Assembly (NCBI RefSeq): GCF_002028425.1
Contig: NZ_CP020042.1
Coordinates: forward strand, 7,353,560 to 7,417,559
Reading direction: 5' to 3'
Source of the DNA: Streptomyces katrae
GTDB lineage: Bacteria; Actinomycetota; Actinomycetes; Streptomycetales; Streptomycetaceae
DNA: 64,000 bases
The position numbers and the translations under genes are program-made. Numbering within the stretch: position 1 is the stretch's first letter; every line of letters starts with the position of its first letter. A model generated the notes under the pieces. It did not search any database, was not told where the DNA came from, and was given only the letters and a program-made list of their open reading frames with translations. This document shows positions 1 to 64,000 of this stretch, piece by piece.

Positions 1-307
1 TGGCGGCGAAGCCCATCGCCAGCGTCGAGACGTCGTTCGGGATGAGCCGCATCGTGTCGTAGATGGCGAGCCCCGCGGTGACCGACCCGCCGGGGCTGTT
101 GATGTACAGGCTGATGTCGGAGCGCGGGTCCTGCGCCGACAGCAGCAGCAGCTGCGCGCACACCCGGTTGGCCGACACCTCGTCGACCTGGGTGCCGAGG
201 AAGACGATCCGCTGGTCGAGCAGCCTTGCTGCGAGGTGGTCGTCGAAATGGCCGGGCGGTGTGACGCCCTCCTCCGCGCGGGGCGCGAGCATGGTGAGGG
301 GAATCAT
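1..307 (-). CDS. clpP: ATP-dependent Clp protease proteolytic subunit (5' part only)
   Basis: The reading frame starts at an ATG at 307 on the minus strand, preceded by an AAGGAG Shine-Dalgarno, and runs off the left edge, so only about 102 N-terminal residues are present. It carries the ClpP signatures [28 protein letters not shown] and MGFAA. The catalytic Ser, His and Asp lie beyond the edge. ClpP forms the tetradecameric serine-protease chamber that degrades substrates unfolded by ClpX/ClpA/ClpC in the cytoplasm. Streptomyces carry several clpP paralogues. The divergent N-terminus here does not resemble the usual ClpP1/ClpP2 pair, so it may be an accessory copy, but this cannot be settled from a fragment. 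Confidence 0.93.
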
Positions 308-827
308 CTCTTCTCCTTGTCGAGGGCGGGATGCCGTCGACTCCACTCTCGACCTCGGCAACCCCCCGGACGCCGTTGCTCTGCCCCCGGCAGATCCGCC
401 ACGGGCGGACAGGATCGGCTCGGTCTCCAGCAGCAGCTCGTCCTGGAACACCTCGTACAGGAGCCGCCCGTGAAGCCTTCGTGCCAGCCGGGTGAGCTCC
501 GCCCGGGGAAGACAGCCAGCCCTTCATGCTGGGCTTCATCCCAGGGCTGCCCTCGAAGTCCACACACCGGACGAACTTCCGCGGGTCGTTCGGGTTCGAG
601 AAGTAGCCCTCTGCCGCTTCGGGCCCTGTCGCCGTTGTGGGGGCGGCGGGCAGAACCGCCCTGTGATGATCTTGCTCATGGTGGGCCGCCACCGCGGCCA
701 CCGCTGCCTTCGTCCTGTCTCTGCCCGCCACGACCGCGCACGCCGCCCCGGAGCGTGCCGCGGTGTGGCTGCTCCTTTCTTCGGGCCGAAGGCAGGGGGA
801 CCGGCCCCCGTGTGAAGAGGTGCCCTC
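308..827. other. no confident gene; possible decayed coding remnant
   Basis: This stretch contains only frames that look like shadows. On the minus strand, just upstream of clpP, one frame reads [20 protein letters not shown] and another FSNPNDPRKFVRCVDFEG. Both look protein-like, but they sit in different frames and neither is a complete gene. A clpP promoter should lie here, but no clear -10/-35 pair was recognised. Confidence 0.4.
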
Positions 828-1036
828 ATGGCAGAAACGACCGACCGCACCCCCGCCCGCCGCGAAGCCCTCAAACTCTTCCCCCCCGCCCTGCTCACGC
901 CCTCCCGTCCTGCGCCCGCTGCCAGGGCTACGCCCACCGACGCGACACCGCCACCGGCCCCCTACGCGGAACCGGAACCCTGGTCACCGACATGCAGGTC
1001 CTGATGAAGCGCTGCGCACGGGCCGGGCACCGGTGA
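828..1036 (+). pseudogene. small CxxC mobile-element-type protein, frameshifted
   Basis: An ATG at 828, with a GAGG about 9 bases upstream, opens MAETTDRTPARREALKLF. This frame then hits a stop near 1003. In the next frame a typical C-terminus follows, CARCQGYAHRRDTATG then TDMQVLMKRCARAGHR, ending at 1036. A single-base change, possibly in the run of seven C around 884, would join the two. Short proteins with one Cys-x-x-Cys and an ending of this kind are common in Streptomyces integrative elements, but their function is unknown. The stop overlaps the GTG of the next gene. Confidence 0.5.
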
Positions 1037-1331
1037 GGCGCCGGTATGCCCTCGGGGAGAGGCTGCTCGACCGCGACCGCCAGGCCCACGGCGTCATCGT
1101 CGGGGTCTATCCCTCCCCGCTGGTGGTGCGGCTGGTGGACGCCTCGGGGTTCCAGTGGATCGCCCGCACCGTCGACTGCGAGCAGCTCGGCGCACGGCCG
1201 GCCGTCCCCGAGGAGCGGACTTGGCCGGGCCGGGTACCGGTGGACGTACCGCCCACCGAGCTACGGGTGGGGGGAACCAGGTCCTCGCCGGCGGCCCTCT
1301 GGCCGCGATCACCGATCTGCGCTACCGCTAG
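1033..1331 (+). pseudogene. small hypothetical protein, probable frameshift near its C-terminus
   Basis: A GTG at 1033 overlaps the stop of the preceding gene, suggesting coupled translation. The product begins MRRRYALGERLLDRDRQAHG and contains a compact beta-rich stretch (GVIVGVYPSPLVVRLVDASG), like the short DNA-element proteins that usually follow the preceding family. Unshifted, the frame ends at 1350 with an unnatural Pro/Ala tail. After a one-base shift near 1272 it would end GGPLAAITDLRYR at 1331, which looks more native. Function is unknown. Confidence 0.45.
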
Positions 1332-1384
1332 GGCGCCACCCGCACGATGATCCTGGACAACGGGTGTGTCGCCGTCGCGGAACC

Positions 1385-1411
1385 TGCGGGGGCGCGTCTA
1401 CCGCCCCCGCA
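1385..1411. terminator. perfect GC hairpin
   Basis: TGCGGGGGCG at 1385-1394 and its exact complement at 1402-1411 form a 10-bp stem with a 7-base loop. It lies between the small-gene pair and the propeller-like gene. There is no clear T-run, as is usual for actinobacterial terminators. It could equally shape the leader of the downstream gene. Confidence 0.55.
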
Positions 1412-1437
1412 TCTGACCCCGGTCGGCGCCGAGCGCC

Positions 1438-2902
1438 GTGCCGGCGACCGATCTGGAGCAGGACCTGCTGGGACTGATGCGTACCGCGATGTCGGATACG
1501 GAGATCGGGGACTGGGGCCGGGTCTACCGGGAGTCGGTCCAGAAGCTGGGGACCTTGGACGTGGTCCCGGATGCCATCACCGCCCGGCCGGCGACCTCCG
1601 GCTTCAGCTTCGACGACCTGAGGGCGGGCTTCGCGGCCGTCAACGCCGAGCACCTGGCGCAGCCGAGCACGGCGTTGGTGGACCGCGAGGTGGTGGCGGC
1701 GGGGGGATCCGTCGACAGTCCTGAGTTCCTTGCGGGCATGCGTGAGTACGGCTTCGGTGTCACCGTCTTCGACGGGCAGCGCAGGGAGGCCGACGCGCCG
1801 CAGCCGTTCAGCTGCAAGCTGGACTTGGAGAACTTCTACGTCCAGCGGGCGGTGGGCGACCAGTTCGGCGGCAGGGACGAGATCTACTGGTGCTCGACGG
1901 CCTCCAGCGACAAGACTCGGGGGAGGGCCTACCGGTCGGAGGAGTTCGGGGCGGTGAAGACCGGGCAGACCCGCGCCGTCAGCGCGTCGAACCGGACTGT
2001 GTTCGAGGGCTCGGTGGACAAGGCGGTCGTGCTTTCCCTGTCGTGCTGGGAGGCCGACCAGAGCACCAGTGCCTGGTACGACGCGCTGCACCTGTATCTG
2101 CAGAAGATGGCCGAGTACCTCTTCGACACGATCACATGGGGGATCTCACCCAGATGCCGGGAGCCGGCCTGGTCGGCCGGCTGGGTGAGCTCAACCTGAT
2201 GGGCATCATTTTGCTGGAGCATCTGCGCAACGACGATGATCTGTCCTGTGAGCGGGCGATCGTGCTGGACCGGACCGACCTGGCGATCCTGTCCCACCGC
2301 TCCAGCGCGAACTGGCACTTCGACGGTGGCGGCCATCACGTGCTGAAGGTGAAGTACACCGGTGACAAGGTGCCCTTCCCCTCCGGCACCCTGGAATACG
2401 CCGTCCGCACCGGGGAGAGCTGGGGCGCGCCGATCGCGCTGCCGTGGGAGAGCATCACACCGCCCGCCCTGTGCTCGTACAAGGGCCAGCTGTATGCCTC
2501 GTTCGTGCAGTCGGACGGCGCGGTGCTGTGGTCGCGCCTGGAAAACGGGACGTGGCGCAAGCCTGCGGAGGTCGGGGGAGATTACAGCCACCGGGCCCCC
2601 GCCCTGGGAGTAGCCACCGGCAAGCTCCACTACGCCGTCACCGGCACCGACTCCAAGCTGTACACCCGTGCCTTCGACGAGGCCACCTCATCATGGGGGC
2701 CCACGGCGTAGCCCTGGCCGACCCCGGCGGCAAACTGTGGATGTTCTTCCGTGCCGTCAACGGTGCACTTCTCGCGGCGACCCACAGCAACAACGCCTGG
2801 AGCGGCTACCACAACATCAACACCACCACCCCGCCGACCATGCCGGACGAGCCGGCCGCGGCCTCCTACAACAACAAGCTGTACGTGATGTACCGCCGCT
2901 GA
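1438..2902 (+). pseudogene. beta-propeller/tachylectin-like repeat protein, broken by two frameshifts
   Basis: Read across three frames this gives one protein of about 485 residues. The first frame runs from GTG 1438 to about 2140 (an N-terminal domain with EIYWCSTASSDK and SEEFGAVKTGQTR). The second runs to about 2695, and the third ends NNKLYVMYRR at 2902. The second half carries repeats of the type Trp-Gly-x-Pro, GKLxYAVTGTDSK and KLWMFFRAVNG, spaced about 45-50 residues apart, as in beta-propeller or tachylectin-like folds. The second shift coincides with a run of five G near 2695. The last ten or so residues are shared with the remnant at 6519-7104. The gene converges on a chaplin gene. 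The ligand is unknown. Confidence 0.6.
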
Positions 2903-3101
2903 CCCCGACCAGTGTCCGTAAGAAGCCGGCCGAGAGCGGCTCCTGGTGAGGACCCGGGGGGAGGGCCGCCGGGGCGGAGGCGGCTACGAGGGTGGCGGCC
3001 CCAACAGCACCCCACGGCACCATCAGTGCGGAACGGCCCCGTGATCGGTAGGACGGGTCGCTTGTGCTCACGGCGGAGCCGATTCCGTATACCCGAAGAC
3101 T

Positions 3102-3176
3102 GCAGCGCACAGCCCGGCACGCATCTGCCTCCCCTTGGAGGATGGAGGGCGATTCCGGTGCCGGGCTGTGTGCTGC
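3102..3176 (-). terminator. long stem-loop downstream of chaplin copy 1
   Basis: CAGCGCACAGCCCGGCAC (3103-3120) pairs with GTGCCGGGCTGTGTGCTG (3158-3175). One pair in 18 is changed, to G-T, and a flanking G-C pair extends the stem. The loop is 37 bases. The same stem follows the second chaplin (5825-5904) although the loops differ, so the stem itself appears to be kept. It lies about 60 bases beyond the chaplin stop and probably acts as a terminator or mRNA 3' stabiliser. Confidence 0.65.
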
Positions 3177-3235
3177 GGCTGGTTCACACGGTGGTCTGGC
3201 GGCGCGAAGTGCGCCGGGTCCAGGGCCGGGTGGTG

Positions 3236-3523
3236 TCAGTTGTCGCCGTGCTGCTGGCCCTTGTAGTGGCCGTCCTTGTGCCCGCCGTCGTTGATGCAGA
3301 CGTTGCCGAAGGCGGGGTTGAGGATGCCGACGATGTTGACGGTGTTGCCGCAGATGTTGACGGGGATGTGGATGGGGACCTGGACGACGTTGCCGGACAG
3401 GACGCCGGGGGAGCCGATGGCGGCGCCTTCGGCGGTGGCGTCGGCGGCGGCGATGCCGGCCCCGCCTGCCAGGACGACACCGGCGGCGGCGGTAGCGGCT
3501 GCGGCCTTGGCGATACGGAACAT
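3236..3523 (-). CDS. short chaplin (surface-active aerial hyphae protein), copy 1
   Basis: This 95-residue product starts at ATG 3523, chosen because an AAGGAG lies 8 bases upstream; an upstream in-frame start at 3577 lacks this support. A signal peptide rich in Ala/Gly/Val ends near AAADA. The single chaplin domain follows: GAAIGSPGVLSGNVVQVP, IHIPVNICGNTVNIVG and LNPAFGNVCIN, with the two conserved Cys of short chaplins. The Lys/His/Gly-rich tail GHKDGHYKGQQHGDN is unusual. Short chaplins are secreted, assemble into amyloid fibrils at the air-water interface and coat aerial hyphae and spores with the rodlins. The mature region is nearly identical to copy 2. Confidence 0.93.
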   Translation of the reverse strand: MFRIAKAAAATAAAGVVLAGGAGIAAADATAEGAAIGSPGVLSGNVVQVPIHIPVNICGNTVNIVGILNPAFGNVCINDGGHKDGHYKGQQHGDN

Positions 3524-4086
3524 CGAAATTCTCCTTGAGCTCACGACTTGCCGGGGAACCCAGCTCGGACGACGCACCCCACAACCGCCCGAACCGCCGG
3601 GCCGTTACGGGCACTGGGCCGAATCGGTGACCTGATTCCGGCGTGTGGCTTACAAGCTCTGCCCTGACCGCTACGACATCCGGACCGCCTGCCTCGGACG
3701 GTGGCGGGAGCGGTAGTACTACCGGGCCGCCCCCACACCAGTCCGGGCCCGCTCGCTGTCAGTGGTCGACAATGCAAGCGCGTTGATTGCGGCCTTGAAT
3801 CCCCCTACCAGGCGCTGCGTTCAGTCTGACTTCAGTGTCGCTCGGCTTGACTTGTTTTCAAGATCGCGGGTCTGAGTCCTTGATCCTTGTGGCTCTCCAA
3901 CAGCTGGATTGATTCCGGCAGTGGTCCCGCCGGAGGCGGCCCGCTACCGGTCTCGGAGGCGCATTGGCCTCGTACTTCCCGGTGGGAGCGACGTTCGCTC
4001 GATTGGGGGGAAGTGTCGCTTGCGCGAACCGCAAGGCTCTGGCCAGTAGTCCTGGCTCACATCTGTTCTTGTGAGAGGGGAGCGTT
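3524..4086. other. intergenic region between chaplin and cold-shock-like gene
   Basis: This region of about 560 bases holds the 5' regions of the divergent chaplin (minus) and cold-shock-like gene (plus). No frame looks coding on either strand. It is somewhat less G+C rich around 3780-3900 (ttgacttgttttcaag) than its surroundings, consistent with promoter DNA. No promoter could be assigned with confidence. Confidence 0.5.
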
Positions 4087-4323
4087 GTGCCCAGGGGGAC
4101 TGTGAAGTGGTTCGATCCGAAGGCGGGAGTTGGTGTCATCGCATGGGGCGACGGCGAACCGGACGCCGTTGTGTACCCCTCAGCCATCCAGCTCTGTTGT
4201 CGTGCACGCACTCTGGTGGCGACCGAGGCTGTCACCCTCGACGTGATCAAAGACTCTCAGGGAGTCTGGGCGGCAAACGTGCGCCGGACAGGGCCTTGCT
4301 GTGGAGGCCACACATCGCCGTGA
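4087..4323 (+). CDS. cold-shock-domain-like protein with altered nucleic-acid-binding motifs
   Basis: This 78-residue product starts at GTG 4087, preceded by GAGGGGAG. The opening PRGTVKWFDPKAGVGVIAW matches the first strands of a cold-shock domain. In typical CspA-type proteins RNP1 is KGFGFI and RNP2 is VFVHF, and their aromatic side chains stack on RNA or ssDNA. Here RNP1 reads AGVGVI and the RNP2 region reads AVVYPSAI, so most of these aromatics are gone. Length and fold signals fit a single OB-fold domain plus a short Cys-containing tail. It may be a degenerate or specialised paralogue rather than an RNA chaperone. Confidence 0.65.
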   Translation: MPRGTVKWFDPKAGVGVIAWGDGEPDAVVYPSAIQLCCRARTLVATEAVTLDVIKDSQGVWAANVRRTGPCCGGHTSP

Positions 4324-5071
4324 GCAATACACGGCGTCCGAGCGGCGGTCGACGCGGCAGCACGGCCAGCCGCTCATCCCGGGCCGCTCGCGCACGACCT
4401 GGACGTAGCTCTGGCTGCCGAACCCGCGGACGACCCAGCACGGGGACGCCCGGGCGCTCCAGCCAGCCCCTGAGCCGGGCCGGCAAGGTGTCCTTCTCGC
4501 AGGCCGGCTGCAGGGCGGTCGCCTGGCCGGCGGTCCGGTCCAGGGCGAACCAGTCAGGAACAGTCCGGAGGAAGGCGCCGGCGTCCGGTCACGCCTGTGT
4601 ACATGGACCACCGCGATGAGCTCCGCGTGCGGGCGGTGCATCGCGACCTCGACGAGCAGCTGCTGCCCGCCGGCGCAGGCGAGGCCGCAGCGTAGACGAG
4701 ACTGGAGAAGCGTGCGGTGACGAACGCCGCCGCGACGAGGCTCGGGCCGAGGGGGCGGAGGCGATCGAGCTGGTCGTCATGGATCCGCCTTCATGTGCGG
4801 GTGGGTGACCTTGTGAAGGGCCCAACCGGCCGGGTGGCGGGGGGATACGCGGCCGAGCGGGCACGCGCGGCGGACCTGTCGCGGGAGCCCGAGCCTGATG
4901 CCTGACGCCTGATGCCGCGTCGGCTGGGCGTACGGACCCTTCCACCCGCGCCACCGCAGGGGCGGATTCTCGGAGACCGGACAAGATCAGCCGACGGGCC
5001 CGGCCCGTGAAAGGCTGGTGCCGCGGGACCACTTGGCCGCGCCATCCCTCTTCGAGAGCAGGTACGACGAC
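4324..5071. other. no intact gene; decayed fragments
   Basis: No complete gene was recognised in these 750 bases. On the minus strand short protein-like stretches occur in different frames, for example FALDRTAGQATALQPACEKD and DAVYCSRRC, the latter resembling a zinc-ribbon fragment. None has a start, a stop and a consistent frame together, so they are probably remnants. The upstream region of the Nudix gene lies at the right end. Confidence 0.4.
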
Positions 5072-5602
5072 ATGCGATGGACCATCCACGGCGAGCGCAC
5101 GGTGCACGACACGCCCTGGGTGCGGTTGCGTTCGCTGGACGTGGAGCAGCCGGACGGCGCGCGGGTCGACTACCACGTCGTACGGCTGCGGGACCTGGCC
5201 GTGACGGCGGCGGTCGACGAGCGGCAGCGGGTGCTGATGATGTGGCGCCACCGCTTCGTCACGGACACCTGGGCGTGGGAGTTGCCGATGGGGCTGGTCG
5301 AGGACGGCGAGAGCCCCGCCACCGCCGCCGGCCGGGAGCTGGAGGAGGAAACGGGGTGGCGGCCGCAGGGCCTGCGGGAGCTGATCTACGCGGAGCCGGC
5401 GGCCGGGATCACCGACGCGCGGCACTTTGTGTTCCGCACGGACGACGCCCGGCGCGTCGGTGAGCCGACCGAACGCAACGAGTCGGACCGGGTGGAATGG
5501 ATCCCGCTGGCCGACATCCCCGGCATGATCGCCCGCCGGGAGATCGTCAGCAGCGCGACGCTGGTGGGCGTGATGGCGCTCCTGCTGGACGGCATGGCCT
5601 GA
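5072..5602 (+). CDS. Nudix hydrolase
   Basis: This 176-residue product is full length for a small Nudix enzyme. Residues 74-96 form the Nudix box GX5EX7REUXEEXGU: GLVEDGESP is followed by GRELEEETGW, with the metal-binding glutamates present. The fold preceding it (VTAAVDERQRVLMMWRH) and the following AGITDARHFVF fit an ADP-ribose/nucleoside-diphosphate pyrophosphohydrolase. The substrate cannot be told from sequence. ATG 5072 is preferred because alignable sequence begins there and AGCAGG lies upstream; an in-frame start at 5018 would add 18 residues. The gene stands alone. Confidence 0.88.
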   Translation: MRWTIHGERTVHDTPWVRLRSLDVEQPDGARVDYHVVRLRDLAVTAAVDERQRVLMMWRHRFVTDTWAWELPMGLVEDGESPATAAGRELEEETGWRPQGLRELIYAEPAAGITDARHFVFRTDDARRVGEPTERNESDRVEWIPLADIPGMIARREIVSSATLVGVMALLLDGMA

Positions 5603-5824
5603 GCCGGCCGCCCGTGCCCCCCCGCCCGCCGCCCACCGGAGGGGTGCGCTCTCGCGACGCGGACCGCCCAGACCGTCGTCTCTTCGCGTACGCCTCACGG
5701 CGAGCCGCACTCCACGGCGTCTGCTCAGCGGGCAGGGAGCGTCATTCGAAGCGTGGCGCCTTCCTGTCTGCTCCCGGTGATTGAGGGGTAAGGGCGGAGC
5801 CGTTTCGTTTTCATCGCGGGAACT
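5603..5824. other. intergenic region upstream of the second chaplin stem-loop
   Basis: No gene is seen here. The right part (from about 5785) resembles the sequence beyond the first chaplin's stem-loop, including GGCGGAGCCG and CTGCAGCGCACAGCCC. The chaplin duplication therefore includes downstream DNA. Confidence 0.45.
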
Positions 5825-5904
5825 GCAGCGCACAGCCCGATACGGGAGCCGGCCTGCCCTTGGACGACGTGCGGGAGGCCGATCGGTACCGGGCTGTGCG
5901 CTGC
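5825..5904 (-). terminator. long stem-loop downstream of chaplin copy 2
   Basis: CAGCGCACAGCCCGATAC (5826-5843) pairs with GTACCGGGCTGTGCGCTG (5886-5903) with one mismatch. A flanking G-C pair extends the stem, and the loop is 42 bases. The position relative to the chaplin stop matches copy 1 while the loop sequence differs. The likely role is a terminator or 3' stabiliser. Confidence 0.65.
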
Positions 5905-5969
5905 TGCTGGTTCACTCGGCGGTCTGGGGTGACGGCGCGAAGTGTGCCGGGTCCAGGGCCGGGTGTTGG

Positions 5970-6257
5970 TCAGTATTCGCCGTGCTGCTGGCCCTTGTAG
6001 TGGCCGTCCTTGAGGCCGCCGTCGTTGATGCAGACGTTGCCGAAGGCGGGGTTGAGGATGCCGACGATGTTGACAGTGTTGCCGCAGATGTTGACGGGGA
6101 TGTGGATGGGGACCTGGACGACGTTGCCGGACAGGACGCCGGGGGAGCCGATGGCGGCGCCTTCGGCGGTGGCGTCGGCGGCGGCCGTGCCGACCCCGCC
6201 TGCCAGGACGGCGCCAGCGGCGGCGGTAAGGGCTACGGCCTTGGCGATACGGGACAT
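5970..6257 (-). CDS. short chaplin, copy 2
   Basis: This 95-residue product starts at ATG 6257 with AAGGAG 6 bases upstream; a GTG immediately before it is a possible alternative. The signal peptide is MSRIAKAVALTAAAGAVLAG and the probable cleavage is after TAAADA. The mature chaplin domain matches copy 1 through two Cys (NICGNTV, FGNVCIN), and the tail is GLKDGHYKGQQHGEY. Differences from copy 1 are concentrated in the signal peptide and the tail. The protein should be exported and assemble on the hyphal surface. It lies downstream of, and in the same direction as, a propeller-like remnant, whereas copy 1 converges on its propeller-like gene. Confidence 0.93.
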   Translation of the reverse strand: MSRIAKAVALTAAAGAVLAGGVGTAAADATAEGAAIGSPGVLSGNVVQVPIHIPVNICGNTVNIVGILNPAFGNVCINDGGLKDGHYKGQQHGEY

Positions 6258-6518
6258 CACAATCTCCTTGAACTAATGATTCCTGGGAAGACAGCACGGA
6301 CGACGCAGCCCATAACCGCCCGGGCAGCGAGCCCGTCACGGCCGCTGAGCCGAAACGGTGACCTGCGCCCTGCCCGGCGACCCGGTCCCCGACGGCCTCC
6401 GTGTCTCCGCTTCCGCCGCCCGCTCCCGCTCCACCCCACCCCCCTTCCAAGCGCGTCGGGGCGGCTGCCAGACACATCAAAAGCGGGGCGAGGCGCGGCA
6501 GCGGGGGAGGCTGGTGGG

Positions 6519-7104
6519 TCAGCGGCGGTACATCACATATAGCTTGTTGTCGTTGGAGGCTGCGGTCGGTTCGTCCATCGGCCGGGCGGCTCCCAGGGGG
6601 CCGACGTGGTGCAGGGCGCTCCATCCGATGGTGTGGCTCGCGGCGTTCAGGGCGCCGTCTCCGGTGCGCAGGAAGATCCACAGTTTCCTGTCGTGGGCGG
6701 CGAGGGCGGGGCCGTGCGAAGTGCCCCAGCCGGTGATGGCGCCGTGGCTGTCCCAGTTTTCGCCGCCGCCGGCCGTCGCGCTGGAGTACACCTTGGCGTC
6801 GGTTCCGCGGGTGGTCCGCCACAGATAGCCGCCGTGGGGGGCCATCGCGACGGGGTTGTCGACGGTCCATTTCAGGTTGTCCTCGAGGACGTCGCGCCAG
6901 CGGGTGCCGTCGGTGAGGTTCAGGTAGGGCCTTCGGTCGGCGCCGATCTCGGTGAGCCAGACCCAGTCCTGGAACTGCGCCAGGGAGGGGGCGCAGACGG
7001 GTGTGTGTCCCTCGAACTTCACTGCCGTGCTCCAGGAACTGCCGTTGAAGTGCGTCGCCACAGTGTTTTGTTGGTGCCGGTGACGGCGTAGTACAGCTTG
7101 CCGT
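6519..7104 (-). pseudogene. 3' remnant of a beta-propeller-like protein
   Basis: On the minus strand the frame ends NDNKLYVMYRR, like the gene at 1438-2902. It contains the same repeat elements (WVWLTEIGADRRPYLNL, GGYLWRTTRGTDAKVYSS, KLWIFLRTGDGALNAASH). A frameshift near 7060 separates GKLYYAVTGTNKTLWR from HFNGSSWSTAVKFEG. The N-terminal half found in the other copy is missing; instead the frame joins a truncated flavin-oxidoreductase gene at about 7105. It is non-functional as an independent gene unless the fusion is expressed. Confidence 0.6.
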
Positions 7105-7375
7105 GAGCGGCGCGGCCGCTGACGGCGATCTGCGGGGCGGGGTCGAGCCCGCTGCCCGTCGGATCGGAGAAGAGCAGGGCGACCCTGCCGTCCCGGCGGA
7201 TGTTGAACGCCTTCTGCGCGAACGCGAGGGAGGTGGTCAACAGCAGCGTGCCGTCCGGCCTGCGCTTCACCGCCGTCGGCCAGGCAGCCGGGGTGCCGTC
7301 CTTGCCCAGGGTGGCGAACTCGCAGGTGCGGTAGGCGTCCAAGACGTCGAGCGGCGCCGAGGCGAGGACGCTCAC
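7105..7375 (-). pseudogene. pyridoxamine 5'-phosphate oxidase-like protein, truncated and fused
   Basis: GTG 7375 overlaps the TGA of the upstream hemerythrin-like gene (GTGA), indicating coupled translation. About 90 residues match the N-terminal part of the split-barrel PNPOx/F420-binding family (LDVLDAYRTCEFATLGKDG, AWPTAVKRRPDGTLLLTTS, AFNIRRDGRVALLFSDP). The usual C-terminal third of this fold is absent. After ISGRA the frame continues directly into AHGKLYYAVTGTN, which belongs to the propeller-like family, and stops at 7019. This looks like an illegitimate recombination or deletion joint. Confidence 0.65.
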
Positions 7376-8076
7376 CGGGCTGCCCCACCGTCGAGCGGGG
7401 CGCGCAGGGTGCGGCAGGCGGCGGCGTACTGGCGCCGGCCGAAGGCCCGCCACATCAGGCGGCCGATCAGGGGTGCCCTGTCCAGGAAGTAGGCCCGCTC
7501 CTGCGGGTCCGTGTCCTCGAGGAGAGCGCCGAGGGCCAGCAGGAGCTTGTCCTTGGGAACCGTCTCCATGCCCCGGCGGCCCACCGCGTCCCACTCGGCG
7601 ACCGACAGGTGCTCCTCGACCAGGGGCAGGACCAGCCGCTCCTCGTCGTCGAGGTGCTCCAGGAGAGCGCACCGGTGCTCCTCCAGAGCCCCTGCGAGCT
7701 CCTCGGCAGCCGCCCGGCCGGGGCTCCGCTGCCAGGCGGGCGCTCGGTCGGTGACCTCGGCCAGGCTCCGGTCGATCCGAGCGTGCTGCTCCTCCATGCG
7801 CACGACGATGTCCGTGCCCTCGGCGACCGCCTCGGCCCGCCCGCGCAGCAGCGGCCAGATCGTCTCGTCCTCGACGGTGTGGTGGTGGTGCAGCCCGGTG
7901 ACGTACTCGGCCAGGTGCGCGCCGACGATCGCGGCCCGCTCCGTCGCGCCTTCGGGTACGGCCCGCACCAAGCGGGGAAGCAGGGCCGACTCGCGCCGGA
8001 AGACGCGGTGCACGACGACCATCTCGTGGGTGTACGGGCGCCCGGGGGAGGGGCTGGGGGTGCTGCTGTGGGACAC
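7372..8076 (-). CDS. hemerythrin HHE-domain protein
   Basis: The product has 234 residues from a GTG at 8076 with GGAG about 9 bases upstream. His and acidic ligands for a di-iron site appear in order: EMVVVHRVF, GLHHHHTVEDETIWP, MEEQHARID and LEEHRCALLEHLDDEE. The C-terminal tail (about residues 160-230) is typical of actinobacterial hemerythrin-like proteins. These bind O2 or NO or act in redox and iron handling in the cytoplasm; the precise role is not shown. The stop overlaps the start of the truncated flavin-protein gene, so the two once formed an operon. Confidence 0.88.
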   Translation of the reverse strand: MSHSSTPSPSPGRPYTHEMVVVHRVFRRESALLPRLVRAVPEGATERAAIVGAHLAEYVTGLHHHHTVEDETIWPLLRGRAEAVAEGTDIVVRMEEQHARIDRSLAEVTDRAPAWQRSPGRAAAEELAGALEEHRCALLEHLDDEERLVLPLVEEHLSVAEWDAVGRRGMETVPKDKLLLALGALLEDTDPQERAYFLDRAPLIGRLMWRAFGRRQYAAACRTLRAPLDGGAAR

Positions 8077-8302
8077 GCTCGAATGCTCCGGGTGATCGAT
8101 GGCGGAACGGGCGGGAGCAGCGTGCCGAGCGCCGCTTGGCGTTCACTGCGCCCCCACTTGACGCTGGCTTGGCGGGCACGCGGAGTCCGTGCCTCCGACG
8201 CTGCCGCCCCGACGTTCCGTCCCTCCCTCAAACACCCTCTGAGCAGGTACGTTTACCCGTCGTCCAGTGATCGTTCCAGTCATCTCCGGTACATTCGCCG
8301 AC

Positions 8303-11300
8303 GTGTTGCGCATACGAGTGCTGGGCCCCCTGGAAGCCGAGTCGGAAGGCAGGCCCGTCCCCCTGGGAGCCCCCCGGCAGCGGGCCGTGCTCGCCGGGCT
8401 GCTCGCCGCCCGGGGCGCGGTGGTCTCGGTCGACCGGCTCGCCGAGGATCTGTGGCGCGGCACTCCGCCCGCGAAGGCCACCGCCTCCCTGCACGCCTAC
8501 GTGTCCAACCTGCGCCGCCTCCTGGAACCGGAGCGGCCGCCGCGCGCCCCCGCCGGTGTGCTCGTCACCTGTGCGCCGGGATACGCCCTCCGGCTGCCGG
8601 ACGAGGCCGTGGACGCCTGGCACTTCGAATCCCGGCTGGAGCAGGCCCGGCGGGCCGCCGCCCCCCGCTCCCGGGAGCTGCTGGCCGAGGCGCTGTCCTG
8701 GTGGCGGGGCCCGGCCTTCCAGGAACACGCCGACGAGGAATGGGCCGCACCCGAAGCAGCCCGGCTGACCGCCCTGTTGGCGGACGCCCGCGAGCTCGCC
8801 GTCGCGGCCGACTTGCGCGCCGGGCCCCCGGCCGAGGCCGCGCGGGCTGCCGCCGCCCTCGTCGAGGCGGAGCCGCTGCGCGAGGAGGGATGGCGGCTGC
8901 TCGCGCTCGCGCACTGGGCCTGCGGGCGCCAGGCGGAAGCGCTGGCCGTGCTGCGCCGCGCGCGGGCCGTGCTACGGGAGGAGCTGGGCTGCGATCCGTC
9001 GCCCGTCCTGACCGGTGTCGAGCAAGCCCTCCTGGAGCAGCGCCTGGACGTCCTGCGCGCCGGAACGTCACCGGGCACCGACCCGTCCGGCGGCCTCGAC
9101 GAGTCGCACGCGGCCGGTGTGCCCGTAGCTGCTGCCGAGGTCCGGACGCCGCCGCCGGGGACGGCCGGGGCCGAGGCCGCGCGGCCGTTCCTCGGGCGGG
9201 CCCGGGAATTGCGCACCGCCGAGGCCGCCGCCCGCGCCGCGCGTGCGGGCGGAGGGCTGATGCTGGTCACCGGAGAGGCGGGGGCCGGGAAGTCGGCCTT
9301 CCTCGCCCGGTTCGCCGACCGGCTGGCCGGTGACGGCTGGACGGTGGTGGTCGGACGCTGCCCCGAATACGAAGGGGCGCCCCCGGCCTGGGCCTGGGTC
9401 GAGGCACTCGGCGCACTGGCCCGCCAGGCACCCGCCGCCCCGGCCGAACTGGCGGTCCTGCTGCACGAACCGGACGCGGCACCCGCCGCCACCCGGGACG
9501 AGGCCACGGCCGGCCGCTTCCGCATGCACCGGGCGTTCGCCGCCTGGCTCTCCGCCGCGGCCGACGGCAGGCCGCTCGCCGTGTTCCTGGAGGACCTGCA
9601 CCGGGCCGACGGGGAGACGCTGGCACTGCTGGAGGCAGCCGCCGCGGTCACCGGCGTGCCGCTCCTCACCGTCGGCTGCTACCGCCCGGCGGAGGCCGGC
9701 GACCGGCTGGCGAAGACCCTCGCCCAGCTCGCCCCTCGGACCCCGCACCGGATCGCGCTGGGCGGGCTTCCGGCCGACGCCGTCGCCACCGTCGTCGCCG
9801 CGGTCTGCCGCACCCCCGCTTCGCCGGACACCGTGGCCGCGATCGCCGCGCGCACCGGCGGCAACCCGTTCTACGTGTGGGAGAGCGCCCGTCTCCTGGA
9901 CAGCGAAGGCGCCCTGGTCGCCCTGTCCGAGGTCCCCCAGGGCGTCCGGGACGTCCTGCGCCGGCGGCTGGCCCTGCTGCCCGACGCCGCGCTCGCCGCC
10001 CTGCGCCTGGTGGCCGTCATGGGCGCGGACACGGACGTGGCGCTGCTGGTGGAGGCGGCCGACACGGACGAGGAATCGGTCCTCGAAGGGCTCGACGCCG
10101 CGCTCGCCGCCGACCTGCTCACGGAGCCGGGCCCGGGCCGGGTCGGCTTCGTGCACGCCCTGGTACGCGACACCGTCTACACCGACCTGACCGGCGTGCG
10201 CCGCGCCCGGCTGCACGACCGCGTCGCCGCGGTCCTGCGCCGCCACCGCCCCGACGACCTGGCGGCGCTGGCCCACCACTTCGCCCGCTCCGGCCGGTCC
10301 GTGAACGCCCCGCTCGCCGTGGACTACGCCCTGCGCGCGGCCGAGCAGGCGGAACGCCGGTACGCGCACGACGTGGCCGTCGGGCTGCTCGCGCAGGCAC
10401 TCGACGTGCACGCGGCGGCCACCGCCGACCCGTACGCCGACCCCGACTCGAGCATCGCCCTGCTGGTGCGCCTGCTCGGCGCCCAGGTCCGCGCCGGCGC
10501 CACCGACGCGGCGCGCCACACTCGGCAGCGGGCCGCGGACCTGGCGGTACGGGCCAACCGTGACGACCTGGTCGCCGCGGTCTACGGAGCGTGGACCGAG
10601 CCCTCGCCCTGGCGCACCCGGCTGGAAGGGCTCTTCGACCGGACGGCGCTGGCCCGGCTGGAGCGGCTCGCCGGGGACCGGGCGCTGGACGAGGCGACCC
10701 GGGCCCGGGTGCTCCAGGTGCTGGCGGACGCGGTGGCCGGCGAGGACGCCGCGCGCGCCCGTGAGGCGGCCGACGCGCAGCTGGCGCTCGCCGACTCCTC
10801 AGGGGAGCCCCGGCTGCTGGCCTCCGCCCTGATGACCTCGGCCAAGCTGCCGCCGCACGAACGGCAGGCCGGGGGGCGGGACCCCCTCGTCGCCCGGCTG
10901 CGCCTGCTCGCCGCCGAGCACGACCTGCCCGCGTACCGGTGGGTGTGCGAGCACCTGGACGCCATGACGGCCGCCACCCGCAACGACCCGGCGGGCGTCC
11001 GCCGTCACACGGGGGAGGGGCTGCACCTCGCCGACCGGTACGGCATGCTCTGGGCGCGCGGCATCAACGCCACCACCCGGGCCATGCTCGCCGCCGTCGA
11101 GGGACGGTTCACCGAGGCGGAGGAGCGTTACGCCCAGGCCGAAGAGCTGTTCCGGCGGGTGGGCGCGCACCACGCGAACGGTCCGCGCACGCTGGGCCTG
11201 TGGACGATCCGGTTCACCCAGGGGCGGACGGCGGACATCGCGCGCAGCGTCCGCGAGGTGCACGAGGCGGTCGGCGAGCCGGTGGCCGTGGCGCACGCCC

Positions 11301-11701
11301 TCCTCCTGGCCCGCCAGGGCCGACTGGACGAGGCCCGCGAGATCCGGTTCCCGGCCTTGCCGGTGACGGACCACCTGTACGGCATCGAACTGGACTACCG
11401 CAGCGAACTGGCCGTCCTGTGCGGGGACACCACCACGGCCGGCCTGTTGGCAGGGCATCTGCTGCCGCTCCAGGACCAGTTCGGGGGCGCGGCGGGCGCG
11501 GCCTACGCCACGCGGCCGCTCGCCCACCCGCTGGGGGACCTGTACCGCCTGCTCGGCGAGGAGGAGGCGGCGGCCGACGCGTACGCGCGCGCCGAACGCG
11601 TCGCGCTGGCCTGGAACTCCTCCCTGCACGCGGCATCCGCGCGCCGTGCCGCCGCGGAACTGGCCGCGGCACGGAGGCGACGCCGTATCTTCGTGCCCTG
11701 A
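8303..11701 (+). CDS. AfsR/SARP-type regulator with BTAD and ATPase domains
   Basis: The 1132-residue product begins LRIRVLGPLEAESEGRPV, a winged-helix (trans_reg_C/OmpR-like) domain, from GTG 8303; this start gives the usual family N-terminus. A bacterial transcriptional activator domain follows to about residue 240. The ATPase has Walker A GEAGAGKS at about 324-331 and Walker B VFLEDLH at about 427-433. The last 500 residues are helical, TPR-like, with no C-terminal LuxR helix-turn-helix. Proteins of this build activate secondary-metabolism or developmental genes by binding direct repeats. It is divergent from the hemerythrin-like gene and no biosynthetic cluster adjoins it, so the target is unknown. 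The long frame is intact. Confidence 0.92.
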   Translation: MLRIRVLGPLEAESEGRPVPLGAPRQRAVLAGLLAARGAVVSVDRLAEDLWRGTPPAKATASLHAYVSNLRRLLEPERPPRAPAGVLVTCAPGYALRLPDEAVDAWHFESRLEQARRAAAPRSRELLAEALSWWRGPAFQEHADEEWAAPEAARLTALLADARELAVAADLRAGPPAEAARAAAALVEAEPLREEGWRLLALAHWACGRQAEALAVLRRARAVLREELGCDPSPVLTGVEQALLEQRLDVLRAGTSPGTDPSGGLDESHAAGVPVAAAEVRTPPPGTAGAEAARPFLGRARELRTAEAAARAARAGGGLMLVTGEAGAGKSAFLARFADRLAGDGWTVVVGRCPEYEGAPPAWAWVEALGALARQAPAAPAELAVLLHEPDAAPAATRDEATAGRFRMHRAFAAWLSAAADGRPLAVFLEDLHRADGETLALLEAAAAVTGVPLLTVGCYRPAEAGDRLAKTLAQLAPRTPHRIALGGLPADAVATVVAAVCRTPASPDTVAAIAARTGGNPFYVWESARLLDSEGALVALSEVPQGVRDVLRRRLALLPDAALAALRLVAVMGADTDVALLVEAADTDEESVLEGLDAALAADLLTEPGPGRVGFVHALVRDTVYTDLTGVRRARLHDRVAAVLRRHRPDDLAALAHHFARSGRSVNAPLAVDYALRAAEQAERRYAHDVAVGLLAQALDVHAAATADPYADPDSSIALLVRLLGAQVRAGATDAARHTRQRAADLAVRANRDDLVAAVYGAWTEPSPWRTRLEGLFDRTALARLERLAGDRALDEATRARVLQVLADAVAGEDAARAREAADAQLALADSSGEPRLLASALMTSAKLPPHERQAGGRDPLVARLRLLAAEHDLPAYRWVCEHLDAMTAATRNDPAGVRRHTGEGLHLADRYGMLWARGINATTRAMLAAVEGRFTEAEERYAQAEELFRRVGAHHANGPRTLGLWTIRFTQGRTADIARSVREVHEAVGEPVAVAHALLLARQGRLDEAREIRFPALPVTDHLYGIELDYRSELAVLCGDTTTAGLLAGHLLPLQDQFGGAAGAAYATRPLAHPLGDLYRLLGEEEAAADAYARAERVALAWNSSLHAASARRAAAELAAARRRRRIFVP

Positions 11702-11779
11702 CGGGCCGGTGAATCTCAGGTGTCCTATTGAGGCGGCTGAGGTACTCGGCCCGATGAAGGTCGCCGAGTGTGCACGGCC
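11702..11779. other. short intergenic region
   Basis: Seventy-eight bases separate the regulator stop from the next decayed gene. No clear hairpin was seen. Confidence 0.4.
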
Positions 11780-12190
11780 TCACGCGAGCTTCTCGCCTAC
11801 CTGGAAGGTCGAAATCCATTGTCGCGGGGTGTCTCCTTCACCGCCTGCGATCACGGCATATGTGAGCCATGCCGTGGGACTGTTCTGCATCGCTGCCGAC
11901 GCCGTGCACGGCCCCCAGGTCACCTACGACGGACTCCCCCTGGTCGGGAGGGACATGGCGGAACCGGAGAGCGACGCAATCGCGTACGCCGAGGCGAATG
12001 ACGTGCAGTTCCGCATCACAGCCGAGGTTACGCGGCACCGGATGATCCCGGGATCGTCATGCGCGCGCAACCGGTCGGAGAGGCCCTCCGATCGCGTCCG
12101 CTGTTCATGGTCCCGCGCGACGGCGCGTGGACGGAACGTCGGGGTTGGTCAGCAGCAGATCGGCCTCCCTGGGCCATAGTGCTGCCATGG
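11780..12190 (+). pseudogene. hypothetical actinobacterial protein, frameshifted
   Basis: Two frames together resemble one conserved hypothetical protein. The first reads VSHAVGLFCIAADAVHGPQ, then TYDGLPLVGRDMAEPESDA (about 11858-12040). The second continues IVMRAQPVGEALRSRPLFMV to about 12165. A frameshift near 12050 separates them. No start with a ribosome site was found. The downstream sequence to 12650 becomes Pro/Ala-rich in all frames. Confidence 0.4.
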
Positions 12191-12330
12191 GGGTCGGGCT
12201 CAGGTTCCTGTGCGGACCGGGGACGTACCACGAGGGTGGGCACGACCCTTCGAGCGGCGGCACATTTGTCTCCTGCCGCCGGAGCCCGCGCGTGCCCTCT
12301 GACCTTGCTGACACCTGTCATCGCGGCCAC

Positions 12331-12370
12331 CGCCCACACACCCGCCCCACCGCCCACACACCCGCCCCAC
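12331..12370 (+). repeat. two tandem copies of a 20-bp unit
   Basis: The unit CGCCCACACACCCGCCCCAC occurs twice back to back and is followed by the first five bases of a third. It lies in a Pro/Ala-rich low-complexity stretch (about 12300-12560) that contains no gene I can support; fragments such as KTPVAKASAPAPAAAPAHAP suggest a decayed linker-type sequence. Confidence 0.8.
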
Positions 12371-12772
12371 CGCCAAGACGCCCGTCGCCAAGGCCTCCGC
12401 GCCTGCCCCGGCCGCCGCCCCGGCGCACGCCCCAGCCGCGCGGCCAGCCGACCCTCAGATCCCCGCCCCCACTTCCGCCCCCATTCCCGTCCGCGCTCCA
12501 GGGACGGCTCCGGCGCCCGCTCCGGGGCGGCTGCGGGCGCCGCTCCGGCCCCGGCCACCAGTGTTGTTCCCGCCGTCGTGCCGCCGGCAGGCGACGCCGA
12601 TCCGTGGGCGGTGCCCGCGCGCACGGACGCGAAGCGCGAGCCGGCCCTTCCTTCGTGGTCAGCCTTCGGGACGGATTTCCCCCGTTCGCCTGACCAGAGG
12701 ACGCCGGTGCGCGAAGGTCGTGGCAGACGGGCCCGCGGCCGGGCGGGCCCTGCCAGGCGGTGAAGGGGCGTT

Positions 12773-13384
12773 ATGGCCGGCGACAGGGGGACGTGGACGA
12801 CCGAGGAGTTCGGGACCTCCCACGAGGGCTGGGTCGGGGTCCTCCTGGCCGACGGGACCGTCCCCGCGCCCGCGCTCTTCGACACCGGTTCGGGCCCCGA
12901 TGTCCACCAGACATCTCACTGGTCCGTCTACGACGGCCGCTTCACGCACATCCCGCGCGCGGCCGCGCTCCGCGGAACCTGCTCGTGCGGATGGAGCGGC
13001 CCCGAACACCCCTTGGACTGGGACGCGATCGGCAGGCAGGATCTGGAGGACGCCGCCGACGAACAGGCGGACGCGTGCTGCCAGGAGTGGGACGAGCACA
13101 CGACCGCCGTCGAAGCGGCCACGATCCCGCTCCCCGAGTCCGTCACCCACCTCCTTGAGCAACTGCAAGCCGAGATCGGCAAGCTCGGCGACGACTCGCC
13201 CCTCGCCGCGGTCCGTGCGGTCCGCCGGCTGGAGGCCGCCGCCCGCGCGGCGGGGTACTGGGTCGCCCGCTCCGCCCAGCACGACGCCACCCCGGCGCAA
13301 GCTGCGACCGCGCTGGGCCTGACCGAGGCCGCCGCCCGCCGCGAACTCGCCCGGCTCGGACGCTGGAGCCCGTACCGGTCTTGA
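12773..13384 (+). CDS. hypothetical protein with C-terminal helix-turn-helix-like region, copy 1
   Basis: This 203-residue product starts at ATG 12773, preceded by GAAGGGGCG. Residues about 67-80 contain GTCSCGWSGPEHPLDW, a Cys-containing strand motif. Residues about 160-198 (TPAQAATALGLTEAAARREL) look like a helix-turn-helix. No known family was recognised. The copy at 43691-44302 differs at only five residues by eye (G6E, R88K and E104D approximately, plus the last two positions). It stands alone and is followed by a strong hairpin. A DNA-binding role is possible but unproven. Confidence 0.7.
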   Translation: MAGDRGTWTTEEFGTSHEGWVGVLLADGTVPAPALFDTGSGPDVHQTSHWSVYDGRFTHIPRAAALRGTCSCGWSGPEHPLDWDAIGRQDLEDAADEQADACCQEWDEHTTAVEAATIPLPESVTHLLEQLQAEIGKLGDDSPLAAVRAVRRLEAAARAAGYWVARSAQHDATPAQAATALGLTEAAARRELARLGRWSPYRS

Positions 13385-13420
13385 CGACCGCCGCTGAAGG
13401 AGCGGCGGTCGTCAAGACCG
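13376..13420 (+). terminator. perfect 20-bp stem-loop overlapping the stop codon
   Basis: CGGTCTTGACGACCGCCGCT (13376-13395) is followed by the loop GAAGG and then the exact 20-base complement (13401-13420). The TGA of the gene lies inside the left arm. In the second copy of this block the right arm is altered and the stem is imperfect. This is a likely intrinsic terminator. Confidence 0.8.
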
Positions 13421-13450
13421 TGCCCGGCGCCCTGCGCTATGGCGGCGGGG

Positions 13451-13735
13451 TCAGCGCAGCCGGAGGGTGACCTGGGCGCTGTTGATGCTGTCGTAGGTCA
13501 CCGAGAACGTCTTGCGGGTCCCGGAGCCGCACGCTTCGAACTCGTACGTCTTGCCTGTGCTGCTGGTCAGTCGGCCGAGGGGGGAGAGGATGCGGGAGTC
13601 GGGGCAGTCGGCCGCGTACCGCAGGAGTGCCTCGCGTTCGGCGGGGTCGACGGCCAGGCTCCACCGGTGCTCGGTCGCCACCCAATCGCCGAGGTAGCGG
13701 CAGTGCACCGCAGCGGCCAGCAGACCACGCTCCGC
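13451..13735 (-). pseudogene. C-terminal fragment of an HNH/DUF1524 (GmrSD-like) endonuclease family protein
   Basis: On the minus strand the frame reads AAAVHCRYLGDWVATEHRWS, then LAVDPAEREALLRYAADCPD. This matches the C-terminal part of secreted HNH proteins of the DUF1524 type, in which this region follows the catalytic His-containing motif. The upstream catalytic part is missing and the remaining frame has no supported start. The end (TFSVTYDSINSAQVTLRLR) is not typical. It is probably a remnant abutting the duplicated block. Confidence 0.45.
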
Positions 13736-13898
13736 CCTGCACTCCCTGATCACCCGACTGAGCCGCGACATCGACACCGTCACCGCCGGCTTCGGAGGCG
13801 GCGACTGAAGCCATGAACGCGCTGACCGCGCCCGGAAATACCGCGGGGTCGGGCGGGGTTGGACGTGGCACATTCGACAGCGACAACTGGAGCCTCAC

Positions 13899-14480
13899 GT
13901 GACCCGTTCGTTCCTCTTTCTCCTGGCCAGCGCCAGACCGGACGGCAACACCGAGCAGCTGGCTCGGACCGCAGCGGAACAGCTCCCGAGCGACACCGAA
14001 CAGCGGTGGCTGGACCTGGCACAACTGCCGCTGCCCGACTACGTCGACGCGCGGCACGCCGACGCGCCATGGCCGGAGCAGGAGAACGAGGAACTGCTGC
14101 GGCAGGCAACGCTCACCGCCACCGACATCGTGATCGCGTCGCCGCTGTACTGGTACTCGCTGTCTTCTTACGCCAAGCGCTACTTCGACTACTGGTCGAA
14201 GTGGCTGAGCACCCCGGACCCGGGTTTCAGGACGAAGATGGCGGGTCGCACGCTGTGGGGCGTGACGGCGATGGCGCATCGAGAGGAGATCGTCGCAGAA
14301 CCGCTGGTGCTCACCCTGCACCACACTGCCGCATACATGGGGATGCGCTTCGGCGGCGTGCTGCTCGGCAACGGCTCCCGGCCGGGGCAAGTACTCGACG
14401 ATAAGCGAGCCGCAATTCGCGCCAAGACCTTCTTCGCCGAGGAAGCGCCATTCGCCCGCTTCCCGTATGAGGAGGAGTGA
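13899..14480 (+). CDS. NADPH-dependent FMN reductase / flavodoxin-fold quinone reductase
   Basis: The 193-residue product starts at GTG 13899 with GGAG 9 bases upstream. The N-terminal LFLLASARPDGNTEQLAR is the FMN phosphate-binding loop of the flavodoxin-like reductases. TDIVIASPLYWYSLSSYAKR is the conserved P-L-Y-W-Y segment contacting flavin. The length matches the family. It should reduce quinones or related electrophiles in the cytoplasm with NAD(P)H. It stands alone. Confidence 0.85.
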   Translation: MTRSFLFLLASARPDGNTEQLARTAAEQLPSDTEQRWLDLAQLPLPDYVDARHADAPWPEQENEELLRQATLTATDIVIASPLYWYSLSSYAKRYFDYWSKWLSTPDPGFRTKMAGRTLWGVTAMAHREEIVAEPLVLTLHHTAAYMGMRFGGVLLGNGSRPGQVLDDKRAAIRAKTFFAEEAPFARFPYEEE

Positions 14481-14712
14481 CACGGCCGGCCGCCTCGGCT
14501 CTTTCGATGGTTCCTGGCATGGCCCGACCTTGCCGCAGGTCTGCTCACCTGCTGGGCCACGCCACCGGAGCGGCGTTGCGCCCTGACACCGACTACGTCA
14601 CAAGATCAGCGCCAGAGCCCGCCAGCCTCAACACCTCGAAAGGGCGTGGCTGAACCAGGCGCGAAGCGAGCGCAATGTCTCACGCTCGCCCCGCGCGGGC
14701 TGGCCGCCCCTA

Positions 14713-15030
14713 CTACACCCAGGCGACTCGTTCCACCGTGTCGTTGTAGCCCGCCGGCTCCTCGAGCTTCTCGCCGGCCTTCAGGATGCGCTCACCCTTG
14801 CCGATCAGCTTCGCGTCGCTGTCCGTGAGGTTCACCCATGATGAGACGTTCTTGGACATGCTGCGGCCGCCAGGAAGCGGCAACTGGCTGAGCTCCACGT
14901 TGAAGCCGGCTCCGATCCCGTACCCCGGGCCCTGGCAGTTGTAGTCCCGATACAGGCCCAGGGTCTTGGGCGGACACGGCGCACCCTCAGGGAGGATCTG
15001 GACTACGCCAGGGGGCAGATTGGTGCTCAT
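14713..15030 (-). CDS. peptidase inhibitor I36 / beta-gamma-crystallin-like protein
   Basis: The 105-residue product starts at ATG 15030 with GGAG 9-10 bases upstream. The central segment PPKTLGLYRDYNCQGPGYG and the spaced MSKNVSSWVNLTDS fit one beta-gamma-crystallin-type domain as in Streptomyces metalloprotease inhibitors (family I36). Those proteins are normally secreted, but no signal peptide is visible here, so it may act inside the cell or be a different crystallin-like protein. It stands alone. Confidence 0.55.
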   Translation of the reverse strand: MSTNLPPGVVQILPEGAPCPPKTLGLYRDYNCQGPGYGIGAGFNVELSQLPLPGGRSMSKNVSSWVNLTDSDAKLIGKGERILKAGEKLEEPAGYNDTVERVAWV

Positions 15031-15390
15031 GGCTCGCTCCGTTCTTCAGCTCCCGCCAGCCTTTCCGGCGGGGCTCGTGCCCACCAACGTTCCACACGAA
15101 GGCGGCGCGAACGGACCTGACACAGGGCTTGATCGTTCCTGCAATGGACATGACCACCCACATAGCCGAGTACGTGCGCTCGGCCGTACCCAGCGTCCTC
15201 CCCCGCGAGCGCATCGCCCGGCCATCAACAAAGGCCGAGTGGTGGAAATCCACACGCGGGCACGACACCTGTCGCGAAATCCCATCGGCCATCTCCTCCA
15301 TCCGACCAGGCCTGATTCGACAGCAGCACGCTGCTACGGATCAGTAGCCATACAGAAAGGTGTGTTCGAGACATACGACGCCGCGGTCGA
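15031..15390. other. intergenic region, no supported gene
   Basis: A short plus-strand frame (MDMTTHIAEYVRSAVPSVLP, from 15147) has reasonable codon use but no recognisable family and no clear ribosome site. Nothing else is seen. The upstream region of the inhibitor gene lies at the left end. Confidence 0.35.
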
Positions 15391-15645
15391 TTGGTGGGAG
15401 GCGTGGTCGGACGAGGAGGCCCCGGCGTTGCCGCCGCCGGCTCCGACCGCACGCCGCAGCCCGGCCCGCATAGCCTCGGCGACGCCCGTGCCGCAGATAT
15501 CTCCACGGCCGTGGGTGTGCTGCGGCGTGGGGAGCCGTTCACGCCTTCAGTCACCGACGGCGCCTGGCTGCACGTCACCACCGCCTCGGGCATCACGGGC
15601 TGGGTCGACGACGGTGACCTCCCCTCGACCACGGCCCTCGCCTGA
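15391..15645 (+). CDS. SH3-like domain fragment or small protein
   Basis: The C-terminal part (about residues 30-80) reads AVGVLRRGEPFTPSVTDGAW, then VTTASGITGWVDDGDL. This is the pattern of a bacterial SH3 domain, used in cell-wall-associated proteins. The N-terminal part is Pro/Gly-rich and begins without a signal peptide or clear ribosome site, so this may be a remnant of a longer secreted protein. Confidence 0.4.
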   Translation: MVGGVVGRGGPGVAAAGSDRTPQPGPHSLGDARAADISTAVGVLRRGEPFTPSVTDGAWLHVTTASGITGWVDDGDLPSTTALA

Positions 15646-15687
15646 ACTGACCCGCCCGTACGTTCCCTTCTTTCAGGAGCCCTCTTC

Positions 15688-16046
15688 GTGTCCGACATCC
15701 CCGACGTCTTCGACGGCGACGTGCTCGGCCTTTTCGCCGCCCGGATCGAGGCCCAGTTCGGCCTCGGCCTGAGCGAGCTGACCCTGGCCGTGCCCGCCGC
15801 CCCTCAGACTCATCCCGGTGCCACCCAGGCGGTCCACTGGTACGGGCTGCTCTCCCAGGCCCAGCAGGTGCTGGAGACTGCCGAGGACGCGCTGGTCGCG
15901 GCGCTGGAGACAGCGGTCGGGGATCAGCTGGACGATCCTTCGGCATGGACGACGTCCTGCCCGAGGAAGAGGCAGCCATCTTCCAGCACTACGGCCTCAC
16001 CTACCGGCCCGGTGCGGGCGGCGAGCGGCAGCTCGCCCGCCGCTGA
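15688..16046 (+). pseudogene. small hypothetical protein, frameshifted near the C-terminus
   Basis: GTG 15688 opens SDIPDVFDGDVLGLFAARIE and continues to VGDQLDDPS. The natural continuation MDDVLPEEEAAIFQHYGLTY, then RPGAGGERQLARR, is in another frame and ends at 16046, so one base appears lost near 15941. In the unshifted frame the read-through would run into the next gene. No function is recognised. It heads a run of small stress/membrane genes. Confidence 0.5.
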
Positions 16047-16077
16047 GCCCTCACTCGCCCGAGGAGGTGTCCACGTC

Positions 16078-16245
16078 GTGAAGGCCTTCTTGATCCTGGT
16101 CATCGTGGCGATGGTGCTGGGCATCATCGGCGCTGTCGCCGAAGGCATGCTCTACCTGCTGGTCATCGGCATCCTGGTCTTCGTGGCGGCCCTGGTGTAC
16201 CTGGGCATGCACGGGCGCCGCTCCGGACGCCGCCACCTCCGCTGA
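16078..16245 (+). CDS. small two-helix membrane protein
   Basis: This 55-residue product starts at GTG 16078 with GAGGAGG upstream. Two hydrophobic helices (AFLILVIVAMVLGIIGAVAE and MLYLLVIGILVFVAALVYLG) are followed by a basic tail, GRRSGRRHLR, predicting cytoplasmic-side Arg. The GAxxxGMLYLL core is shared with the minus-strand gene at 16847-17013, so these are paralogues. Proteins of this kind accompany Streptomyces stress genes; their role is unknown. Confidence 0.7.
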   Translation: MKAFLILVIVAMVLGIIGAVAEGMLYLLVIGILVFVAALVYLGMHGRRSGRRHLR

Positions 16246-16366
16246 GAACGCTGGGTGACCTTTTGTACCCGGCCTGTGCTGCGGGGATAGCGGTGGGTGA
16301 CCGTGCGGCATGCGGGGGCGGGGGTGCTGTTTCGGTGGTGGCATCCGCTCTCCCCAGGTCCCAGGA

Positions 16367-16615
16367 GTGATCACGAGTGTTGCAGGCGAGTCCGGGAGCC
16401 GTGCACAGCAGATGCGTGACCAGGCGGAGAAGATCGAGCAGGCCGCGGCGCGTGCCACCGGCCCGGCGGAACGCCGGCGGCTGAAGGACAAGGCCCGCCG
16501 GATCTTGGACCAGAGCAAGAAGGAGAGCGAGCGGGGCAGCGGGGACATCGAACCCCATATGACGGCCCTGCACATGTACCGGCCGGTGGCTGCCCGCGCG
16601 ATCCTTTCTGCGTGA
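16367..16615 (+). CDS. DUF6381-type small protein
   Basis: The conserved part reads SVAGESGSRAQQMRDQAEKI, then RRLKDKARRILDQSKKESER and SGDIEP: a short, highly charged helical protein of a family seen only in actinomycetes. Family members begin M-S-V-A-G-E. Here the expected ATG position is ACG (16373), correctly spaced from AGGAG, so the nearest usable start is the in-frame GTG at 16367. The C-terminus (HMTALHMYRPVAARAIL) looks extended, possibly by a shift after GDIEP. Function is unknown; it sits within a stress-type cluster. Confidence 0.6.
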   Translation: MITSVAGESGSRAQQMRDQAEKIEQAAARATGPAERRRLKDKARRILDQSKKESERGSGDIEPHMTALHMYRPVAARAILSA

Positions 16616-16846
16616 GGCAGATGCCGGCCGGTGTTTTGCGTCCAGCGCTCACAGCGGCCGGCCGGTAGTCGCCGCGGTCTGGGCCGGTGGTCAGGCGCTG
16701 AGCAGGCGAAGAAGGATCGGTATTGGCGCAGGGCCAGGCGCTGGTCCAGGATTCGGGGCCTGGTCGGGGCTGTCGACTGGTGGCGGTCAGCGTGCCGGAC
16801 AACGACCGAGGTCGGGGCAGCGGTGGCGGAAACAGTGGTGGGCGGG

Positions 16847-17013
16847 TCAGTGGGCCGGGCGACGGCGCCGTAGTACCGATCTCACGGCGAGGTAGAGGAC
16901 GTCGACGATGAGCAGGAGCACGCCGGCGGAGAGCGGTACAGCATGCCGTCGACGGTCGCGCCGATGATGATCAGCACGATCGCGGCGATCAGCAGGAGGT
17001 AGAAGAGGGCCAT
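16847..17013 (-). pseudogene. small two-helix membrane protein, frameshifted paralogue
   Basis: ATG 17013 opens MALFYLLLIAAIVLIIIGAT, then VDGMLY. Unshifted, the frame turns into Ser/Cys/Pro sequence and stops at 16882. With one base added after GMLY it continues LLSAGVLLLIVDVLYLAVRS and ends RRRRPAH at 16847. That gives the same two-helix plan as the gene at 16078-16245, on the opposite strand. Confidence 0.6.
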
Positions 17014-17147
17014 GGTGTGATGCCTCGGTTCGCGGTTGCGAGTGCCCCAGGCGCGGCAGGCTGGTCGTGGCGGCCGTGCTGTATGCGTCCTCGGCGGCGG
17101 GGGTCGTGCGGAAACGGGGGTCGTTCCCCGCACGGGGTCAGGGGTGG

Positions 17148-17225
17148 CTACCAGTAGTGCCGTCGTCCGCCGACATTGTGTCCGACGGATCCTAGGATCC
17201 ACAGGATGATGCCGAGGACGATCAT
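17148..17225 (-). CDS. very short DUF6131-like membrane peptide, internally shortened
   Basis: ATG 17225 encodes 25 residues: MIVLGIILWILGSVG, then HNVGGRRHYW. DUF6131 proteins are about 50 residues with two hydrophobic stretches and end in GGRRHYW/Y. Here only one stretch is left, as if the middle were deleted. It could be a vestige or a single-helix micropeptide. Confidence 0.5.
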   Translation of the reverse strand: MIVLGIILWILGSVGHNVGGRRHYW

Positions 17226-17344
17226 GATGTGCGCCGATCTCACGGGATGACGCAAAGCCCCTGTTCCCAGTCTGGATCTGCCCTCTGCTGGTGGCTTCCC
17301 GGGCAGGACAGTCCTACCGTGGAGAGACACCTCTGGAGCGCGCC

Positions 17345-17764
17345 ATGCTCGTCATCCTCGGACTCGTCCTCCTGATCGCCGCTCTGGTCGTCGGTGTGGC
17401 AGGCGTCGTGACCAACGACGGCAGCGCCCACGAGCTGACCGGCGGATTCTCCGTATTCGGCCACGAGGTCACCGGATCCACCGGCACCCTCTTCCTCTAC
17501 GGCATCGTCGTCGGGGCCGTGGCCCTGCTCGGGCTGAGCCTCCTCCTGGCCGGTGCCCGCCGTAACTCTCATCGCGGCCACGAAACCGGCCCCGAAGTCG
17601 ACAAGTCGCGCCGGGGAGCAGCCACCGCCGGCGACGACCGCGCCGACGTCGTAGACCAACGTGGCATCGCCCGCCCAGAGGCGACGGTTGGGCGAGAGTC
17701 CAACCCGGGCGGAGAGCGCCGGAGGGGGCTCAACCCGTTCAGGCACCGATCGGATCCCCGGTAG
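17345..17764 (+). CDS. small membrane protein with basic C-terminal tail
   Basis: The 139-residue product starts at ATG 17345 with GGAG 7 bases upstream. Two membrane helices (about residues 2-23 and 53-72) surround a short extracytoplasmic segment (TNDGSAHELTGGFSVFGHEV). A long hydrophilic Arg/Gly/Asp-rich tail follows. This layout is common in Streptomyces envelope/stress proteins of unknown role. It is followed closely by a CsbD-type gene. Confidence 0.65.
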   Translation: MLVILGLVLLIAALVVGVAGVVTNDGSAHELTGGFSVFGHEVTGSTGTLFLYGIVVGAVALLGLSLLLAGARRNSHRGHETGPEVDKSRRGAATAGDDRADVVDQRGIARPEATVGRESNPGGERRRGLNPFRHRSDPR

Positions 17765-17803
17765 GCCGCCACATACCGGCGCACGACTTAAGGCAGGCAC
17801 CCC

Positions 17804-17977
17804 ATGAGTATCGGCAAGAAGATCGCGCACAAGGCCGAGGCGGTCAAGGGCGGCGCCAAGAAGACCGTCGGCCGTGTCACCGGCAGCTGGCACCTGCGGG
17901 CCGAAGGCCGTGCTGACCAGGCCAAGGGCAACGCCAAGCAGGCCGGGGCGAAGATCAAGGACATATTCAAGCACTGA
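17804..17977 (+). CDS. CsbD-family stress protein
   Basis: This 57-residue product starts at ATG 17804: MSIGKKIAHKAEAVKGGAKK, then EGRADQAKGNAKQAGAKIKD. Such Lys/Ala/Gly-rich, natively unfolded proteins (CsbD/YjbJ type) are general-stress proteins; in Bacillus they belong to the sigma-B regulon. The surrounding small membrane and DUF1206 genes are the usual neighbours of this type in Streptomyces stress regulons. Confidence 0.8.
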   Translation: MSIGKKIAHKAEAVKGGAKKTVGRVTGSWHLRAEGRADQAKGNAKQAGAKIKDIFKH

Positions 17978-18028
17978 CCACTGCGCCCGCCCTGTCGGCG
18001 TCACGGCAAGGCCCCGGAGGTGCCACGT

Positions 18029-18587
18029 ATGGCCATAAGGAAAGGCAATGTCTCCCACGCCAGGTCCCAGGGGCGGCGTGTGTCCAACAGCCGTGCCATG
18101 GAGGTCCTGTCCAGGGTCGGACTCTCCGCGCGGGGGGTGATCTACGTACTGGTGGGGCTGCTGGCCGTGCAGATGGGGTTCGGCGGCGACAGCGGCAAGG
18201 AGGCCGACCGGTCCGGTGCGGTGCGGACCATCGGCGAGCAGCCGTTCGGCCGGGCGCTGCTGTGGGCGCTGGTCGTGGGGCTGGCGGCTATGGCGCTGTG
18301 GCGCCTGTCCGAGGCCGCATTCGGACGGGCGCGGTGACGGGCGGTGACAAGTGGACCCGCCGCCTGGGCTCTTTGGGGCTGGCGGTCTTCTACACCGTGA
18401 TCTGTATCGGCGTGGTGCAGACCGCGCCGGTCGGCGGGTCCGCCGGAGGCCGTCCCGGCGATGAGACCTCGAAGGACTACACCGCGAGGGTGCTGACCTG
18501 GCCCTTCGGGCGGGTCATCGTCGGTGTGGTCGGAGCCGTCCTGGTCATCGTCGGCGTGGTGATCGTGGTCCGGAGCCTGATGCGGAA
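18029..18587 (+). pseudogene. DUF1206 membrane protein, first two-thirds (frameshifted, 3' end exchanged)
   Basis: ATG 18029, with GGAGG 9 bases upstream, opens a protein with the DUF1206 repeats. The first is GLSARGVIYVLVGLLAVQMG, then ALWRLSEAAFG. After a one-base shift near 18332 the second is LGSLGLAVFYTVICIGVVQT and GRVIVGVVGAVLVIVGVVIV. DUF1206 proteins have three such two-helix repeats. The third is missing from this strand after VVRS (about 18575) and is found inverted at 18705-18992. The frame instead runs into a MobC-like C-terminus. Confidence 0.8.
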
Positions 18588-18990
18588 CGGCAACAACCTC
18601 AACCAGCTGACCCTCGCCATCAACTCCGGCGACCGCCCGGCGGACGCCCACCTCGACGCGGTGCTGACCGCCGTCCGCCGGGCCACCGACCGGGTCCAGG
18701 CCGCCACCGACCGACTCCGGGCTTCGCAGAACGAGTAGAGGCCGAACAGCAGGAGGCCCACCGCCGCGGCGATCAGCAGAACGGGCCCGGCGGGTGTGGC
18801 GGCGAACGAACGCAGCGTCTCGTCCATGCCCTTGGCTTCGCCGGGATCGAACCGCACCGCGGCCAGCACGACGAACAGCCCGGCCACCGCCGCGACCACT
18901 CCGGTCGCCACGCCGCCGACGATGCCCAGCCCCGCGACGACCCGCCGCGTCACCGGGCTCATCTCGCCCGTGCGGAGATTCTGCTCGAAC
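18573..18990. other. inverted segment that exchanged the 3' ends of two convergent genes
   Basis: The left joint (about 18573-18592) passes from DUF1206 coding to the C-terminal part of a MobC-like protein on the plus strand. The right joint (about 18980-18992) passes from the MobC-like N-terminus to the DUF1206 third repeat on the minus strand. Re-inverting this piece of about 400 bp restores both genes, convergent and full length. Only short microhomology (GAGC) is seen at the joints, with no long inverted repeats. Confidence 0.75.
18588..18738 (+). pseudogene. C-terminal part of a MobC-like relaxosome protein (displaced by inversion)
   Basis: The frame GNNLNQLTLAINSGDRPADA, then LDAVLTAVRRATDRVQAATD, ending at 18738, matches the MobC C-terminal helix, where G-N-N-L-N-Q follows the ribbon-helix-helix region. 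The rest of this protein lies on the other strand at 18991-19438. Here it is fused in frame to DUF1206 sequence. Confidence 0.75.
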
Positions 18991-18992
18991 TG
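18705..18992 (-). pseudogene. third repeat of the DUF1206 protein (displaced by inversion)
   Basis: On the minus strand the frame FEQNLRTGEMSPVTRRVVAG leads into VRFDPGEAKGMDETLRSFAA and ends LLLFGLYSFCEARSRSV. These are the conserved blocks of the last DUF1206 repeat, including D-P-x-x-A-K-G-x-D and L-R-S-F-A. It directly follows the MobC-like N-terminus in a different frame. Confidence 0.8.
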
Positions 18993-19438
18993 ACGTGGCC
19001 GAGGTGTCGGCGGGCGGCGAACATCTCGTAGATCAGCTCACGTTCGCCGGCGATGGCGCCGGCGGCATGCTCGGGGTCGCGGGCGGCGGCGAGAGCGCTG
19101 CGGGCGAGGAACGCGGGCAGGCTCGTGCGGGCTGCTGCGGCGGCTGTGGCGAGGTGGTGCTTCTCGTCGTCGTTGAGGCGGACGCTGCACACGTAGCTGC
19201 GCTTCTCGGCGGCGGTCTTCGGCAAGCGCCCGCGGGAGGCGTTCTTCGTGACGCGGCGTTTGCGTCGCGGTACGGGCTTCCCCTCCGGCTGCGATCCGCC
19301 CTCGGTCGCTGCCTCGTGGACCGGTGCCCCCTGGCTCCGGTCCGCTCCCGCCACTCCTGGGGCGGGCTTGGCCAAGACGACGGCGGCCCGGGGGCTGGTC
19401 CGGGCCGCCGTACGGGCAGGGGCGCAGCTCACCCGCAC
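18991..19438 (-). pseudogene. MobC-like relaxosome protein, N-terminal part
   Basis: The frame from GTG 19438 has a disordered basic N-terminus, then KRSYVCSVRLNDDEKHHLAT and ARTSLPAFLARSALAAARD. This is the ribbon-helix-helix-type region of plasmid mobilisation MobC proteins, which help the relaxase at oriT. It ends ELIYEMFAARRHLGHV before the inversion joint and then reads nonsense. The missing C-terminus is at 18588-18738. It overlaps the upstream small gene by 10 bases. Confidence 0.7.
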
Positions 19439-19611
19439 AGGGGGCAGCGCGTGAAATGGCGGGTCAGCGCCTTGGCCATGTTCTGCTTCACCGCCAGGGC
19501 GTGCCGCGTGCTCGACTTGGAGGCGGTGCTGCCCGCGTGACGGGCGGCGTGGTTGCGCAGGAACGTGATGTCGCGTTCGTATCCGGCCTTCAGTCGGTGA
19601 ATCGCTCGCAC
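19429..19611 (-). CDS. small mobile-element protein with C-terminal CxxC
   Basis: The 60-residue product from GTG 19611 reads MRAIHRLKAGYERDITFLRN and ends HFTRCPLCG. Short helical proteins ending in a His/Cys-x-x-Cys motif are found next to mobC in actinomycete integrative elements. The function is unknown. The gene overlaps the MobC-like gene and follows the next gene upstream by a few bases, consistent with one operon. Confidence 0.55.
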   Translation of the reverse strand: MRAIHRLKAGYERDITFLRNHAARHAGSTASKSSTRHALAVKQNMAKALTRHFTRCPLCG

Positions 19612-19618
19612 GTCTTCA

Positions 19619-19875
19619 TCAGCGGGTGGCTCCTTCGGAGGATGTGGTGGAGGCGGTGGCAGCCCGAAGCGCGGTCAGGACAGGACCGATGTGCTCATTG
19701 CCGAGCGGGATTCCGCGGGCGCGCATGATGCCCCGCAGCTGCGCCCTGGTGATCTGCACGTTCCCCTCGGCCGCCAGGACTGCGGGGACGTCCGGGAGGA
19801 CCAGCTCGACGACCTCGGCCTCGGACAGGCGGCGCGGTCCGGGCCGGCGGTCCGACCGTCCGGTGTGCACACGTG
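19619..19875 (-). pseudogene. C-terminal fragment of an integrative-element protein (possibly DUF2637 type)
   Basis: The frame reads PRRLSEAEVVELVLPDVPAV, then ITRAQLRGIMRARGIPLGNE and HIGPVLTALRAA, ending at 19619. This winged-helix-like tail resembles the C-terminus of proteins encoded beside spd/mob genes in Streptomyces elements. The N-terminal (membrane) part is absent, and the frame is lost where the Tn3-type transposase sequence begins. Confidence 0.45.
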
Positions 19876-19934
19876 CCCGGATGGTCCCGGGGCGTACCAG
19901 TCCGGTCCACGTCCGATTCGGTCCGGTTGTCGGT

Positions 19935-21355
19935 CCGAGTGGAGATCGTCGTTCCCGAGGGCGGGGGACGTGCTCGGCCGAGCGTGGACAAGCTCGGCGC
20001 ACTGGGCGAGCCGGAGTCGCTGACCTGGCTGAAGGCCACCACGGAGGCGATGCTGCCCAGGATCGACCTGCCGGACCTACTGTTCGAGGTTCACTCCTGG
20101 ACCGGGTTCCTCGACTCCTTCGGGCACGTCTCCGACCGGCGTACCCGCATGGAGGGGCTGCTCGTCTCCCTGGTTGCCCTGCTGGTCTCCCAGAGCTGCA
20201 ACATCGGGCTGACCCCGGTCATCGACCCGAACAACAAGGCGCTGACCCGCTCGCGGCTCTCGCACGTCGACCAGAACCACGTGCGCGCCGACACCATCGC
20301 CGCGGCGAACGCCGCAATGATCGGCGCACAGTCCCGCATCGAGCTTGCCCAAATGTGGGGAGGCGGGCTGCTCGCCTCCGTCGATGGCTTGCGCTTCGTC
20401 GTTCCGGTCAAGAGCATCAACACCGGGCCCTCGCCCAAGTACTACGGCTACAAACGCGGCGTCACCTGGCTCAACGCCGTCAACGACCAGGTCGCCGGGA
20501 TCGGCGCGATGGTCGTACGCGGCACCCCACGCGACAGCCTCTACACCCTGGACACCCTGCTGAACCTGGACGGCGGGGTGAAGCCGGAGATGGTGGCCAC
20601 CGACAACGCCTCCTACTCCGACATGGCGTTCGGCCTGTACAAGATGCTCGGCTTCCGCTTCGCCCCGCGCTTCCGTGACCTCGCCGATCAGCGGTTCTGG
20701 CGGGCCGACCTGCCCGACGGCGAAAAGCCGTCGGTCGGGTACGGACCGCTGGAGGACGTGGCCTGCAACAAGGTCAACCTGAAGAAGATCGCCACGCACT
20801 GGCCGGACATGCTGCGGGTCGCCGGGTCGCTCATCACCAACCAGGTACGGGCCTACGACCTGCTGCGGATGTTCGGCCGCGAGGGCACCCGACCCCGCTG
20901 GGGGCGGCATTCGCCGAGTACGGGCGGATCGACAAGACCATGCACCTGCTCGGCCTGGTCGACCCGGTGGACGACACCTACCGGCGGCTGATGAACCGGC
21001 AGCTCACCGTGCAGGAGTCCCGCCACCGGCTGGCCCGCGCGATCTGTCACGGCGGCCGGGGCCAGATCCGCCAGGCGTACCGCGAGGGCCAGGAGGACCA
21101 GCTCGCCGCCCTGGGCCTGGTCCTCAACGCCGTGGTGCTGTGGAACACCCGCTACCTGGACGCCGCCGTCGCTCAACTCCGCGCCGAGGGCCACGACCTC
21201 AAGGACGAGGATGTCGCCCGGCTCTCCCCACTCAAGGACCGGCACATCAACTTCCTGGGCCGCTACCTGTTCAACATCACCGCCAGCGGCCCCGGCCAAG
21301 GGCCTGCGTCCCTTCCGCGTCCCAGACGCGTCCGAGGACGGTGACGAGGAGGAGT
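19935..21355 (+). pseudogene. Tn3-family transposase, N-terminally truncated with two frameshifts
   Basis: The first frame carries most of the DDE catalytic region: HSWTGFLDSFGHVSDRRTRM, GLTPVIDPNNKALTRSRLSH, YYGYKRGVTWLNAVNDQVAG and VATDNASYSD. A shift near 20892 (GREG to PTPLGAAFAEYG) leads to a second frame with MNRQLTVQESRHRLARAI and LNAVVLWNTRYLDAA. A second shift near 21297 gives the natural end FRVPDASEDGDEEE at 21355. The first half of the roughly 1000-residue protein is missing. No terminal repeats or resolvase were recognised. It cut into the adjoining integrative-element gene. Confidence 0.85.
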
Positions 21356-21384
21356 AACCCGGGTCAGTCCGGACCGGTGCCCAT

Positions 21385-22500
21385 TCAAGCTATGAGCAGG
21401 CGGAGGCCGAGGTCTGCCGCGTCGAGGTGGGCGAGGTCGCTGTTGCGCTCGGCCCACCGGCCGGAGTCGAGGTCGTCGCGGAGGCTTCGCACCGCCCGCT
21501 GCTCGGCGTCCGGTCCGACCCTCGTCCATACCGACACCGCACGGCGGACGTGATCCTCCAGATACGCGTCCGGTCGGCGCCAGTACGCCTCGAACAGGCC
21601 GTCAGTGCAGTCCCACGGGATGGGCACCGGCTCGGCGCGGGCGCCGATCGCGTCGGCCATCCCCGCAAGTGAGGGAAATTCTGCGAGGACGGTGGCGAAC
21701 TCGGGCAGGTAGTCGCGGGTAAGCCAGAACCGGTCCTGCCATCCGGGCTCGTCGGTGTCGAACGTGAGCACCACCACGCGGCGGGCCACGCGCCGCATCT
21801 CGCGCAGCCCCGCTATCGGGTCCCCCCAGTGGTGAACGGTGGAGACGGCCATCGCGACGTCGAAGGAGTGGTCCTCGAACGGCAGGCTCTCCGCGGCGGC
21901 GGCCACGCACGGCGCCGAGCCGGGAGGCCGCTGACGCCGCATGACCTCCGACGGCTCCACCGCAGTCACCTCGCGATCGGCCGGCTCGTAGGAGCCGGTG
22001 CCGGCCCCGACATTCAGCACCGTCCGCGCGTCCCCGAGCGCGTCCAAGATCTGCGCTGCGATCCGCGGCTCGGTGCGCCGTGTCGCGGTGTAAGCGCCGC
22101 CGATCGCGTCGTACAGCCGTGCACCGAGCATCCCCAGTTGCTCCTCTGGTGTCACCTTCAGTCCCCTCGCCCGTGCCTCAAGTTCCCTGTCAATGGCCGC
22201 CATCATGGCGTCAGCACGATCACGCCGCTCCAGCAGCAGGCCACGCAGTCGGCGCAGGTGCGCGACCGCGTCGGTGGACGAGTCGCCGACCAGTTCCGCA
22301 ACCTCCCGCAACCCGAAGCCCAGCCGCCGGTAGGCCAGCACCTCCCTCAGCCGCTCGACGTCACCCGCCGAGTAGGCCCGGTACCTACCCGCGGTCCGCG
22401 CCGACGGGCGCACGAGCCCGATCTCGTCATAGTGATGCAGCGTGCGGACGCTCACGCCGGCCAGCTCGGCCACGCGCCCCACGGTCCAGTGATCTTCCAC
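21385..22500 (-). CDS. MerR-family regulator fused to a SAM-dependent methyltransferase
   Basis: The 371-residue product joins two domains. Residues 1-110 are MerR: DHWTVGRVAELAGVSVRTLH, then YDEIGLVRPSARTAGRYRAY and a coiled dimerisation helix. Residues about 170-371 are a class I methyltransferase with motif I VLNVGAGTGSYEP, acidic loop VTAVEPSE and ESLPFEDHSFDVAMAVS. GTG 22500 is chosen because a MerR-type promoter lies at 22508-22538, implying a leaderless mRNA; an in-frame ATG at 22551 lies upstream of that promoter. The regulator could sense or modify a small molecule through the methyltransferase domain; this is inference. It converges on the Tn3 remnant. A truncated copy of its tail lies at 52199-52552. 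Confidence 0.85.
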   Translation of the reverse strand: MEDHWTVGRVAELAGVSVRTLHHYDEIGLVRPSARTAGRYRAYSAGDVERLREVLAYRRLGFGLREVAELVGDSSTDAVAHLRRLRGLLLERRDRADAMMAAIDRELEARARGLKVTPEEQLGMLGARLYDAIGGAYTATRRTEPRIAAQILDALGDARTVLNVGAGTGSYEPADREVTAVEPSEVMRRQRPPGSAPCVAAAAESLPFEDHSFDVAMAVSTVHHWGDPIAGLREMRRVARRVVVLTFDTDEPGWQDRFWLTRDYLPEFATVLAEFPSLAGMADAIGARAEPVPIPWDCTDGLFEAYWRRPDAYLEDHVRRAVSVWTRVGPDAEQRAVRSLRDDLDSGRWAERNSDLAHLDAADLGLRLLIA

Positions 22501-22507
22501 GGCACCG

Positions 22508-22538
22508 ACTATGCAGCCTGACGTCACGTGAGGGTCAA
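22508..22538 (-). promoter_or_regulatory. MerR-type promoter/operator with 19-bp spacer
   Basis: On the minus strand, TTGACC (22538-22533) and CATAGT (22513-22508) are separated by 19 bases, the over-long spacing typical of MerR-regulated promoters. The spacer CTCACGTGACGTCAGGCTG contains the near-palindrome CCTCACGT-GACGTCAGG. The GTG start lies 7 bases beyond the -10, so the transcript is probably leaderless and autoregulated. Confidence 0.75.
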
Positions 22539-22590
22539 GAGCCGCACTCATGACCCGCAAGAGCCGACGCGGAGCCGTAGCCGCACGCCG

Positions 22591-23069
22591 CGTTACTGTC
22601 AGAACATCCTCGCCTGCAACGCGGCCATGGCCGAGTGGTGGCCCTGGGTCATGGAGCCGCGTGCCAACCTCATGCGCTGGGCCCTGACGAACCCTCAGGC
22701 CCGTACCCAATAGCACGGTTGGGAGATGCACGCCGCGGCCTACATCCGGCTGCTGAAGTTCGCTCAGGCCACTCACAAGGACAACGCCGAGCTCGTCGAC
22801 CTGATCGCCGAGGTTCGACAGAGCCCGGACGTCGAGCGGATCTGGCGCACCGAAGCCCACCTGGAAGCCGACCGCTGATCATCCCCGCCCTGGGCTGGGA
22901 GGCCATCGAAGTCGTCTCCCACGTCCTGTACCCGGCGTCGATGCCGCACTGCCGGTTCGTAGTGATCACCTGGGTCGAGGCCGAGACCTCCGACGACGAG
23001 ACCGACGCCCTGGGAGGCAAGCGCAACTGGGGGGCCTGGGGGGCGGGGCGTGGCCGTCCGGACGACAGA
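22591..23069 (+). pseudogene. XRE-family regulator remnant with MmyB-like ligand-binding domain
   Basis: The frame YCQNILACNAAMAEWWPWVM, then EPRANLMRWALTNPQARTQ and, after an in-frame TAG at 22711, MHAAAYIRLLKFAQATHKDN and LIAEVRQSPDVERIWRTEAH matches the MmyB-like PAS-type sensor domain found after an XRE helix-turn-helix. The DNA-binding half is missing. After 22878 a shifted frame (IEVVSHVLYPASMPHCRFVV) may be the end of the same protein. A stop, a shift and a truncation show it is dead. Confidence 0.6.
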
Positions 23070-23192
23070 TAGCATTCGGACGGCTGTTCCCCGCAGCCCC
23101 CGGGCCTAGCGGGCGGACGGGTGTGCCAGTCCGCCCTCGTATCGGCCAGGCGCCTCGAAGGCGCGGCAGATCCCACAACCTCAGGAGTCACC

Positions 23193-23618
23193 GTGTCCCG
23201 ACACATCTACGACTGCCCCGTTCGCTGGTCGGACCTCGACGCGAACGGCCACCTCAACAGCTCCCGTTACGGCGTCCTCCTGGAAGAGACCCGCATGCGC
23301 ATGTTCAGCATGCTCGTCCCCCAGGACCCCGCCGAGCGCCTGGCCCGCAACTTCCTGCTGCGCGAGCAGACCATCCGCTACCAGCACCCGCTGGAGACCT
23401 GGGAGACCCCGGTCCGCATCGAAGCCTGGGTGACCGACGTCAGGCGCGTCTCCCTCACCTTCCACTTCGAGGTCAAGGACGACGAGCATGTCTACGCCAC
23501 CGCGACTTCCGTGGTGGCCGGCTACGACTCCATCCGGGGCGGTATCCGCCGCTTCGAGCAGGATGAACTCGACGTGTTCAACAGCTACGCCGACACCGTG
23601 CAGGGAACCGACGGCTGA
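23193..23618 (+). CDS. acyl-CoA thioesterase, hotdog fold (4HBT)
   Basis: The 141-residue product starts at GTG 23193, with AGGAG 6 bases upstream. VRWSDLDANGHLNSSRYGVL contains the catalytic-type D-x-N-G-H-x-N motif of 4-hydroxybenzoyl-CoA/YbgC-type thioesterases. FLLREQTIRYQHPLETWETP and the following beta strands complete a single hotdog domain. It hydrolyses acyl-CoA thioesters in the cytoplasm; the substrate is not determinable. It is followed by a hairpin. Confidence 0.88.
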   Translation: MSRHIYDCPVRWSDLDANGHLNSSRYGVLLEETRMRMFSMLVPQDPAERLARNFLLREQTIRYQHPLETWETPVRIEAWVTDVRRVSLTFHFEVKDDEHVYATATSVVAGYDSIRGGIRRFEQDELDVFNSYADTVQGTDG

Positions 23619-23648
23619 ACCGCCGGCCGCCGGACCCGCCTGCGGGCG

Positions 23649-23690
23649 TGTCAGGGGCATGCACGCAAACGCTTGTCTGCCTCCCTGACA
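23649..23690 (+). terminator. stem-loop after the thioesterase gene
   Basis: TGTCAGGG (23649-23656) and CCCTGACA (23683-23690) form a perfect 8-bp stem around a loop of 26 bases, 31 bases after the stop. It may serve the thioesterase gene. Confidence 0.5.
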
Positions 23691-23990
23691 GCGGCCACCA
23701 GGAATTCCCCATGGACGGCCAGTTGCGAATGTAACCGTGGGTGACCGCTTCCGGCTCGACTGTGTCAGTCGTGGACTCATGGCCGATTGGTCGGTCGGCG
23801 CCTTCCGGCCCAGGTCAGTGCCTCCTCCTCTGCTTGGGCAGCCAGGGTGGAAATCGGCCACCCCGTGCTCGGCGCCGCATTGAGCTGTCGGCGAGTCGGG
23901 GAACCTGTGGCGCGTCGCACAGCACGGGAGGTGGCTGGGCCGGGTGTCGGCTGCCCAGCCTGATTGTCAATTTCGTGGTGAGACGGCCAC
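23691..23990. other. intergenic, nothing recognised
   Basis: These 300 bases have lower coding character on both strands and contain no recognisable gene. They separate the thioesterase from the end of the convergent secreted-protein gene. Confidence 0.4.
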
Positions 23991-24728
23991 TTATCCGATG
24001 CACCCCGGGACAGGGGAGGGGCTGCCGGTGCAGTTGGTCGGGGTGTTGGCGGTCACCGAGGAGGTGTTGAGCGTTGCGGTGCCGGCGACGTAGTAGATGC
24101 CGCCGGGGTTGATACCTGCGGCGTTGCCGCTGACCACGCTGCTGGTGAGGGTGAGGGTCGCGTTGACGCTGGCGATACCGGCGGCCTGGTGGGCGGTGTT
24201 GTTCTTGACGTCGCTGCTGGTAAACGTCGCCGCTGCCGCGCCGCCGGTGCTGTAGATGGCGCCGCCGACGCCGTCGGCGGCGTTGTTCGACAGCTTACTT
24301 CCGGTGAGTTCCACCGCGCCGAAGTTGAGGATGCCGCCCCCGTTTGTGGCCGTATGGCCGCCGCTGAGGGTGACGGCCTTGAGGGTGATGCCGCCGGTCT
24401 TGCTGACCTGGGCGATGCGGAAGTTGGTCGCCGCTGCGCGGGTGATGGTGTTGGCATTGCCCTCGAAGGTGATCGGGGTGGTGATGATCGGGAGTCCGGT
24501 GGGGCCGTTCACTCCGTCGTCGCCGTGGCTGGCGGTGAGGGTGTATGTGCATCCCGGGGTGAGAGTCACTGTTCCGCCGCCGGCGGAGTTGGCCGCGTTT
24601 ACCGCAGTGACCAGGGACGACTCATCGCAGGCGACGGCCGCGTGCGCGGTCGCGGGCAGGAGGACAGTCGTGCCGGCGGCCAGAATGGCGGACCCTGCCA
24701 CAGCGAGCATCGTGCGACGGTGACTCAT
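23991..24728 (-). CDS. secreted right-handed beta-helix protein
   Basis: The 245-residue product starts at ATG 24728 with GGGAG upstream. A Sec signal peptide (RRTMLAVAGSAILAAGTTVL) ends near AHAA. The mature part is rich in short Gly/Asn/Thr rungs (GGHTATNGGGILNFGAVELT, SKLSNNAADGVGGAIYSTGG), as in parallel beta-helix proteins of the pectate-lyase/polymorphic-repeat type. Four Cys are present, two of them near the C-terminus (NCTGSPSPVPGC). No catalytic motif is visible, so it may be structural or an adhesin-like surface protein. It stands alone. Confidence 0.8.
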   Translation of the reverse strand: MSHRRTMLAVAGSAILAAGTTVLLPATAHAAVACDESSLVTAVNAANSAGGGTVTLTPGCTYTLTASHGDDGVNGPTGLPIITTPITFEGNANTITRAAATNFRIAQVSKTGGITLKAVTLSGGHTATNGGGILNFGAVELTGSKLSNNAADGVGGAIYSTGGAAAATFTSSDVKNNTAHQAAGIASVNATLTLTSSVVSGNAAGINPGGIYYVAGTATLNTSSVTANTPTNCTGSPSPVPGCIG

Positions 24729-25027
24729 GAAAACTCCCTGGAACCGAGAGAACCCAGGCCCCCTCGCTCTGGACCGGACCGCGGATCGATCGGATGAGCT
24801 GAGAACGCTTCAAGATCCTCGAAGTTACGTCACCAGACAGCGGAACACCCGAACGGGGAAGACCCTCGGCCAGGGCGCGGGCCGAGGCAACGGTTGGGTC
24901 CACGCGAGGGCGTCACGCTGAGCCACCGCCCTGTTGATGACTACACGTTGTGACATCTGCGGCCAGATGACTCCCCATCAGGTGGCCGCGAGCGGGGAAT
25001 CTGAACTGGGCACCCCCCGCTTTGAGG

Positions 25028-25388
25028 TCAGCGCGCCCGGACGAATGCTGCGATCTCGGCTGTCCCTGGCTGATAGCCGTCAGACGTGTCCACGAGCAGG
25101 GTGGGCACGTCGAGGGAGATGTTGACGAACCCCTCGGGGCTGTAGGCGCCGGCGGCGATGTCGGTACGGAGCTGACGGTCGCCGTGGGCGGCGCGATGCC
25201 TGTCCGAGCGAGCGCGCTCGGTCATGCGCTCGATGATGGTCAGTGTTGGGGGTGACGCACCGGCCCTGCTTGATCTCGTCACGGATGATCGCGGGGCAGC
25301 CGAGTTCGAGGGCGAGGCTGCGTGCGAGGGTGGTCTTTCCAGTGCCCGGTGGTCCGCTGACCACCACGAGGGTCTGCCTTGCTGGCAT
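25028..25388 (-). pseudogene. P-loop kinase (AAA_33/zeta-like), internally deleted
   Basis: ATG 25388 opens MPARQTLVVVSGPPGTGKTT, with Walker A GPPGTGKT, then CPAIIRDEIKQG. The next part, in another frame, reads TLTIIERMTERARSDRHRAA and ends NISLDVPTLLVDTSDGYQPG, the C-terminal block of such kinases. About 80 residues of the usual middle are missing and the frame is shifted near 25250, so the protein is not functional. Confidence 0.65.
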
Positions 25389-25692
25389 TTCCCTGAGCTC
25401 CCGGAGAGGTTGGCTGGCCCGTTGATGCCCGTCAGGCAAGACCGCTCCAGACGATGCTGTAGCGAGCTGCGTGAGCAAGAGATGGGAACAGGTCGCGTAA
25501 GACGTCAGTTCACAGGGTCTGCGTCTGCGGCAGGATGGCCCGGTTAGTCGTGCGGGTCAGCCCGGGACGGGGTGGCGGCGGGTAAGTGCACCCACTCATC
25601 CTGCGGGCGGGCGGTGAATGCAGCCGGTCCGCACCTGCGGCAGTCCGCTGCCGTTTCGGCGTCTCGCCGGCGAGCGCCTTGTCGTGATGTGG
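25389..25692. other. intergenic, no supported gene
   Basis: Nothing recognisable is found in these 300 bases. The 5' region of the kinase fragment and the 3' end of the next minus-strand gene fall here. Confidence 0.4.
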
Positions 25693-26193
25693 TCAGGCTG
25701 TGGCCCGGGATACGGCCTGTTCGAGAACCTGGTACATGACGTGGGGGTGCCGGTTCTCGGCTGGCGCCCACAAGGCACGTGCTCTTTCGTCGTCCAACTG
25801 AATGAAAGCGGCCAACAGTAGCGTGTGGGGCCGACGTTGGAAGAGCAGCTCGCCGTGCAGTCCACGGGTGGGGCCGGCGGAGAGGAGCACGAGGTCCGGG
25901 GTTCTGTGCCGCACCGGCCAGCCGAGTACGCAACCCTCGGACGGGGCCGGGCGGAGCTGCAGGCCGAGTGCGGTCCAGCCCTGGGTGAGGGCCTGCCGCG
26001 TGTCAGAGGCTGCGTCTTCCAGGACCGTTCGCGCCCATTGCTCGGCGGTGCGGTTCTGAGCCGGGTCGAGGTCGGCGAGCACGGCGTTCTCGTAGTCGAT
26101 CCGCACAAGTGTGCTGAGTGCGTGAGCGGCAGGCGGCACCGCGACGTGGCGCACGCGGTCCGGAGTCCGCGGATGTGACGTGGGATCAACCAT
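25693..26193 (-). CDS. DUF2867-type hypothetical protein
   Basis: The 166-residue product starts at ATG 26193. It reads HALSTLVRIDYENAVLADLD, AEQWARTVLEDAASDTRQAL and RTPDLVLLSAGPTRGLHGEL, then LLFQRRPHTLLLAAFIQLDD. This order matches DUF2867-like proteins, which have a START/cyclase-like beta-sheet fold. The role is unknown. The frame is complete, with no obvious operon partner. Confidence 0.6.
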   Translation of the reverse strand: MVDPTSHPRTPDRVRHVAVPPAAHALSTLVRIDYENAVLADLDPAQNRTAEQWARTVLEDAASDTRQALTQGWTALGLQLRPAPSEGCVLGWPVRHRTPDLVLLSAGPTRGLHGELLFQRRPHTLLLAAFIQLDDERARALWAPAENRHPHVMYQVLEQAVSRATA

Positions 26194-26356
26194 GGCTACT
26201 CCTCATATGTGGGGTTGGGTTGTCGGCGAGCGATTCGCGACGCATCGCCCGAGGCGATCAGCGCCGCCAGTCGGGGGGCACCTGCTCTCCGACGCTGTGA
26301 TCACACCAGCCACCGCGAGATCATCTCGCCTGTGACCAGCAGTTGCGTGACGGCTC

Positions 26357-26971
26357 TCAACCGATCCCGGTAGCCGCCGAGGTCACGGACAGGATCAGGG
26401 CACCGAGCGCGCCCACAGCGCCGTAGAGCCGTAGCTCGCGCCGATCACCGCGTGGGCGGACATACAGCGCGGTGGCCCCGGCGAAGGCCAGACCACCGAC
26501 GATGAACCACGGCCCCCACAAGTAGAGGTACCAACTAGTCAGCGCAGCCAGGTCCGGCTCAACAGAGACGGCCCCGGCCTCGGCCAGCACACCGTGGACG
26601 ACGAAGAGGCCACCATGCCAAGTGAGCAGGATCGCCGAACCACCCCCGCAGAACACCATGAATCGGCTGATTCGCGCGCCCCGCGCTCGCGTCAAGCCGA
26701 TGCCGAGCAGTGCTCCGACGAGCTTCAGGAAGCCGGTCACCACCAGGACGGCCACGAACCACGGCACTCCGTCGCGAGCGAGCTGCACCAGCGACGGCGA
26801 CACCGTCGTCCGGGCGCCGAAGGTACTGCCCGTCGCCCACACGAAACTGGGTACTGCGAACAAGAAACCCCATCCCGCAGCGGCGTACCCAGGCCATGCG
26901 CTCAGGTGGAGGCGGACTGCCCGGCGTAGGACGGGACGCGCTGTGTCGTCCGGGGAACGCGTGATCGACAT
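26357..26971 (-). CDS. DUF3995-like integral membrane protein
   Basis: The 204-residue product from ATG 26971 has four to five membrane helices, for example YAAAGWGFLFAVPSFVWATG, WFVAVLVVTGFLKLVGALLG and ILLTWHGGLFVVHGVLAEAG. The motif PSFVWATGSTFGA and the following helix are typical of DUF3995 proteins. The function is unknown. There is no visible operon partner. Confidence 0.65.
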   Translation of the reverse strand: MSITRSPDDTARPVLRRAVRLHLSAWPGYAAAGWGFLFAVPSFVWATGSTFGARTTVSPSLVQLARDGVPWFVAVLVVTGFLKLVGALLGIGLTRARGARISRFMVFCGGGSAILLTWHGGLFVVHGVLAEAGAVSVEPDLAALTSWYLYLWGPWFIVGGLAFAGATALYVRPRGDRRELRLYGAVGALGALILSVTSAATGIG

Positions 26972-27109
26972 GGCTCGATCGTGGTCCGGACGGTGACGAC
27001 TTGCGTCATCCGCACGGAGGATCCGCCTCCCCCATGCGGGCTACCTCTCGGCGCCGGACACGGCAGCGCGCACCATACGGCGGGGGCCAAGACCTTGGCG
27101 GCCCTGCCG

Positions 27110-27334
27110 AAGCCGGTGGCTGATCTGGTCCGACGGCTGGTGGTGTGGGGGCGAAAGGACCCCGTCACCCCGATGCCGCCTGACGAGGTCCTGCGCACCG
27201 TTTTCTCCCACGCATACCTGCACCCGCTCGACGGCGTCGGACACCTGCCGCACTACGAGTGCCCCGACGAGACCGCCGCCGTCCTCATGGACTTCCTGCA
27301 CAATTCGGTCGCGGACGGCCATAACGTCCTATGA
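27110..27334 (+). pseudogene. C-terminal fragment of an alpha/beta hydrolase
   Basis: The frame RRLVVWGRKDPVTPMPPDEV, then AYLHPLDGVGHLPHYECPDE carries the late acidic residue (D of RKDPVTP) and the catalytic His (VGHLPH) of the alpha/beta-hydrolase triad. The nucleophile elbow and the rest of the fold are absent upstream, where another gene's promoter region begins. Confidence 0.65.
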
Positions 27335-27407
27335 ACCGAGTCACAGCCCATCACGGGATGCCGGGATGCCCTGTCTCCTGTATGTGAGCACGACGAACGG
27401 AGATGTC

Positions 27408-27569
27408 ATGAAGATCTTCATGTCCGGCGCGACCGGCACCATCGGCAGTCGGCAGGTGGCCCAACTTGTCGCGTGCGGCCAGGAGGCCGTCGGCGTGCCA
27501 GCCGTGCGCTCATGGCTGGACGCGGACTTCGGCGATCGGCATCTCGTCGAGAGCGGGGCAGGCCGATGA
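27408..27569 (+). pseudogene. truncated NAD(P)-binding epimerase-like N-terminus
   Basis: ATG 27408, with GGAG 8 bases upstream, encodes MKIFMSGATGTIGSRQVAQL. This is a Rossmann GxxGxxG motif as in NmrA/epimerase proteins. After about 30 residues the sequence diverges and stops at 27569. Its TGA overlaps the ATG of the MBL-fold gene (ATGA), so even this remnant may help translation of the next gene. Confidence 0.6.
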
Positions 27570-28330
27570 TCCTGGCGCAGGCTCGCAGGTGGTACGAGCT
27601 GGAGGAACTGGACGACGGCCTCGTTCGCATCACAGAGCCGCACGTCGACAAGTTGGTGCGGGCCAACCTGTGGTGGTTACGCGGCACGGAACGCGACCTC
27701 GTCGTGGACGCGGGCCTGGGCGTCGCCGGCCTGCGTCGGCACATCCCCCGCATGTTCGAGCGGGATCCGCTGGTCGTCCTCACCCACGCACACCTGGACC
27801 ACGTCGGCGGAGCACACGAGTTCTCAGAACGGGCGGCCCACAAAGCCGCTGCAGAGACCCTGGCGCAGGGCGTGCCCGCCAGCCTCTACGGCCCCGGGCT
27901 CTACACGGAAATCGGCATGGACCCGGCCGGAGAAGACCTGCCTGGATTGCTGATCAACGCGCTGCCCCACACCGGCTACGACCCTCGCACCTACCGCGTG
28001 GAGCCGCTCACGGTGCACCGCCCCCTCCAGGACGGAGACGTGATCGAGCTGGGCGGGCGCTCACTGACCGTCCTGTACCTTCCCGGCCACACCCCCGGCT
28101 GCATCGCTCTCCTCGAAGAACACACCGGGGCACTGTTCAGCGGCGACGTCATCTACAACGGCCACCTCATCGACGACCTCCCCGAATCCGACCCGCCGGC
28201 CTATCGGCGCAGCCTGGCGCTCCTGGCCGACCTGGACATATCCATCGCCCACCCCGGCCACGGCCGCAGCTTCGACGTGCACCGCCTGCGGGAACTCGCA
28301 CGCAACTACCTCGGCGCGCCCTACGCGTAG
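27566..28330 (+). CDS. MBL-fold metallo-hydrolase
   Basis: The 254-residue product has the metal-binding motif THAHLDH (residues 73-79), later His/Asp ligands in YLPGHTPGC and FSGDVIYNG, and HPGHG near the C-terminus. These fit the glyoxalase-II-like/quorum-quenching-like part of the metallo-beta-lactamase superfamily with two metal ions. The substrate is unknown. Translation probably couples to the preceding fragment through ATGA. Codon 38 is TTA, the rare leucine codon read by the developmental tRNA encoded by bldA, so expression may depend on it. Confidence 0.88.
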   Translation: MILAQARRWYELEELDDGLVRITEPHVDKLVRANLWWLRGTERDLVVDAGLGVAGLRRHIPRMFERDPLVVLTHAHLDHVGGAHEFSERAAHKAAAETLAQGVPASLYGPGLYTEIGMDPAGEDLPGLLINALPHTGYDPRTYRVEPLTVHRPLQDGDVIELGGRSLTVLYLPGHTPGCIALLEEHTGALFSGDVIYNGHLIDDLPESDPPAYRRSLALLADLDISIAHPGHGRSFDVHRLRELARNYLGAPYA

Positions 28331-28371
28331 GCCCGCCGCGGTGCCGGAGAACTCGAGCATGTTCTGGTCCG

Positions 28372-29251
28372 CGGCGCCACACCAAGCTGGACGACACCCA
28401 GGTCGAGACGGTCCGGGCCGCGTTGGAGCAAGGTGCCCAGGCGCACGGTTTCGAGGCCGACCTGTGGACCCTGGAACGAGTCGGCGCGGTCGTCACCCGG
28501 GCAACGGGGGTGGTGTTGTCGAGGGCGTCGGTGTGGCGGCTGCTGACCGGCCGGCTCGGATGGAGCCTGCAACGGCCCGAGCGGCGGGCGGTCGAGCGGG
28601 ACGAGCCGGAGATCGCCCGCTGGATCGCGCACGAGTGGCCGCGCATCGAAAAGGGGCCGTGAACACACGCGCCTGGATCGTCTCCCTCGACGAATCAGGC
28701 GTCTTTCTGCTCCCTCGGATCCGCCGCACCTACTCGCCCCGAGGGCGGGGACTCCACTCCTGCGGCACTGCCTGAACTGGAAGCGCGCGTCGATGGCCGG
28801 GGCCTTGGGTTACCACTCCACCGAACCCGACCGAGGGGCCCGCCCGTGCTTCCACCTCAAGCCCGGCAGCTACGACACCGCCGCCCTCATCGAGGTCCTG
28901 GAGCAGATGAAGGTGTTCTACCGCGGCGAGCGAGTGGTCCTGGTCTGGGACGGCCTGTCCGCCCACTGGAGCCGGGCGATGCGGGCCTGGGCCGCCGAAC
29001 AGGACTGGCTCACCCTGGAACGACTGCCCGCCTGCGCTCCAGAGCTGAACCTGGTGGAACTGCTGTGGTCCTCGCTCAAGAAGCGTGAACTCGCCAACCT
29101 CGCCGGCGACCACCTCGCAGGTGTCGCCGACGCCACCGAGCAAGGGATCCACCGCATCCACACCAACCCCCGACTGCCATGGTCATTCCTCGCCCATACC
29201 GGCCTGACCATCCACCCGCCACACCCACCGAACTTACGAAAAGATCAGTAG
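28372..29251 (+). pseudogene. IS630-family transposase, frameshifted
   Basis: Three frames joined give one transposase. The N-terminal helix-turn-helix part reads KLDDTQVETVRAALEQGAQA and SVWRLLTGRLGWSLQRPERR. The middle reads TRAWIVSLDESGVFLLPRIR, with a D-E pair. The C-terminal part reads VVLVWDGLSAHWSRAMRAWA and ELNLVELLWSSLKKRELANL, containing the second Asp and Glu of the DDE triad. Shifts lie near 28655 and 28770. Terminal repeats were not identified. Confidence 0.8.
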
Positions 29252-29294
29252 AGGTCATCTCAATTGGTGCTGGCGGCCGGCGGCCCAGCTCTCG

Positions 29295-30673
29295 GGGACT
29301 GTAAATCGTTCGGTGTAACTCCGATCATGGAGGATGCACCGATGACCAGTGAGAACGTGACCGAGGCCGAGACCGTCGAGCCGTCTGAGCCGAAGCCGTC
29401 GAAGGCGGTGGATGACCGGCTGATCGACGAGTTGGTGTCCCGTGCCCAGGCCGAGGGCCTGCAGCTGACCGGGGAGGGCGGGTTGCTCCAGCAGCTGACG
29501 AAGCGGCTGCTGGAGTCCGCCCTGGAGGGTGAGATCACCGATCACCTCGGCTATGACAAGCACGATCCGGCCGGGAAGAACGGCGGGAACAGCCGCAACG
29601 GAACCCGTGCGAAGACCGTGCTGACGGATGTCGGCCCGGTGGAGATATCCGTGCCCCGCGACCGTGACGGCTCCTTCGAGCCGAAGATCGTTCGCAAGCG
29701 GCAGAAGCGCCTGACCGGCGTGGACGAGATGGTCATCTCCTTGTCCGCGAAGGGCCTGACCACCGGCGCGGTCCAGGCCCACCTCGCGGAGGTCTATGGC
29801 GCCGAGGTCTCCCGCCAGACGATCTCGACGATCATCGACAAGGTCATGGACGGTATGTCCGAGTGGCAGAACCGGCCGCTCGACGCGGTCTATCCGGTGG
29901 TCTTCATCGACGCGATCCACGTGAAGATCCGTGACGGCGCCGTGGCGAACCGGCCGATCTATGTCGCCCTGGCCGTCACGACCGAAGGCCGACGGGACAT
30001 CTTGGGGCTGTGGGCCGGCGACGGCGGCGAGGGCGCCAAGCACTGGATGCACATCCTCACCGAGATCAAGAACCGCGGCGTGAACGACGTCCTCATGCTC
30101 GTCTGCGACGGGCTGAAGGGCCTGCCCGACGCCGTCGAGACCGTCTGGCCCCGCACCACCGTCCAGACCTGCGTGGTCCACCTCCTGCGGAACTCCTTCC
30201 GCTATGCCGCCCGCCAGGACTGGGACAAGATCGCCAAGCTCCTCAAGCCCGTCTACACGGCGGCGGCCGAGGACGCCGCCCTGGAACGGTTCGCCGAGTT
30301 CGCAGACGCCTGGGGCAGGAAGTATCCGGCGATCGTCCGGCTCTGGGAGAACGCCTGGGAAGAGTTCACCCCGTTCTTGCGGTTCGACAGCGAGATCCGC
30401 CGCATCGTCTGCACCACGAATGCGATCGAGTCCGTGAACGCCAGGATCCGGCGGGCGGTCAAGGCCCGCGGGCACTTCCCCAACGAGACCGCCGCGCTGA
30501 AGTGCGTCTACATGGCGATCATGTCGCTCGACCCCACCGGCCGTGGTCAGGCCCGCTGGACCATGCGCTGGAAGACCGCCCTGAACGCCTTCGACATCAC
30601 CTTCGACGGCCGACTCTCCGCAGCCCGTCAGTAACCCCAACCACCCTCGATACACTGTTCGATTGACAGACCC
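29295..30673 (+). mobile_element. IS256-family insertion sequence
   Basis: The intact transposase gene is flanked by imperfect inverted repeats. The left end is GGGACTGTAAATCG at 29295, then CGGTGTA. The right end, read inward from 30673, is GGGTCTGTCAATCG, then CAGTGTA. No matching target duplication of 8-9 bases was found at the edges, so the exact boundaries or neighbours may have changed. Confidence 0.75.
29342..30634 (+). CDS. IS256-family transposase (mutator type), intact
   Basis: The 430-residue product starts at ATG 29342, with GGAGG 8 bases upstream; in-frame starts at 29264 and 29327 are possible. Catalytic elements of the mutator DDE domain are seen in VVFIDAIHVKIRDGAV, VLMLVCDGLKGLPDAVE, TCVVHLLRNSFRYA and TTNAIESVNARIRRA. 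The length is full for the family and no frame break is present, so it could be active. Confidence 0.93.
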   Translation: MTSENVTEAETVEPSEPKPSKAVDDRLIDELVSRAQAEGLQLTGEGGLLQQLTKRLLESALEGEITDHLGYDKHDPAGKNGGNSRNGTRAKTVLTDVGPVEISVPRDRDGSFEPKIVRKRQKRLTGVDEMVISLSAKGLTTGAVQAHLAEVYGAEVSRQTISTIIDKVMDGMSEWQNRPLDAVYPVVFIDAIHVKIRDGAVANRPIYVALAVTTEGRRDILGLWAGDGGEGAKHWMHILTEIKNRGVNDVLMLVCDGLKGLPDAVETVWPRTTVQTCVVHLLRNSFRYAARQDWDKIAKLLKPVYTAAAEDAALERFAEFADAWGRKYPAIVRLWENAWEEFTPFLRFDSEIRRIVCTTNAIESVNARIRRAVKARGHFPNETAALKCVYMAIMSLDPTGRGQARWTMRWKTALNAFDITFDGRLSAARQ

Positions 30674-30691
30674 GCCCCAAGCGCGGCGTCT

Positions 30692-31060
30692 CTATGAGGT
30701 CGAAGACCTTTTGTAGGCACCGCAAGTCGGGGGGTTGATCAAGCTGTAGTTCGTGCAGACCCGGATGTATATGTAATGGCCCTCGGCCACGTTCGGACGG
30801 CACGTGATGGAACTCTTCGTAGGCCCACACGAGTCCTCGCGGCCGTAGTCGGTGTACCACTCCGCCCAGGACTCAGGGTATGGAAAATCGGGGTCGTAGT
30901 TGTAGTGGGTGACGGTGATGACGTCGCCATAGCTCACGAAAGTGGCGCTTGCCAGGCCGCCGTTGGTTGCAGTTGTGTCGGCGATTGCTGTGCCGACTCC
31001 GGCGAACGTGATGGCTGCCGTTGCTGCGGCAACTACGGCGAAGCTCTTGACACGTCGCAC
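30692..31060 (-). CDS. small secreted protein
   Basis: The 122-residue product starts at GTG 31060 with GGAGG 7 bases upstream. The signal peptide [20 protein letters not shown] ends near AIADTT. The mature region of about 95 residues contains four Cys ([27 protein letters not shown]), suggesting two disulfides, and is rich in Tyr. No family was recognised. It lies alone between the IS256 element and a decayed IS5-type element. Lower G+C at third positions than its neighbours suggests foreign origin. Confidence 0.65.
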
Positions 31061-31179
31061 TCCGGGCCTCCAGTGTCGTTGCGCTGAAATGGATCAAGCA
31101 CGGACAGGCCGTGCAAAATAGAAGCAGAGCCAAAGGGGGAGTAAAGAGGTATTTTCCAGCCAAGTCCTGGCGATGACTC

Positions 31180-31573
31180 GTGCGCCTAGACTCGAATCGA
31201 CGCCGCTGGTTGTGGGCCGGGCGACTCCTCCCTCGCATTGAGCCAGGAGCGCCCCCGAGACCCTTCGCATCGGCCTCGGCCTGGAGCTGGGTGAGGATCC
31301 TCGCCCAGGTGCCGTCCCGCTGCCAGCGCCGGAACAGGTCATAGACCCGGCCCCATGGCCCATAACGTTCGGGCACGTTCCGCCAGGGAGCACCGGTCCG
31401 GGTCCGCCACCGTATGCCGTCTATCAGCTGCCGCCGCGTTCACACCTGCGGCCGACCCGGCTTGATGCCCGTCGGCAGCAGGGGCTCAAGCCGGGCCCAC
31501 TGGCCGTTCGTCAGATCCCCACGTCCCACAGGGCATGATCATCAACGAACAAGATCCACTTTCGCAACAGACC
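31180..31573 (-). pseudogene. IS5-family transposase remnant (5' end of element)
   Basis: On the minus strand the frame LTNGQWARLEPLLPTGIKPG is followed by an in-frame TGA in place of a Trp codon in [15 protein letters not shown]. It continues [20 protein letters not shown], then [20 protein letters not shown], and stops making sense by about 31200. The end GGGTCTGTTGCGAAAGTGGA at 31573-31554 resembles an IS5-type terminal repeat. The catalytic two-thirds are missing. Confidence 0.75.
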
Positions 31574-31639
31574 CTAGAAGACTGATGAAGATGTTGGGTT
31601 CTGGCCCCGCCGCGTCAGCGGTGGGGCCAGACTCGTGTT

Positions 31640-33226
31640 GTGGTTCAAGGGGAGTGGGTCGGGGAGACGGTCGGACCTGATGTGTGGGCGACGTGCCGGG
31701 AGTTGATTCCGGCTGGGAGTGTGTTCGCGTTCCTGGCCGAGCACCGTGGTCGGTTGTTCCCCGCGGCGATGTTCGCGGACATGTATCCGTCGGCGAACGG
31801 GCGGCCGTCCATGCCGCCGCAGATTCTGGCCGCGGCGATCACATTGCAGGCCCTGCACGGCATGTCGGACTTCGAGACGGTCCAGGAACTGCGGTGTGAC
31901 CTGCGGTGGAAGGCCGCGTGCGGGCTGGGACTGCATGACACCGCGTTCGACCCGTCGCTTCTGGCGTACTTCCGGCGCCGGCTGGCCCGCTCCACCAGCC
32001 CGAACCGGGCCTTCGAGGCCGTGCGGGAGGTCGTGAAGGCCACCGGTGTCCTCAGGGGCAAGCACCGGCGGGCACTGGACTCCACCGTGCTGGACGACGC
32101 GGTCGCCACCCAGGACACCGTCACCCAGATCATCGGCGCCATCCGGGTGGTGATCCGGGAAGTCCCCGGCGGCGCCGAGGCTGCCGCCGCGCAGTGCACC
32201 GCCCACGACTACACCGACCCGGGCAAACCCCGCATCACCTGGAACGATGCCCAGGCACGAGCCAACCTGGTCGACGCGCTCGTCGGCGACGCGGTCAGAC
32301 TGCTCGGGCATCTGCCCGAGCAGGAACTGGGCGAGAAGGCAGCGAACGCGGTCGGCATCCTCGCGCTGGTCGCCGGGCAGGACGTGGAACCGGCCGAGGA
32401 CTCCGACGGCCGTGACGGCCGCTGGCGCATCACCCAAGGGACCGCCCCGGACCGGATGATCTCCACCGTCGACCCCGAGTCCCGGCACATCCACAAGACC
32501 CGCTCCCATCAGCAGGACGGATACAAGGCCCACCTCGCCGTCGAGCCGGAGACCGGGTTATACACCGCCGTCGCCCTGCGGCCCGGGGCCGGGCCAGAGC
32601 ACCACGAGGCAGCCGTCGGCCTTGAACTGCTGGCCGAGGAGGACACCCCGGTGGACGCCTTCGGTGACACCGCCTACTCCACCGGCGACGCCCGCCAGGC
32701 CCTCGAAGAGGCCGGACACCGGCTGTTCCTCAAACCCGCCCCGCTGCGGCCGGCCGTTCCAGACGGCTTCACCCTCGACGACTTCGCCATCGACACCTCG
32801 GCCGCCATCGTGACCTGCCCCCAAGGCCACACCGTCGGCCTGTCCGAGCCCGGCGGCCGCCACCACCAGCGCAGGGCCGTCTTCGGGAACGTGTGCACCC
32901 GATGCCCGCTGCGTGAGCAGTGCACCAAGGCCAAAGCCGGAGGCGTCCTGACCATCCGCCCCCACCACGATCTCCAAGCCGCGGCCCGCCGCCAGGCCGC
33001 CACCGACCCCGCCTGGCAGGCCGACTACCGCCGCTGGCGGCCACCAGTCGAACGTGCCGTCGCCTGGCTCGTCCACCACGGCAACCGCCGACTCCGCTAC
33101 CGGGGCACCATCAGCAACAACGCCTGGCTCCACACCCGAGCAGCCGCCCTCAACCTCCGCCGCCTGATCAACCTCGGACTCACTCACACAGGCGGCACCT
33201 GGCACCTCGCACCGGCCATCACATAA
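31640..33226 (+). CDS. IS1182-family transposase, intact
   Basis: The 528-residue product starts at GTG 31640 after a strong hairpin. It has the N-terminal DUF772-like block (LFPAAMFADMYPSANGRPSM, LRWKAACGLGLHDTAFDPSL) and the DDE region (RALDSTVLDDAVATQDTV, VDAFGDTAYSTGDAR), with the late zinc-binding block NVCTRCPLREQCTKA and the end block NRRLRYRGTISNNAWLHTRA. A TTA codon occurs (GLYTA, 32557). No break is visible. It is probably functional. Confidence 0.92.
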   Translation: MVQGEWVGETVGPDVWATCRELIPAGSVFAFLAEHRGRLFPAAMFADMYPSANGRPSMPPQILAAAITLQALHGMSDFETVQELRCDLRWKAACGLGLHDTAFDPSLLAYFRRRLARSTSPNRAFEAVREVVKATGVLRGKHRRALDSTVLDDAVATQDTVTQIIGAIRVVIREVPGGAEAAAAQCTAHDYTDPGKPRITWNDAQARANLVDALVGDAVRLLGHLPEQELGEKAANAVGILALVAGQDVEPAEDSDGRDGRWRITQGTAPDRMISTVDPESRHIHKTRSHQQDGYKAHLAVEPETGLYTAVALRPGAGPEHHEAAVGLELLAEEDTPVDAFGDTAYSTGDARQALEEAGHRLFLKPAPLRPAVPDGFTLDDFAIDTSAAIVTCPQGHTVGLSEPGGRHHQRRAVFGNVCTRCPLREQCTKAKAGGVLTIRPHHDLQAAARRQAATDPAWQADYRRWRPPVERAVAWLVHHGNRRLRYRGTISNNAWLHTRAAALNLRRLINLGLTHTGGTWHLAPAIT

Positions 33227-33230
33227 CCAG

Positions 33231-33263
33231 AGGGGCCGCCCGGCCTACGGCCGGACGGCCCCT
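33231..33263 (+). terminator. hairpin after IS1182 transposase
   Basis: AGGGGCCG and CGGCCCCT, with an inner CCGGCCTACGGCCGG, make a near-perfect stem just after the stop and inside the element. It is a likely transcription terminator protecting the neighbour. Confidence 0.6.
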
Positions 33264-33289
33264 CAACAAGATCTTCATCAGTCTTCTAG

Positions 33290-33723
33290 ACGCCGTCCGC
33301 ATCGCCGACGCGCTGCGCAGCAGCCCGTAATCCGGTGTCACCTTGACGAGCCGAAGTCAGTAAACGTCAAGGTTGTGTGCAGGCCCGGAAGCAGGTGCCC
33401 CGGCCCGCTGCTGCGCCCCGCTGCCTGTGGGGCCGGCCGATGTGGTCACGGGCTTTGGCGAGGAGGCGTTCTGCGGTGCGGGTGCTGACGCCGTACCGGG
33501 CGCCGAGGGGCCGGCGGTGACGGCGGGGGCCGTCCCCCGTGCCGCGCCGCGTCCAGGGCGGCGGCGATCTCGGGCAGACGGAGACCCCCGCAACGCCTGG
33601 GCGTCGCCTTCACCCCTCTGCGCGGCGACGGGCCAGCGAGCGAGGGTCTCTCGCAGGCCGCGTGAGCCCGTGTCCCGAGTCGGCGGCCGTCACATCACCC
33701 CTCCACCTCGTCGGGCGTGACCT
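33290..33723. other. no intact gene; helix-turn-helix remnant
   Basis: On the minus strand, GARYGVSTRTAERLLAKARD (about 33455-33515) resembles the helix-turn-helix segment of small mobile-element proteins. It lacks start, stop and a consistent frame. The rest is low-information, high-G+C sequence. Confidence 0.35.
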
Positions 33724-34077
33724 TCACGTCTCCGCGGGCTCCTGATCGTTGTGTTCTCGCTCCTGCGCCCAGGTGGTCGCCCATTCGTCGAGCGGACGAA
33801 GGGCATCACGGAGTGCTGTCCCCAGCCGAGTGAGCTCGTAGCCGTCGGCCGAGGGGGCGATGATCCCGCTCGACGCGAGTTCGCGGAGCCGCTGGTAGAG
33901 GACGCTGGATGACAGCCCTTCGCACCGTGCCAGCAGCGCGCGGGCGCCGAGCGGACCCGCACGCAGTTCCCAGAGAATTCGCAGCGCCCATCGACGGCCG
34001 AACAGGTCCATCGCGGCCATGAGGGGACGGCCGGTCGTCGATCCACGAACCGGTGTTCCTGGGCGCGGTGTCGGCAT
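33724..34077 (-). CDS. HxlR-family transcriptional regulator
   Basis: The 117-residue product from ATG 34077 contains the winged-helix HxlR block LFGRRWALRILWELRAGPLG, SSSVLYQRLRELASSGII and YELTRLGTALRDALRPLDEW. It lacks the conserved N-terminal Cys of redox-sensing HxlR/HypR types. It is divergent from the DUF1330-PhzF pair, and two palindromes in the gap fit autoregulation and control of that pair. Confidence 0.88.
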   Translation of the reverse strand: MPTPRPGTPVRGSTTGRPLMAAMDLFGRRWALRILWELRAGPLGARALLARCEGLSSSVLYQRLRELASSGIIAPSADGYELTRLGTALRDALRPLDEWATTWAQEREHNDQEPAET

Positions 34078-34089
34078 GACCCTCCTTGC

Positions 34090-34141
34090 GTTTCGTTATT
34101 CGAAACACTAGCATCCACCCCGGTGTTTCTGATTTCGAAAC
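34090..34141. promoter_or_regulatory. two palindromic operators in the HxlR/DUF1330 gap
   Basis: GTTTCGTTATTCGAAAC (34090-34106) and GTTTCTGATTTCGAAAC (34125-34141) have the same arms (GTTTC and GAAAC) and 7-base centres. They lie 35 bases apart, about three helical turns, on an unusually A+T-rich background. They are good candidates for binding sites of the divergently encoded HxlR protein. Confidence 0.7.
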
Positions 34142-34354
34142 AAACTCGACGGGAGAGCCGAGGTCGCAGACAGCCCTGCTGGAACCGCAGTGCACCGACC
34201 AGGCCGGCGCACTGCTCGCGCGCATGACACCGCGGCTCTGATCGGCATCGGCGCCATGGTGATCACGACGCCGACAAGCCTCGCTCTCGCCCGTCGACAC
34301 TCGTCCGAGACCAACCCGTAAGTCGGATGCACTCATCCCCACACTGGAGGTTCC

Positions 34355-34648
34355 ATGCCCAAGGGCTACTGGGTCAGCGTCTACCGCACCATTTCAGATC
34401 CTGAGAAGCTGGCCGCTTACAACAAGCTGGCCCGCCTGGCCGTCGAGGCCGCGGGCGGCCGGACCATCGTCCGTGGCGGTCGGGTCGTGGCGCATGACGC
34501 CGGAATCGCCGAGCGCACCGTCGTGGTCGAGTTCGACAGCTTCGAGCAGGCCGTCGCGGCGCGCGAGAGTGCGGCCTACCAGGAGGCGCTGGTCGCCCTC
34601 TCCGATGGCGTCGAGCGCGACTTCCGCATCGTCGAAGGCATCGACTGA
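34355..34648 (+). CDS. DUF1330 family protein
   Basis: The 97-residue product starts at ATG 34355 (ACTGGAGG upstream). KGYWVSVYRTISDPEKLAAY and GRTIVRGGRVVAHDAGIAER, then VVVEFDSFEQAVAARES and AYQEAL are the conserved blocks of this dimeric ferredoxin-like fold. Its biochemical role is not established. It is followed after 3 bases by a PhzF gene, so the two are co-transcribed. Confidence 0.88.
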   Translation: MPKGYWVSVYRTISDPEKLAAYNKLARLAVEAAGGRTIVRGGRVVAHDAGIAERTVVVEFDSFEQAVAARESAAYQEALVALSDGVERDFRIVEGID

Positions 34649-34651
34649 CCG

Positions 34652-35584
34652 ATGTCCTGGCCGGATGTCATGGTGGTTGATGCGTGCGTGCGGCGCGACG
34701 GCCGGGGCGGTAGCCCCACGGCCGTCACCGACGACGACCCGGCGGCGACGGACGCGGACCGGCGTGCGGTCGCCGCTGCGGCCGGCACCTCGCACGCGGC
34801 GTTCCTCGGCCCGGGGCGGACGCCGGACGGTGGCCGGCCGGTCCGGTTCTTCACCGCCACCGCCGAACTGTCCGGCTGCGGCCACGGCACCGTTGCCGCG
34901 CAGGCCGTCCGGTTGACCCGCACCGCGCTGGGCGAGCTGAACGACCGCCAGCACACCGGCGGGCGCACGTTCGACACCGCCGCGATCCGTCGCCCCGCCG
35001 GCGTCGAGGTGTGGTTCGACCAGGGCCTCGTCGCGCTGCGTCACCCCGCACCGGACGAGCGCGCCGCGATCGTCGCCGCGCTCGGGCTCACGGAGGACGA
35101 TCCGCATCCGACCGACGCGCCACGGATTGCCGCGCCCGGCGCACCACGCATGCTGGTACCGGTCCACGACCGGTCGGCGCTGCTCCGAGTCCGCCCACAC
35201 CTCGGCAGGCTGGCAGCGGCGTGCCGGCGGTACGGGCTCCTCGGCTGTTTCGTGTACGTAGCGCCGGTGGGCGACCGGCCGGGTGCGGCGCGGATGTTCG
35301 CGCCGGCGATCGGTGTCGACGAGGACGTCGCCAACGCCAACAGCACCGGCTGCCTGGCCGCCCACCTGCTCGACACGACAGGGGCGCAGACGGTCGCGAT
35401 CGAGGTGGAGCAGGGCGACACCCTCGGTCGACCGGCCAGCGTGCTCGCTTCGGCCCGACGCGGGCCGGCGGGCATCACGACCCGGGTCGGCGGGCTAGCG
35501 GTGGTCCGCGACGGAGCGCCTCCTGGGTGCGCCGCAGCGCGGCGGACAGCGCCGCGTACCCGATGGCCGGGGTCCGTGAGCTGA
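34652..35584 (+). CDS. PhzF-family isomerase-like protein
   Basis: The 310-residue product starts at ATG 34652, three bases after the preceding stop. The PhzF fold is seen in GGSPTAVTDDDPAATDADRR, then VRFFTATAELSGCGHGTVAA (the usual active-site strand with G-H-x-T) and the second half CFVYVAPVGDRPGAARMFAP with VANANSTGCLAAHLL. PhzF-like enzymes isomerise small acids by proton transfer. No phenazine genes are nearby. The C-terminus (APPGCAAARRTAPRTRWPG) is atypical and may follow a late frameshift. Confidence 0.85.
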   Translation: MSWPDVMVVDACVRRDGRGGSPTAVTDDDPAATDADRRAVAAAAGTSHAAFLGPGRTPDGGRPVRFFTATAELSGCGHGTVAAQAVRLTRTALGELNDRQHTGGRTFDTAAIRRPAGVEVWFDQGLVALRHPAPDERAAIVAALGLTEDDPHPTDAPRIAAPGAPRMLVPVHDRSALLRVRPHLGRLAAACRRYGLLGCFVYVAPVGDRPGAARMFAPAIGVDEDVANANSTGCLAAHLLDTTGAQTVAIEVEQGDTLGRPASVLASARRGPAGITTRVGGLAVVRDGAPPGCAAARRTAPRTRWPGSVS

Positions 35585-35729
35585 CCTTCGGCAGGCCGCT
35601 GCCCGGCCCGGCCGCCGGGCGGTGGGTCGTCTCTTTCGGGTCCTGCCGGTCGAGTCGGCGTCGTTCGGTGCCGTGCATCGGCGCGGGTCAGGCAAGATCG
35701 GGAAGAGACGACCTGGTCGAAGGAGAACC

Positions 35730-36278
35730 GTGAAGCTGTCGTTCGAGAAGCCCCCGGCATACGATCTGGGATCCGATGCCGACCTCGGCATGTGGCTGGC
35801 GGAGTGGGGCGAGTACGCGGACCGGATCGTCCACCTCGGTCCCGACGACGGCCGCAGCCACGGACAGCTGTGCTGGGACGTCCTGGCGCCCACGGGACTG
35901 CTTGCTCCGGACTGCGGCCGTTGCGACCACGGGCACGGCGGCCCGCGCTCCCCGGACCAGATGGAAGCCGCGCTGGCCAGGCGGATTCCCGCGGACGAGG
36001 TGCTGTCCTGGACGGCAGCCACGCTGGTTCGCCCCCTCGCTTACCGGGGCGGTGGTGCCGGCGGGGCGATGCGCCGCCTGGCCGAGGCCATCGCCGGCGG
36101 GCTGGCGGAGCTGTTGGGGCCGGACGCCGACTGGCGTGCCAACGGCCATGCCGCCTACCGGGAGGCGGCCCTGGGCAACGTCACGTGGACACCGGTCACC
36201 GAGGCCACCTTTGACGCGGCCGTGGTGGGAATCGGCAGTGGGCGAGCCGTGGTCGTCGTCGCCACGGACGAGGACTGA
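35730..36278 (+). CDS. hypothetical protein with Cys/His cluster
   Basis: The 182-residue product starts at GTG 35730, with AAGGAG 5-6 bases upstream. It contains LAEWGEYADRIVHLGPDDGR and APDCGRCDHGHGG, a Cys-x-x-Cys followed by three His that could bind zinc, and a helical C-terminal half. The end TFDAAVVGIGSGRAVVVVAT is beta-like. No family was recognised. It stands alone after the PhzF gene. Confidence 0.65.
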   Translation: MKLSFEKPPAYDLGSDADLGMWLAEWGEYADRIVHLGPDDGRSHGQLCWDVLAPTGLLAPDCGRCDHGHGGPRSPDQMEAALARRIPADEVLSWTAATLVRPLAYRGGGAGGAMRRLAEAIAGGLAELLGPDADWRANGHAAYREAALGNVTWTPVTEATFDAAVVGIGSGRAVVVVATDED

Positions 36279-36349
36279 GGCGGCAGGAACGTTCCGGCGC
36301 GGCAACGGCGAGCCGGTCTCCCGGAAGTACACCACCGAACACCACCGGC

Positions 36350-36600
36350 GCCGCGTGCGTCTTCAGCGTGCAGGTCCTGGAGGCCATGCGGAACCTCGGC
36401 CTGGACGTCTCCAAGGACGACGCCCACGGCTTCATGTGTGCCTGGCACCACGTCAACCACTACCTCGGCACGCCGGAGAAGTGGCTGCTGCCCAAGGACG
36501 CCGACGAGATCGACCGCCTGTGGAAGCAGGAACGCGACAGGGAGTGGAAGAAGACCGACGACGGCGTCTTCATGACCACCCAGGCCGTCAAGTGCTACAA
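36350..36600 (+). pseudogene. fragment of an MpaB/Lcp-type (DUF2236) oxygenase
   Basis: The frame SVQVLEAMRNLGLDVSKDDA, then HGFMCAWHHVNHYLGTPEKW and LLPKDADEIDRLWKQERDRE shows the heme-binding-type helix pattern of the rubber-oxygenase/MpaB family, including a W-H-H-V motif. Only about 80 residues remain. The flanks are in other frames or unrelated. Confidence 0.55.
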
Positions 36601-36683
36601 GAGTTCGCGGCCATCTCCGGCGGGGATGAGAACACCGTCCGGGAGGAGCATCGGGCGGCTGCGGGTTCCGGCCCGCGCTCCGA

Positions 36684-37482
36684 TCACCTGTCAGGGTCCC
36701 GAGGGCCGGGCCGCCTGCGGGACAGTCCCGGCACCGACCACGGCGCGGTGCGTGCGGGCAGCCACCCTGGCCCGGCCCGTGTGACAGCGTCCGGCTCGGC
36801 CTTCGGCGCGCCCCGAGCGCCCTCCGTGAGAAGGGACGGCGGGGCGGGTCTCTGGGGGGCGCCTAGGTAGGTGAGGACCGCGAGGACGCGCCGGTGGCCG
36901 CTGTCCTCGGGTGGGAGTCCGAGCTTCAGGAAGATGTTGCCGACGTGCTTGTGCACGGCCCGCTCGGTGACGACGAGCCGATCGGCGATCTCGGAGTTGC
37001 CGTATCCCTGGGCCATCATCGCGAGTACCTCGCGTTCGCGTTCCGTCAGCCTGCTCAAGGGGTTGCCGCGCGTCGCGAGGAGTTGACGGACCACTTCGGG
37101 GTCGAGCGCGGTGCCGCCGGCCGCCACCCGGTGGAGGGCGTCGAGGAAGTCGTCGACGCGGGCGACCCGGTCCTTGAGCAGGTAGCCGACGCCGGTGCCG
37201 TCGGCGATCAACTCTCGGGCGTAGGTGTCCTCGACGTACTGTGAGAGCACGAGCACCGGGAGGCCGGGGATGTGCTCCCGGGCGCGGAGTGCGGCTCTGA
37301 TGCCTTCGTCGGTGAAGGCCGGGGGGAGGCGGACGTCGACCACGGCTACGTCCGGTGAGCGCGCCCGTCACGAAGGAGTCGGCGTCCTCGGTGATGGCGA
37401 GCACGTCGTTCCCCAGGGCCTTCAGCATCGTGGAAAGTCCCTGGGCGAGGAGTACGTTGTCCTCGGCGATCAGGATGCGCAC
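36684..37482 (-). pseudogene. NarL-type response regulator, frameshifted in the receiver domain
   Basis: GTG 37482 opens MRILIAEDNVLLAQGLSTML, but after DSFVTGAL the frame shifts near 37357. The continuation VVDVRLPPAFTDEGIRAALR carries the phospho-accepting Asp. The LuxR helix-turn-helix follows: LSRLTEREREVLAMMAQGYG and SEIADRLVVTERAVHKHVGN. The intact paralogue at 41948-42592 shows what the wild type looks like. After RRVLAVLTYL about 55 extra residues follow, implying a lost stop. It overlaps the kinase gene by 13 bases. Confidence 0.8.
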
Positions 37483-38711
37483 GGGCACTCCACGGTGATG
37501 ACGGTGGGGCCGCCGGGCGGGCTCTGCACCCGCAGCACGCCGTCGACGGCCTCGACGCGCCGGCGCATGCCCCGCAGCCCGGTGCCGTGGCCCTCGGCGG
37601 CCCCGCCGCGGCCGTCGTCGGTGATCTCCGCGCGCAGCGTGTCGCCGGCCCTGGCCAGGGTGACCGACGCGGAGCGTGCGTGGCTGTGCTTGGCCGCGTT
37701 GGTGAGCGCCTCGGTCACGGCGAAGTAGACGGCGACCTCGACCTGCGCCGGTACCTCGCCCAGTTCGCCGAGGTGGGCGGCGGCGGGTACCGGGCAGCGG
37801 GCGACGACCGCCGAGAGCGCACCGGCCAGGCCCCGGTCGGCGAGGACCGGAGGGTAGATGGAGCGCAGGAAGTCGCGCAGTTCGGCCATCGCTTCCTCGG
37901 CGCCCTCCCGCGCCCGGGTCAGCAGCGGTCCCACGGCCTCGGGGTCGGAGCCGAGGGTCCGTTCGGCGAGGCCGAGCTGCATGGCGAGGGAGACCAGGCG
38001 GGCCTGGGTTCCGTCGTGCAGGTCGCGTTCGATGCGGCGCAGCTCGTCGCCGTGCGCAGTGATCGCCCCGGTGCGCGTACGGTTCAGGGCCGCCACACGT
38101 TCGGCGAGGACCGCGGCGGCCGAGGGGGCCAGCAGCCGCCGGCTCGATGCCGCTGCCAGCCTGGCGATCAGGGGCGGGCCGGTCAGGGCGAGCAGCACGC
38201 TCAGCACGAACTGGGGCACGCCGATGCGCAATGCGGATCCCCATCCGTCGATCGGGATGTTCATCATCACCTTGATCGGCTCGTCCGCAGGGAACACCCA
38301 CCACAGTCCGACGAGGACGAGCACGGCCGCCGGGAACAGGAAGAGCACCGCGCCGATGAGCCCGAGCAGGGTTCCGGCGACCGCCATGCAGGGTGCCCAG
38401 CGCAGGTCGCGGCCGGTCGCCGGGTCCGACAGCACTGCCCTCAGAGTGCTTCGGGTGTGCGGTCCGGCCGGCGTGGTGGGGGTCGCCGCCCAGCGGCCCA
38501 GCCGACTGCGCTCGGCGTCGGCGAGCCGGCGCAGCAGCCGGAGTTCGAGCGGCAGGACGAGCAGGCCCACGCCGACGAGGCAGAGCACGGCCGAGTACAC
38601 CAGTACGGGTATCAGCACGACCAGGGCCAGTCCGTGGGCGGCCGCGATCGCGCAGTACCCGGCGGCACGGGCCGAACGCGACACGTACGTACGGGTTGTC
38701 GATAGATCCAT
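37470..38711 (-). CDS. NarL-type sensor histidine kinase (copy 1)
   Basis: The 413-residue product starts at ATG 38711; a GTG directly before it is possible. Four or so membrane helices (about residues 18-55 and 105-185) carry no large sensor domain. The dimerisation/phosphorylation block is IERDLHDGTQARLVSLAMQL (His at about 250), and the ATPase block is TEALTNAAKHSHA with DDGRGGA and GTGLRGMRRRV. The kinase should autophosphorylate in response to an envelope signal and act on the overlapping regulator. It closely resembles the kinase at 40692-41984. Confidence 0.88.
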   Translation of the reverse strand: MDLSTTRTYVSRSARAAGYCAIAAAHGLALVVLIPVLVYSAVLCLVGVGLLVLPLELRLLRRLADAERSRLGRWAATPTTPAGPHTRSTLRAVLSDPATGRDLRWAPCMAVAGTLLGLIGAVLFLFPAAVLVLVGLWWVFPADEPIKVMMNIPIDGWGSALRIGVPQFVLSVLLALTGPPLIARLAAASSRRLLAPSAAAVLAERVAALNRTRTGAITAHGDELRRIERDLHDGTQARLVSLAMQLGLAERTLGSDPEAVGPLLTRAREGAEEAMAELRDFLRSIYPPVLADRGLAGALSAVVARCPVPAAAHLGELGEVPAQVEVAVYFAVTEALTNAAKHSHARSASVTLARAGDTLRAEITDDGRGGAAEGHGTGLRGMRRRVEAVDGVLRVQSPPGGPTVITVECPCAS

Positions 38712-38824
38712 CACGGACCCAGTCTTCCTCTCCCGGCCTCCCGGCACAGTGGAGCTGGCTACACCATGAGCAGGGGAGCGCACACGATCGCCCCGGTCCT
38801 CCGGCGGTTCGTAGCGTCGCCGTC

Positions 38825-39727
38825 ATGAAACGAGCGAACTCGCGAGAACGTCCGAGCCACGGGCTCATCTCTTTCCTGGTGATCAGCTTCGTCGGCGCGT
38901 GGCTGACCATGGTCCCCCTGTGGCTCGACGGCCTGCGCCGGACGAGCGCCGCGCAGGAGACGCCGCCGCTCGCGGCGTTGTGCATGATCCTGATGATGCT
39001 GGTGCCGGCCCTGACCGCCTTCGGCCTCACGGCGCACCGGCAGGGGGCGCGCGAGGCCGTGCGCGTCCTCGGCCTCCTGCGGTCCACACCATGGCGGCAC
39101 GAACTGCGCTGCGTGGCAGGGGCGCTCACGGTCCCGCTCGGCCTCACCGCCGTCGGCCTGGCCGTCTCCACCCTCGCTGGCTGGTACGTCCCCGCGCACC
39201 TGCCCGGGCCCGGCACGGTCGCGCTGCTCGTGCTGAGCGCGCTGGTGTCCCTACCGCTGTACTTCGGGGAGGAACTCGGCTGGCAGGGCTACATGCTGCC
39301 CAGGCTGGTGCAGCGCGGCAGAATCCGCGGCCTGCTGCTCGGCGGGGCGATCTGGGGGGCGTGGCACGTCCCGATGACGGCGCTCGGCGGGAGCTATCCC
39401 GGCCATCCGGTGGTGCTGGGGATACCGGCCGCTGTGGTGACCGCGACGCTGCTCGGAACGGTGATCGCGGCCGTCCGGCTGGCGACCGGGTCGGTGTGGG
39501 CGGCCGTGGCGGCGCACGTGTCGCTCAACGAGTTCGCGCTGCCCCTGACCCGCCACGTCGCGGGCGCGCTCGTCGACCCGCTGCTCGCGGGGCCGCTGAG
39601 CATCGCGACCTGGCCGGCGAGCACCCTCGCGGTGGTGGGCGTCTGGCTGGCGTACCGACGCCACGGCGGACCCGGCACGGCGGCCGACGGCGTGGTGGCC
39701 GGCGCGTCCAGGCATACCTCGCCGTAG
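38825..39727 (+). CDS. CPBP-family membrane protease-like protein (copy 1)
   Basis: The 300-residue product from ATG 38825 has about eight membrane helices. The catalytic-type motifs are YFGEELGWQGYM (E149-E150), GAIWGAWHVPM, then HVSLNEF. In most CPBP (Abi/Rce1-type) glutamic proteases the first motif is E-E-x-x-W/F-R-G; here the Arg is Gln, which may weaken activity. CPBP proteins process prenyl proteins or give bacteriocin self-immunity. It lies divergent from kinase copy 1 with a gap of only about 110 bases. Confidence 0.85.
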   Translation: MKRANSRERPSHGLISFLVISFVGAWLTMVPLWLDGLRRTSAAQETPPLAALCMILMMLVPALTAFGLTAHRQGAREAVRVLGLLRSTPWRHELRCVAGALTVPLGLTAVGLAVSTLAGWYVPAHLPGPGTVALLVLSALVSLPLYFGEELGWQGYMLPRLVQRGRIRGLLLGGAIWGAWHVPMTALGGSYPGHPVVLGIPAAVVTATLLGTVIAAVRLATGSVWAAVAAHVSLNEFALPLTRHVAGALVDPLLAGPLSIATWPASTLAVVGVWLAYRRHGGPGTAADGVVAGASRHTSP

Positions 39728-39858
39728 GCGCCGTGCGAGGGGTGCATCCAGGTCCACCCCAGCCCGGTTGCCAGGTGCAGTGGCCTGCCGGGCGCCGCGC
39801 GGCATCGTGGTCCGCGTAGGGATTCGACGGATTCATCGGGCGAACGGGGAAGGTGCTC

Positions 39859-40695
39859 ATGGGGCGCGTGGACGGGGACTTCACGGGGCGGACGGAGCGT
39901 CGGGGTGGAGTGTGGGGCACCGTGGGCGTGTTCACGGTCGTCGCCTCCCTGGCGGCCGGGACGCTGGGGGCGGTACAGCCGGCGACCGGGATACCGCAGG
40001 AGGTCGTGCAACTGACCCAGTTCGGGCCGGCCCTCGCGGTGGGCGCGGTCGCGCTGTACCGGCGCCGGCGGACGCGCGAGCTGCTGCGGGGCGCCGGGGC
40101 GGGGGCTGGTCCGCACCCCCTCGGCGGTGCGGTGCTGCTCGGTGCGGCCGGGCTGATCGTCGTGCTCTGCGTGCTCGGGTACTACGCGGTCCGCGGGGAG
40201 GCGCCCTTCACGTCGCCGGGGTCCCTGCAACAGCCTTTCGCGCTGATCATGGTGGCGCAGCTGGTGGGGGCCTGTGGGGAGGAGGCCGGCTGGCGCTGCT
40301 TCCTCCAGCCGCTGCTGCGCACCCGTCTGGGGACGGTCGCCGCCTCGGTGACGGTGGGTGTGCTGTGGGGGGTCTGGCACGTGCAGGTCTTCGCGCAGGC
40401 GCCCGCCTACGCCGCCGGGTTCCTCGTGGCCACGGTGGCAATGTCGGTGGTCCTGGGCATCGCGCTCGACGGCCTGGGCGGGTGGCGGCGGCTGCTGTAC
40501 GCGGGCGGCTTCCACGCCCTGGTCAACCTCGGACTGCTCCTGTTCCTGGACGAGGAGTCCGGAGCCGTCCCGCCCATGCTCTGCTTCGGGCTGTCCTGTC
40601 TGGTGGTGGCCGCGCTCGCGGTCGTCCTCCGCGGCGGCCGGCGTGCACCGGCACGGGCGGCGGTGCACGCAGCGGCTACCCTGCACAGGACATGA
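39859..40695 (+). CDS. CPBP-family membrane protease-like protein (copy 2)
   Basis: The 278-residue product starts at ATG 39859, with GGGGAAGG upstream; a GTG at 39853 is possible. The motifs are GACGEEAGWRCFL, which keeps the Arg, VGVLWGVWHVQVF, and GGFHALVNLGLL. It has about seven membrane helices. Its TGA overlaps the ATG of kinase copy 2 (ATGA), so the two are translationally coupled. This ties the protease to the two-component system. Confidence 0.85.
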   Translation: MGRVDGDFTGRTERRGGVWGTVGVFTVVASLAAGTLGAVQPATGIPQEVVQLTQFGPALAVGAVALYRRRRTRELLRGAGAGAGPHPLGGAVLLGAAGLIVVLCVLGYYAVRGEAPFTSPGSLQQPFALIMVAQLVGACGEEAGWRCFLQPLLRTRLGTVAASVTVGVLWGVWHVQVFAQAPAYAAGFLVATVAMSVVLGIALDGLGGWRRLLYAGGFHALVNLGLLLFLDEESGAVPPMLCFGLSCLVVAALAVVLRGGRRAPARAAVHAAATLHRT

Positions 40696-41984
40696 GTTCG
40701 ACATCACGCCCTTTCCGTGCGGAGTTGTCCCGCCGCTCGGCCGCCGTCGGCCGCTGTCACCTCGCCGGGCTGCTGGGCCTGCGGGTGGCGGCCGTCGGGG
40801 CCGGCGTCGTGGGAGCCCTGCTCCTGCTGCCCGTCGGCGTGGGCCTGCGGCTGCTGCCGCCCGGCGCAGCCGCGTTGCGCCGCTGCGCCGACCGCGCCCG
40901 CCACCGGGCGGAGCAGTGGTCGGGGGTGCGGATCACCACGCCCGATCCGCTCCCGCGGACCGCGGGGGCCCGCGGGGTCCTGGCGGACGCGGGGTTCTGG
41001 CGGGACCTGTCCTGGGCGTGGCTGGAGCCGCTGGTGGGCGGCCTGCTGGTCGCCCTGCCGCCGTCCCTGGTCGTGTACGGGCTCTTCGGGGTGCTCGTGC
41101 AGCCCTTCGTGTGGCGGCTCCTGGACGACGGCAACTGGTACGCCTTCGTCCCCGTGCACAGCACCGCCCTGATGCTCGCGGCGACCGTACTGGGCCTGGG
41201 TTTCACCGCCGCAGGGCTGCTCCTCGCCCCGCCCGCCCTGCGCCTGCACGCCCGGTGGGGGCGCCGGCTGCTCGCCGCCCCGCGCGTCACCGAACTCCGA
41301 CGCCGAGTCGAAGAGCTGACGGACAGCCGGACCGAGGTGCTGGACCGGCAGGCGGCCGAACTGCGGCGCATCGAGCGGGACCTGCACGACGGGGCTCAGG
41401 CGCGGCTCGTCGCCCTCGGGATGCGCCTGGACAGCGCGACGCGGCTGCTGGAGGTCGATCCGCCGACCGCCCGGGCCGCGCTGCTGGAGGTGCGCGAACT
41501 GTCCGGGCGGGCCCTCGAAGACCTGCGCGGCCTGGTCCGGGGCATCCAGCCGCCAGTCCTGATCGACCGCGGCCTGGGCGACGCCGTACGCTCCCTGGCC
41601 CTTGACAGCTTCCTCGACGTGGACGTCGAGGTGCGGCTGGCGGGGCGGCTGCCGGCCGCCGTGGAGTCGGCCGCCTACTTCGCGGTCAACGAACTGCTGG
41701 CCAACGCGGCGAAGCACTCCGCCGCCGGCCGGGTGGACATCCGCCTCGCGCACGAGGACGAGGGCGAGGAAGCGGGCGCCAGAGGCCCGCGGCTGCGCGT
41801 GACCGTCACCGACGACGGCCGCGGCGGCGCGGACCCCTCCCGGGGGACCGGGTTGCTCGGCGTCCGGGAGCGATTGGCTACCTTCGACGGGAGCCTCGTC
41901 CTGCACAGCCCGCAGGGCGGCCCCACCACCGTCATCCTGGAGATCCCGTGCGCGTCGTCCTTGCCGAAGACCTCTTCCTGCTGA
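40692..41984 (+). CDS. NarL-type sensor histidine kinase (copy 2)
   Basis: The 430-residue product starts at ATG 40692 inside the stop of the CPBP gene. The membrane part is residues about 20-190. The H-box is IERDLHDGAQARLVALGMRL, the N-box is NELLANAAKHSAA, and the G-box is DDGRGGADPSRGTGLLGVRE. It has the same architecture as copy 1 with an Arg-rich linker. Its end overlaps the response regulator start by 37 bases, so kinase and regulator are one unit. Confidence 0.9.
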   Translation: MSSTSRPFRAELSRRSAAVGRCHLAGLLGLRVAAVGAGVVGALLLLPVGVGLRLLPPGAAALRRCADRARHRAEQWSGVRITTPDPLPRTAGARGVLADAGFWRDLSWAWLEPLVGGLLVALPPSLVVYGLFGVLVQPFVWRLLDDGNWYAFVPVHSTALMLAATVLGLGFTAAGLLLAPPALRLHARWGRRLLAAPRVTELRRRVEELTDSRTEVLDRQAAELRRIERDLHDGAQARLVALGMRLDSATRLLEVDPPTARAALLEVRELSGRALEDLRGLVRGIQPPVLIDRGLGDAVRSLALDSFLDVDVEVRLAGRLPAAVESAAYFAVNELLANAAKHSAAGRVDIRLAHEDEGEEAGARGPRLRVTVTDDGRGGADPSRGTGLLGVRERLATFDGSLVLHSPQGGPTTVILEIPCASSLPKTSSC

Positions 41985-42592
41985 GGGACGGCCTGGTCCG
42001 CACGCTCACCGAGCACGGCTTCGACGTCGTCGCCGCCGTCGACAACGGCCCCGGCCTCCTGCGCGCCCTGCTGGAGGAGCCGCCGGACGTGGCGGTCGTC
42101 GACGTACGCCTGCCGCCGACCCACACCGACGAGGGCCTCCAGGCCGCCCTCGAAGCCCGGCGCCACCACCGCGGCCTGCCCGTGCTCGTGCTCTCGCAGT
42201 ACGTCGACCAGCTCTACGCGAACGAGCTCCTGTCGAGCGAAGACGGCGCCGTGGGCTACCTGCTGAAGGACCGGGTCACCGACACCGGCCAGTTCATCGA
42301 CGCCGTACGCCGCGTAGCCGCCGGCGGCACCGTCCTGGACCCGCAGGTGATCGGACGCCTGCTGGCACGCGGCGAGGCCCGCGGCACCATATCCGCCCTC
42401 ACCCCGCGCGAACGCGACGTCCTGGAATTGATGGCGGAAGGCCGCTCCAACGCCGCCATCGCGGGGACCCTGTACTTCAGCGAGAGCGCCGTCGCCAAGC
42501 ACACCGCGAGCATCTTCACGAAGCTCGGCATCGCCCCCTCCACGGAGGACAACCGGCGGGTCCTCGCCGTCCTCGCCTACCTGCGCCGCTGA
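41948..42592 (+). CDS. NarL-type response regulator (copy 2), intact
   Basis: The 214-residue product starts at GTG 41948. The receiver has acidic AED near the N-terminus, phospho-acceptor D52 in VAVVDVRLPP and the switch Lys in GYLLKDRV. The C-terminal LuxR helix-turn-helix reads LTPRERDVLELMAEGRSN and SAVAKHTASIFTKLG. The neighbouring CPBP gene and its own operon are the likely targets, by position. Confidence 0.92.
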   Translation: MRVVLAEDLFLLRDGLVRTLTEHGFDVVAAVDNGPGLLRALLEEPPDVAVVDVRLPPTHTDEGLQAALEARRHHRGLPVLVLSQYVDQLYANELLSSEDGAVGYLLKDRVTDTGQFIDAVRRVAAGGTVLDPQVIGRLLARGEARGTISALTPRERDVLELMAEGRSNAAIAGTLYFSESAVAKHTASIFTKLGIAPSTEDNRRVLAVLAYLRR

Positions 42593-42611
42593 CGCTCGCC
42601 GGCGCCCGTCT

Positions 42612-42932
42612 CTAGCGGACGGCTCCGGCGGCGAGGGTGACTTGAGCGGTCCATGACCAGGGTTCCCGAGGGGGATCCCAGCTCACCTCGACGTCGGTGT
42701 CGTGGAAGTCGCGCGCGAGTTCCGTCACCATCTGGGCCGCCGCGGCTCGCGCGTCTTGTGGGTCGGTGTTGACCGGCACGTCCAGACGCCCGCAGAGCAT
42801 GCCGCCTTCCACGGTGAGGACGCTGTGGCGCCAGCCCTCTGGCGTCGCCAACAGCACGATCCCCTTCGGGATGCCCCAGTCGGGCCGCTTCTTCTTCTCC
42901 TTCTTGCGTCTCACCATGCGGCTATCCAACAT
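42612..42932 (-). CDS. small hypothetical protein
   Basis: From ATG 42932 (or 42917) it encodes about 106 residues: MVRRKKEKKKRPDWGIPKGI, then LLATPEGWRHSVLTVEGGML, CGRLDVPVNTDPQDARAAAA and VEVSWDPPREPWSWTAQVTL. A basic N-terminus precedes an alpha/beta-looking domain. No family was recognised. It converges on the regulator, with 19 bases between the stops. Confidence 0.6.
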   Translation of the reverse strand: MLDSRMVRRKKEKKKRPDWGIPKGIVLLATPEGWRHSVLTVEGGMLCGRLDVPVNTDPQDARAAAAQMVTELARDFHDTDVEVSWDPPREPWSWTAQVTLAAGAVR

Positions 42933-42965
42933 CGTCGGGTTCGTGGCGATGAGGTTGGCTGGCAG

Positions 42966-43451
42966 CTCAGCTTGCCGTCCGCCCGCGTCGGCATCCTCAC
43001 CGACCAGGAGTGGGCCGACAACGTCGCCGACCGCCTCGCCGACGACTACGGCCCCGCCGTATGCCACAACCTCGGACCCCGGCGCGCCGACCGAGGTGAA
43101 CGCGACGACACCATGGTCGAACTCCTCGACCGGATCCGCCGTCACATGCCCGTCGGCGTCCTGTCCAACTGCACCGACGCCCTTCCCGCCGACCTCGAAC
43201 ACCACAACATCACCTTCGACCACGTCTTCTCCTCCGCGAGCCTCGGCGTCGACAAACCCTCCCCCCACGCCTTCCGCGCCGCCGTCGACCGCATGGACAT
43301 CCCCACCCAGCGCCTGGCGTACTTCGACGACGAACCCACCTTCGTCCACGCCGCTTCCACCACCGGACTCCGCGCCCACCTCTTCACCGGACCCAAGGAC
43401 TTCGCCACCCAGATGCAGAAGTTCGGCCTGCCCCTCGGCATCCCCGCCTGA
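42966..43451 (+). pseudogene. HAD-type hydrolase lacking its N-terminal motif
   Basis: Motif II VGVLSNCTD, motif III GVDKPSPHAFRAAVDRM and motif IV LAYFDDEPTFV are present in order, ending TQMQKFGLPLGIPA. The essential N-terminal D-x-D-x-T motif (nucleophile) is absent, because the coding part begins at about ILTDQEWADNVADRLADDYG. The frame has no supported start, and it probably represents a truncated gene next to the duplicated block. Confidence 0.65.
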
Positions 43452-43566
43452 CCGCCACACCGCGTAGGGCTGCGCTGACCCAGACCGCGCAGCCCGACGC
43501 TCAGCGGCGCTACAGTGGCGGTCACTCCGTCGAGCGGCTGACCGGAGTCCTCCCGGCACACCCCTT

Positions 43567-44350
43567 CTTCGTGGTCAGCCTTCGGGACGGATTTCCCCCG
43601 TTCGCCTGACCAGAGGACGCCGGTGCGCGAAGGTCGTGGCACACGGGCCCGCGGCCGGGCGGGGGCCCTGCCAGGCGGTGAAGGGGCGTTATGGCCGGCG
43701 ACAGGGAGACGTGGACGACCGAGGAGTTCGGGACCTCCCACGAGGGCTGGGTCGGGGTCCTCCTGGCCGACGGGACCGTCCCCGCGCCGGCGCTCTTCGA
43801 TACCGGTTCGGGCCCCGATGTCCACCAGACGTCTCACTGGTCCGTCTACGACGGCCGCTTCACGCACATCCCGCGCGCGGCCGCGCTCCGCGGAACCTGC
43901 TCGTGCGGATGGAGCGGCCCCGAACACCCCTTGGACTGGGACGCGATCGGCAAGCAGGATCTGGAGGACGCCGCCGACGAACAGGCGGACGCGTGCTGCC
44001 AGGACTGGGACGAGCACACGACCGCCGTCGAAGCGGCCACGATCCCGCTCCCCGAGTCCGTCACCCACCTCCTTGAGCAACTGCAAGCCGAGATCGGAAA
44101 GCTCGGCGACGACTCGCCCCTCGCCGCGGTCCGTGCGGTCCGCCGGCTGGAGGCCGCCGCCCGCGCGGCGGGGTACTGGGTCGCCCGCTCCGCCCAGCAC
44201 GACGCCACCCCGGCGCAAGCTGCGACCGCGCTGGGCCTGACCGAGGCCGCCGCCCGCCGCGAACTCGCCCGGCTCGGCCGCTGGAGCCCGTACCAGCCTT
44301 GACGACCGCCGCTGAAGGTTCGGAGGCCATCAAGGCCGTGCCCGGCGCAT
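43567..44350 (+). repeat. 780-bp duplicated block, copy 2
   Basis: This is the same block as 12651-13430, in direct orientation and 31 kb apart. The upstream part differs by small changes (for example two extra G near 43660). The 3' hairpin has several changes in the right arm, including one compensatory pair (T-A to C-G). Confidence 0.9.
43691..44302 (+). CDS. hypothetical protein with C-terminal helix-turn-helix-like region, copy 2
   Basis: The 203-residue product starts at ATG 43691. It is the near-identical partner of the gene at 12773-13384 (five residue differences by eye), with the same Cys-containing GTCSCGWSGPEHPLDW and the C-terminal helix-turn-helix-like TPAQAATALGLTEAAARREL. Both copies are open, so both may be made. 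Function is unknown. Confidence 0.7.
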   Translation: MAGDRETWTTEEFGTSHEGWVGVLLADGTVPAPALFDTGSGPDVHQTSHWSVYDGRFTHIPRAAALRGTCSCGWSGPEHPLDWDAIGKQDLEDAADEQADACCQDWDEHTTAVEAATIPLPESVTHLLEQLQAEIGKLGDDSPLAAVRAVRRLEAAARAAGYWVARSAQHDATPAQAATALGLTEAAARRELARLGRWSPYQP

Positions 44351-44549
44351 CGTCGCCGACGCGTTCGGCCTGGGACCGTCCGTGCGCGTGGGGGCGCCGG
44401 CCCCGATCGCGTGCGTACCCGGCCTCGGTACTGGTGGGCCCGCGTATTCAACTGTCGCGAGTTGCCGCACCTGACTCCGGCACTGCTACTGAGCGTGATA
44501 GCCCTTGGGGAAGATTCTGAGTGTCAGGGGTATCCGGTTGGATGAGCAC

Positions 44550-45230
44550 GTGACTGTCTATGACGTAGCTCGCCAGTTCCCTTCGATCGCTGACCTGCGG
44601 AACCTGTGCCGCTCGCTGGCGATGCTCGACGCGATCCTGAGCCCGGACTGGGAAGGCCGGTATTACTCCTTCAACGCTGGCTGGGCCGACGACGAGGAGA
44701 TGGCCTCGATGCGCAACGGGTCGGGGAACGAGTACTCCATCGTGTTCTCGGCGGCCGGGGCCTACGTCCGTGGCTTCGACCACGAAGCACCGATGAGCCC
44801 GTACGGCAACGACGGCGAGCCCTGGCCGGGAGTGATCGACGAGGTTCCGGAGGTCTTCAAGCCCTTCGTCGAAGAGCCAGCGTTCACCGACGAGGATGAC
44901 GTCCCCGTCGTGACGGCCTGCCTGTGGCGGGAGGCAACGGATGATCGGTGGCGGCACGGCGTGATCGACTTCCCCGCCGGGTGTTCCGACCCGGACGGGG
45001 CAACAGGCCTGTTCGAGCTCCTGGTCGACCGCTCGCCGGAAGCGTTCCGGCGCTTCGCCGAGGACTACTACGAGGTTCCTGTCGACCTGGAAGCGGTGCG
45101 CGACGTGTATGCCTTGCGACCGCTGAGCCAGAAGCTGGTGTCATCGCTGAACGCGGAGGTCACCCTCGCAGACCTGGCCGAGGACCTCGCCGAGATCGGC
45201 TACCCGCAGCCGGCGCGGGACGTGATCTGA
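44550..45230 (+). CDS. conserved hypothetical actinobacterial protein
   Basis: The 226-residue product is started at GTG 44550 because the recognisable sequence begins TVYDVARQFPSIADLRNLCR; upstream in-frame starts at 44505 and 44535 exist without better ribosome sites. The protein contains AMLDAILSPDWEGRYYSFNA, GNEYSIVFSAAGAYVRGFDH and VVTACLWREATDDRWRHG. I remember similar proteins in other actinomycetes but know no function. It is acidic, with no membrane segment. Confidence 0.65.
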   Translation: MTVYDVARQFPSIADLRNLCRSLAMLDAILSPDWEGRYYSFNAGWADDEEMASMRNGSGNEYSIVFSAAGAYVRGFDHEAPMSPYGNDGEPWPGVIDEVPEVFKPFVEEPAFTDEDDVPVVTACLWREATDDRWRHGVIDFPAGCSDPDGATGLFELLVDRSPEAFRRFAEDYYEVPVDLEAVRDVYALRPLSQKLVSSLNAEVTLADLAEDLAEIGYPQPARDVI

Positions 45231-45261
45231 GCTTCAACCGTCAGTGAGTGGAGAGGGACCG

Positions 45262-45396
45262 CACGCCACGGCGGCCACGCCGACATCATCCGCGAGAGCC
45301 TGGACGGCGCCACCCTCTACCCCGCTGATGGCCGCCGCCGAGCAGTGGCCCGACCCGTGGTCCGAGCCCTGGGAGCCCGCCGCGCCCGCCGGCTGA
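45262..45396 (+). pseudogene. C-terminal fragment of a DinB/DUF664 (mycothiol-transferase-like) protein
   Basis: The frame RHGGHADIIRESLDGATLYP, then after a one-base shift LMAAAEQWPDPWSEPWEPAA, matches the final helix of DinB-fold proteins, where H-x-G-H-A-D-I-I-R carries a metal-binding His. The rest of the roughly 170-residue gene is absent. Confidence 0.55.
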
Positions 45397-45477
45397 GGGC
45401 TACGGGCCGTCAGAAGTCGTGCCCCGTCGGCCGGGTATGGCCGAGGCGCTCTTGCGGACCGGTCCTACGCTGGAGGC

Positions 45478-46128
45478 ATGGCCATCGATCCCTTGCTGAG
45501 ACAAGGCCCCGACTCGACGGATCTGGTCCTGCGCGCCGGCCCGACCGGGCCGGTGTGGAACGTGCTGGCCTCGGCGGGGCCGGCGCTGTTCACTCCGCTC
45601 GCCCTGGGCGTGCCGACCCTGTGCGTCGCCTTGTGGATGGCGCTGGCCGGGGCGCGGGCGTCGACCGTGTTCGTGGTGGTGGGGGTGATCGCCGGGCTGG
45701 AGTACCTGATCGGCTGGCCGGTGCTGGCCTTTTCCCGGGCCCGGGACATCCTGCGGGTGGAGTTCGCGCCGGCCACGGTGCCCGCGTCCCTGCGGTTGGT
45801 CCGGGCCGCCGGGCCGGACGACTGGCTGCCCGTCGAGACGCTGCGCGAGGTGCGGCTGACGCACAAGGTGGTGGAGCCGTACCAGGGGGACTACAAGCCG
45901 GCCGTCTCCACGCTCGCGCTGGAACTCGTCCTGCGGGGCGAACGGGAGCGGCTCGCGCTCCCGGACGGCGGCGACCCGCAGCGGCTCGCCGACGCGTTGA
46001 AGGCCCTGCTCGGCCCGGCTGGGGTCGTGGTGTGGCTGCGCACCGAGCGCAGCACGCGCGATCGGCCGCAGCCCAACTCCAGCTGGACCTCCGGCGGTTC
46101 GGCCTCGGCCGGCTCGGGTGGCGGCTGA
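45478..46128 (+). CDS. membrane protein of unknown function
   Basis: The 216-residue product starts at ATG 45478. Two helices (about residues 28-58 and 60-82) are followed by a cytoplasmic domain containing VEFAPATVPASLRLVRAAG and TLREVRLTHKVVEPYQGDYK, ending in a Gly/Ser-rich tail. The stop overlaps the next GTG (GTGGCGGCTGA), suggesting coupling. No family was recognised. Confidence 0.6.
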   Translation: MAIDPLLRQGPDSTDLVLRAGPTGPVWNVLASAGPALFTPLALGVPTLCVALWMALAGARASTVFVVVGVIAGLEYLIGWPVLAFSRARDILRVEFAPATVPASLRLVRAAGPDDWLPVETLREVRLTHKVVEPYQGDYKPAVSTLALELVLRGERERLALPDGGDPQRLADALKALLGPAGVVVWLRTERSTRDRPQPNSSWTSGGSASAGSGGG

Positions 46129-46903
46129 CCCCGGGCTGCCCGTGGCGCTCCCCGGCCGGGGAGCGCCCGCTGTGGCAGCGATCAGCCGCCGGAACAGCGG
46201 CGTGCCGACTGCCGTGCGACATGTCCTGCCACTGCCGGGTGACGCGAAGGTCAGGCAGGCGGCGGTTCAAGCGTTCTCGGCGTGGGGAACCGCCGTGGTG
46301 CCGCTGCTCCAGGCGGTCCGCATCGACGGTCCCGGGGCGGCGCGCGCGGGTGCTCTGGAAGCCTTGGCGGAGATCGGCGGCGAGGCGGTGATGAGCGCCC
46401 GTGACATCGCGGCACTGGAACGGCTGGCCAGGATCGAAATCGCCGGCGACACGCCGGTTCCGCTCTCCCGCTGCTTCCTCTCCTGGATCGCGGTGCCTAC
46501 CGGGGACCAGGCCGGCGTCATGGAGATGCTCGGGCTGTCGCAGCCGCGTCCGGTCCCGTTCTCCGTCGTCGTGTATGCCGCGGACATCGACAGCCACGGG
46601 GGCCTCGACGCCGATCCACTCGATGTGTACCGCAGAGTGTTCGTTACTCCCGAGCTCGCCGGCTGGACCTTGGTCGGTTCCTGGTGCGATCCCAGTACCA
46701 CCGAACGCCAGAACGATGTCCTCGAAGCATGCGAACACCTCAGCGCCCGCTTCGGTCGCGCGCAGGCCTACTGGTGGAGCGCCTCGCAGGACGGCTCGGC
46801 GGACCTGATCGCTGGCTCAGGCTCCGGGTCCCTGAAGCGCGCTGGGTTCCGGGCCACTACTGGGCCCGCCTCCGGGGCGTTGTGCGGGGTATGGGACGGA
46901 TGA
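46118..46903 (+). CDS. HEAT-repeat-like protein, possibly altered at its 3' end
   Basis: The 261-residue frame starts at GTG 46118, overlapping the preceding gene; GTG 46151 is another candidate. Helical repeats such as AVQAFSAWGTAVVPLLQAVR and AARAGALEALAEIGGEAVMS are HEAT-like. They are followed by a beta-type block (PVPFSVVVYAADIDSHGGLD, TPELAGWTLVGSWCDPSTTE). The last 25 residues lie close to the group II intron remnant and look unnatural, so the 3' end may be truncated. No function is recognised. Confidence 0.5.
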   Translation: MAADPGLPVALPGRGAPAVAAISRRNSGVPTAVRHVLPLPGDAKVRQAAVQAFSAWGTAVVPLLQAVRIDGPGAARAGALEALAEIGGEAVMSARDIAALERLARIEIAGDTPVPLSRCFLSWIAVPTGDQAGVMEMLGLSQPRPVPFSVVVYAADIDSHGGLDADPLDVYRRVFVTPELAGWTLVGSWCDPSTTERQNDVLEACEHLSARFGRAQAYWWSASQDGSADLIAGSGSGSLKRAGFRATTGPASGALCGVWDG

Positions 46904-46974
46904 AGCCGGGGCGTACGCGCCGGGCGAGGCTGGGGTGCGGGCGCTGCGGTACGTGGGCGCCGAGGGATTGGATG

Positions 46975-47610
46975 TCGGCGGCTGGTCCGCGTATTACCGG
47001 ACGGTGGTGTCCAGCCGGACGTTCTCGGCACTGGACAGCTATGTGTGGATGCTCACCTACAAGTGGGCCGAGCGCACCCACCCGAAGAAGTCGAAGCACT
47101 GGATCGTGAACAAGTACTTCGGCAGGCTCAACCGATCTAAGGCGAACAACTGGGTATTCGGTGACCGCGCCACAGGCGCACACCTTCCCAAGTTCGCCTG
47201 GACCAACATCAGACGGCATCAGCTGGTCAGAGGTAAGTCGTCACCCGACGATCCTGCCCTCCGCGGCTACTGGAGCCAACGCCGTCAACGCGGACACCGC
47301 CACCGATGGATAAGATCAGCCTCACTCTGGCGGCCCGCCAGAAGGGAATCTGTCCGCTGTGCGGCAAACGCTCATCGCCGGCGCGGAATTCGAGCCCGAC
47401 ACTCCACGCGAATGGATCGATTGGTTCGACGCGATGAAGAAGCGGTTGCATAAACACCACTTCACCTACCGGCGGCATGGCGGCTCCGATGAGAGCAAGA
47501 ATCTTCGGCTCGTCCACTCGGAATGCCATCGCCGGCACCATTCAGGCGACGGCGACGGCGACCGGAAAAGAGCAGAACCTGTGAAGCCTTCAGGCTTGCT
47601 TGAGCCGTGA
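46975..47610 (+). pseudogene. group II intron reverse transcriptase/maturase, C-terminal part, frameshifted
   Basis: The frame WSAYYRTVVSSRTFSALDSY and VWMLTYKWAERTHPKKSKHW, then WVFGDRATGAHLPKFAWTNI and RHQLVRGKSSPDDPALRGYW matches the maturase (X) domain of bacterial intron proteins. After shifts near 47290 and 47370 an HNH-type endonuclease part follows: QKGICPLCG, then EWIDWFDAMKKRLHKHHF and LRLVHSECHRRHH. The reverse-transcriptase domain and the 5' two-thirds of the intron are missing. The stop lies inside domain V. Confidence 0.8.
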
Positions 47611-47677
47611 TGCGTGGAAACAGGCACGTCCGGTTCTGAGGGGGCCGGGTCACGGCGACGTGCCCCGGCTACCCGAC
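47602..47677 (+). ncRNA. group II intron domains V and VI (3' end)
   Basis: Domain V reads GAGCCGTGATGCG, then TGGAAACAGGCACGTCCGGTTC (47602-47636): 5'-GAGCCG pairs with CGGTTC and the G-A-A-A loop region is kept. Domain VI (47637-47677) ends in CTACCCGAC with the branch-point A at 47671. This closely matches bacterial domain V/VI consensus. The intron is 5'-truncated and cannot splice by itself. Confidence 0.85.
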
Positions 47678-47773
47678 CAGTGGCGCGGCCTGGCCACTCG
47701 TTACGACAAGACGGCTACGAGCTACCAGGCAGGGCTCCACCTCGCGGCCATTTTGATCTGGTCAGCGAGGTGA
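47678..47773 (+). pseudogene. 3' exon: tail of an IS5-family transposase
   Basis: Immediately after the intron end the frame reads QWRGLATRYDKTATSYQAGL, then HLAAILIWSAR and a stop. This is the usual end of IS5-family transposases (R-G-L-A-T-R-Y-D-K-x-A). The upstream part of that gene is not in this region, so the intron had invaded an IS element that was later lost with the 5' half of the intron. Confidence 0.8.
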
Positions 47774-47787
47774 TCCCAAGAGCCGGC

Positions 47788-48378
47788 CTATGAGCTGGAG
47801 CGAGAGGACCCGCCCCAGCCCGGCGGCAGCAAGTCCCAGGAGTCGTAGCGAAGCCACTCGCTGAACGTGACTGGGCGGGCGCTGCCCATGTGATCGAGCG
47901 ACAGCGGGATGATCAGGTCACAAGTGGCGCGACCATCCCACCACACCGTGCCTGCGAGTGGACCGGTGACCGCCAGCAGAGTGTAGAAGCCGCAGCCGTT
48001 GTCCTGCAGGGTCACGGCTCCGGCGGTCTTCTGCTCTTCGAAGACCTCGCATTCCCTGTCCCAGGCCTGCCAGGCATCCGCGTGGTCCGGCTCGTTGGTG
48101 AAGTCCTCCAGGCAGGGTTCGCGGGCATCCAGTTCGGCGTTCGCGTCCACGTATGAGTCGGGGTGTGGAAAGGGCAGGGGCAGCAGCTCCGCCAGGGGCT
48201 GACGATCCGCGCCCCAATCCCAGCCCCACTCTCTTCGACAGGGCCGGAACACCCGCTTGGCGGGCTTCGCCGCCTTGAGGTACGCGCGGTAGGCGGCCGG
48301 GAAGGACACACCGAGCTCGTGCTCGGCCATGACCAGCTCTCCCTCTGTCAACGGCGGGGACACGGACTGACGATGCAT
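47788..48378 (-). CDS. SMI1/KNR4-family protein
   Basis: The 196-residue product is started at ATG 48378, where the family match begins (SPPLTEGELVMAEHELGVSF, then PAAYRAYLKAA). Later blocks are RECEVFEEQKTAGAVTLQD, VWWDGRATCDLIIPLS and PVTFSEWLRYDSWDLLPPG. SMI1/KNR4 proteins in bacteria often serve as immunity proteins against polymorphic toxins. No toxin gene was recognised beside it, so the partner is unknown. Confidence 0.8.
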   Translation of the reverse strand: MHRQSVSPPLTEGELVMAEHELGVSFPAAYRAYLKAAKPAKRVFRPCRREWGWDWGADRQPLAELLPLPFPHPDSYVDANAELDAREPCLEDFTNEPDHADAWQAWDRECEVFEEQKTAGAVTLQDNGCGFYTLLAVTGPLAGTVWWDGRATCDLIIPLSLDHMGSARPVTFSEWLRYDSWDLLPPGWGGSSRSSS

Positions 48379-48469
48379 GGTGTCGAGCCTAGAGCTGACC
48401 GAGCTGTGCGCACCACGGGATGAAACGCACTCTGCCCCACCTCTGCACGTCCGTCGGATGATCCGCAAG

Positions 48470-48722
48470 AAACGGCCTAGGCGAGAACGTGATCCTGGCC
48501 GACACCGTCACTGGCTCCGTCGCCCTTCTCACTCCGAAGGGTGACGGATGGGACGTACGCGAAGGTGGACCGGTCCGGCTGTGGGAACGGATCGAAAGCG
48601 TACTCACCGCCTATGATGTGGCTGGCCAGCCGGGACCGGAGACCTTCACCCTGCACGTGCACGATGCCGGGCAGCACCTGAGCCACCCCCAAATGCCCGG
48701 CATGCCGCTTCCCCGTCCGTGA
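48470..48722 (+). pseudogene. C-terminal fragment of a PCMT-type (FxLD) methyltransferase-like protein
   Basis: The frame NVILADTVTGSVALLTPKGD, then REGGPVRLWERIESVLTAYD and ending HLSHPQMPGMPLPRP resembles the C-terminal region that follows the methyltransferase domain in Streptomyces FxLD/protein-isoaspartate-methyltransferase-like proteins. The catalytic domain is missing. Confidence 0.5.
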
Positions 48723-48738
48723 GCTGTGAGACGCTTCC

Positions 48739-49010
48739 ATGGGAAAGCACCGGCGCCCCGGCCCTCCGAACCAGCCGTCTCGTGCTGTGCCGCGTGTGGA
48801 CGTAAACGACCCGCTCGCCTCGTACAACAAGCGCCGGCGTGCACCGATGGATGTCTACCGGCGCCCGGCCGGTGGGGGGTGGAGCGGGCCACCTTCGGCC
48901 GGACGAGCCGCGTGTCCTGGAGGAGTGGGATGGCTTCGCCTACGCACGCTCCAGACCTCGCCGCGGCCAAGCAGTGGATCAGCGAGCTCACGGGCGGTGG
49001 CGGGGCCTGA
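48739..49010 (+). pseudogene. small hypothetical protein, two frameshifts
   Basis: ATG 48739 gives MGKHRRPGPPNQPSRAVPRV, then RRAPMDVYRRPAGGGW. The next frame gives AGHLRPDEPRVLEEWDGFAY, and a third gives DLAAAKQWISELTGGGG ending at 49010. Together these look like one small protein of about 90 residues with its frame changed twice. Function is unknown. Confidence 0.45.
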
Positions 49011-49250
49011 GCGTCGGGAGCAGGGTGCGGGAGCCGAGGTTGTACGGGCGCTCTGCCCTTGCGGGAGAGGCTCCTCGAACTGACAGCGGAACCGGTGTGC
49101 GGCCAGGTCCGGGGGTGGAGTCGGCAGGGCGGGCGACCTGGCAGGGCCTCGGGACCGCGATGGGCCATATCCGCTGCACTCGCACACCTTGAATGGATCG
49201 GGGCTTTTCGGCCACACTTCCCATAGGGCTTCCGTGCTTGGGGGTTTGGC

Positions 49251-49841
49251 GTGTCAGGTCGCGGCGTACGGATCGGCATGGCGGTCGCCGCCATGGTCAT
49301 GCTGTCGGGGGCAGCCGGCTGCATCGGGGACGAGGCCCCGGGGCCACCGTCGGGGGGCCAGGGCCCTGTACAGCAGGGGGAGGGGGGCAAGTCCCCCGCG
49401 AAGTCCCCGGGCAGTTCACCGCAGTCGGGCGGTTCTCCGGCGAAGACCCCCACGTCGCCGAGGACGACGGAGCCGCCTCTTGGGGACATTTACATCCGCC
49501 GCACCCTGGAGCCGGAGAACGTTCCCACGCGGGACGGCGAGAGGGTCGCGTGTGTGAGCGGCATTCAGGCGGGGGTACAGATCAAGCCCGGTGACGTTAA
49601 GGCCACTTGGCGGGCGGTGGCGCTCACACACCCGCTGGCCAACACCGCGGAGCTGCCGGAACGGGGCGACGCGAAGGGCGTGCTCGTCACCCCCCAGGCT
49701 GGCACGCTGGAGCCCGGCAGGAGCGCGGACATCCACGTGGGCGGCACATTCGACAAGGACCTGAAGTCCTTCTACCTCGTGATCCAGAACGGCGCCCGCA
49801 CCACCACGCTCACCATGCACTACACCTGCATCGTCAACTGA
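49251..49841 (+). CDS. putative lipoprotein
   Basis: The 196-residue product starts at GTG 49251. The signal peptide GVRIGMAVAAMVMLSGAAGC ends in a lipobox (LSGAAGC), so the protein should be lipid-anchored outside the membrane. A Pro/Gly/Ser-rich linker (residues about 30-75) precedes a domain GDIYIRRTLEPENVPTRDGE, then TLTMHYTCIVN, with two Cys. No family was recognised. It stands alone. Confidence 0.75.
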   Translation: MSGRGVRIGMAVAAMVMLSGAAGCIGDEAPGPPSGGQGPVQQGEGGKSPAKSPGSSPQSGGSPAKTPTSPRTTEPPLGDIYIRRTLEPENVPTRDGERVACVSGIQAGVQIKPGDVKATWRAVALTHPLANTAELPERGDAKGVLVTPQAGTLEPGRSADIHVGGTFDKDLKSFYLVIQNGARTTTLTMHYTCIVN

Positions 49842-50094
49842 CGGGGCCCCCCGGCTCACTCGTACCGGTCCAGCGGCGATTCACGCTCGTGTTCTGCTGG
49901 TGATCTCGTCGGGACCCGGTGCCACTCCACTGTCGCGGCCCGTGCGGCGTGCCGGCCAGCCGATGAACGTGCACACATGCTGGCCTCGGCCAGCACCCTG
50001 CCTTGTCGAGACGCCGTGTGGCTAGTGACTGGTTCCTGTCTGACAAATGATCTCTCGGGTGGAACGCCTGGGTCACGCCGTGCGTTGTCAGCGC

Positions 50095-50427
50095 ATGCTG
50101 CGCTTACTCACAAGCCCGCTCGTCGTACTCGTCATCGTGATACCGCTGTTCCTGCTGGCGTTGTTGCGGAAGGTGGTTCAGCAGGGTCAGCAGCGGGGTT
50201 GGCTCCCCGGCCGTTTGGCGGAACGCGAGTTCGGAAGCAGAGGTGTGGGTGCGACCGCCACCGAAGAACTCCATGCCCTGATCTATCCGAGCAAGCGGGT
50301 CCAGCTGGAACAACGCCGCATCGCGCTGGTTCTACGGGATGACGAGCAAGACGGCGCTCCCAAGAAGACAGGGATCGATCTCGATGCGGGCACCGCCCGG
50401 ATCCACCGAAGTGGCCGGTCAGCCTGA
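50095..50427 (+). CDS. DUF6191-like small membrane protein
   Basis: The 110-residue product, from ATG 50095 (GTG/ATG alternatives from 50047), has one helix (LVVLVIVIPLFLLALLRKVV). A cytoplasmic domain follows: TATEELHALIYPSKRVQLEQ, RIALVLRDDEQDGAPKKTGI and DLDAGTARIHR, typical of DUF6191. Its role is unknown. Confidence 0.7.
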   Translation: MLRLLTSPLVVLVIVIPLFLLALLRKVVQQGQQRGWLPGRLAEREFGSRGVGATATEELHALIYPSKRVQLEQRRIALVLRDDEQDGAPKKTGIDLDAGTARIHRSGRSA

Positions 50428-50455
50428 GCTGGGGAGCGACGCTCGGGGCAGGAAG

Positions 50456-51294
50456 TCACGAGTCGCAGTGGCGGAGCCACAGAACGAGTGAGGCGAGCCG
50501 CAGCCCGGCCTCGTAGCGGGCGGCAAGCTTGTCGAACCGGGTCGCAACGGAGCGCAACTGTTTCAGTCGGCTGAAGCACCGCTCCACAACATTGCGGCCC
50601 TTGCAGAGATCTCTGTCAAAGGCGGGGCGACGGCCACCGTGAGTGCCGCGCCGATGCCGGTTGGCGATCTGGTCGGCGCGTTCAGGGATGGTCGCACGGA
50701 TGCCTCGACGTCGCAGGCGGGTACGAATGGCGCGGGAGGAATACGCTTTGTCGGCCAGCACCCGGTCGGGCCGACTGCGGGGCCTCCCGGCGGCAGTGCG
50801 GGGCACGCGGATCGCGTCCAGCACCGCGCCGAAAACCGTGGCGTCGGCGGTATTGCCTGGCGTCACAACAACGGACAAGGGCAGGCCGCGACCATCGACG
50901 GCCAGATGGACCTTAAGTGGTCAGCCCGCCCCGGGACCGGCCGAGGGCCTGCCCCGCCGCCGAGCGTGGCGGAGTTTCCAGTTTGTCCTTGCCAGGGTCC
51001 CTTTTTTACGGGCTCCATCGGCGTGCTGGTGAGCCCGGTTGATGGTGGAGTCCACCGACACCGTCCAATCCACGCGCCCCACGGCGTCATCCCGGACCTG
51101 GACATGCTCCAGCAGCTTGGCCCAGGTGCCATCGGCCTCCCAGCGGGCGAAGCGTTCGTAGGCGGTTTGCCAGGGCCGTATCTCTCGGGCAGATCGCGCC
51201 ATGGCGCGCCCGTTCGCAACCGCCACAACACGCCATCGATCACTTGACGGTGATCTCTCCACGGCCGACCCCGCCCATCCGCCGCCGGGAGCAA
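50456..51294 (-). mobile_element. IS5-family element A: transposase in three frames
   Basis: On the minus strand the pieces DGRGRPWRDHRQVIDGVLWR, then (shift near 51177) WQTAYERFARWEADGTWAKL and VRDDAVGRVDWTVSVDSTIN, then (shift near 50910) SVVVTPGNTADATVFGAVLD, VLADKAYSSRAI and VVERCFSRLKQLRSVATRFD make one IS5 transposase. The second frame change may be the programmed type known in some IS5/IS427 elements; the first looks like damage. The first about 20 residues are missing because element B ends right against it. Confidence 0.8.
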
Positions 51295-51300
51295 CGGTTG

Positions 51301-52199
51301 TATCTCGGAGCCAGAGGATCAGCGAAGCCAGGACGTCTCCGGTCCGGTAGCGGTCGGCGAGCTTGTCGAACCTGGTCGCGATCGCGCGGAACTGCTTGAG
51401 GCGTGCGAAGCATCGTTCGACCACGTTGCGGTCGCGGTAGACGTCCTTGTCGAAGGCGGGCGGCCGGCCGCCGAGGCGCCCTCGGCGCCGGCGGTTGGCC
51501 GCTTGGTCGCGGCGCTCGGGGATCGTGACGGCGATGCCCCGACGCCGCAGCAGGCGCCGGATCGCCCGGCTGGGGTAGGCCTCGCCCAGGACCCGGGCCG
51601 GTGTCGTGCGCGGGCGGCCGGCGCCGGCTCGCGGGACGCGGATCCCGTCGAGGACCTGGCCGAACGCGGTGGCATCGTTGACGTTGCCGGGCGTGAGCAC
51701 GATGGACAGGGGCAGGCCCCGGCCGTCGACGGCGAGGTGGACCTTCGTGGTCAGCCCGCCTTGGGACCGGCCGAGGGCCTGGCGCGTCTGCGAGCGGCCC
51801 GGATCTTCCAGTTCGTCCCCGTCTGCGGCCCCTTTTTACGTGCGCCGGCGGCGTGCTGGTGGGGCAGGTTGACCGTGGAGTCGACAGCGACAGTCCACTC
51901 GACCCCGCCCACCGCGTCGTCACGGACCTGCACATGCTCCAACAGCCTTGCCCACCTGCCGTCCGCCTCCCAGCGGGCGAACCGCTCCTAGACGGTCTGC
52001 CACGGCCCATACCGCTCCGGCAGGTCCCGCCACGGAGCCCCGGCCCGCAACCGCCACAGCACACCATTGACCACCTGCCAGTGATCACGCCACGGCCGAC
52101 CACGCCCGTCCACCTGCGGCAATAAGGGCCCTATCCGCTCCCACGCCACGTCCGTCAACCCACCTCTACCTGCCGCAAGATCAATCATCAGACACGCCT
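51301..52199 (-). mobile_element. IS5-family element B: transposase with stop and lost catalytic residue
   Basis: The minus-strand start at about 52188 gives MIDLAAGRGGLTDVAWERIG and DLPERYGPWQTV, then an in-frame TAG (near 51990) and ERFARWEADGRWARLLEHVQ. After a frame change near 51760 it gives SIVLTPGNVNDATAFGQVLD, VVERCFARLKQFRAIATRFD and LASLILWLRDT at about 51300. Where element A has VLADKAYSS, this copy has VLGEAYPS, so one catalytic Asp is lost. It interrupts a methyltransferase fragment at 52199. Confidence 0.75.
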
Positions 52200-52552
52200 T
52201 AGGCCGGTTCTGGCTCACGCGCGACTACCTGCCCGAGTTCGCCGGCGTCCTCGCCGGCTTCCCCTCGCTCGCGGGGATGGCCGGCGCCATCGGCGCCCGC
52301 GCCGAGCCGGTGCCCATCCCGTGGGACTGCGCCGACGGCCGGTTCGACGCGTACCGGCGCCGCCCGGGAGCGTATCTGGAGGATCACGTGCGCCGTGCGG
52401 TGTCGGTGTGGACGAGGGGCGGGCCAGAGGCCGAGCAGCGGGCGGTGCGCAGCCTCGGTGACGACCTCCGTTCCGGCCGGTGGGCCGAGCGCAACAGCGA
52501 CCTCGCCGACCTCGACGCGGCAGATCTCGGCCTTCGCTTGCTCATCGCTTGA
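52199..52552 (+). pseudogene. truncated copy of the MerR-methyltransferase tail
   Basis: Right after element B the plus strand reads RFWLTRDYLPEF, then SLAGMAGAIGARAEPVPIPW, and ends GRWAERNSDLADLDAADLGL, RLLIA. This is nearly the same as the last about 115 residues of the gene at 21385-22500. The following bases (CCGGTCCGG then GGGTTGCTCCTCCTCGTCAC) match, in inverted order, the Tn3 transposase end that adjoins that gene. The 5' part of the gene is absent. Confidence 0.85.
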
Positions 52553-52841
52553 AGGGACACCGGTCCGGCCTGACCCGGGTTGCTCCTCCTCGTCACCGCC
52601 CTCGGGCGCGTCGACCGCAACCCGCGCCGCCACGGCCGGCGCGTCCTGCCCGGGGGCGGCCGGCGGGGCGCCGAGCGGTTCGCAGGCGAGGGTGCGGGCG
52701 ATCCACGGGGACCCCGACGCGGCGTCCGCCAGGCGCAGACACCAACGGCTTCGCCGCGGGCCTGGCGGTCGTGGTCGACCACCGCCTGACCGACCGCGAA
52801 CCGGTAGCGGCTCACCGGTGGCCGCCCCGCCCGCCCGGGTG
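52553..52841. other. Tn3-transposase tail remnant and intergenic DNA
   Basis: The first about 80 bases encode on the minus strand VDAPEGGDEEE and a stop, the same end as the Tn3 transposase at 21355. The rest contains no supported gene, only a possible short plus-strand piece (GFAAGLAVVVDHRLTDREPV). Confidence 0.55.
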
Positions 52842-52872
52842 TTGAGCCTCCCCCCAGGGGAGACATCATGCT
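52842..52872 (+). promoter_or_regulatory. MerR-type promoter/operator with 19-bp spacer
   Basis: TTGAGC (52842-52847) and CATGCT (52867-52872) are 19 bases apart. The spacer holds the palindrome CTCCCC-CCA-GGGGAG (52848-52862). The ATG follows only 6 bases after the -10, so the MerR transcript is probably leaderless and the protein binds its own promoter. Confidence 0.75.
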
Positions 52873-52878
52873 AAGGGC

Positions 52879-53838
52879 ATGCACAGCGACAGCGAAACGC
52901 TCTACGGCATCGGAGAGCTTTCCCGAATCACCGGCCTGACGGTGAAGGCCATCCGGTTCTACTCCGATCGCGGCATCGTCCCGCCCACCGGCCGGAGTCC
53001 CGCCGGCTACAGACTCTACGGCCCCGACGCGCTCGCACGCCTGCACCTGGTCCGCACGCTCCGCGATCTCGGAGTCGATCTGAGCAGTGTGCGCAGCGTG
53101 CTGGACAGGGAGACATCCCTGCCTGACGTCGCGCAAGCACACGTGGACGCGCTGGACGTGCAGATCCGCACCCTGCGACTGCGCCGCGCGGTCCTTCACG
53201 CAGTCGCCCGCCGTGACCCCACCCACCTGGAGATCGACTTCATGCACCGACTCGCGGCACTCTCCCAGGCACAACACCGTCGCCTGTTGGCCGACTTCGT
53301 TGACGACACCTTTCAAGGTGTCCGCTCCAACCCGGAGTTCGCGGGCCTGATGCGCTCCGCCGTCCCCCAGCTCCCTGACGATCCGACGCCCGAACAGGTC
53401 GAGGCCTGGTTGGAGCTCACCGAGCTCTGCGGCGACCCCGACTTCCGTGCGGCGCTCCGGCAGACCGCCCAGGAGCAAGCACAGACGCCGACGGTGCATG
53501 ACACCATGGATGCGCACAACGCTCTCGACGAGGCGATGCGCGCGCGCATCGACGAAGCCGGATCCGCAGGGATTCTCCCCACGGCGACGCGGACGGCCTC
53601 GGTCGCGGACACACTCGCAGGCCTCTACTGCCATGCCTTCCACGACGCGGGCGACGATGATCTACGCCGCTGGCTCCTCGCTCGGCTGCAGCCTGCCACT
53701 GATCCGTACTGCGAGCGCTACTGGCAGCTCGCGGCAACGGTCAACGGCTGGCCACCGTCACCCACGCTGGCCCCCGTATACACCTGGTTCACCACCTACG
53801 GGCGCCGCCGTGCTACCGCCACGGCAAGCACGTCCTGA
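52879..53838 (+). CDS. MerR-family transcriptional regulator with C-terminal effector domain
   Basis: The 319-residue product starts at ATG 52879. YGIGELSRITGLTVKAIRFY, then GIVPPTGRSPAGYRLYGPDA is the winged-helix part. Dimerisation helices run to about residue 125, and a helical C-terminal region of about 190 residues follows (DFMHRLAALSQAQHRRLLAD, EAWLELTELCGDPDFRAALR). There is no metal-binding Cys cluster, so it is likely a small-molecule sensor. The next gene on the same strand encodes a small membrane protein that could be its target. Confidence 0.88.
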   Translation: MHSDSETLYGIGELSRITGLTVKAIRFYSDRGIVPPTGRSPAGYRLYGPDALARLHLVRTLRDLGVDLSSVRSVLDRETSLPDVAQAHVDALDVQIRTLRLRRAVLHAVARRDPTHLEIDFMHRLAALSQAQHRRLLADFVDDTFQGVRSNPEFAGLMRSAVPQLPDDPTPEQVEAWLELTELCGDPDFRAALRQTAQEQAQTPTVHDTMDAHNALDEAMRARIDEAGSAGILPTATRTASVADTLAGLYCHAFHDAGDDDLRRWLLARLQPATDPYCERYWQLAATVNGWPPSPTLAPVYTWFTTYGRRRATATASTS

Positions 53839-53853
53839 CGCACGGAGGGTGAC

Positions 53854-54075
53854 GTGAAGTACCAGCTCGTACAGATCCTTGGGTTGGCCCTCCTCGTCGT
53901 GGGCGGGCAGGGGGCGATACGCCAACTGATCGACCCCGGCAACGCCGGCTTCCTCAGCTGGCTGCCGGGCGGATTCCCCGCCACGATGACCGTCTACATC
54001 GGCATCACCGTCGTCGGCGCCACGCTGGCCGCCTGGGCCCAGGGCCGCACGAGGGCAGCCAAGCCCGAAAGCTAG
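53854..54075 (+). CDS. small two-helix membrane protein
   Basis: The 73-residue product starts at GTG 53854, 15 bases after the MerR stop, with GGAGG upstream. Helices YQLVQILGLALLVVGGQG and MTVYIGITVVGATLAAWA flank a short outside loop. Function is unknown; it is probably co-transcribed with the MerR gene. Confidence 0.7.
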   Translation: MKYQLVQILGLALLVVGGQGAIRQLIDPGNAGFLSWLPGGFPATMTVYIGITVVGATLAAWAQGRTRAAKPES

Positions 54076-54162
54076 GCCGGTACGCCTCTCGCGGGCCATC
54101 GCCGAACGCTGGGTACCGGGCCTGGCCCGCGCACGCCCTGCCGGCACGGTCCGCCGGCTCGT

Positions 54163-54723
54163 TCAGTCGGCGGTCAGCGCGCTCGCCAGCCGCCCCAGCG
54201 CCGCCTTGATCCGGTCCGGCGTCACCCCCTGTGCGCGCTGCTGGAGGAAGACCTCCGGTGCCAGCGGCGCGAGCAGGGTGTCCACCAGGGCCTCCGGGTC
54301 GGGGACGCCGGACTCGCGCAGCAGGGCGAGGACGTGGGCGCGCCAGAAGCCGTACGCCCCGACGGTGAAGCGCTTCTCGCCGGTCTCGGCGCCCAGCACG
54401 AGGTGGCCGTGGCTCTCCAGCAGGCCGACCATGGCGGCGTAGAACGCGGTGAGCCGCTCGGCGGACGGCGCTCCGGGGCCCAGTGGGGGAGCGCCGTGCA
54501 GCAGCTCTTCCTGCAGGCGGCGTTCGTGTTCGTCGAGGAGGGCCGCGGCGATGGACGTGACGTCCGGGTAGCGGCGGTAGAGCGTGCCGCGGCCGATGTC
54601 GGCCGCCCGGGCGATGTCCTCCATCGTGACCGTCCGCGGATCGCCGGCGGCGAACAGCTCGGCGGCGGCGGAGAGCACCTTGGCCCGGTTGCGGGCGGCG
54701 TCCGCGCGTTCCCTCGTCCCCAT
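54163..54723 (-). CDS. TetR-family repressor
   Basis: The 186-residue product starts at ATG 54723. The helix-turn-helix block is NRAKVLSAAAELFAAGDPRT, then MEDIARAADIGRGTLYRRYP, as in TetR proteins. The ligand domain is all-helical. It is divergent from the azoreductase fragment and SMR gene, with two palindromes between, so it is the likely repressor of drug efflux. Confidence 0.9.
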   Translation of the reverse strand: MGTRERADAARNRAKVLSAAAELFAAGDPRTVTMEDIARAADIGRGTLYRRYPDVTSIAAALLDEHERRLQEELLHGAPPLGPGAPSAERLTAFYAAMVGLLESHGHLVLGAETGEKRFTVGAYGFWRAHVLALLRESGVPDPEALVDTLLAPLAPEVFLQQRAQGVTPDRIKAALGRLASALTAD

Positions 54724-54743
54724 GGGACCTCAGCCTACCGGAA

Positions 54744-54805
54744 TAAGTGGACGCCATGTCCGGTTGAGGCTCTCATCCGGTATAACCGGACGCCGTGTCC
54801 GGTTA
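54744..54805. promoter_or_regulatory. two TetR-type palindromic operators
   Basis: The second site (54783-54805) is a perfect 9-bp palindrome: TAACCGGAC, centre GCCGT, then GTCCGGTTA. The first (54744-54765) is TAAGTGGAC, centre GCCAT, then GTCCGGTT, with two changed positions. The sites are 39 bases apart, between the divergent TetR and azoreductase/SMR genes. Confidence 0.8.
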
Positions 54806-54837
54806 ATGTTCCGGCCGATAGCGAGGGGACCCCCGCC

Positions 54838-54975
54838 ATGACCACGCTGCTGCACCTCGATGCCAGCGCCCGCCGCCATTCCTCCAGTCGGGAGGCGGGG
54901 GACGCGGTCGCCGCCGCCTGGCGCGCCTCCCATCCGGGTGGCGTCGCTGCCCGCAAGACGGGAGCCTCCCTGTGA
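54838..54975 (+). pseudogene. truncated FMN-dependent azoreductase N-terminus
   Basis: ATG 54838 encodes MTTLLHLDASARRHSSSREA, then VAAAWRASHPGG, the flavin-binding start of an AzoR-type enzyme of about 200 residues. It stops after 45 residues at the SMR gene (GTGA overlap). It may now function only as a translational leader for the efflux gene. Confidence 0.65.
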
Positions 54976-55295
54976 ACTGGCTCCTCCTCGTCGCCGCCGG
55001 GCTGGTGGAGGTCGCCTGGTCGCAGAGCATCAAACCGACGGCCGGGTTCACCCGCCCGCTGCCCACGCTGCTCTGCTTCGCGCTCGCCGCCGTCGCCGTC
55101 TACCTGCTGTCCCTGGCGATGAAGGGCCTGCCGGTCGGCACGGCCTACGCCGTCTTCACCGGGATCGGCGCGGCCGGCGCCATCACCCTGGGCATCGTGG
55201 TCCACAAGGACCCGGTGTCCCTCGGCCGCCTCCTCGCCCTGGCCCTGATCATCGGTGGCGTGGCACTGTCCCACGCCACCGCCCCGGCCGAGTGA
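54972..55295 (+). CDS. SMR-family multidrug efflux protein (QacE/SugE type)
   Basis: The 107-residue product starts at GTG 54972 and overlaps the previous stop. Four membrane helices include the essential-Glu motif LLLVAAGLVEVAWSQSIKPT (Glu14 type). Later blocks are FALAAVAVYLLSLAMKGLPV, GTAYAVFTGIGAAGAITLGI and LLALALIIGGVALSH. SMR proteins export cationic drugs and quaternary ammonium compounds or guanidinium as dimers. Regulation by the divergent TetR is probable. Confidence 0.9.
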   Translation: MNWLLLVAAGLVEVAWSQSIKPTAGFTRPLPTLLCFALAAVAVYLLSLAMKGLPVGTAYAVFTGIGAAGAITLGIVVHKDPVSLGRLLALALIIGGVALSHATAPAE

Positions 55296-55313
55296 GGAGA
55301 CCGGTACCGGCGC

Positions 55314-55580
55314 TCAGGCGGCGGGCTGGGGGCGCCGGAGCTGTGCCTGGCCGAAGAGGAGTGCCCAGCCGTCGGGGAGCTGGTGGAGGATCCGGGCGAG
55401 GAGGTCCGGGCCGGCGAGGCGGGCCAGGACGGTCAGGACCGTTCCGGCTTCCCAGCGGGCGGTGGCCGGGGTCGCGTCCGTGCGGGTGGCGAGGTCCTTG
55501 ACGAAGGCCCAGCCGGTGAGCCGCCGGGCGTCGGGGAGCCGGGTGTTGAGAGTGAGGGCGGCTTCGAGGGGAGGCTGGGC
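55314..55580 (-). CDS. DUF2267-like protein fragment
   Basis: On the minus strand the frame EAALTLNTRLPDARRLTGWA and FVKDLATRTDATPATARWEA, then TVLTVLARLAGPDLLARILH and QLPDGWALLFGQAQLRR, ending at 55314, fits the DUF2267 pattern of helical stress-type proteins (W, VL and LP-x-x-x-x-x positions). No start with a ribosome site was found, so it may be a fragment. It follows the Hsp20 gene in the same direction, as is usual. Confidence 0.5.
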   Translation of the reverse strand, partial: AQPPLEAALTLNTRLPDARRLTGWAFVKDLATRTDATPATARWEAGTVLTVLARLAGPDLLARILHQLPDGWALLFGQAQLRRPQPAA

Positions 55581-55619
55581 GCTTCGCCCTCCGCCCGTTC
55601 GGGCGGGCTCGGATGCGGG

Positions 55620-56067
55620 TCAGCCGGAGATCTGCTTGCGGTCGCCGGCGCCGCTGATGGCGATCTTGCGCGGCTTGGTGCGCTCGGCGATCGGGATCCG
55701 CAGGGTCAGGACACCCGCTTCGCAGATGGCGTCGATGTACTCGGTGCCGAGGGTGTCGGCCAGCATGATCTGGCGGGAGAACACGCCCAGGGGCCGCTCG
55801 GTGAGCTCCCTCTGGATCTGGTCCGACTTCGCGTTCGGCCGGCGTTCGGCCTTGACCGTGAGCATGTTCCGCTCGACGTCGATGTCGAGCGCGTCCACGG
55901 CGACACCGGGGACGTCGAAGGCGATCACGTACGCGTCGCCGTCGCGGTAGGCGTCCATCGGCATCACGGACGGCTTCGACCACGTCCCCGGGGCCGGTCA
56001 GCTGCTGGGTGAGGCGGTCGAGCTCACGGAAGGACTGCTGGAGCTCGATGACCCGGGTGCTGCTCAC
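55620..56067 (-). pseudogene. Hsp20/alpha-crystallin small heat-shock protein, frameshifted near its start
   Basis: GTG 56067 opens SSTRVIELQQSFRELDRLTQ, then the frame changes near 55990 and continues MPMDAYRDGDAYVIAFDVPG, DALDIDVERNMLTVKAERRP and FSRQIMLADTLGTEYIDAIC, then GVLTLRIPIAERTKPRKIAI. This is the complete alpha-crystallin domain with the C-terminal I-x-I-type motif. The internal start at 55964 could still give a shortened protein. Hsp20 oligomers hold unfolded proteins under heat stress. Confidence 0.85.
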
Positions 56068-56240
56068 CTACGAGCAGGTACGCGCGTACGGGCTCCCGGC
56101 GACCGAAGGCAGGAGCGGCGACCCGAGGTGGCCGGCCTTCGCCCGCCGCTACGGCCTCGACCCCAGGCGGCGCCCGGTGCAGTGGGAGGTGGAGGCGCTG
56201 GAGCCGGACGAGCTCCAGCGCCTGGTCCTCGCTGCCGTCG
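56054..56240 (+). pseudogene. conserved hypothetical fragment
   Basis: The plus-strand frame TRVLLTYEQVRAYGLPATEG, then RWPAFARRYGLDPRRRPVQW and EVEALEPDELQRLVLAAVE has codon use of a real gene. It resembles the tail of hypothetical proteins found in Streptomyces elements. No start or upstream part is visible; it overlaps the Hsp20 start on the opposite strand. Confidence 0.4.
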
Positions 56241-56263
56241 AGTGTTGCGTTCTGCTGTGCCGG

Positions 56264-56577
56264 TCAGCCGGCTATGACGACCGCCGCCCAGATCTTGTTG
56301 ATGGCCAACTGGCATTCCAGGTCGTAGCCGGGGGCTTCGGCGGGCTGTAGGTGCCGGACCTGGCCGGGCCGTACTCGCAGGCCCGCTGCAGGTCCTGCCG
56401 GAACACCGCGTCGACGCGGCTCTTCGGGCTGTCGGTTCCGATTCCGGTAACGCCGAGGACGCCGTTGCGGAAGCCTTCTTCGCCGAGGGCGTCGCGGTAG
56501 TTCTGGTAGCCGAAGTCGTGCCGGTCGCAGGCGCTCTTGAAGTGCATGCCGAATTGGCCCAGCGAGTCGCCGATCAC
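56264..56577 (-). pseudogene. prokaryotic phospholipase A2-like fragment
   Basis: The minus-strand frame DSLGQFGMHFKSACDRHDFG, then YQNYRDALGE carries the catalytic His-Asp pair (C-D-R-H-D-F) of phospholipase A2. A later shift gives the C-terminal LECQLAINKIWAAVVIAG. The signal peptide and N-terminal half are missing; the fragment starts right at the helicase stop. Confidence 0.65.
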
Positions 56578-56586
56578 GCCGCAGCC

Positions 56587-59500
56587 TCAGCTCCGGCCGT
56601 CCTCCCCGCGGACCCGGGCCTGCCACCGGTGGCACGGCAGCGACTCCGCCAGGGTGTTGAAGAAGCGCTGGTCGCGCCATCCCTCGCGGTTGCCGATCAC
56701 GAAGAGGCGGCGTTTCGCCCTGCTCACCGCGACGTTGAGGAGGTTCGGCTGTGACGCCGCCCAGGCCCGGGCGCCCGGGCGGCGCGGGTCCGTGCCCAGG
56801 ACGAGGATGACGACGTCCGCTTCCTTGCCCTGCGTGGTGTGCACCGTCCCCACCCGGTCGGCCGGCATCAGGTCCCGGCACGCCCGCCGGGCTCCCGCCA
56901 CCACCTGCCGGAACGGACTGATCACGAACACGTCCTCCGCCAGGTCCACCCCGCCCTCGTCCCGCAGCCGCTCCAGCACCCGCCGCAGTGCCCGCCCCTC
57001 CTCCGGGATCCAGTGTCCGTCCGCCTCCGCCCCGGCGACGTCGACCCAGCTGCTGCCCGGCCGGTACACGTACGCCTCACGCGGCGGGGTGCCCTGCACC
57101 ATCAGGCCGTCGTAGGCGACGGCGTTGCTGATCGAGAACATCGGGTCGTCGCACCGCCGGTGCACCCGCAGCGGGGCCCCGACCCACACCTCGTGTGCGC
57201 CGTCGGGCAGTTCGGCGGGCAGCAGCGTGCCGTAGCGGTTGGCCCGGTCGGCGAGCTGCTGGACCGACGTACGGCCCGGCGCCCACTCCTCCGCCACGCA
57301 GAAGTCCTCGCGCAGCGCCCGCTGCGCCGTCCACGGCAGGACCACGACCGGCTCCAGCTGCAGCGGGTCGCCGACGACGACCGTACGCCGCGCCCGCCAC
57401 ATGCCGCCCACCGCCATCTGCGGCGCCGCCTGCCCGGCCTCGTCGACGAACAGCCAGCCCAGGGACTCCGCGCCGAGCCGCCCGAAGACCCGGTCCAGCG
57501 AGGCGAAGGTCGTCGACACCACCGGCACGACGAGGAACAGGCTCTGCCAGGCGGCCCGTACGTGCGTTTCGGGCACGGTCTTCGGCACCGAGCCGGCGAC
57601 GGCGTCCATCGCCGCCATCAGGTTGGCGTACATGGTGCGGGCGGTGCAGCGCAGGAAGGCCTGGTGGAGGCCGAGGGCGGCGAGGAACACCTCGGTACGG
57701 GCCCGCGTGATCTCGGGGTCGGACCAGGGCGCGGCGAGCTCGCGCGCCGCGTCGTCGGTCAGCCAGGAGTCCTCCGGGACGAACCCCTCCCAGCGGGTCC
57801 GGGCCGCGGCCAGCGCCTGGTCGGTGCGCTCGGCGTGTGCGAGCGCCGCCCGCTGCGCGTCCTGGCGGGCGCGCAGGACCGCCGCGGCGGCGCCCACCGC
57901 CGTCCGTACGCTGTCCACGTGCGCCTGCGCCGCCTCGCGCGCCTTGCGGGCGTCGGCGACCAGGCCGGCCGCCCCGGCTTCGTCGGCGTGCCAGGCCCGT
58001 GCCGCCCGGCCCATCGTGAACAGGCTCACCGAGAAGCCGGGACGGCGGGCCAGATGACCCTGGTGCGCCTGCTCGGCATCGGCCAGCTGCTGCTGGGCAC
58101 GGGCCAGAGCCGCCTCTGCGCCGGGCAGGTCCTCCCGTACGCGGGCCAGCGCCGCCGCTTCCCGCTCCGCGGCGAGACGCGCCCCGCGCAGGGCCTCGTA
58201 CGCCGCGGCCCGCCCGGCGTACGCGTCGGCGGCCGTGGCACGCTCGTCACGCAGGCGCTCGGCCTCGGCCAGCGCGGCCTGGAACCGCTGCTTCGCCTCG
58301 CGCCACACGCCGCTCTGCGGGGTGTCGCGCCACTGGCGCATCAGGTGGGAGAGGCCGCTGCCGCTGTCGATCCACGCGTTGCGGGGCCGGGGCCGCCGCT
58401 GGGGAGGGACCGGCGGCGGGGGAGGGGCGTCGGTGTCGGTCTGGCGGTACTTCCCGTGCCAGAAGCGGTTCACGAACTCCATGCGGTTGCGCTTGCTGCC
58501 GAGCCTGGCCGCGACCGCGCCCCATGCGGGTTCGCCCTTGAGCAGGCGGGTGGCCTGCTCGGCGAAGTAGTCGGCCTCCTCGCGCCACTGCCGGCCGAGG
58601 GCCGCGCGGGCGGGGATCTCGGTGGAGATGTTCTCCACCGCCCCGTTGTTGGCGGAGGCGACGACCATCTCGAAGCCGGTGAACTCCGGGCGCAGGGGGG
58701 TGACCGTGCGGGTGTAGTCGCCGCTCTTCCACACGTACGGGTCCTGCTGCGCGAAGGCTTCGGAGGGCAGGCGGAGCCCGGCCAGGCGGCGGGCCCGCTC
58801 GACGACGGCCGCGGCGAAGCAGTCGCGCAGCATGGTGGTCTTGCCGGTGCCGGGCGGGCCGTTGACGGCGAAGAGCCCTGCGGCGGGGGCCAGCTCGGCG
58901 TGCACGGCGTTGACCGCGAACTGCTGGCTCAGCGCGAGCGGGTGCTCCGCCTCGGCCGGCCAGCGGCCCGCCGGGGTACGGGCGGGGGCCACGCCGGCGA
59001 GGGCGGCTTCGGGGTGCAGGCGCAGGTCCACCCGGCGGGCCTGGTCGAAGGCGGCGCCGGGCGTGAGGTAGGCGGCGAGCCCGGAGCCGGGGTCCTGCCG
59101 CGCGAGCGCGCCCGCGACGCGCTCGAGGTCGGCGGCGATGAAGCTGTTGAGGAAGTCCTGCTGGTCGGCGTCGCCGGAGTGGTCGGCCCGTACGGCGACA
59201 CTGCGCACCCGCACCCCGACGGGCTCCAGCGCCGCCTCGACACCCCAGGCCCGGGCCAGCTCGCCGGTGAACTCCAGCAGCTGCCCGCCGCCGACCACAC
59301 CTGTCCCGACGGCGACCTCTTCCTCCTCTTCGCCCTCGGGGGCCGGCGCCCCGTCGGGCTCACCGAGCGCGGCGGCCCGCTCGCCCCAGGCCCCGGCCTC
59401 CTCCTCGAACCCGTCGAGCCATCCCGGGCGGCTGGGGCCGGGGGAGAGGGCGCGGCCCGTGGCCCAGGCGCAGGAGGAGAAGACGGGGGAGTCGAGCAGC

Positions 59501-59874
59501 AGCCGGCCCTCGTCGGTCACGGTGAGGGCGAACAGCGCGCTCTCGCCGTCCATCCGGCCGTCGTGGTCCTCGCCGCTCTCCCCGAACACGCGGAGCAGGG
59601 TGTCGCGCACGGCGGCGAGGGCGTACGTCCCGCCGTAGACCACGTGCTGCCAGTCGTACCCCGGCTCCAGCGGGACGGAGCGCAGCGGATGCCCGGCCTC
59701 CCAGGGCAGGGGTCCGTCCGCCTCGAGCGGGTACACCCGGTCCCGCGCGGACAGCGCCGGCACCTTCTGCGGGCTGAACAACTCGACCGCCCGCCAGTAC
59801 CCGACGACCCCGCTCCGCCGCCCCCGCTCGCCCCCGGCCCCCACCACGTTCCGCTCCCCGCAGTCGATGATCAC
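56587..59874 (-). CDS. large SF1-type helicase/AAA_11-AAA_12 protein
   Basis: The 1095-residue product starts at ATG 59874. An N-terminal region of about 300 residues has no recognised motif. Walker A NGPPGTGKTT is at about residue 337. A long Ala/Arg/Glu-rich coiled-coil insertion (about 560-720) separates it from Walker B LFVDEAGQAAPQM (about 807). Late helicase motifs are VVVGDPLQLEPV, FVISPFRQVVAGAR, VGTVHTTQGKEADVVILVLG and LLNVAVSRAKRRLFVIGN. This is the plan of Upf1/Dna2-like SF1 helicases. Some relatives act in nucleic-acid repair or antiphage systems, but none is identified here. The frame is intact. A zinc-binding gene follows upstream on the same strand. Confidence 0.9.
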   Translation of the reverse strand: MIIDCGERNVVGAGGERGRRSGVVGYWRAVELFSPQKVPALSARDRVYPLEADGPLPWEAGHPLRSVPLEPGYDWQHVVYGGTYALAAVRDTLLRVFGESGEDHDGRMDGESALFALTVTDEGRLLLDSPVFSSCAWATGRALSPGPSRPGWLDGFEEEAGAWGERAAALGEPDGAPAPEGEEEEEVAVGTGVVGGGQLLEFTGELARAWGVEAALEPVGVRVRSVAVRADHSGDADQQDFLNSFIAADLERVAGALARQDPGSGLAAYLTPGAAFDQARRVDLRLHPEAALAGVAPARTPAGRWPAEAEHPLALSQQFAVNAVHAELAPAAGLFAVNGPPGTGKTTMLRDCFAAAVVERARRLAGLRLPSEAFAQQDPYVWKSGDYTRTVTPLRPEFTGFEMVVASANNGAVENISTEIPARAALGRQWREEADYFAEQATRLLKGEPAWGAVAARLGSKRNRMEFVNRFWHGKYRQTDTDAPPPPPVPPQRRPRPRNAWIDSGSGLSHLMRQWRDTPQSGVWREAKQRFQAALAEAERLRDERATAADAYAGRAAAYEALRGARLAAEREAAALARVREDLPGAEAALARAQQQLADAEQAHQGHLARRPGFSVSLFTMGRAARAWHADEAGAAGLVADARKAREAAQAHVDSVRTAVGAAAAVLRARQDAQRAALAHAERTDQALAAARTRWEGFVPEDSWLTDDAARELAAPWSDPEITRARTEVFLAALGLHQAFLRCTARTMYANLMAAMDAVAGSVPKTVPETHVRAAWQSLFLVVPVVSTTFASLDRVFGRLGAESLGWLFVDEAGQAAPQMAVGGMWRARRTVVVGDPLQLEPVVVLPWTAQRALREDFCVAEEWAPGRTSVQQLADRANRYGTLLPAELPDGAHEVWVGAPLRVHRRCDDPMFSISNAVAYDGLMVQGTPPREAYVYRPGSSWVDVAGAEADGHWIPEEGRALRRVLERLRDEGGVDLAEDVFVISPFRQVVAGARRACRDLMPADRVGTVHTTQGKEADVVILVLGTDPRRPGARAWAASQPNLLNVAVSRAKRRLFVIGNREGWRDQRFFNTLAESLPCHRWQARVRGEDGRS

Positions 59875-59957
59875 GTATGGGGAACCCTACGGGGCGAATG
59901 ACGCCGCATCAGGCGGTTGGGCGGTTGGCCCGTGCGCGGTGGGGGCGCGCCGCCGCG

Positions 59958-60404
59958 TCACCCACCGGCCGGCCCGACGGCCACCGGCACGGAATGCGCC
60001 CGCATATGGCCGGCTAGTACCTCCATCTCCACGAGCGTCCCGAGGAGACCGTCCGCGACGAGCTGCGCGGCGCGCGCCCGCGCTTCACCGAGGGACAGGC
60101 CGTCGCCCGCGTCGCGCAGGGCCTTGAGCACCGGGACGAGGCTCGGCAGGTCCGAGGACAGGCGCAGCCGGGTGGGCCCGTGTTCCCGCAGCAGGGCCTG
60201 CCGTATGTGCTCGGGGGTCACGGGGCCGGCGCCCTGCTCGCACCACCCGTGAGGACAGCCCTCACACCGGCCTTCGGCGCCCCAGCGGAGCCGGCCGCGG
60301 TCGAGGAACTGACCGACGTCGCAGACGGTGGTGCCACCGCAAGCGCTGCACCGTCCCCTGACGTGTACTCCTTGGGTGATCAAGGGGCTCTCCTCGGATG
60401 TCAC
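59958..60404 (-). CDS. zinc-ribbon protein with L7/L12-like C-terminus
   Basis: The 148-residue product starts at an in-frame start at 60404. Cys pairs CSACGG and CEGCPHGWC can bind zinc. The second half (HIRQALLREHGPTRLRLSSD, then LKALRDAGDGLSLGEARARA, LGTLVEMEVLAGHMRAHSV) is like the ribosomal L7/L12 C-terminal fold found in small actinobacterial proteins. It is on the same strand as the helicase with an 83-base gap, so the two may be co-expressed. Confidence 0.7.
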   Translation of the reverse strand: MTSEESPLITQGVHVRGRCSACGGTTVCDVGQFLDRGRLRWGAEGRCEGCPHGWCEQGAGPVTPEHIRQALLREHGPTRLRLSSDLPSLVPVLKALRDAGDGLSLGEARARAAQLVADGLLGTLVEMEVLAGHMRAHSVPVAVGPAGG

Positions 60405-60695
60405 GATGCGATGCCGGGGACCTCTCTTCGCTGAGAGGGCACGGGGTGGTCGAGTGGGGTGGTCGGCGGGGTCGGGTCTCCGCGGAGAGCACGGACCGCG
60501 TCAGGCCGTTTTGGGCGCTGAGGAATCCGCTCATGTGGGGCACGCTTCGAACGGCAGCCGCAAGGGTTCTGTGCGAAGGGGCCTGGCTTGCAAGGCTGGG
60601 TGCCGCGGCCGACTGAGGAGATGCCCGAATTGCCGGTATCGGTGAAAGTGCTGCAGAACACCATCCGCGCCACCTAAAGTAGCAGGTCAGTTAGC
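60405..60695. other. intergenic region ending in a CRISPR leader-like sequence
   Basis: No gene is seen. The last 25 bases (CACCTAAAGTAGCAGGTCAG, then TTAGC) are A+T-richer than the surroundings and sit directly before the CRISPR-type repeat, as an I-E leader end would. Confidence 0.45.
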
Positions 60696-60724
60696 CTGCT
60701 CCCCGCACCCGCGGGGATGACCCC
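60696..60724 (+). CRISPR. single type I-E-like CRISPR repeat (orphan)
   Basis: The 29 bases CTGCTCCCCGCACCCGCGGG then GATGACCCC match the actinobacterial I-E repeat, with the internal palindrome CCCCGC-ACCC-GCGGGG. No second copy occurs at the expected 61-base spacing or elsewhere nearby, and no cas gene is in the window. It is best explained as the first repeat of an array lost by deletion, with a leader at the left. Confidence 0.6.
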
Positions 60725-60775
60725 CTCGACGCCAACCTCCACGCCCCGCAGTGGCGCGACCGCATCTACATCGTT

Positions 60776-61438
60776 TCACCCGGACCGGCATCCAATGCCG
60801 GACCTCCGCCCCCGCCCCCTGGCCTGGTGCGCAGGATGCGACGAGGACGTCGAAGCCGTCCAGGCCTGGCGCAAGGGCCGCACCATCGGCAAGTACGGCC
60901 GCCAAGACGATCAGCCGCATCGAGAAGGGCCTCCGCGAGTACCCAGAGCGCCAGCCTGCTCACTCTCAACCACACCGGCCACGACGGCCGCGCCATGCTC
61001 CCCGAGCACACCCCCTCCCCTCCCGCACCCGCAAAGGTCGGCGAAAGCCTGCTCGTCCCCAGCCGCCACGGCCTGCTCGTCCCGACCGGCGGAAGCCGGA
61101 ACGACACCACCGCCAACCTCACCGTCGCCCAGGTCCACATCCACATCCACCCCGACGAACCCGGAGTCCTGGGACTCCAGCTCGGCCGCGAAACACTCTG
61201 GCTTCGCCCGCGACTGTCAGCCCTCCTCCAACGGCTCGTCCATGAACGCCGCCCTCAGTCCGCGCCCCTCAAAGACCAGGAGACCCCCTATCTCCTTCCC
61301 GGCCTTCGCCCCTCTGGCTGCGTAGGGCATCTCCAAGAACGGGTGTTTGCGGCTTCCCGGAACGCTTCACGATCACCGACGTCAGGAACGTCTGCGAGAG
61401 ACAGGAACACCCGCCACGGGAGCGCACGAGTGCTGTAG
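60776..61438 (+). pseudogene. decayed integrase-like and regulator-like fragments
   Basis: In one frame a helix-turn-helix-like AAKTISRIEKGLREYPERQP follows a Cys pair (WCAGCDEDVEAVQAWRKGRT). In another, from about 60990, the sequence ALLQRLVHERRPQS and TPYLLPGLRPSG resembles the central part of tyrosine-type integrases used by Streptomyces elements. The catalytic R-H-R-Y residues cannot be assembled. It reads as a graveyard of element genes. Confidence 0.35.
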
Positions 61439-61503
61439 GGCGTAGGGGACCGGCTCGACCGGCTCGACCGGACGGCCAGGACGCCGACAGCGGTCGCCCT
61501 CAG

Positions 61504-61974
61504 TCAGCGATTGTTGGGGCTCAGCAGCGTGGCGGCCGCAGCGACGAAGGCCGCGGATGCTTCCTTGGCCGCATGCCGCAGGGCGTCCAACTCGGTGCGG
61601 TCGGTGGCCTTGCGCAGCGCGTACGTGGCATCTGCGGCCCGCTGGGCGGGGCCGGCCAGCTCGGGGACCAAGACCTGAAGGCGCATGTGGGGGGCGGTGA
61701 TCGCCGCCCGGGTGTCGTGGGACCTCGTCTGAGCCTCCAGCTGGTGCTCCGTGCCTGCCTCGGTCAGGGCCAGACGCTCCCGATGGAACATCGCCGAGCG
61801 GTGCGCGTCCAGGGCGGCCGCGAAGTCGGTGACGGCGCCGAGCTGGTCCTGGCGGTGGCTGTCGGCGCGCTGCTCGGCGCGTGCGGTGCGTGCCGAACGG
61901 TGCTGGAGGAGTCCGGCGGTCAGGGCACCGGCGAGGGTACCGAGTACGGCAACGATCGAAGACCATATGGACAT
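61504..61974 (-). CDS. membrane-anchored coiled-coil protein (KilB-like?)
   Basis: The 156-residue product starts at an in-frame start at 61974. One N-terminal helix (IWSSIVAVLGTLAGALTAGL) is followed by a long charged coiled-coil (RTARAEQRADSHRQDQLGAV, then LDAHRSAMFHRERLALTE). This matches a family common in Streptomyces conjugative elements and sometimes called KilB-like; whether the pIJ101 KilB function applies is not known. It stands alone. Confidence 0.6.
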   Translation of the reverse strand: MSIWSSIVAVLGTLAGALTAGLLQHRSARTARAEQRADSHRQDQLGAVTDFAAALDAHRSAMFHRERLALTEAGTEHQLEAQTRSHDTRAAITAPHMRLQVLVPELAGPAQRAADATYALRKATDRTELDALRHAAKEASAAFVAAAATLLSPNNR

Positions 61975-62879
61975 CAGGTGTTGTGTCCTCTCGGGTAGTC
62001 GGTTTCGGTGGTGAGGTCGGCGGACAGCGAGGTACGCGGCGGCGGTCTTCGGTGGCCGGGTTACGCCTGCAGCGCTCCGTCCCTACCCTGGCGGTCAGTT
62101 TGCGGCAGGGGTCAGAGATAGGCCTCCCAGGCCGTGATCACTTGCGCTGGGCCGATGAGCACACGAGACGGCCAGAAACAAGCACCGGAGCGCTTCCAGA
62201 ACTCAGCAATAGGTTTCTCGCCGCTGACGGACCGTTCCCAGCGGTGACCAACGAACGTTGCCGGCTGCCGGCGATAGAGTCACCCTTCCCGCCCGCTCAG
62301 CTCGAACACGTTGCGACGACGCCTCCAGAGCCTCGGTGTCCCCAGCGCCGGCAAGGCATGCAACGGCGCCTGGCTCGCACTCGTCGGAGCGGTCCACTGG
62401 AAGATGCTCGCCGACCTCCCGGGCACCGCCGACGGCACCGCACACCACCGGCACACATGGAACGGCGGCGACCGCGCCGGCTACATCGCCGGCCGCCTCC
62501 GAGCAGCACATGACCCGGATGGCCCCGAGTGAGCCCTTTCCGGTGAAGTCAGTGCAGGTGAAGACCGTCGCGCCAGCGCCCTTCCCCCTCGGGCCAGGAC
62601 GCGCCGCCCGCGGCAAGTTCGCCGCGGGGGAAGGAAGGCGGGAGCGCGGTGCTTCTCCCGGTGCACCAGGGTCGGCACCGCCGGTCCCGCAGGGGTGGAC
62701 AGTTGGCCGTTCCCGAGACGAGCGGCCCCTTCGCCAGCAGACTGGTACGCGTCGACGGCCCAGCGGGCTCTTCTCCTTTGAGGGGTCGGTCTGTTGAGGC
62801 CGTCGTGGGCGGGCCGGATCGGTTGTGCGCCGCGATCACCACGGTGTGGGGCGGGCACGGAGGGGTGGGGACGGTACGG
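61975..62879. other. mostly non-coding, minor fragments only
   Basis: About 900 bases contain no intact gene. A plus-strand frame near 62455-62530 (NGGDRAGYIAGRLRAAHDPD) may be the end of a small lost gene. The right end is the 5' region of the trypco2 gene; no promoter was recognised with confidence. Confidence 0.4.
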
Positions 62880-63275
62880 ATGGACGAGATCAGTCTCAGT
62901 GAAGCGTTGTGGCAGTTGCGGTCGGAGTTGTACCAGGCGCAGACCGACGGCGCGGGACAGCAGTTGAGATTCGAAGTGGAGAAGGCGGAGCTGGAGCTGG
63001 AGGTCGAGTTCCGGCGGGACGGCGCCGGCAAGGTGACGGTGTCCGTCGGCGCGCTCGGCGCGAAGGGCGAGGCCGAGGCCGGAGGGGCGCGCGGGGCCGT
63101 CCGGCGAGAGCGGCTCACCCTCACCTTGAACGTCCTCGACGAGGCCCTCGGCCCCGGTCAACGCTTCCGGGTCGAGCGCGGTGTCTCGGTCCGCAGTGCG
63201 TACGCCGGGGCACCGGACCCCGCCTACGGCTCTCAACCGTCCGAGCCGCTGCAGCCCGAGCCCTGGGACGAGTGA
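62880..63275 (+). CDS. trypco2-domain (trypsin-co-occurring) protein
   Basis: The 131-residue product starts at ATG 62880. ISLSEALWQLRSELYQAQTD, then QQLRFEVEKAELELEVEFRR, KVTVSVGALGAKGEAEAGGA and RLTLTLNVL show the pattern of trypco2, a small beta-rich domain encoded beside trypsin-like proteases in actinobacterial conflict systems described by the Aravind group. Its stop is one base before the protease start, so the two form one operon. The role of the domain is not established. Confidence 0.75.
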   Translation: MDEISLSEALWQLRSELYQAQTDGAGQQLRFEVEKAELELEVEFRRDGAGKVTVSVGALGAKGEAEAGGARGAVRRERLTLTLNVLDEALGPGQRFRVERGVSVRSAYAGAPDPAYGSQPSEPLQPEPWDE

Positions 63276-63276
63276 C

Positions 63277-64000
63277 ATGGATCCGAGGAGACTGGTACTG
63301 ATCCGTGTAGGGGGCGCACCGAACGGCACCGGCTACCTGATCGGGCCCCGGCTGGTCCTGACGAGCCTCCACGTCGTGCGCGACCGCGAACCGTGGTTGA
63401 GCGTGCGCGTCGGGCATCCGGTCCTGAGCACGAAGCTGCACCGGCGTGGCGTCCGCGTCTGCTGGCCCACTCCCCGCGACCACGTTTCCGACACCATGGA
63501 CGTGGCGCTGCTATGGCTGGACAAGCCCGTTGATGTCGGCGGTTCCGCGCCCGTGCGCTGGGGCCGGCCGGCCGGGGCCGCGTTGTTGTCGTACGAGGGC
63601 CTGGGCTTCCCGTCGTTTGCCGGCGACGGCGGGGAACCGCAGGTGGAGCACCTGCGGGGCGAGCTGCCCCCGGCCGGTACCTCCAGGACCGGCGGGGGAT
63701 GGGTCCTGGACACCCCGATCTGGCCCGAGCACCGGAGGGGACGTAGCGGCGCGTCGTGGGCGGGGGTTTCGGGCAGCGCCGTCTTCTGCGAGGGACGGCT
63801 GGTCGGTGTCGTCACCGAAGCCGACCCGGCACTCGGGCATCGCCGCCTGCACGCCCAGCCGGTCCACCCCCTGTTCGAGATCCCGCGGTTCGCCGACCTC
63901 CTGTCACGGCACGGAGACCGCCGGATCATGCCCGACCTGGAGTCGGTCGAAGCCACGAAGGGCCCGGTCCAATGGCCGGTCCTGGAGGGCAATCTCCCAC
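63277..64000 (+). CDS. trypsin-like serine protease (5' part; runs off the window)
   Basis: The frame starts at ATG 63277. The triad elements are visible: His in LVLTSLHVVRD, Asp in VSDTMDVALLWLD and Ser in WAGVSGSAVFCEGRL, giving a chymotrypsin-fold protease with no signal peptide and hence probably cytoplasmic. About 241 residues are present and the C-terminal part is cut off. In characterised families this domain precedes effector or NTPase parts. Together with the trypco2 gene it suggests a protease-based conflict system. Confidence 0.85.
   Translation, partial: MDPRRLVLIRVGGAPNGTGYLIGPRLVLTSLHVVRDREPWLSVRVGHPVLSTKLHRRGVRVCWPTPRDHVSDTMDVALLWLDKPVDVGGSAPVRWGRPAGAALLSYEGLGFPSFAGDGGEPQVEHLRGELPPAGTSRTGGGWVLDTPIWPEHRRGRSGASWAGVSGSAVFCEGRLVGVVTEADPALGHRRLHAQPVHPLFEIPRFADLLSRHGDRRIMPDLESVEATKGPVQWPVLEGNLP

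Follow-up and report, generated by a model that had tools for sequence, protein, structure and literature searches.

What has become of two genes whose 3' parts each stand on the strand of the other is the question raised by a short interval of the Streptomyces chromosome studied here. The window, by which we mean the whole stretch of 64,000 nucleotides that was analyzed (G000:C1:7353560-7417559), is located on a 7.50-Mb contig of an assembly of 8.06 Mb in 3 contigs, and the joints described below are about 133 kb from the contig end. An earlier note on this DNA had proposed that a DUF1206 gene and a MobC-like gene exchanged their 3' ends reciprocally by an inversion of about 400 bp. The relatives examined support this proposal: in this assembly, the two genes have swapped their 3' parts by a reciprocal inversion of exactly 404 bp (18588-18991). 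Probably, this inversion is a fairly recent, non-functional scar of end joining of the Ku/LigD type that left an inert pair of chimeric pseudogenes.

Two genes split between the strands

On the plus strand from 18029, the order is DUF1206 repeats 1-2, the mobC 3' part, the inverted DUF1206 repeat 3 and the inverted mobC 5' part. The features of the locus are as follows (G numbers denote genomes).

17804..17977, plus strand: CsbD-like gene, the upstream neighbor (Pfam CsbD, 1.8e-13), within the stretch 17202-18587
18029..18587, plus strand: DUF1206 5' part, repeats 1-2, frame broken near 18329 (91.8% identity to the intact gene of H27-H1, 93.7% to S. katrae; Pfam DUF1206)
18587..18588: joint J1, DUF1206 5' part to mobC 3' part (BLAST matches of relatives break here)
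18588..18718, plus strand: mobC 3' part, in the opposite orientation to the remainder of the gene (80-86% DNA identity to mobC of G131, G110, G212 and G263)
18718..18719: joint J2, mobC 3' end to DUF1206 3' end, one shared base (the relatives' matches end here; sequences compared)
18718..18991, minus strand: DUF1206 3' part (repeat 3), inverted (97.1% identity to S. katrae, 92.0% to H27-H1; Pfam DUF1206, 8.2e-18)
18991..18992: joint J3, DUF1206 3' part to mobC 5' part (BLAST matches of relatives break here)
18992..19438, minus strand: mobC 5' part, start codon uncertain (83-87% DNA identity to mobC of G131 and G212 over 18992-19379; Pfam NikA-like, 1.5e-4, below the cut-off)
19379..19933, minus strand: mobilization-element remnant, the part adjoining mobC (84% identity to the DNA beside mobC in G212)
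19873..21344, plus strand: Tn3-family transposase remnant in two frames (Pfam DDE_Tnp_Tn3, 1.7e-83 and 2.4e-35)
22602..23625, plus strand: right flank, with a thioesterase-like gene (86-92% identity to, and collinear with, the G212 mobC locus; Pfam 4HBT_2)

The Pfam search of the window covered 26 predicted ORFs and gave DUF1206 matches at 18020-18337 (8.2e-21) and 18262-18735 (1.1e-10) on the plus strand, and at 18480-18962 (8.2e-18) on the minus strand. When the intact DUF1206 protein of H27-H1 was used as the tblastn query, residues 1-94 and 100-188 were placed on the plus strand at 18029-18597 and residues 185-278 on the minus strand at 18992-18711. With the intact MobC of G212, residues 79-214 were placed on the minus strand at 19399-18992 and residues 209-257 on the plus strand at 18571-18717. 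As the earlier note had read it, DUF1206 repeats 1-2 are thus followed by the MobC C-terminus on one strand, and the MobC N-terminus by DUF1206 repeat 3 on the other. The Pfam MobC match (PF05713) of the plus-strand C-terminal piece was below threshold (E 0.015, 16.1 bits against a cut-off of 23.2), and its identity was settled by the DNA and protein relatives. Aligning the halves to their families, a check that had been recommended, therefore assigned the C-terminal pieces to the partner genes.

Neither gene is intact. Where the intact relatives and the paralogue have three DUF1206 (PF06724) repeats in one frame, the repeats are here split over two strands and interrupted by a frameshift, a 2-bp insertion relative to H27-H1 near 18329 (18327-18337). 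Because the frameshift is outside the inverted unit, the DUF1206 gene is broken in either orientation. The TGA made by this insertion overlaps a GTG (GTGA), which could restart the frame of repeat 2. An intact three-repeat DUF1206 paralogue is present at G000:C1:7160329-7161060, so loss of DUF1206 at this locus was likely tolerated. An uninterrupted MobC frame is also absent, being split at 18991/18992, and the frame of the mobC 5' part stops 10 codons past J3 (stop at 18959-18961). Near the start of the mobC frame, at 19379-19380, about 197 bp present in G212 (L068 6613-6810) are missing.

Position of the joints

The two outer joints could be placed to the base, at 18587|18588 and 18991|18992. 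The ends proposed before, 18575-18990, were within 13 bp of these. The GAGC microhomology attributed to the joints did not hold up, as GAGC at 18573-18576 and GCTC at 18983-18986 are 11 and 5 bp from the joints and not at the crossover. No base is shared at J1 or J3. Instead, a single base of each ancestral site is found at both J1 and J3, giving one extra base per joint relative to the relatives. This is expected of one reciprocal inversion with a 1-nt fill-in and not of independent events, since one would not expect separate events to strike the same two sites. The alternative for the one-base additions, two untemplated bases that match by chance, has a likelihood of about 1 in 16.

A third joint, J2, lies inside the inverted unit; both this joint at 18718 and the +2 frameshift near 18329 had been missed. 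Matches of the mobC relatives G131, G110 and G212 end at 18718 and those of the others earlier, and those of the DUF1206 relatives begin at 18717-18719. Both genes lost their tails there: DUF1206 stops after FCEAR, and mobC is missing its final residues together with the downstream relaxase gene. A TAG (18736-18738) supplied by antisense DUF1206 sequence now closes the mobC frame. It had been claimed that re-inversion restores two full convergent genes and that both halves of both genes are kept. The reciprocal exchange stands, and the convergence is supported by G212, but the genes would not be full, as both lack their natural 3' tails at 18718 and the DUF1206 frameshift is outside the unit. 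Likewise, the halves are mostly kept, but the final residues are gone from both genes, and there is the deletion, relative to G212, near the start of the MobC frame.

Comparison with relatives

At the DNA level, the DUF1206 matches to 18587 and to 18991 meet in all 14 distinct loci (L028, L060-L063, L087-L089 and L091-L096; L086 and L090 duplicate the records L060 and L062 and were not counted). In 12 of these loci the two matches share the meeting base, and in the other 2 a single unmatched base separates them. For mobC, 9 of 10 loci meet at 18588/18992, 7 of them on the same base; in the tenth, L032, the alignment crosses the joint on the 3' side alone. The protein comparison agreed, as the joint was spanned in a single match by 86 of the 87 fetched loci with a DUF1206 match, the exception being L135, with residues 200-279 (repeat 3) only, and by all 24 with a MobC match, which come from 14 distinct places; in both sets, several loci are one place fetched more than once. 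The un-inverted form of each gene, for which a search of related genomes had been proposed, was therefore found. Since both genes are uninterrupted in the relatives, the parental forms would have been un-inverted and the unit 404 bp long. Among the closest named DUF1206 loci, the best 11 of the 51 found were all from Streptomyces. The locus in G004 (L028:4768-5133) holds no more than an un-inverted DUF1206 fragment with a broken frame, which begins at the end of repeat 1 and reaches the start of repeat 3.

The un-inverted orientation was seen only in the relatives and the inverted one only in the assembly of this genome. When the chimera was searched in 392 genomes from a larger genus, the whole query was matched, among the matches listed, in this genome only. 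In a second set, which overlaps the first, 2 of 395 genomes (G360 and G200) matched at E <=1e-40, both over the DUF1206 3' part only. Two further matches, in G134 and G260 (70% identity), extended 31 and 25 bases across J2, and they were put down to chance, because each place proved to be a single unbroken DUF1206 match with no MobC. Among the open-licence papers listed by literature searches, none dealt with this locus, and one (PMC3924187) names DUF1206.

At positions where S. katrae and H27-H1 agree, private changes of this genome were counted at 14 of 554 sites in the DUF1206 5' part and 4 of 274 in the 3' part (18 in 828 compared sites overall); third codon positions account for 11 of the 18. 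So few changes suggest that the inversion is fairly recent, or that the gene decayed only recently. Of the three readings that the earlier note had offered (a switchable inversion, a recent rearrangement or an assembly inversion), the second gives the best fit.

The un-inverted form in the relatives examined is also what would be seen if the true chromosome were un-inverted and the inversion an artefact of assembly or library preparation. This explanation is unlikely, because the joints are without an inverted repeat that could mislead an assembler, the locus is a single full-length copy in an assembly of 3 contigs, and both joints use the same two break points within one base, unlike a random chimeric read. 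Moreover, J2 and the +2 frameshift, if they are not errors themselves, show decay at the same place.

Genomic setting and the ancestral arrangement

The region is a mosaic of relics. On the left, 17202-18587 is collinear with Streptomyces sp. H27-H1 (G360) at 91% identity, and there DUF1206 is intact. On the right, the collinear genome is G212, over the mobC side (18992-19933) and again over the right flank (22602-23625), and its mobC has the same order and orientation relative to that flank; in the present genome, the broken Tn3-family transposase sits between the two. The left flank, at 15357-15938, was matched in G212 on the opposite side of its mobC element, some 25 kb off. This arrangement in G212, with mobC and the right flank on one side and the left flank on the other, supports DUF1206 and mobC as convergent neighbors. 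DUF1206 (plus strand) and mobC (minus strand) would then formerly have been convergent in one variable interval near a chromosome end, although none of the fetched loci had both DUF1206 and MobC matches in the protein comparison and no genome in an intermediate state was found among the relatives compared.

The layout of the flanks in G212 also bears on another route, in which a circular mobC element was inserted into DUF1206, forming J1 and J3, and a later inversion gave J2. Although it would yield just what is seen at the three joints, this route is very unlikely, since the mobC element of G212 is in the same orientation beside the right flank and has the left flank on its other side, which makes the orientation that the mobC 5' part now has look ancestral.

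Of the 10 mobC loci examined, 8 have a relaxase gene after mobC. The present genome gave only a weak match to the relaxase that follows mobC elsewhere (42% over 69 residues), about 3.2 Mb away. The plasmid collection searched yielded 2 records with weak matches, neither covering most of the query.

Other features of the window were also recorded. A MerR plus methyltransferase gene (21382-22551) lies between the Tn3 relic and the right flank; G212 and G004 have copies of it at other places, with 91-93% identity. At 12773-13384 and 43691-44302, about 31 kb apart, are two predicted genes, each of 203 aa, that are nearly identical in their first 45 residues. An insertion sequence (DDE_Tnp_1_6) occupies 31640-33289; its end matches at least 9 places in the genome, and a similar end is found just downstream of DUF1206 in H27-H1. 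Owing to that match, 33136-33289 was considered as a second inversion end and set aside as uninformative, being the end of a widely matched insertion sequence.

Tests for a switch

A recombinase that flips the 404-bp segment would alternate the 3' ends of the two genes. The exchange is reciprocal, almost all of the sequence is kept and the plus-strand fusion of DUF1206 repeat 2 to MobC is in frame, which would suit a switch, but the joints do not look like recombination sites. Of 500 shuffles, 280, 241 and 368 equalled or exceeded the score of the joint-to-joint comparison at +-15, 30 and 60 bp, respectively, and 63% of 2000 random window positions 404 bp apart reached the score of +-30 bp (the controls were shuffles of two-base blocks and random window positions, and a separate inverted-repeat search was made). 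At +-100 bp, the score was reached by only 9 of 500 shuffles; the match responsible, 18528-18561/18909-18942, is DUF1206 repeat 2 against repeat 3 and is off the joints. No inverted repeat above chance is therefore seen at J1/J3, in agreement with the earlier report of no long inverted repeats there.

In family searches of the whole genome, the Resolvase and Phage_integrase families had no match in the window, the nearest being about 61 kb away for the former and more than 1 Mb away for the latter. Since, in addition, the chimera was unseen in the other sampled genomes, among the matches listed, and the DUF1206 frameshift is outside the segment, the suggestion of a switchable inversion found no support and is extremely improbable.

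End joining as the probable origin of the inversion

We propose that the inversion arose by end joining, in the following steps. An illegitimate join, J2, would have deleted the relaxase gene along with the tails of DUF1206 and mobC, so that the 3' ends of these two genes came to adjoin. A break in each gene, with ends staggered by 1 nt, would then have freed the piece between the breaks, and end joining of the Ku/LigD type would have filled in one base per break and religated the piece in reverse. The J2 deletion and the inversion may have occurred in either order, as a larger inversion followed by an internal deletion would give the same product.

The genome has the machinery that these steps would use, with a Ku match (1.0e-49) and three matches to LigD_Prim-Pol, the polymerase domain, one of them about 140 bp from the Ku match. 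The joints have little or no shared sequence, and J1 and J3 carry single-base additions, which, with Ku and the LigD polymerase domain present in the genome, are the marks of end joining; we infer that Ku/LigD was the agent of the inversion. In Streptomyces ambofaciens, the passages cited from PMC5869714 report microhomology of 1-6 nt in 50% of repair scars and nucleotide addition in 40%, the additions being either one untemplated base on blunt ends or a fill-in of 1-4 nt. J1, J2 and J3 agree with this picture. The word "inversion" does not occur in the main text of that paper. In the part of PMC8627663 cited, break repair, whether through homologous recombination or through end joining, is given as a cause of rearrangements in chromosome arms, and inversions are treated in general terms only.

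One complex event, either replication template switching or the simultaneous repair of several fragments, could instead have produced all three joints. They fall within 404 bp, each with no more than one shared base, and repair points in S. ambofaciens are described, in the passages cited, as having received short nearby fragments (PMC5869714). J1 and J3, in contrast, show no loss or gain beyond the one-base duplication, which fits cutting and flipping better than copying, and we regard a single event as rather unlikely.

Coding capacity of the chimeras

The end-joining scar most likely gave an inert product, a pair of chimeric pseudogenes, and the 404-bp inversion has no evident function of its own. 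It is very doubtful that the plus strand carries a new in-frame gene, made of DUF1206 repeat 2 and the MobC C-terminus, with a putative product of about 134 residues running from the GTG at 18334-18336 to the stop at 18736-18738. That GTG overlaps the upstream TGA (GTGA), and such a start/stop overlap is an arrangement of translationally coupled genes. If translated, the DUF1206-MobC fusion would be the product of accidental repair, a membrane protein to which a DNA-processing tail is attached.

Comparison with known systems

In this Streptomyces chromosome, the locus offers a clean natural inversion whose ends can be placed to the single base and agree with fill-in end joining, and it suggests that end-joining repair can yield reciprocal gene fusions as well as deletions. 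Bacterial conservative site-specific inversion, as outlined in part of PMC5903667, likewise inverts a small DNA segment; here, in contrast, no inverted sites and no nearby recombinase of the Resolvase or Phage_integrase families were found, and one base was gained per end. In the staggered-break inversions of Drosophila (PMC4965816, passages cited), the break-point sequence is also doubled on either side of the inverted segment and chimeric genes can arise, although there a whole gene lies in the duplication, whereas here it is one base per end around a segment of 404 bp. The non-homologous end-joining scars of Streptomyces (Hoff et al. 2018, PMC5869714, passages cited) resemble the present locus in the one-base additions, seen here at two joints, in the shared base, seen here at the third, and in the Ku and LigD polymerase domains that this genome encodes. 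Those scars are deletions, insertions and circularization after I-SceI cuts, whereas the one described here is a small natural inversion.
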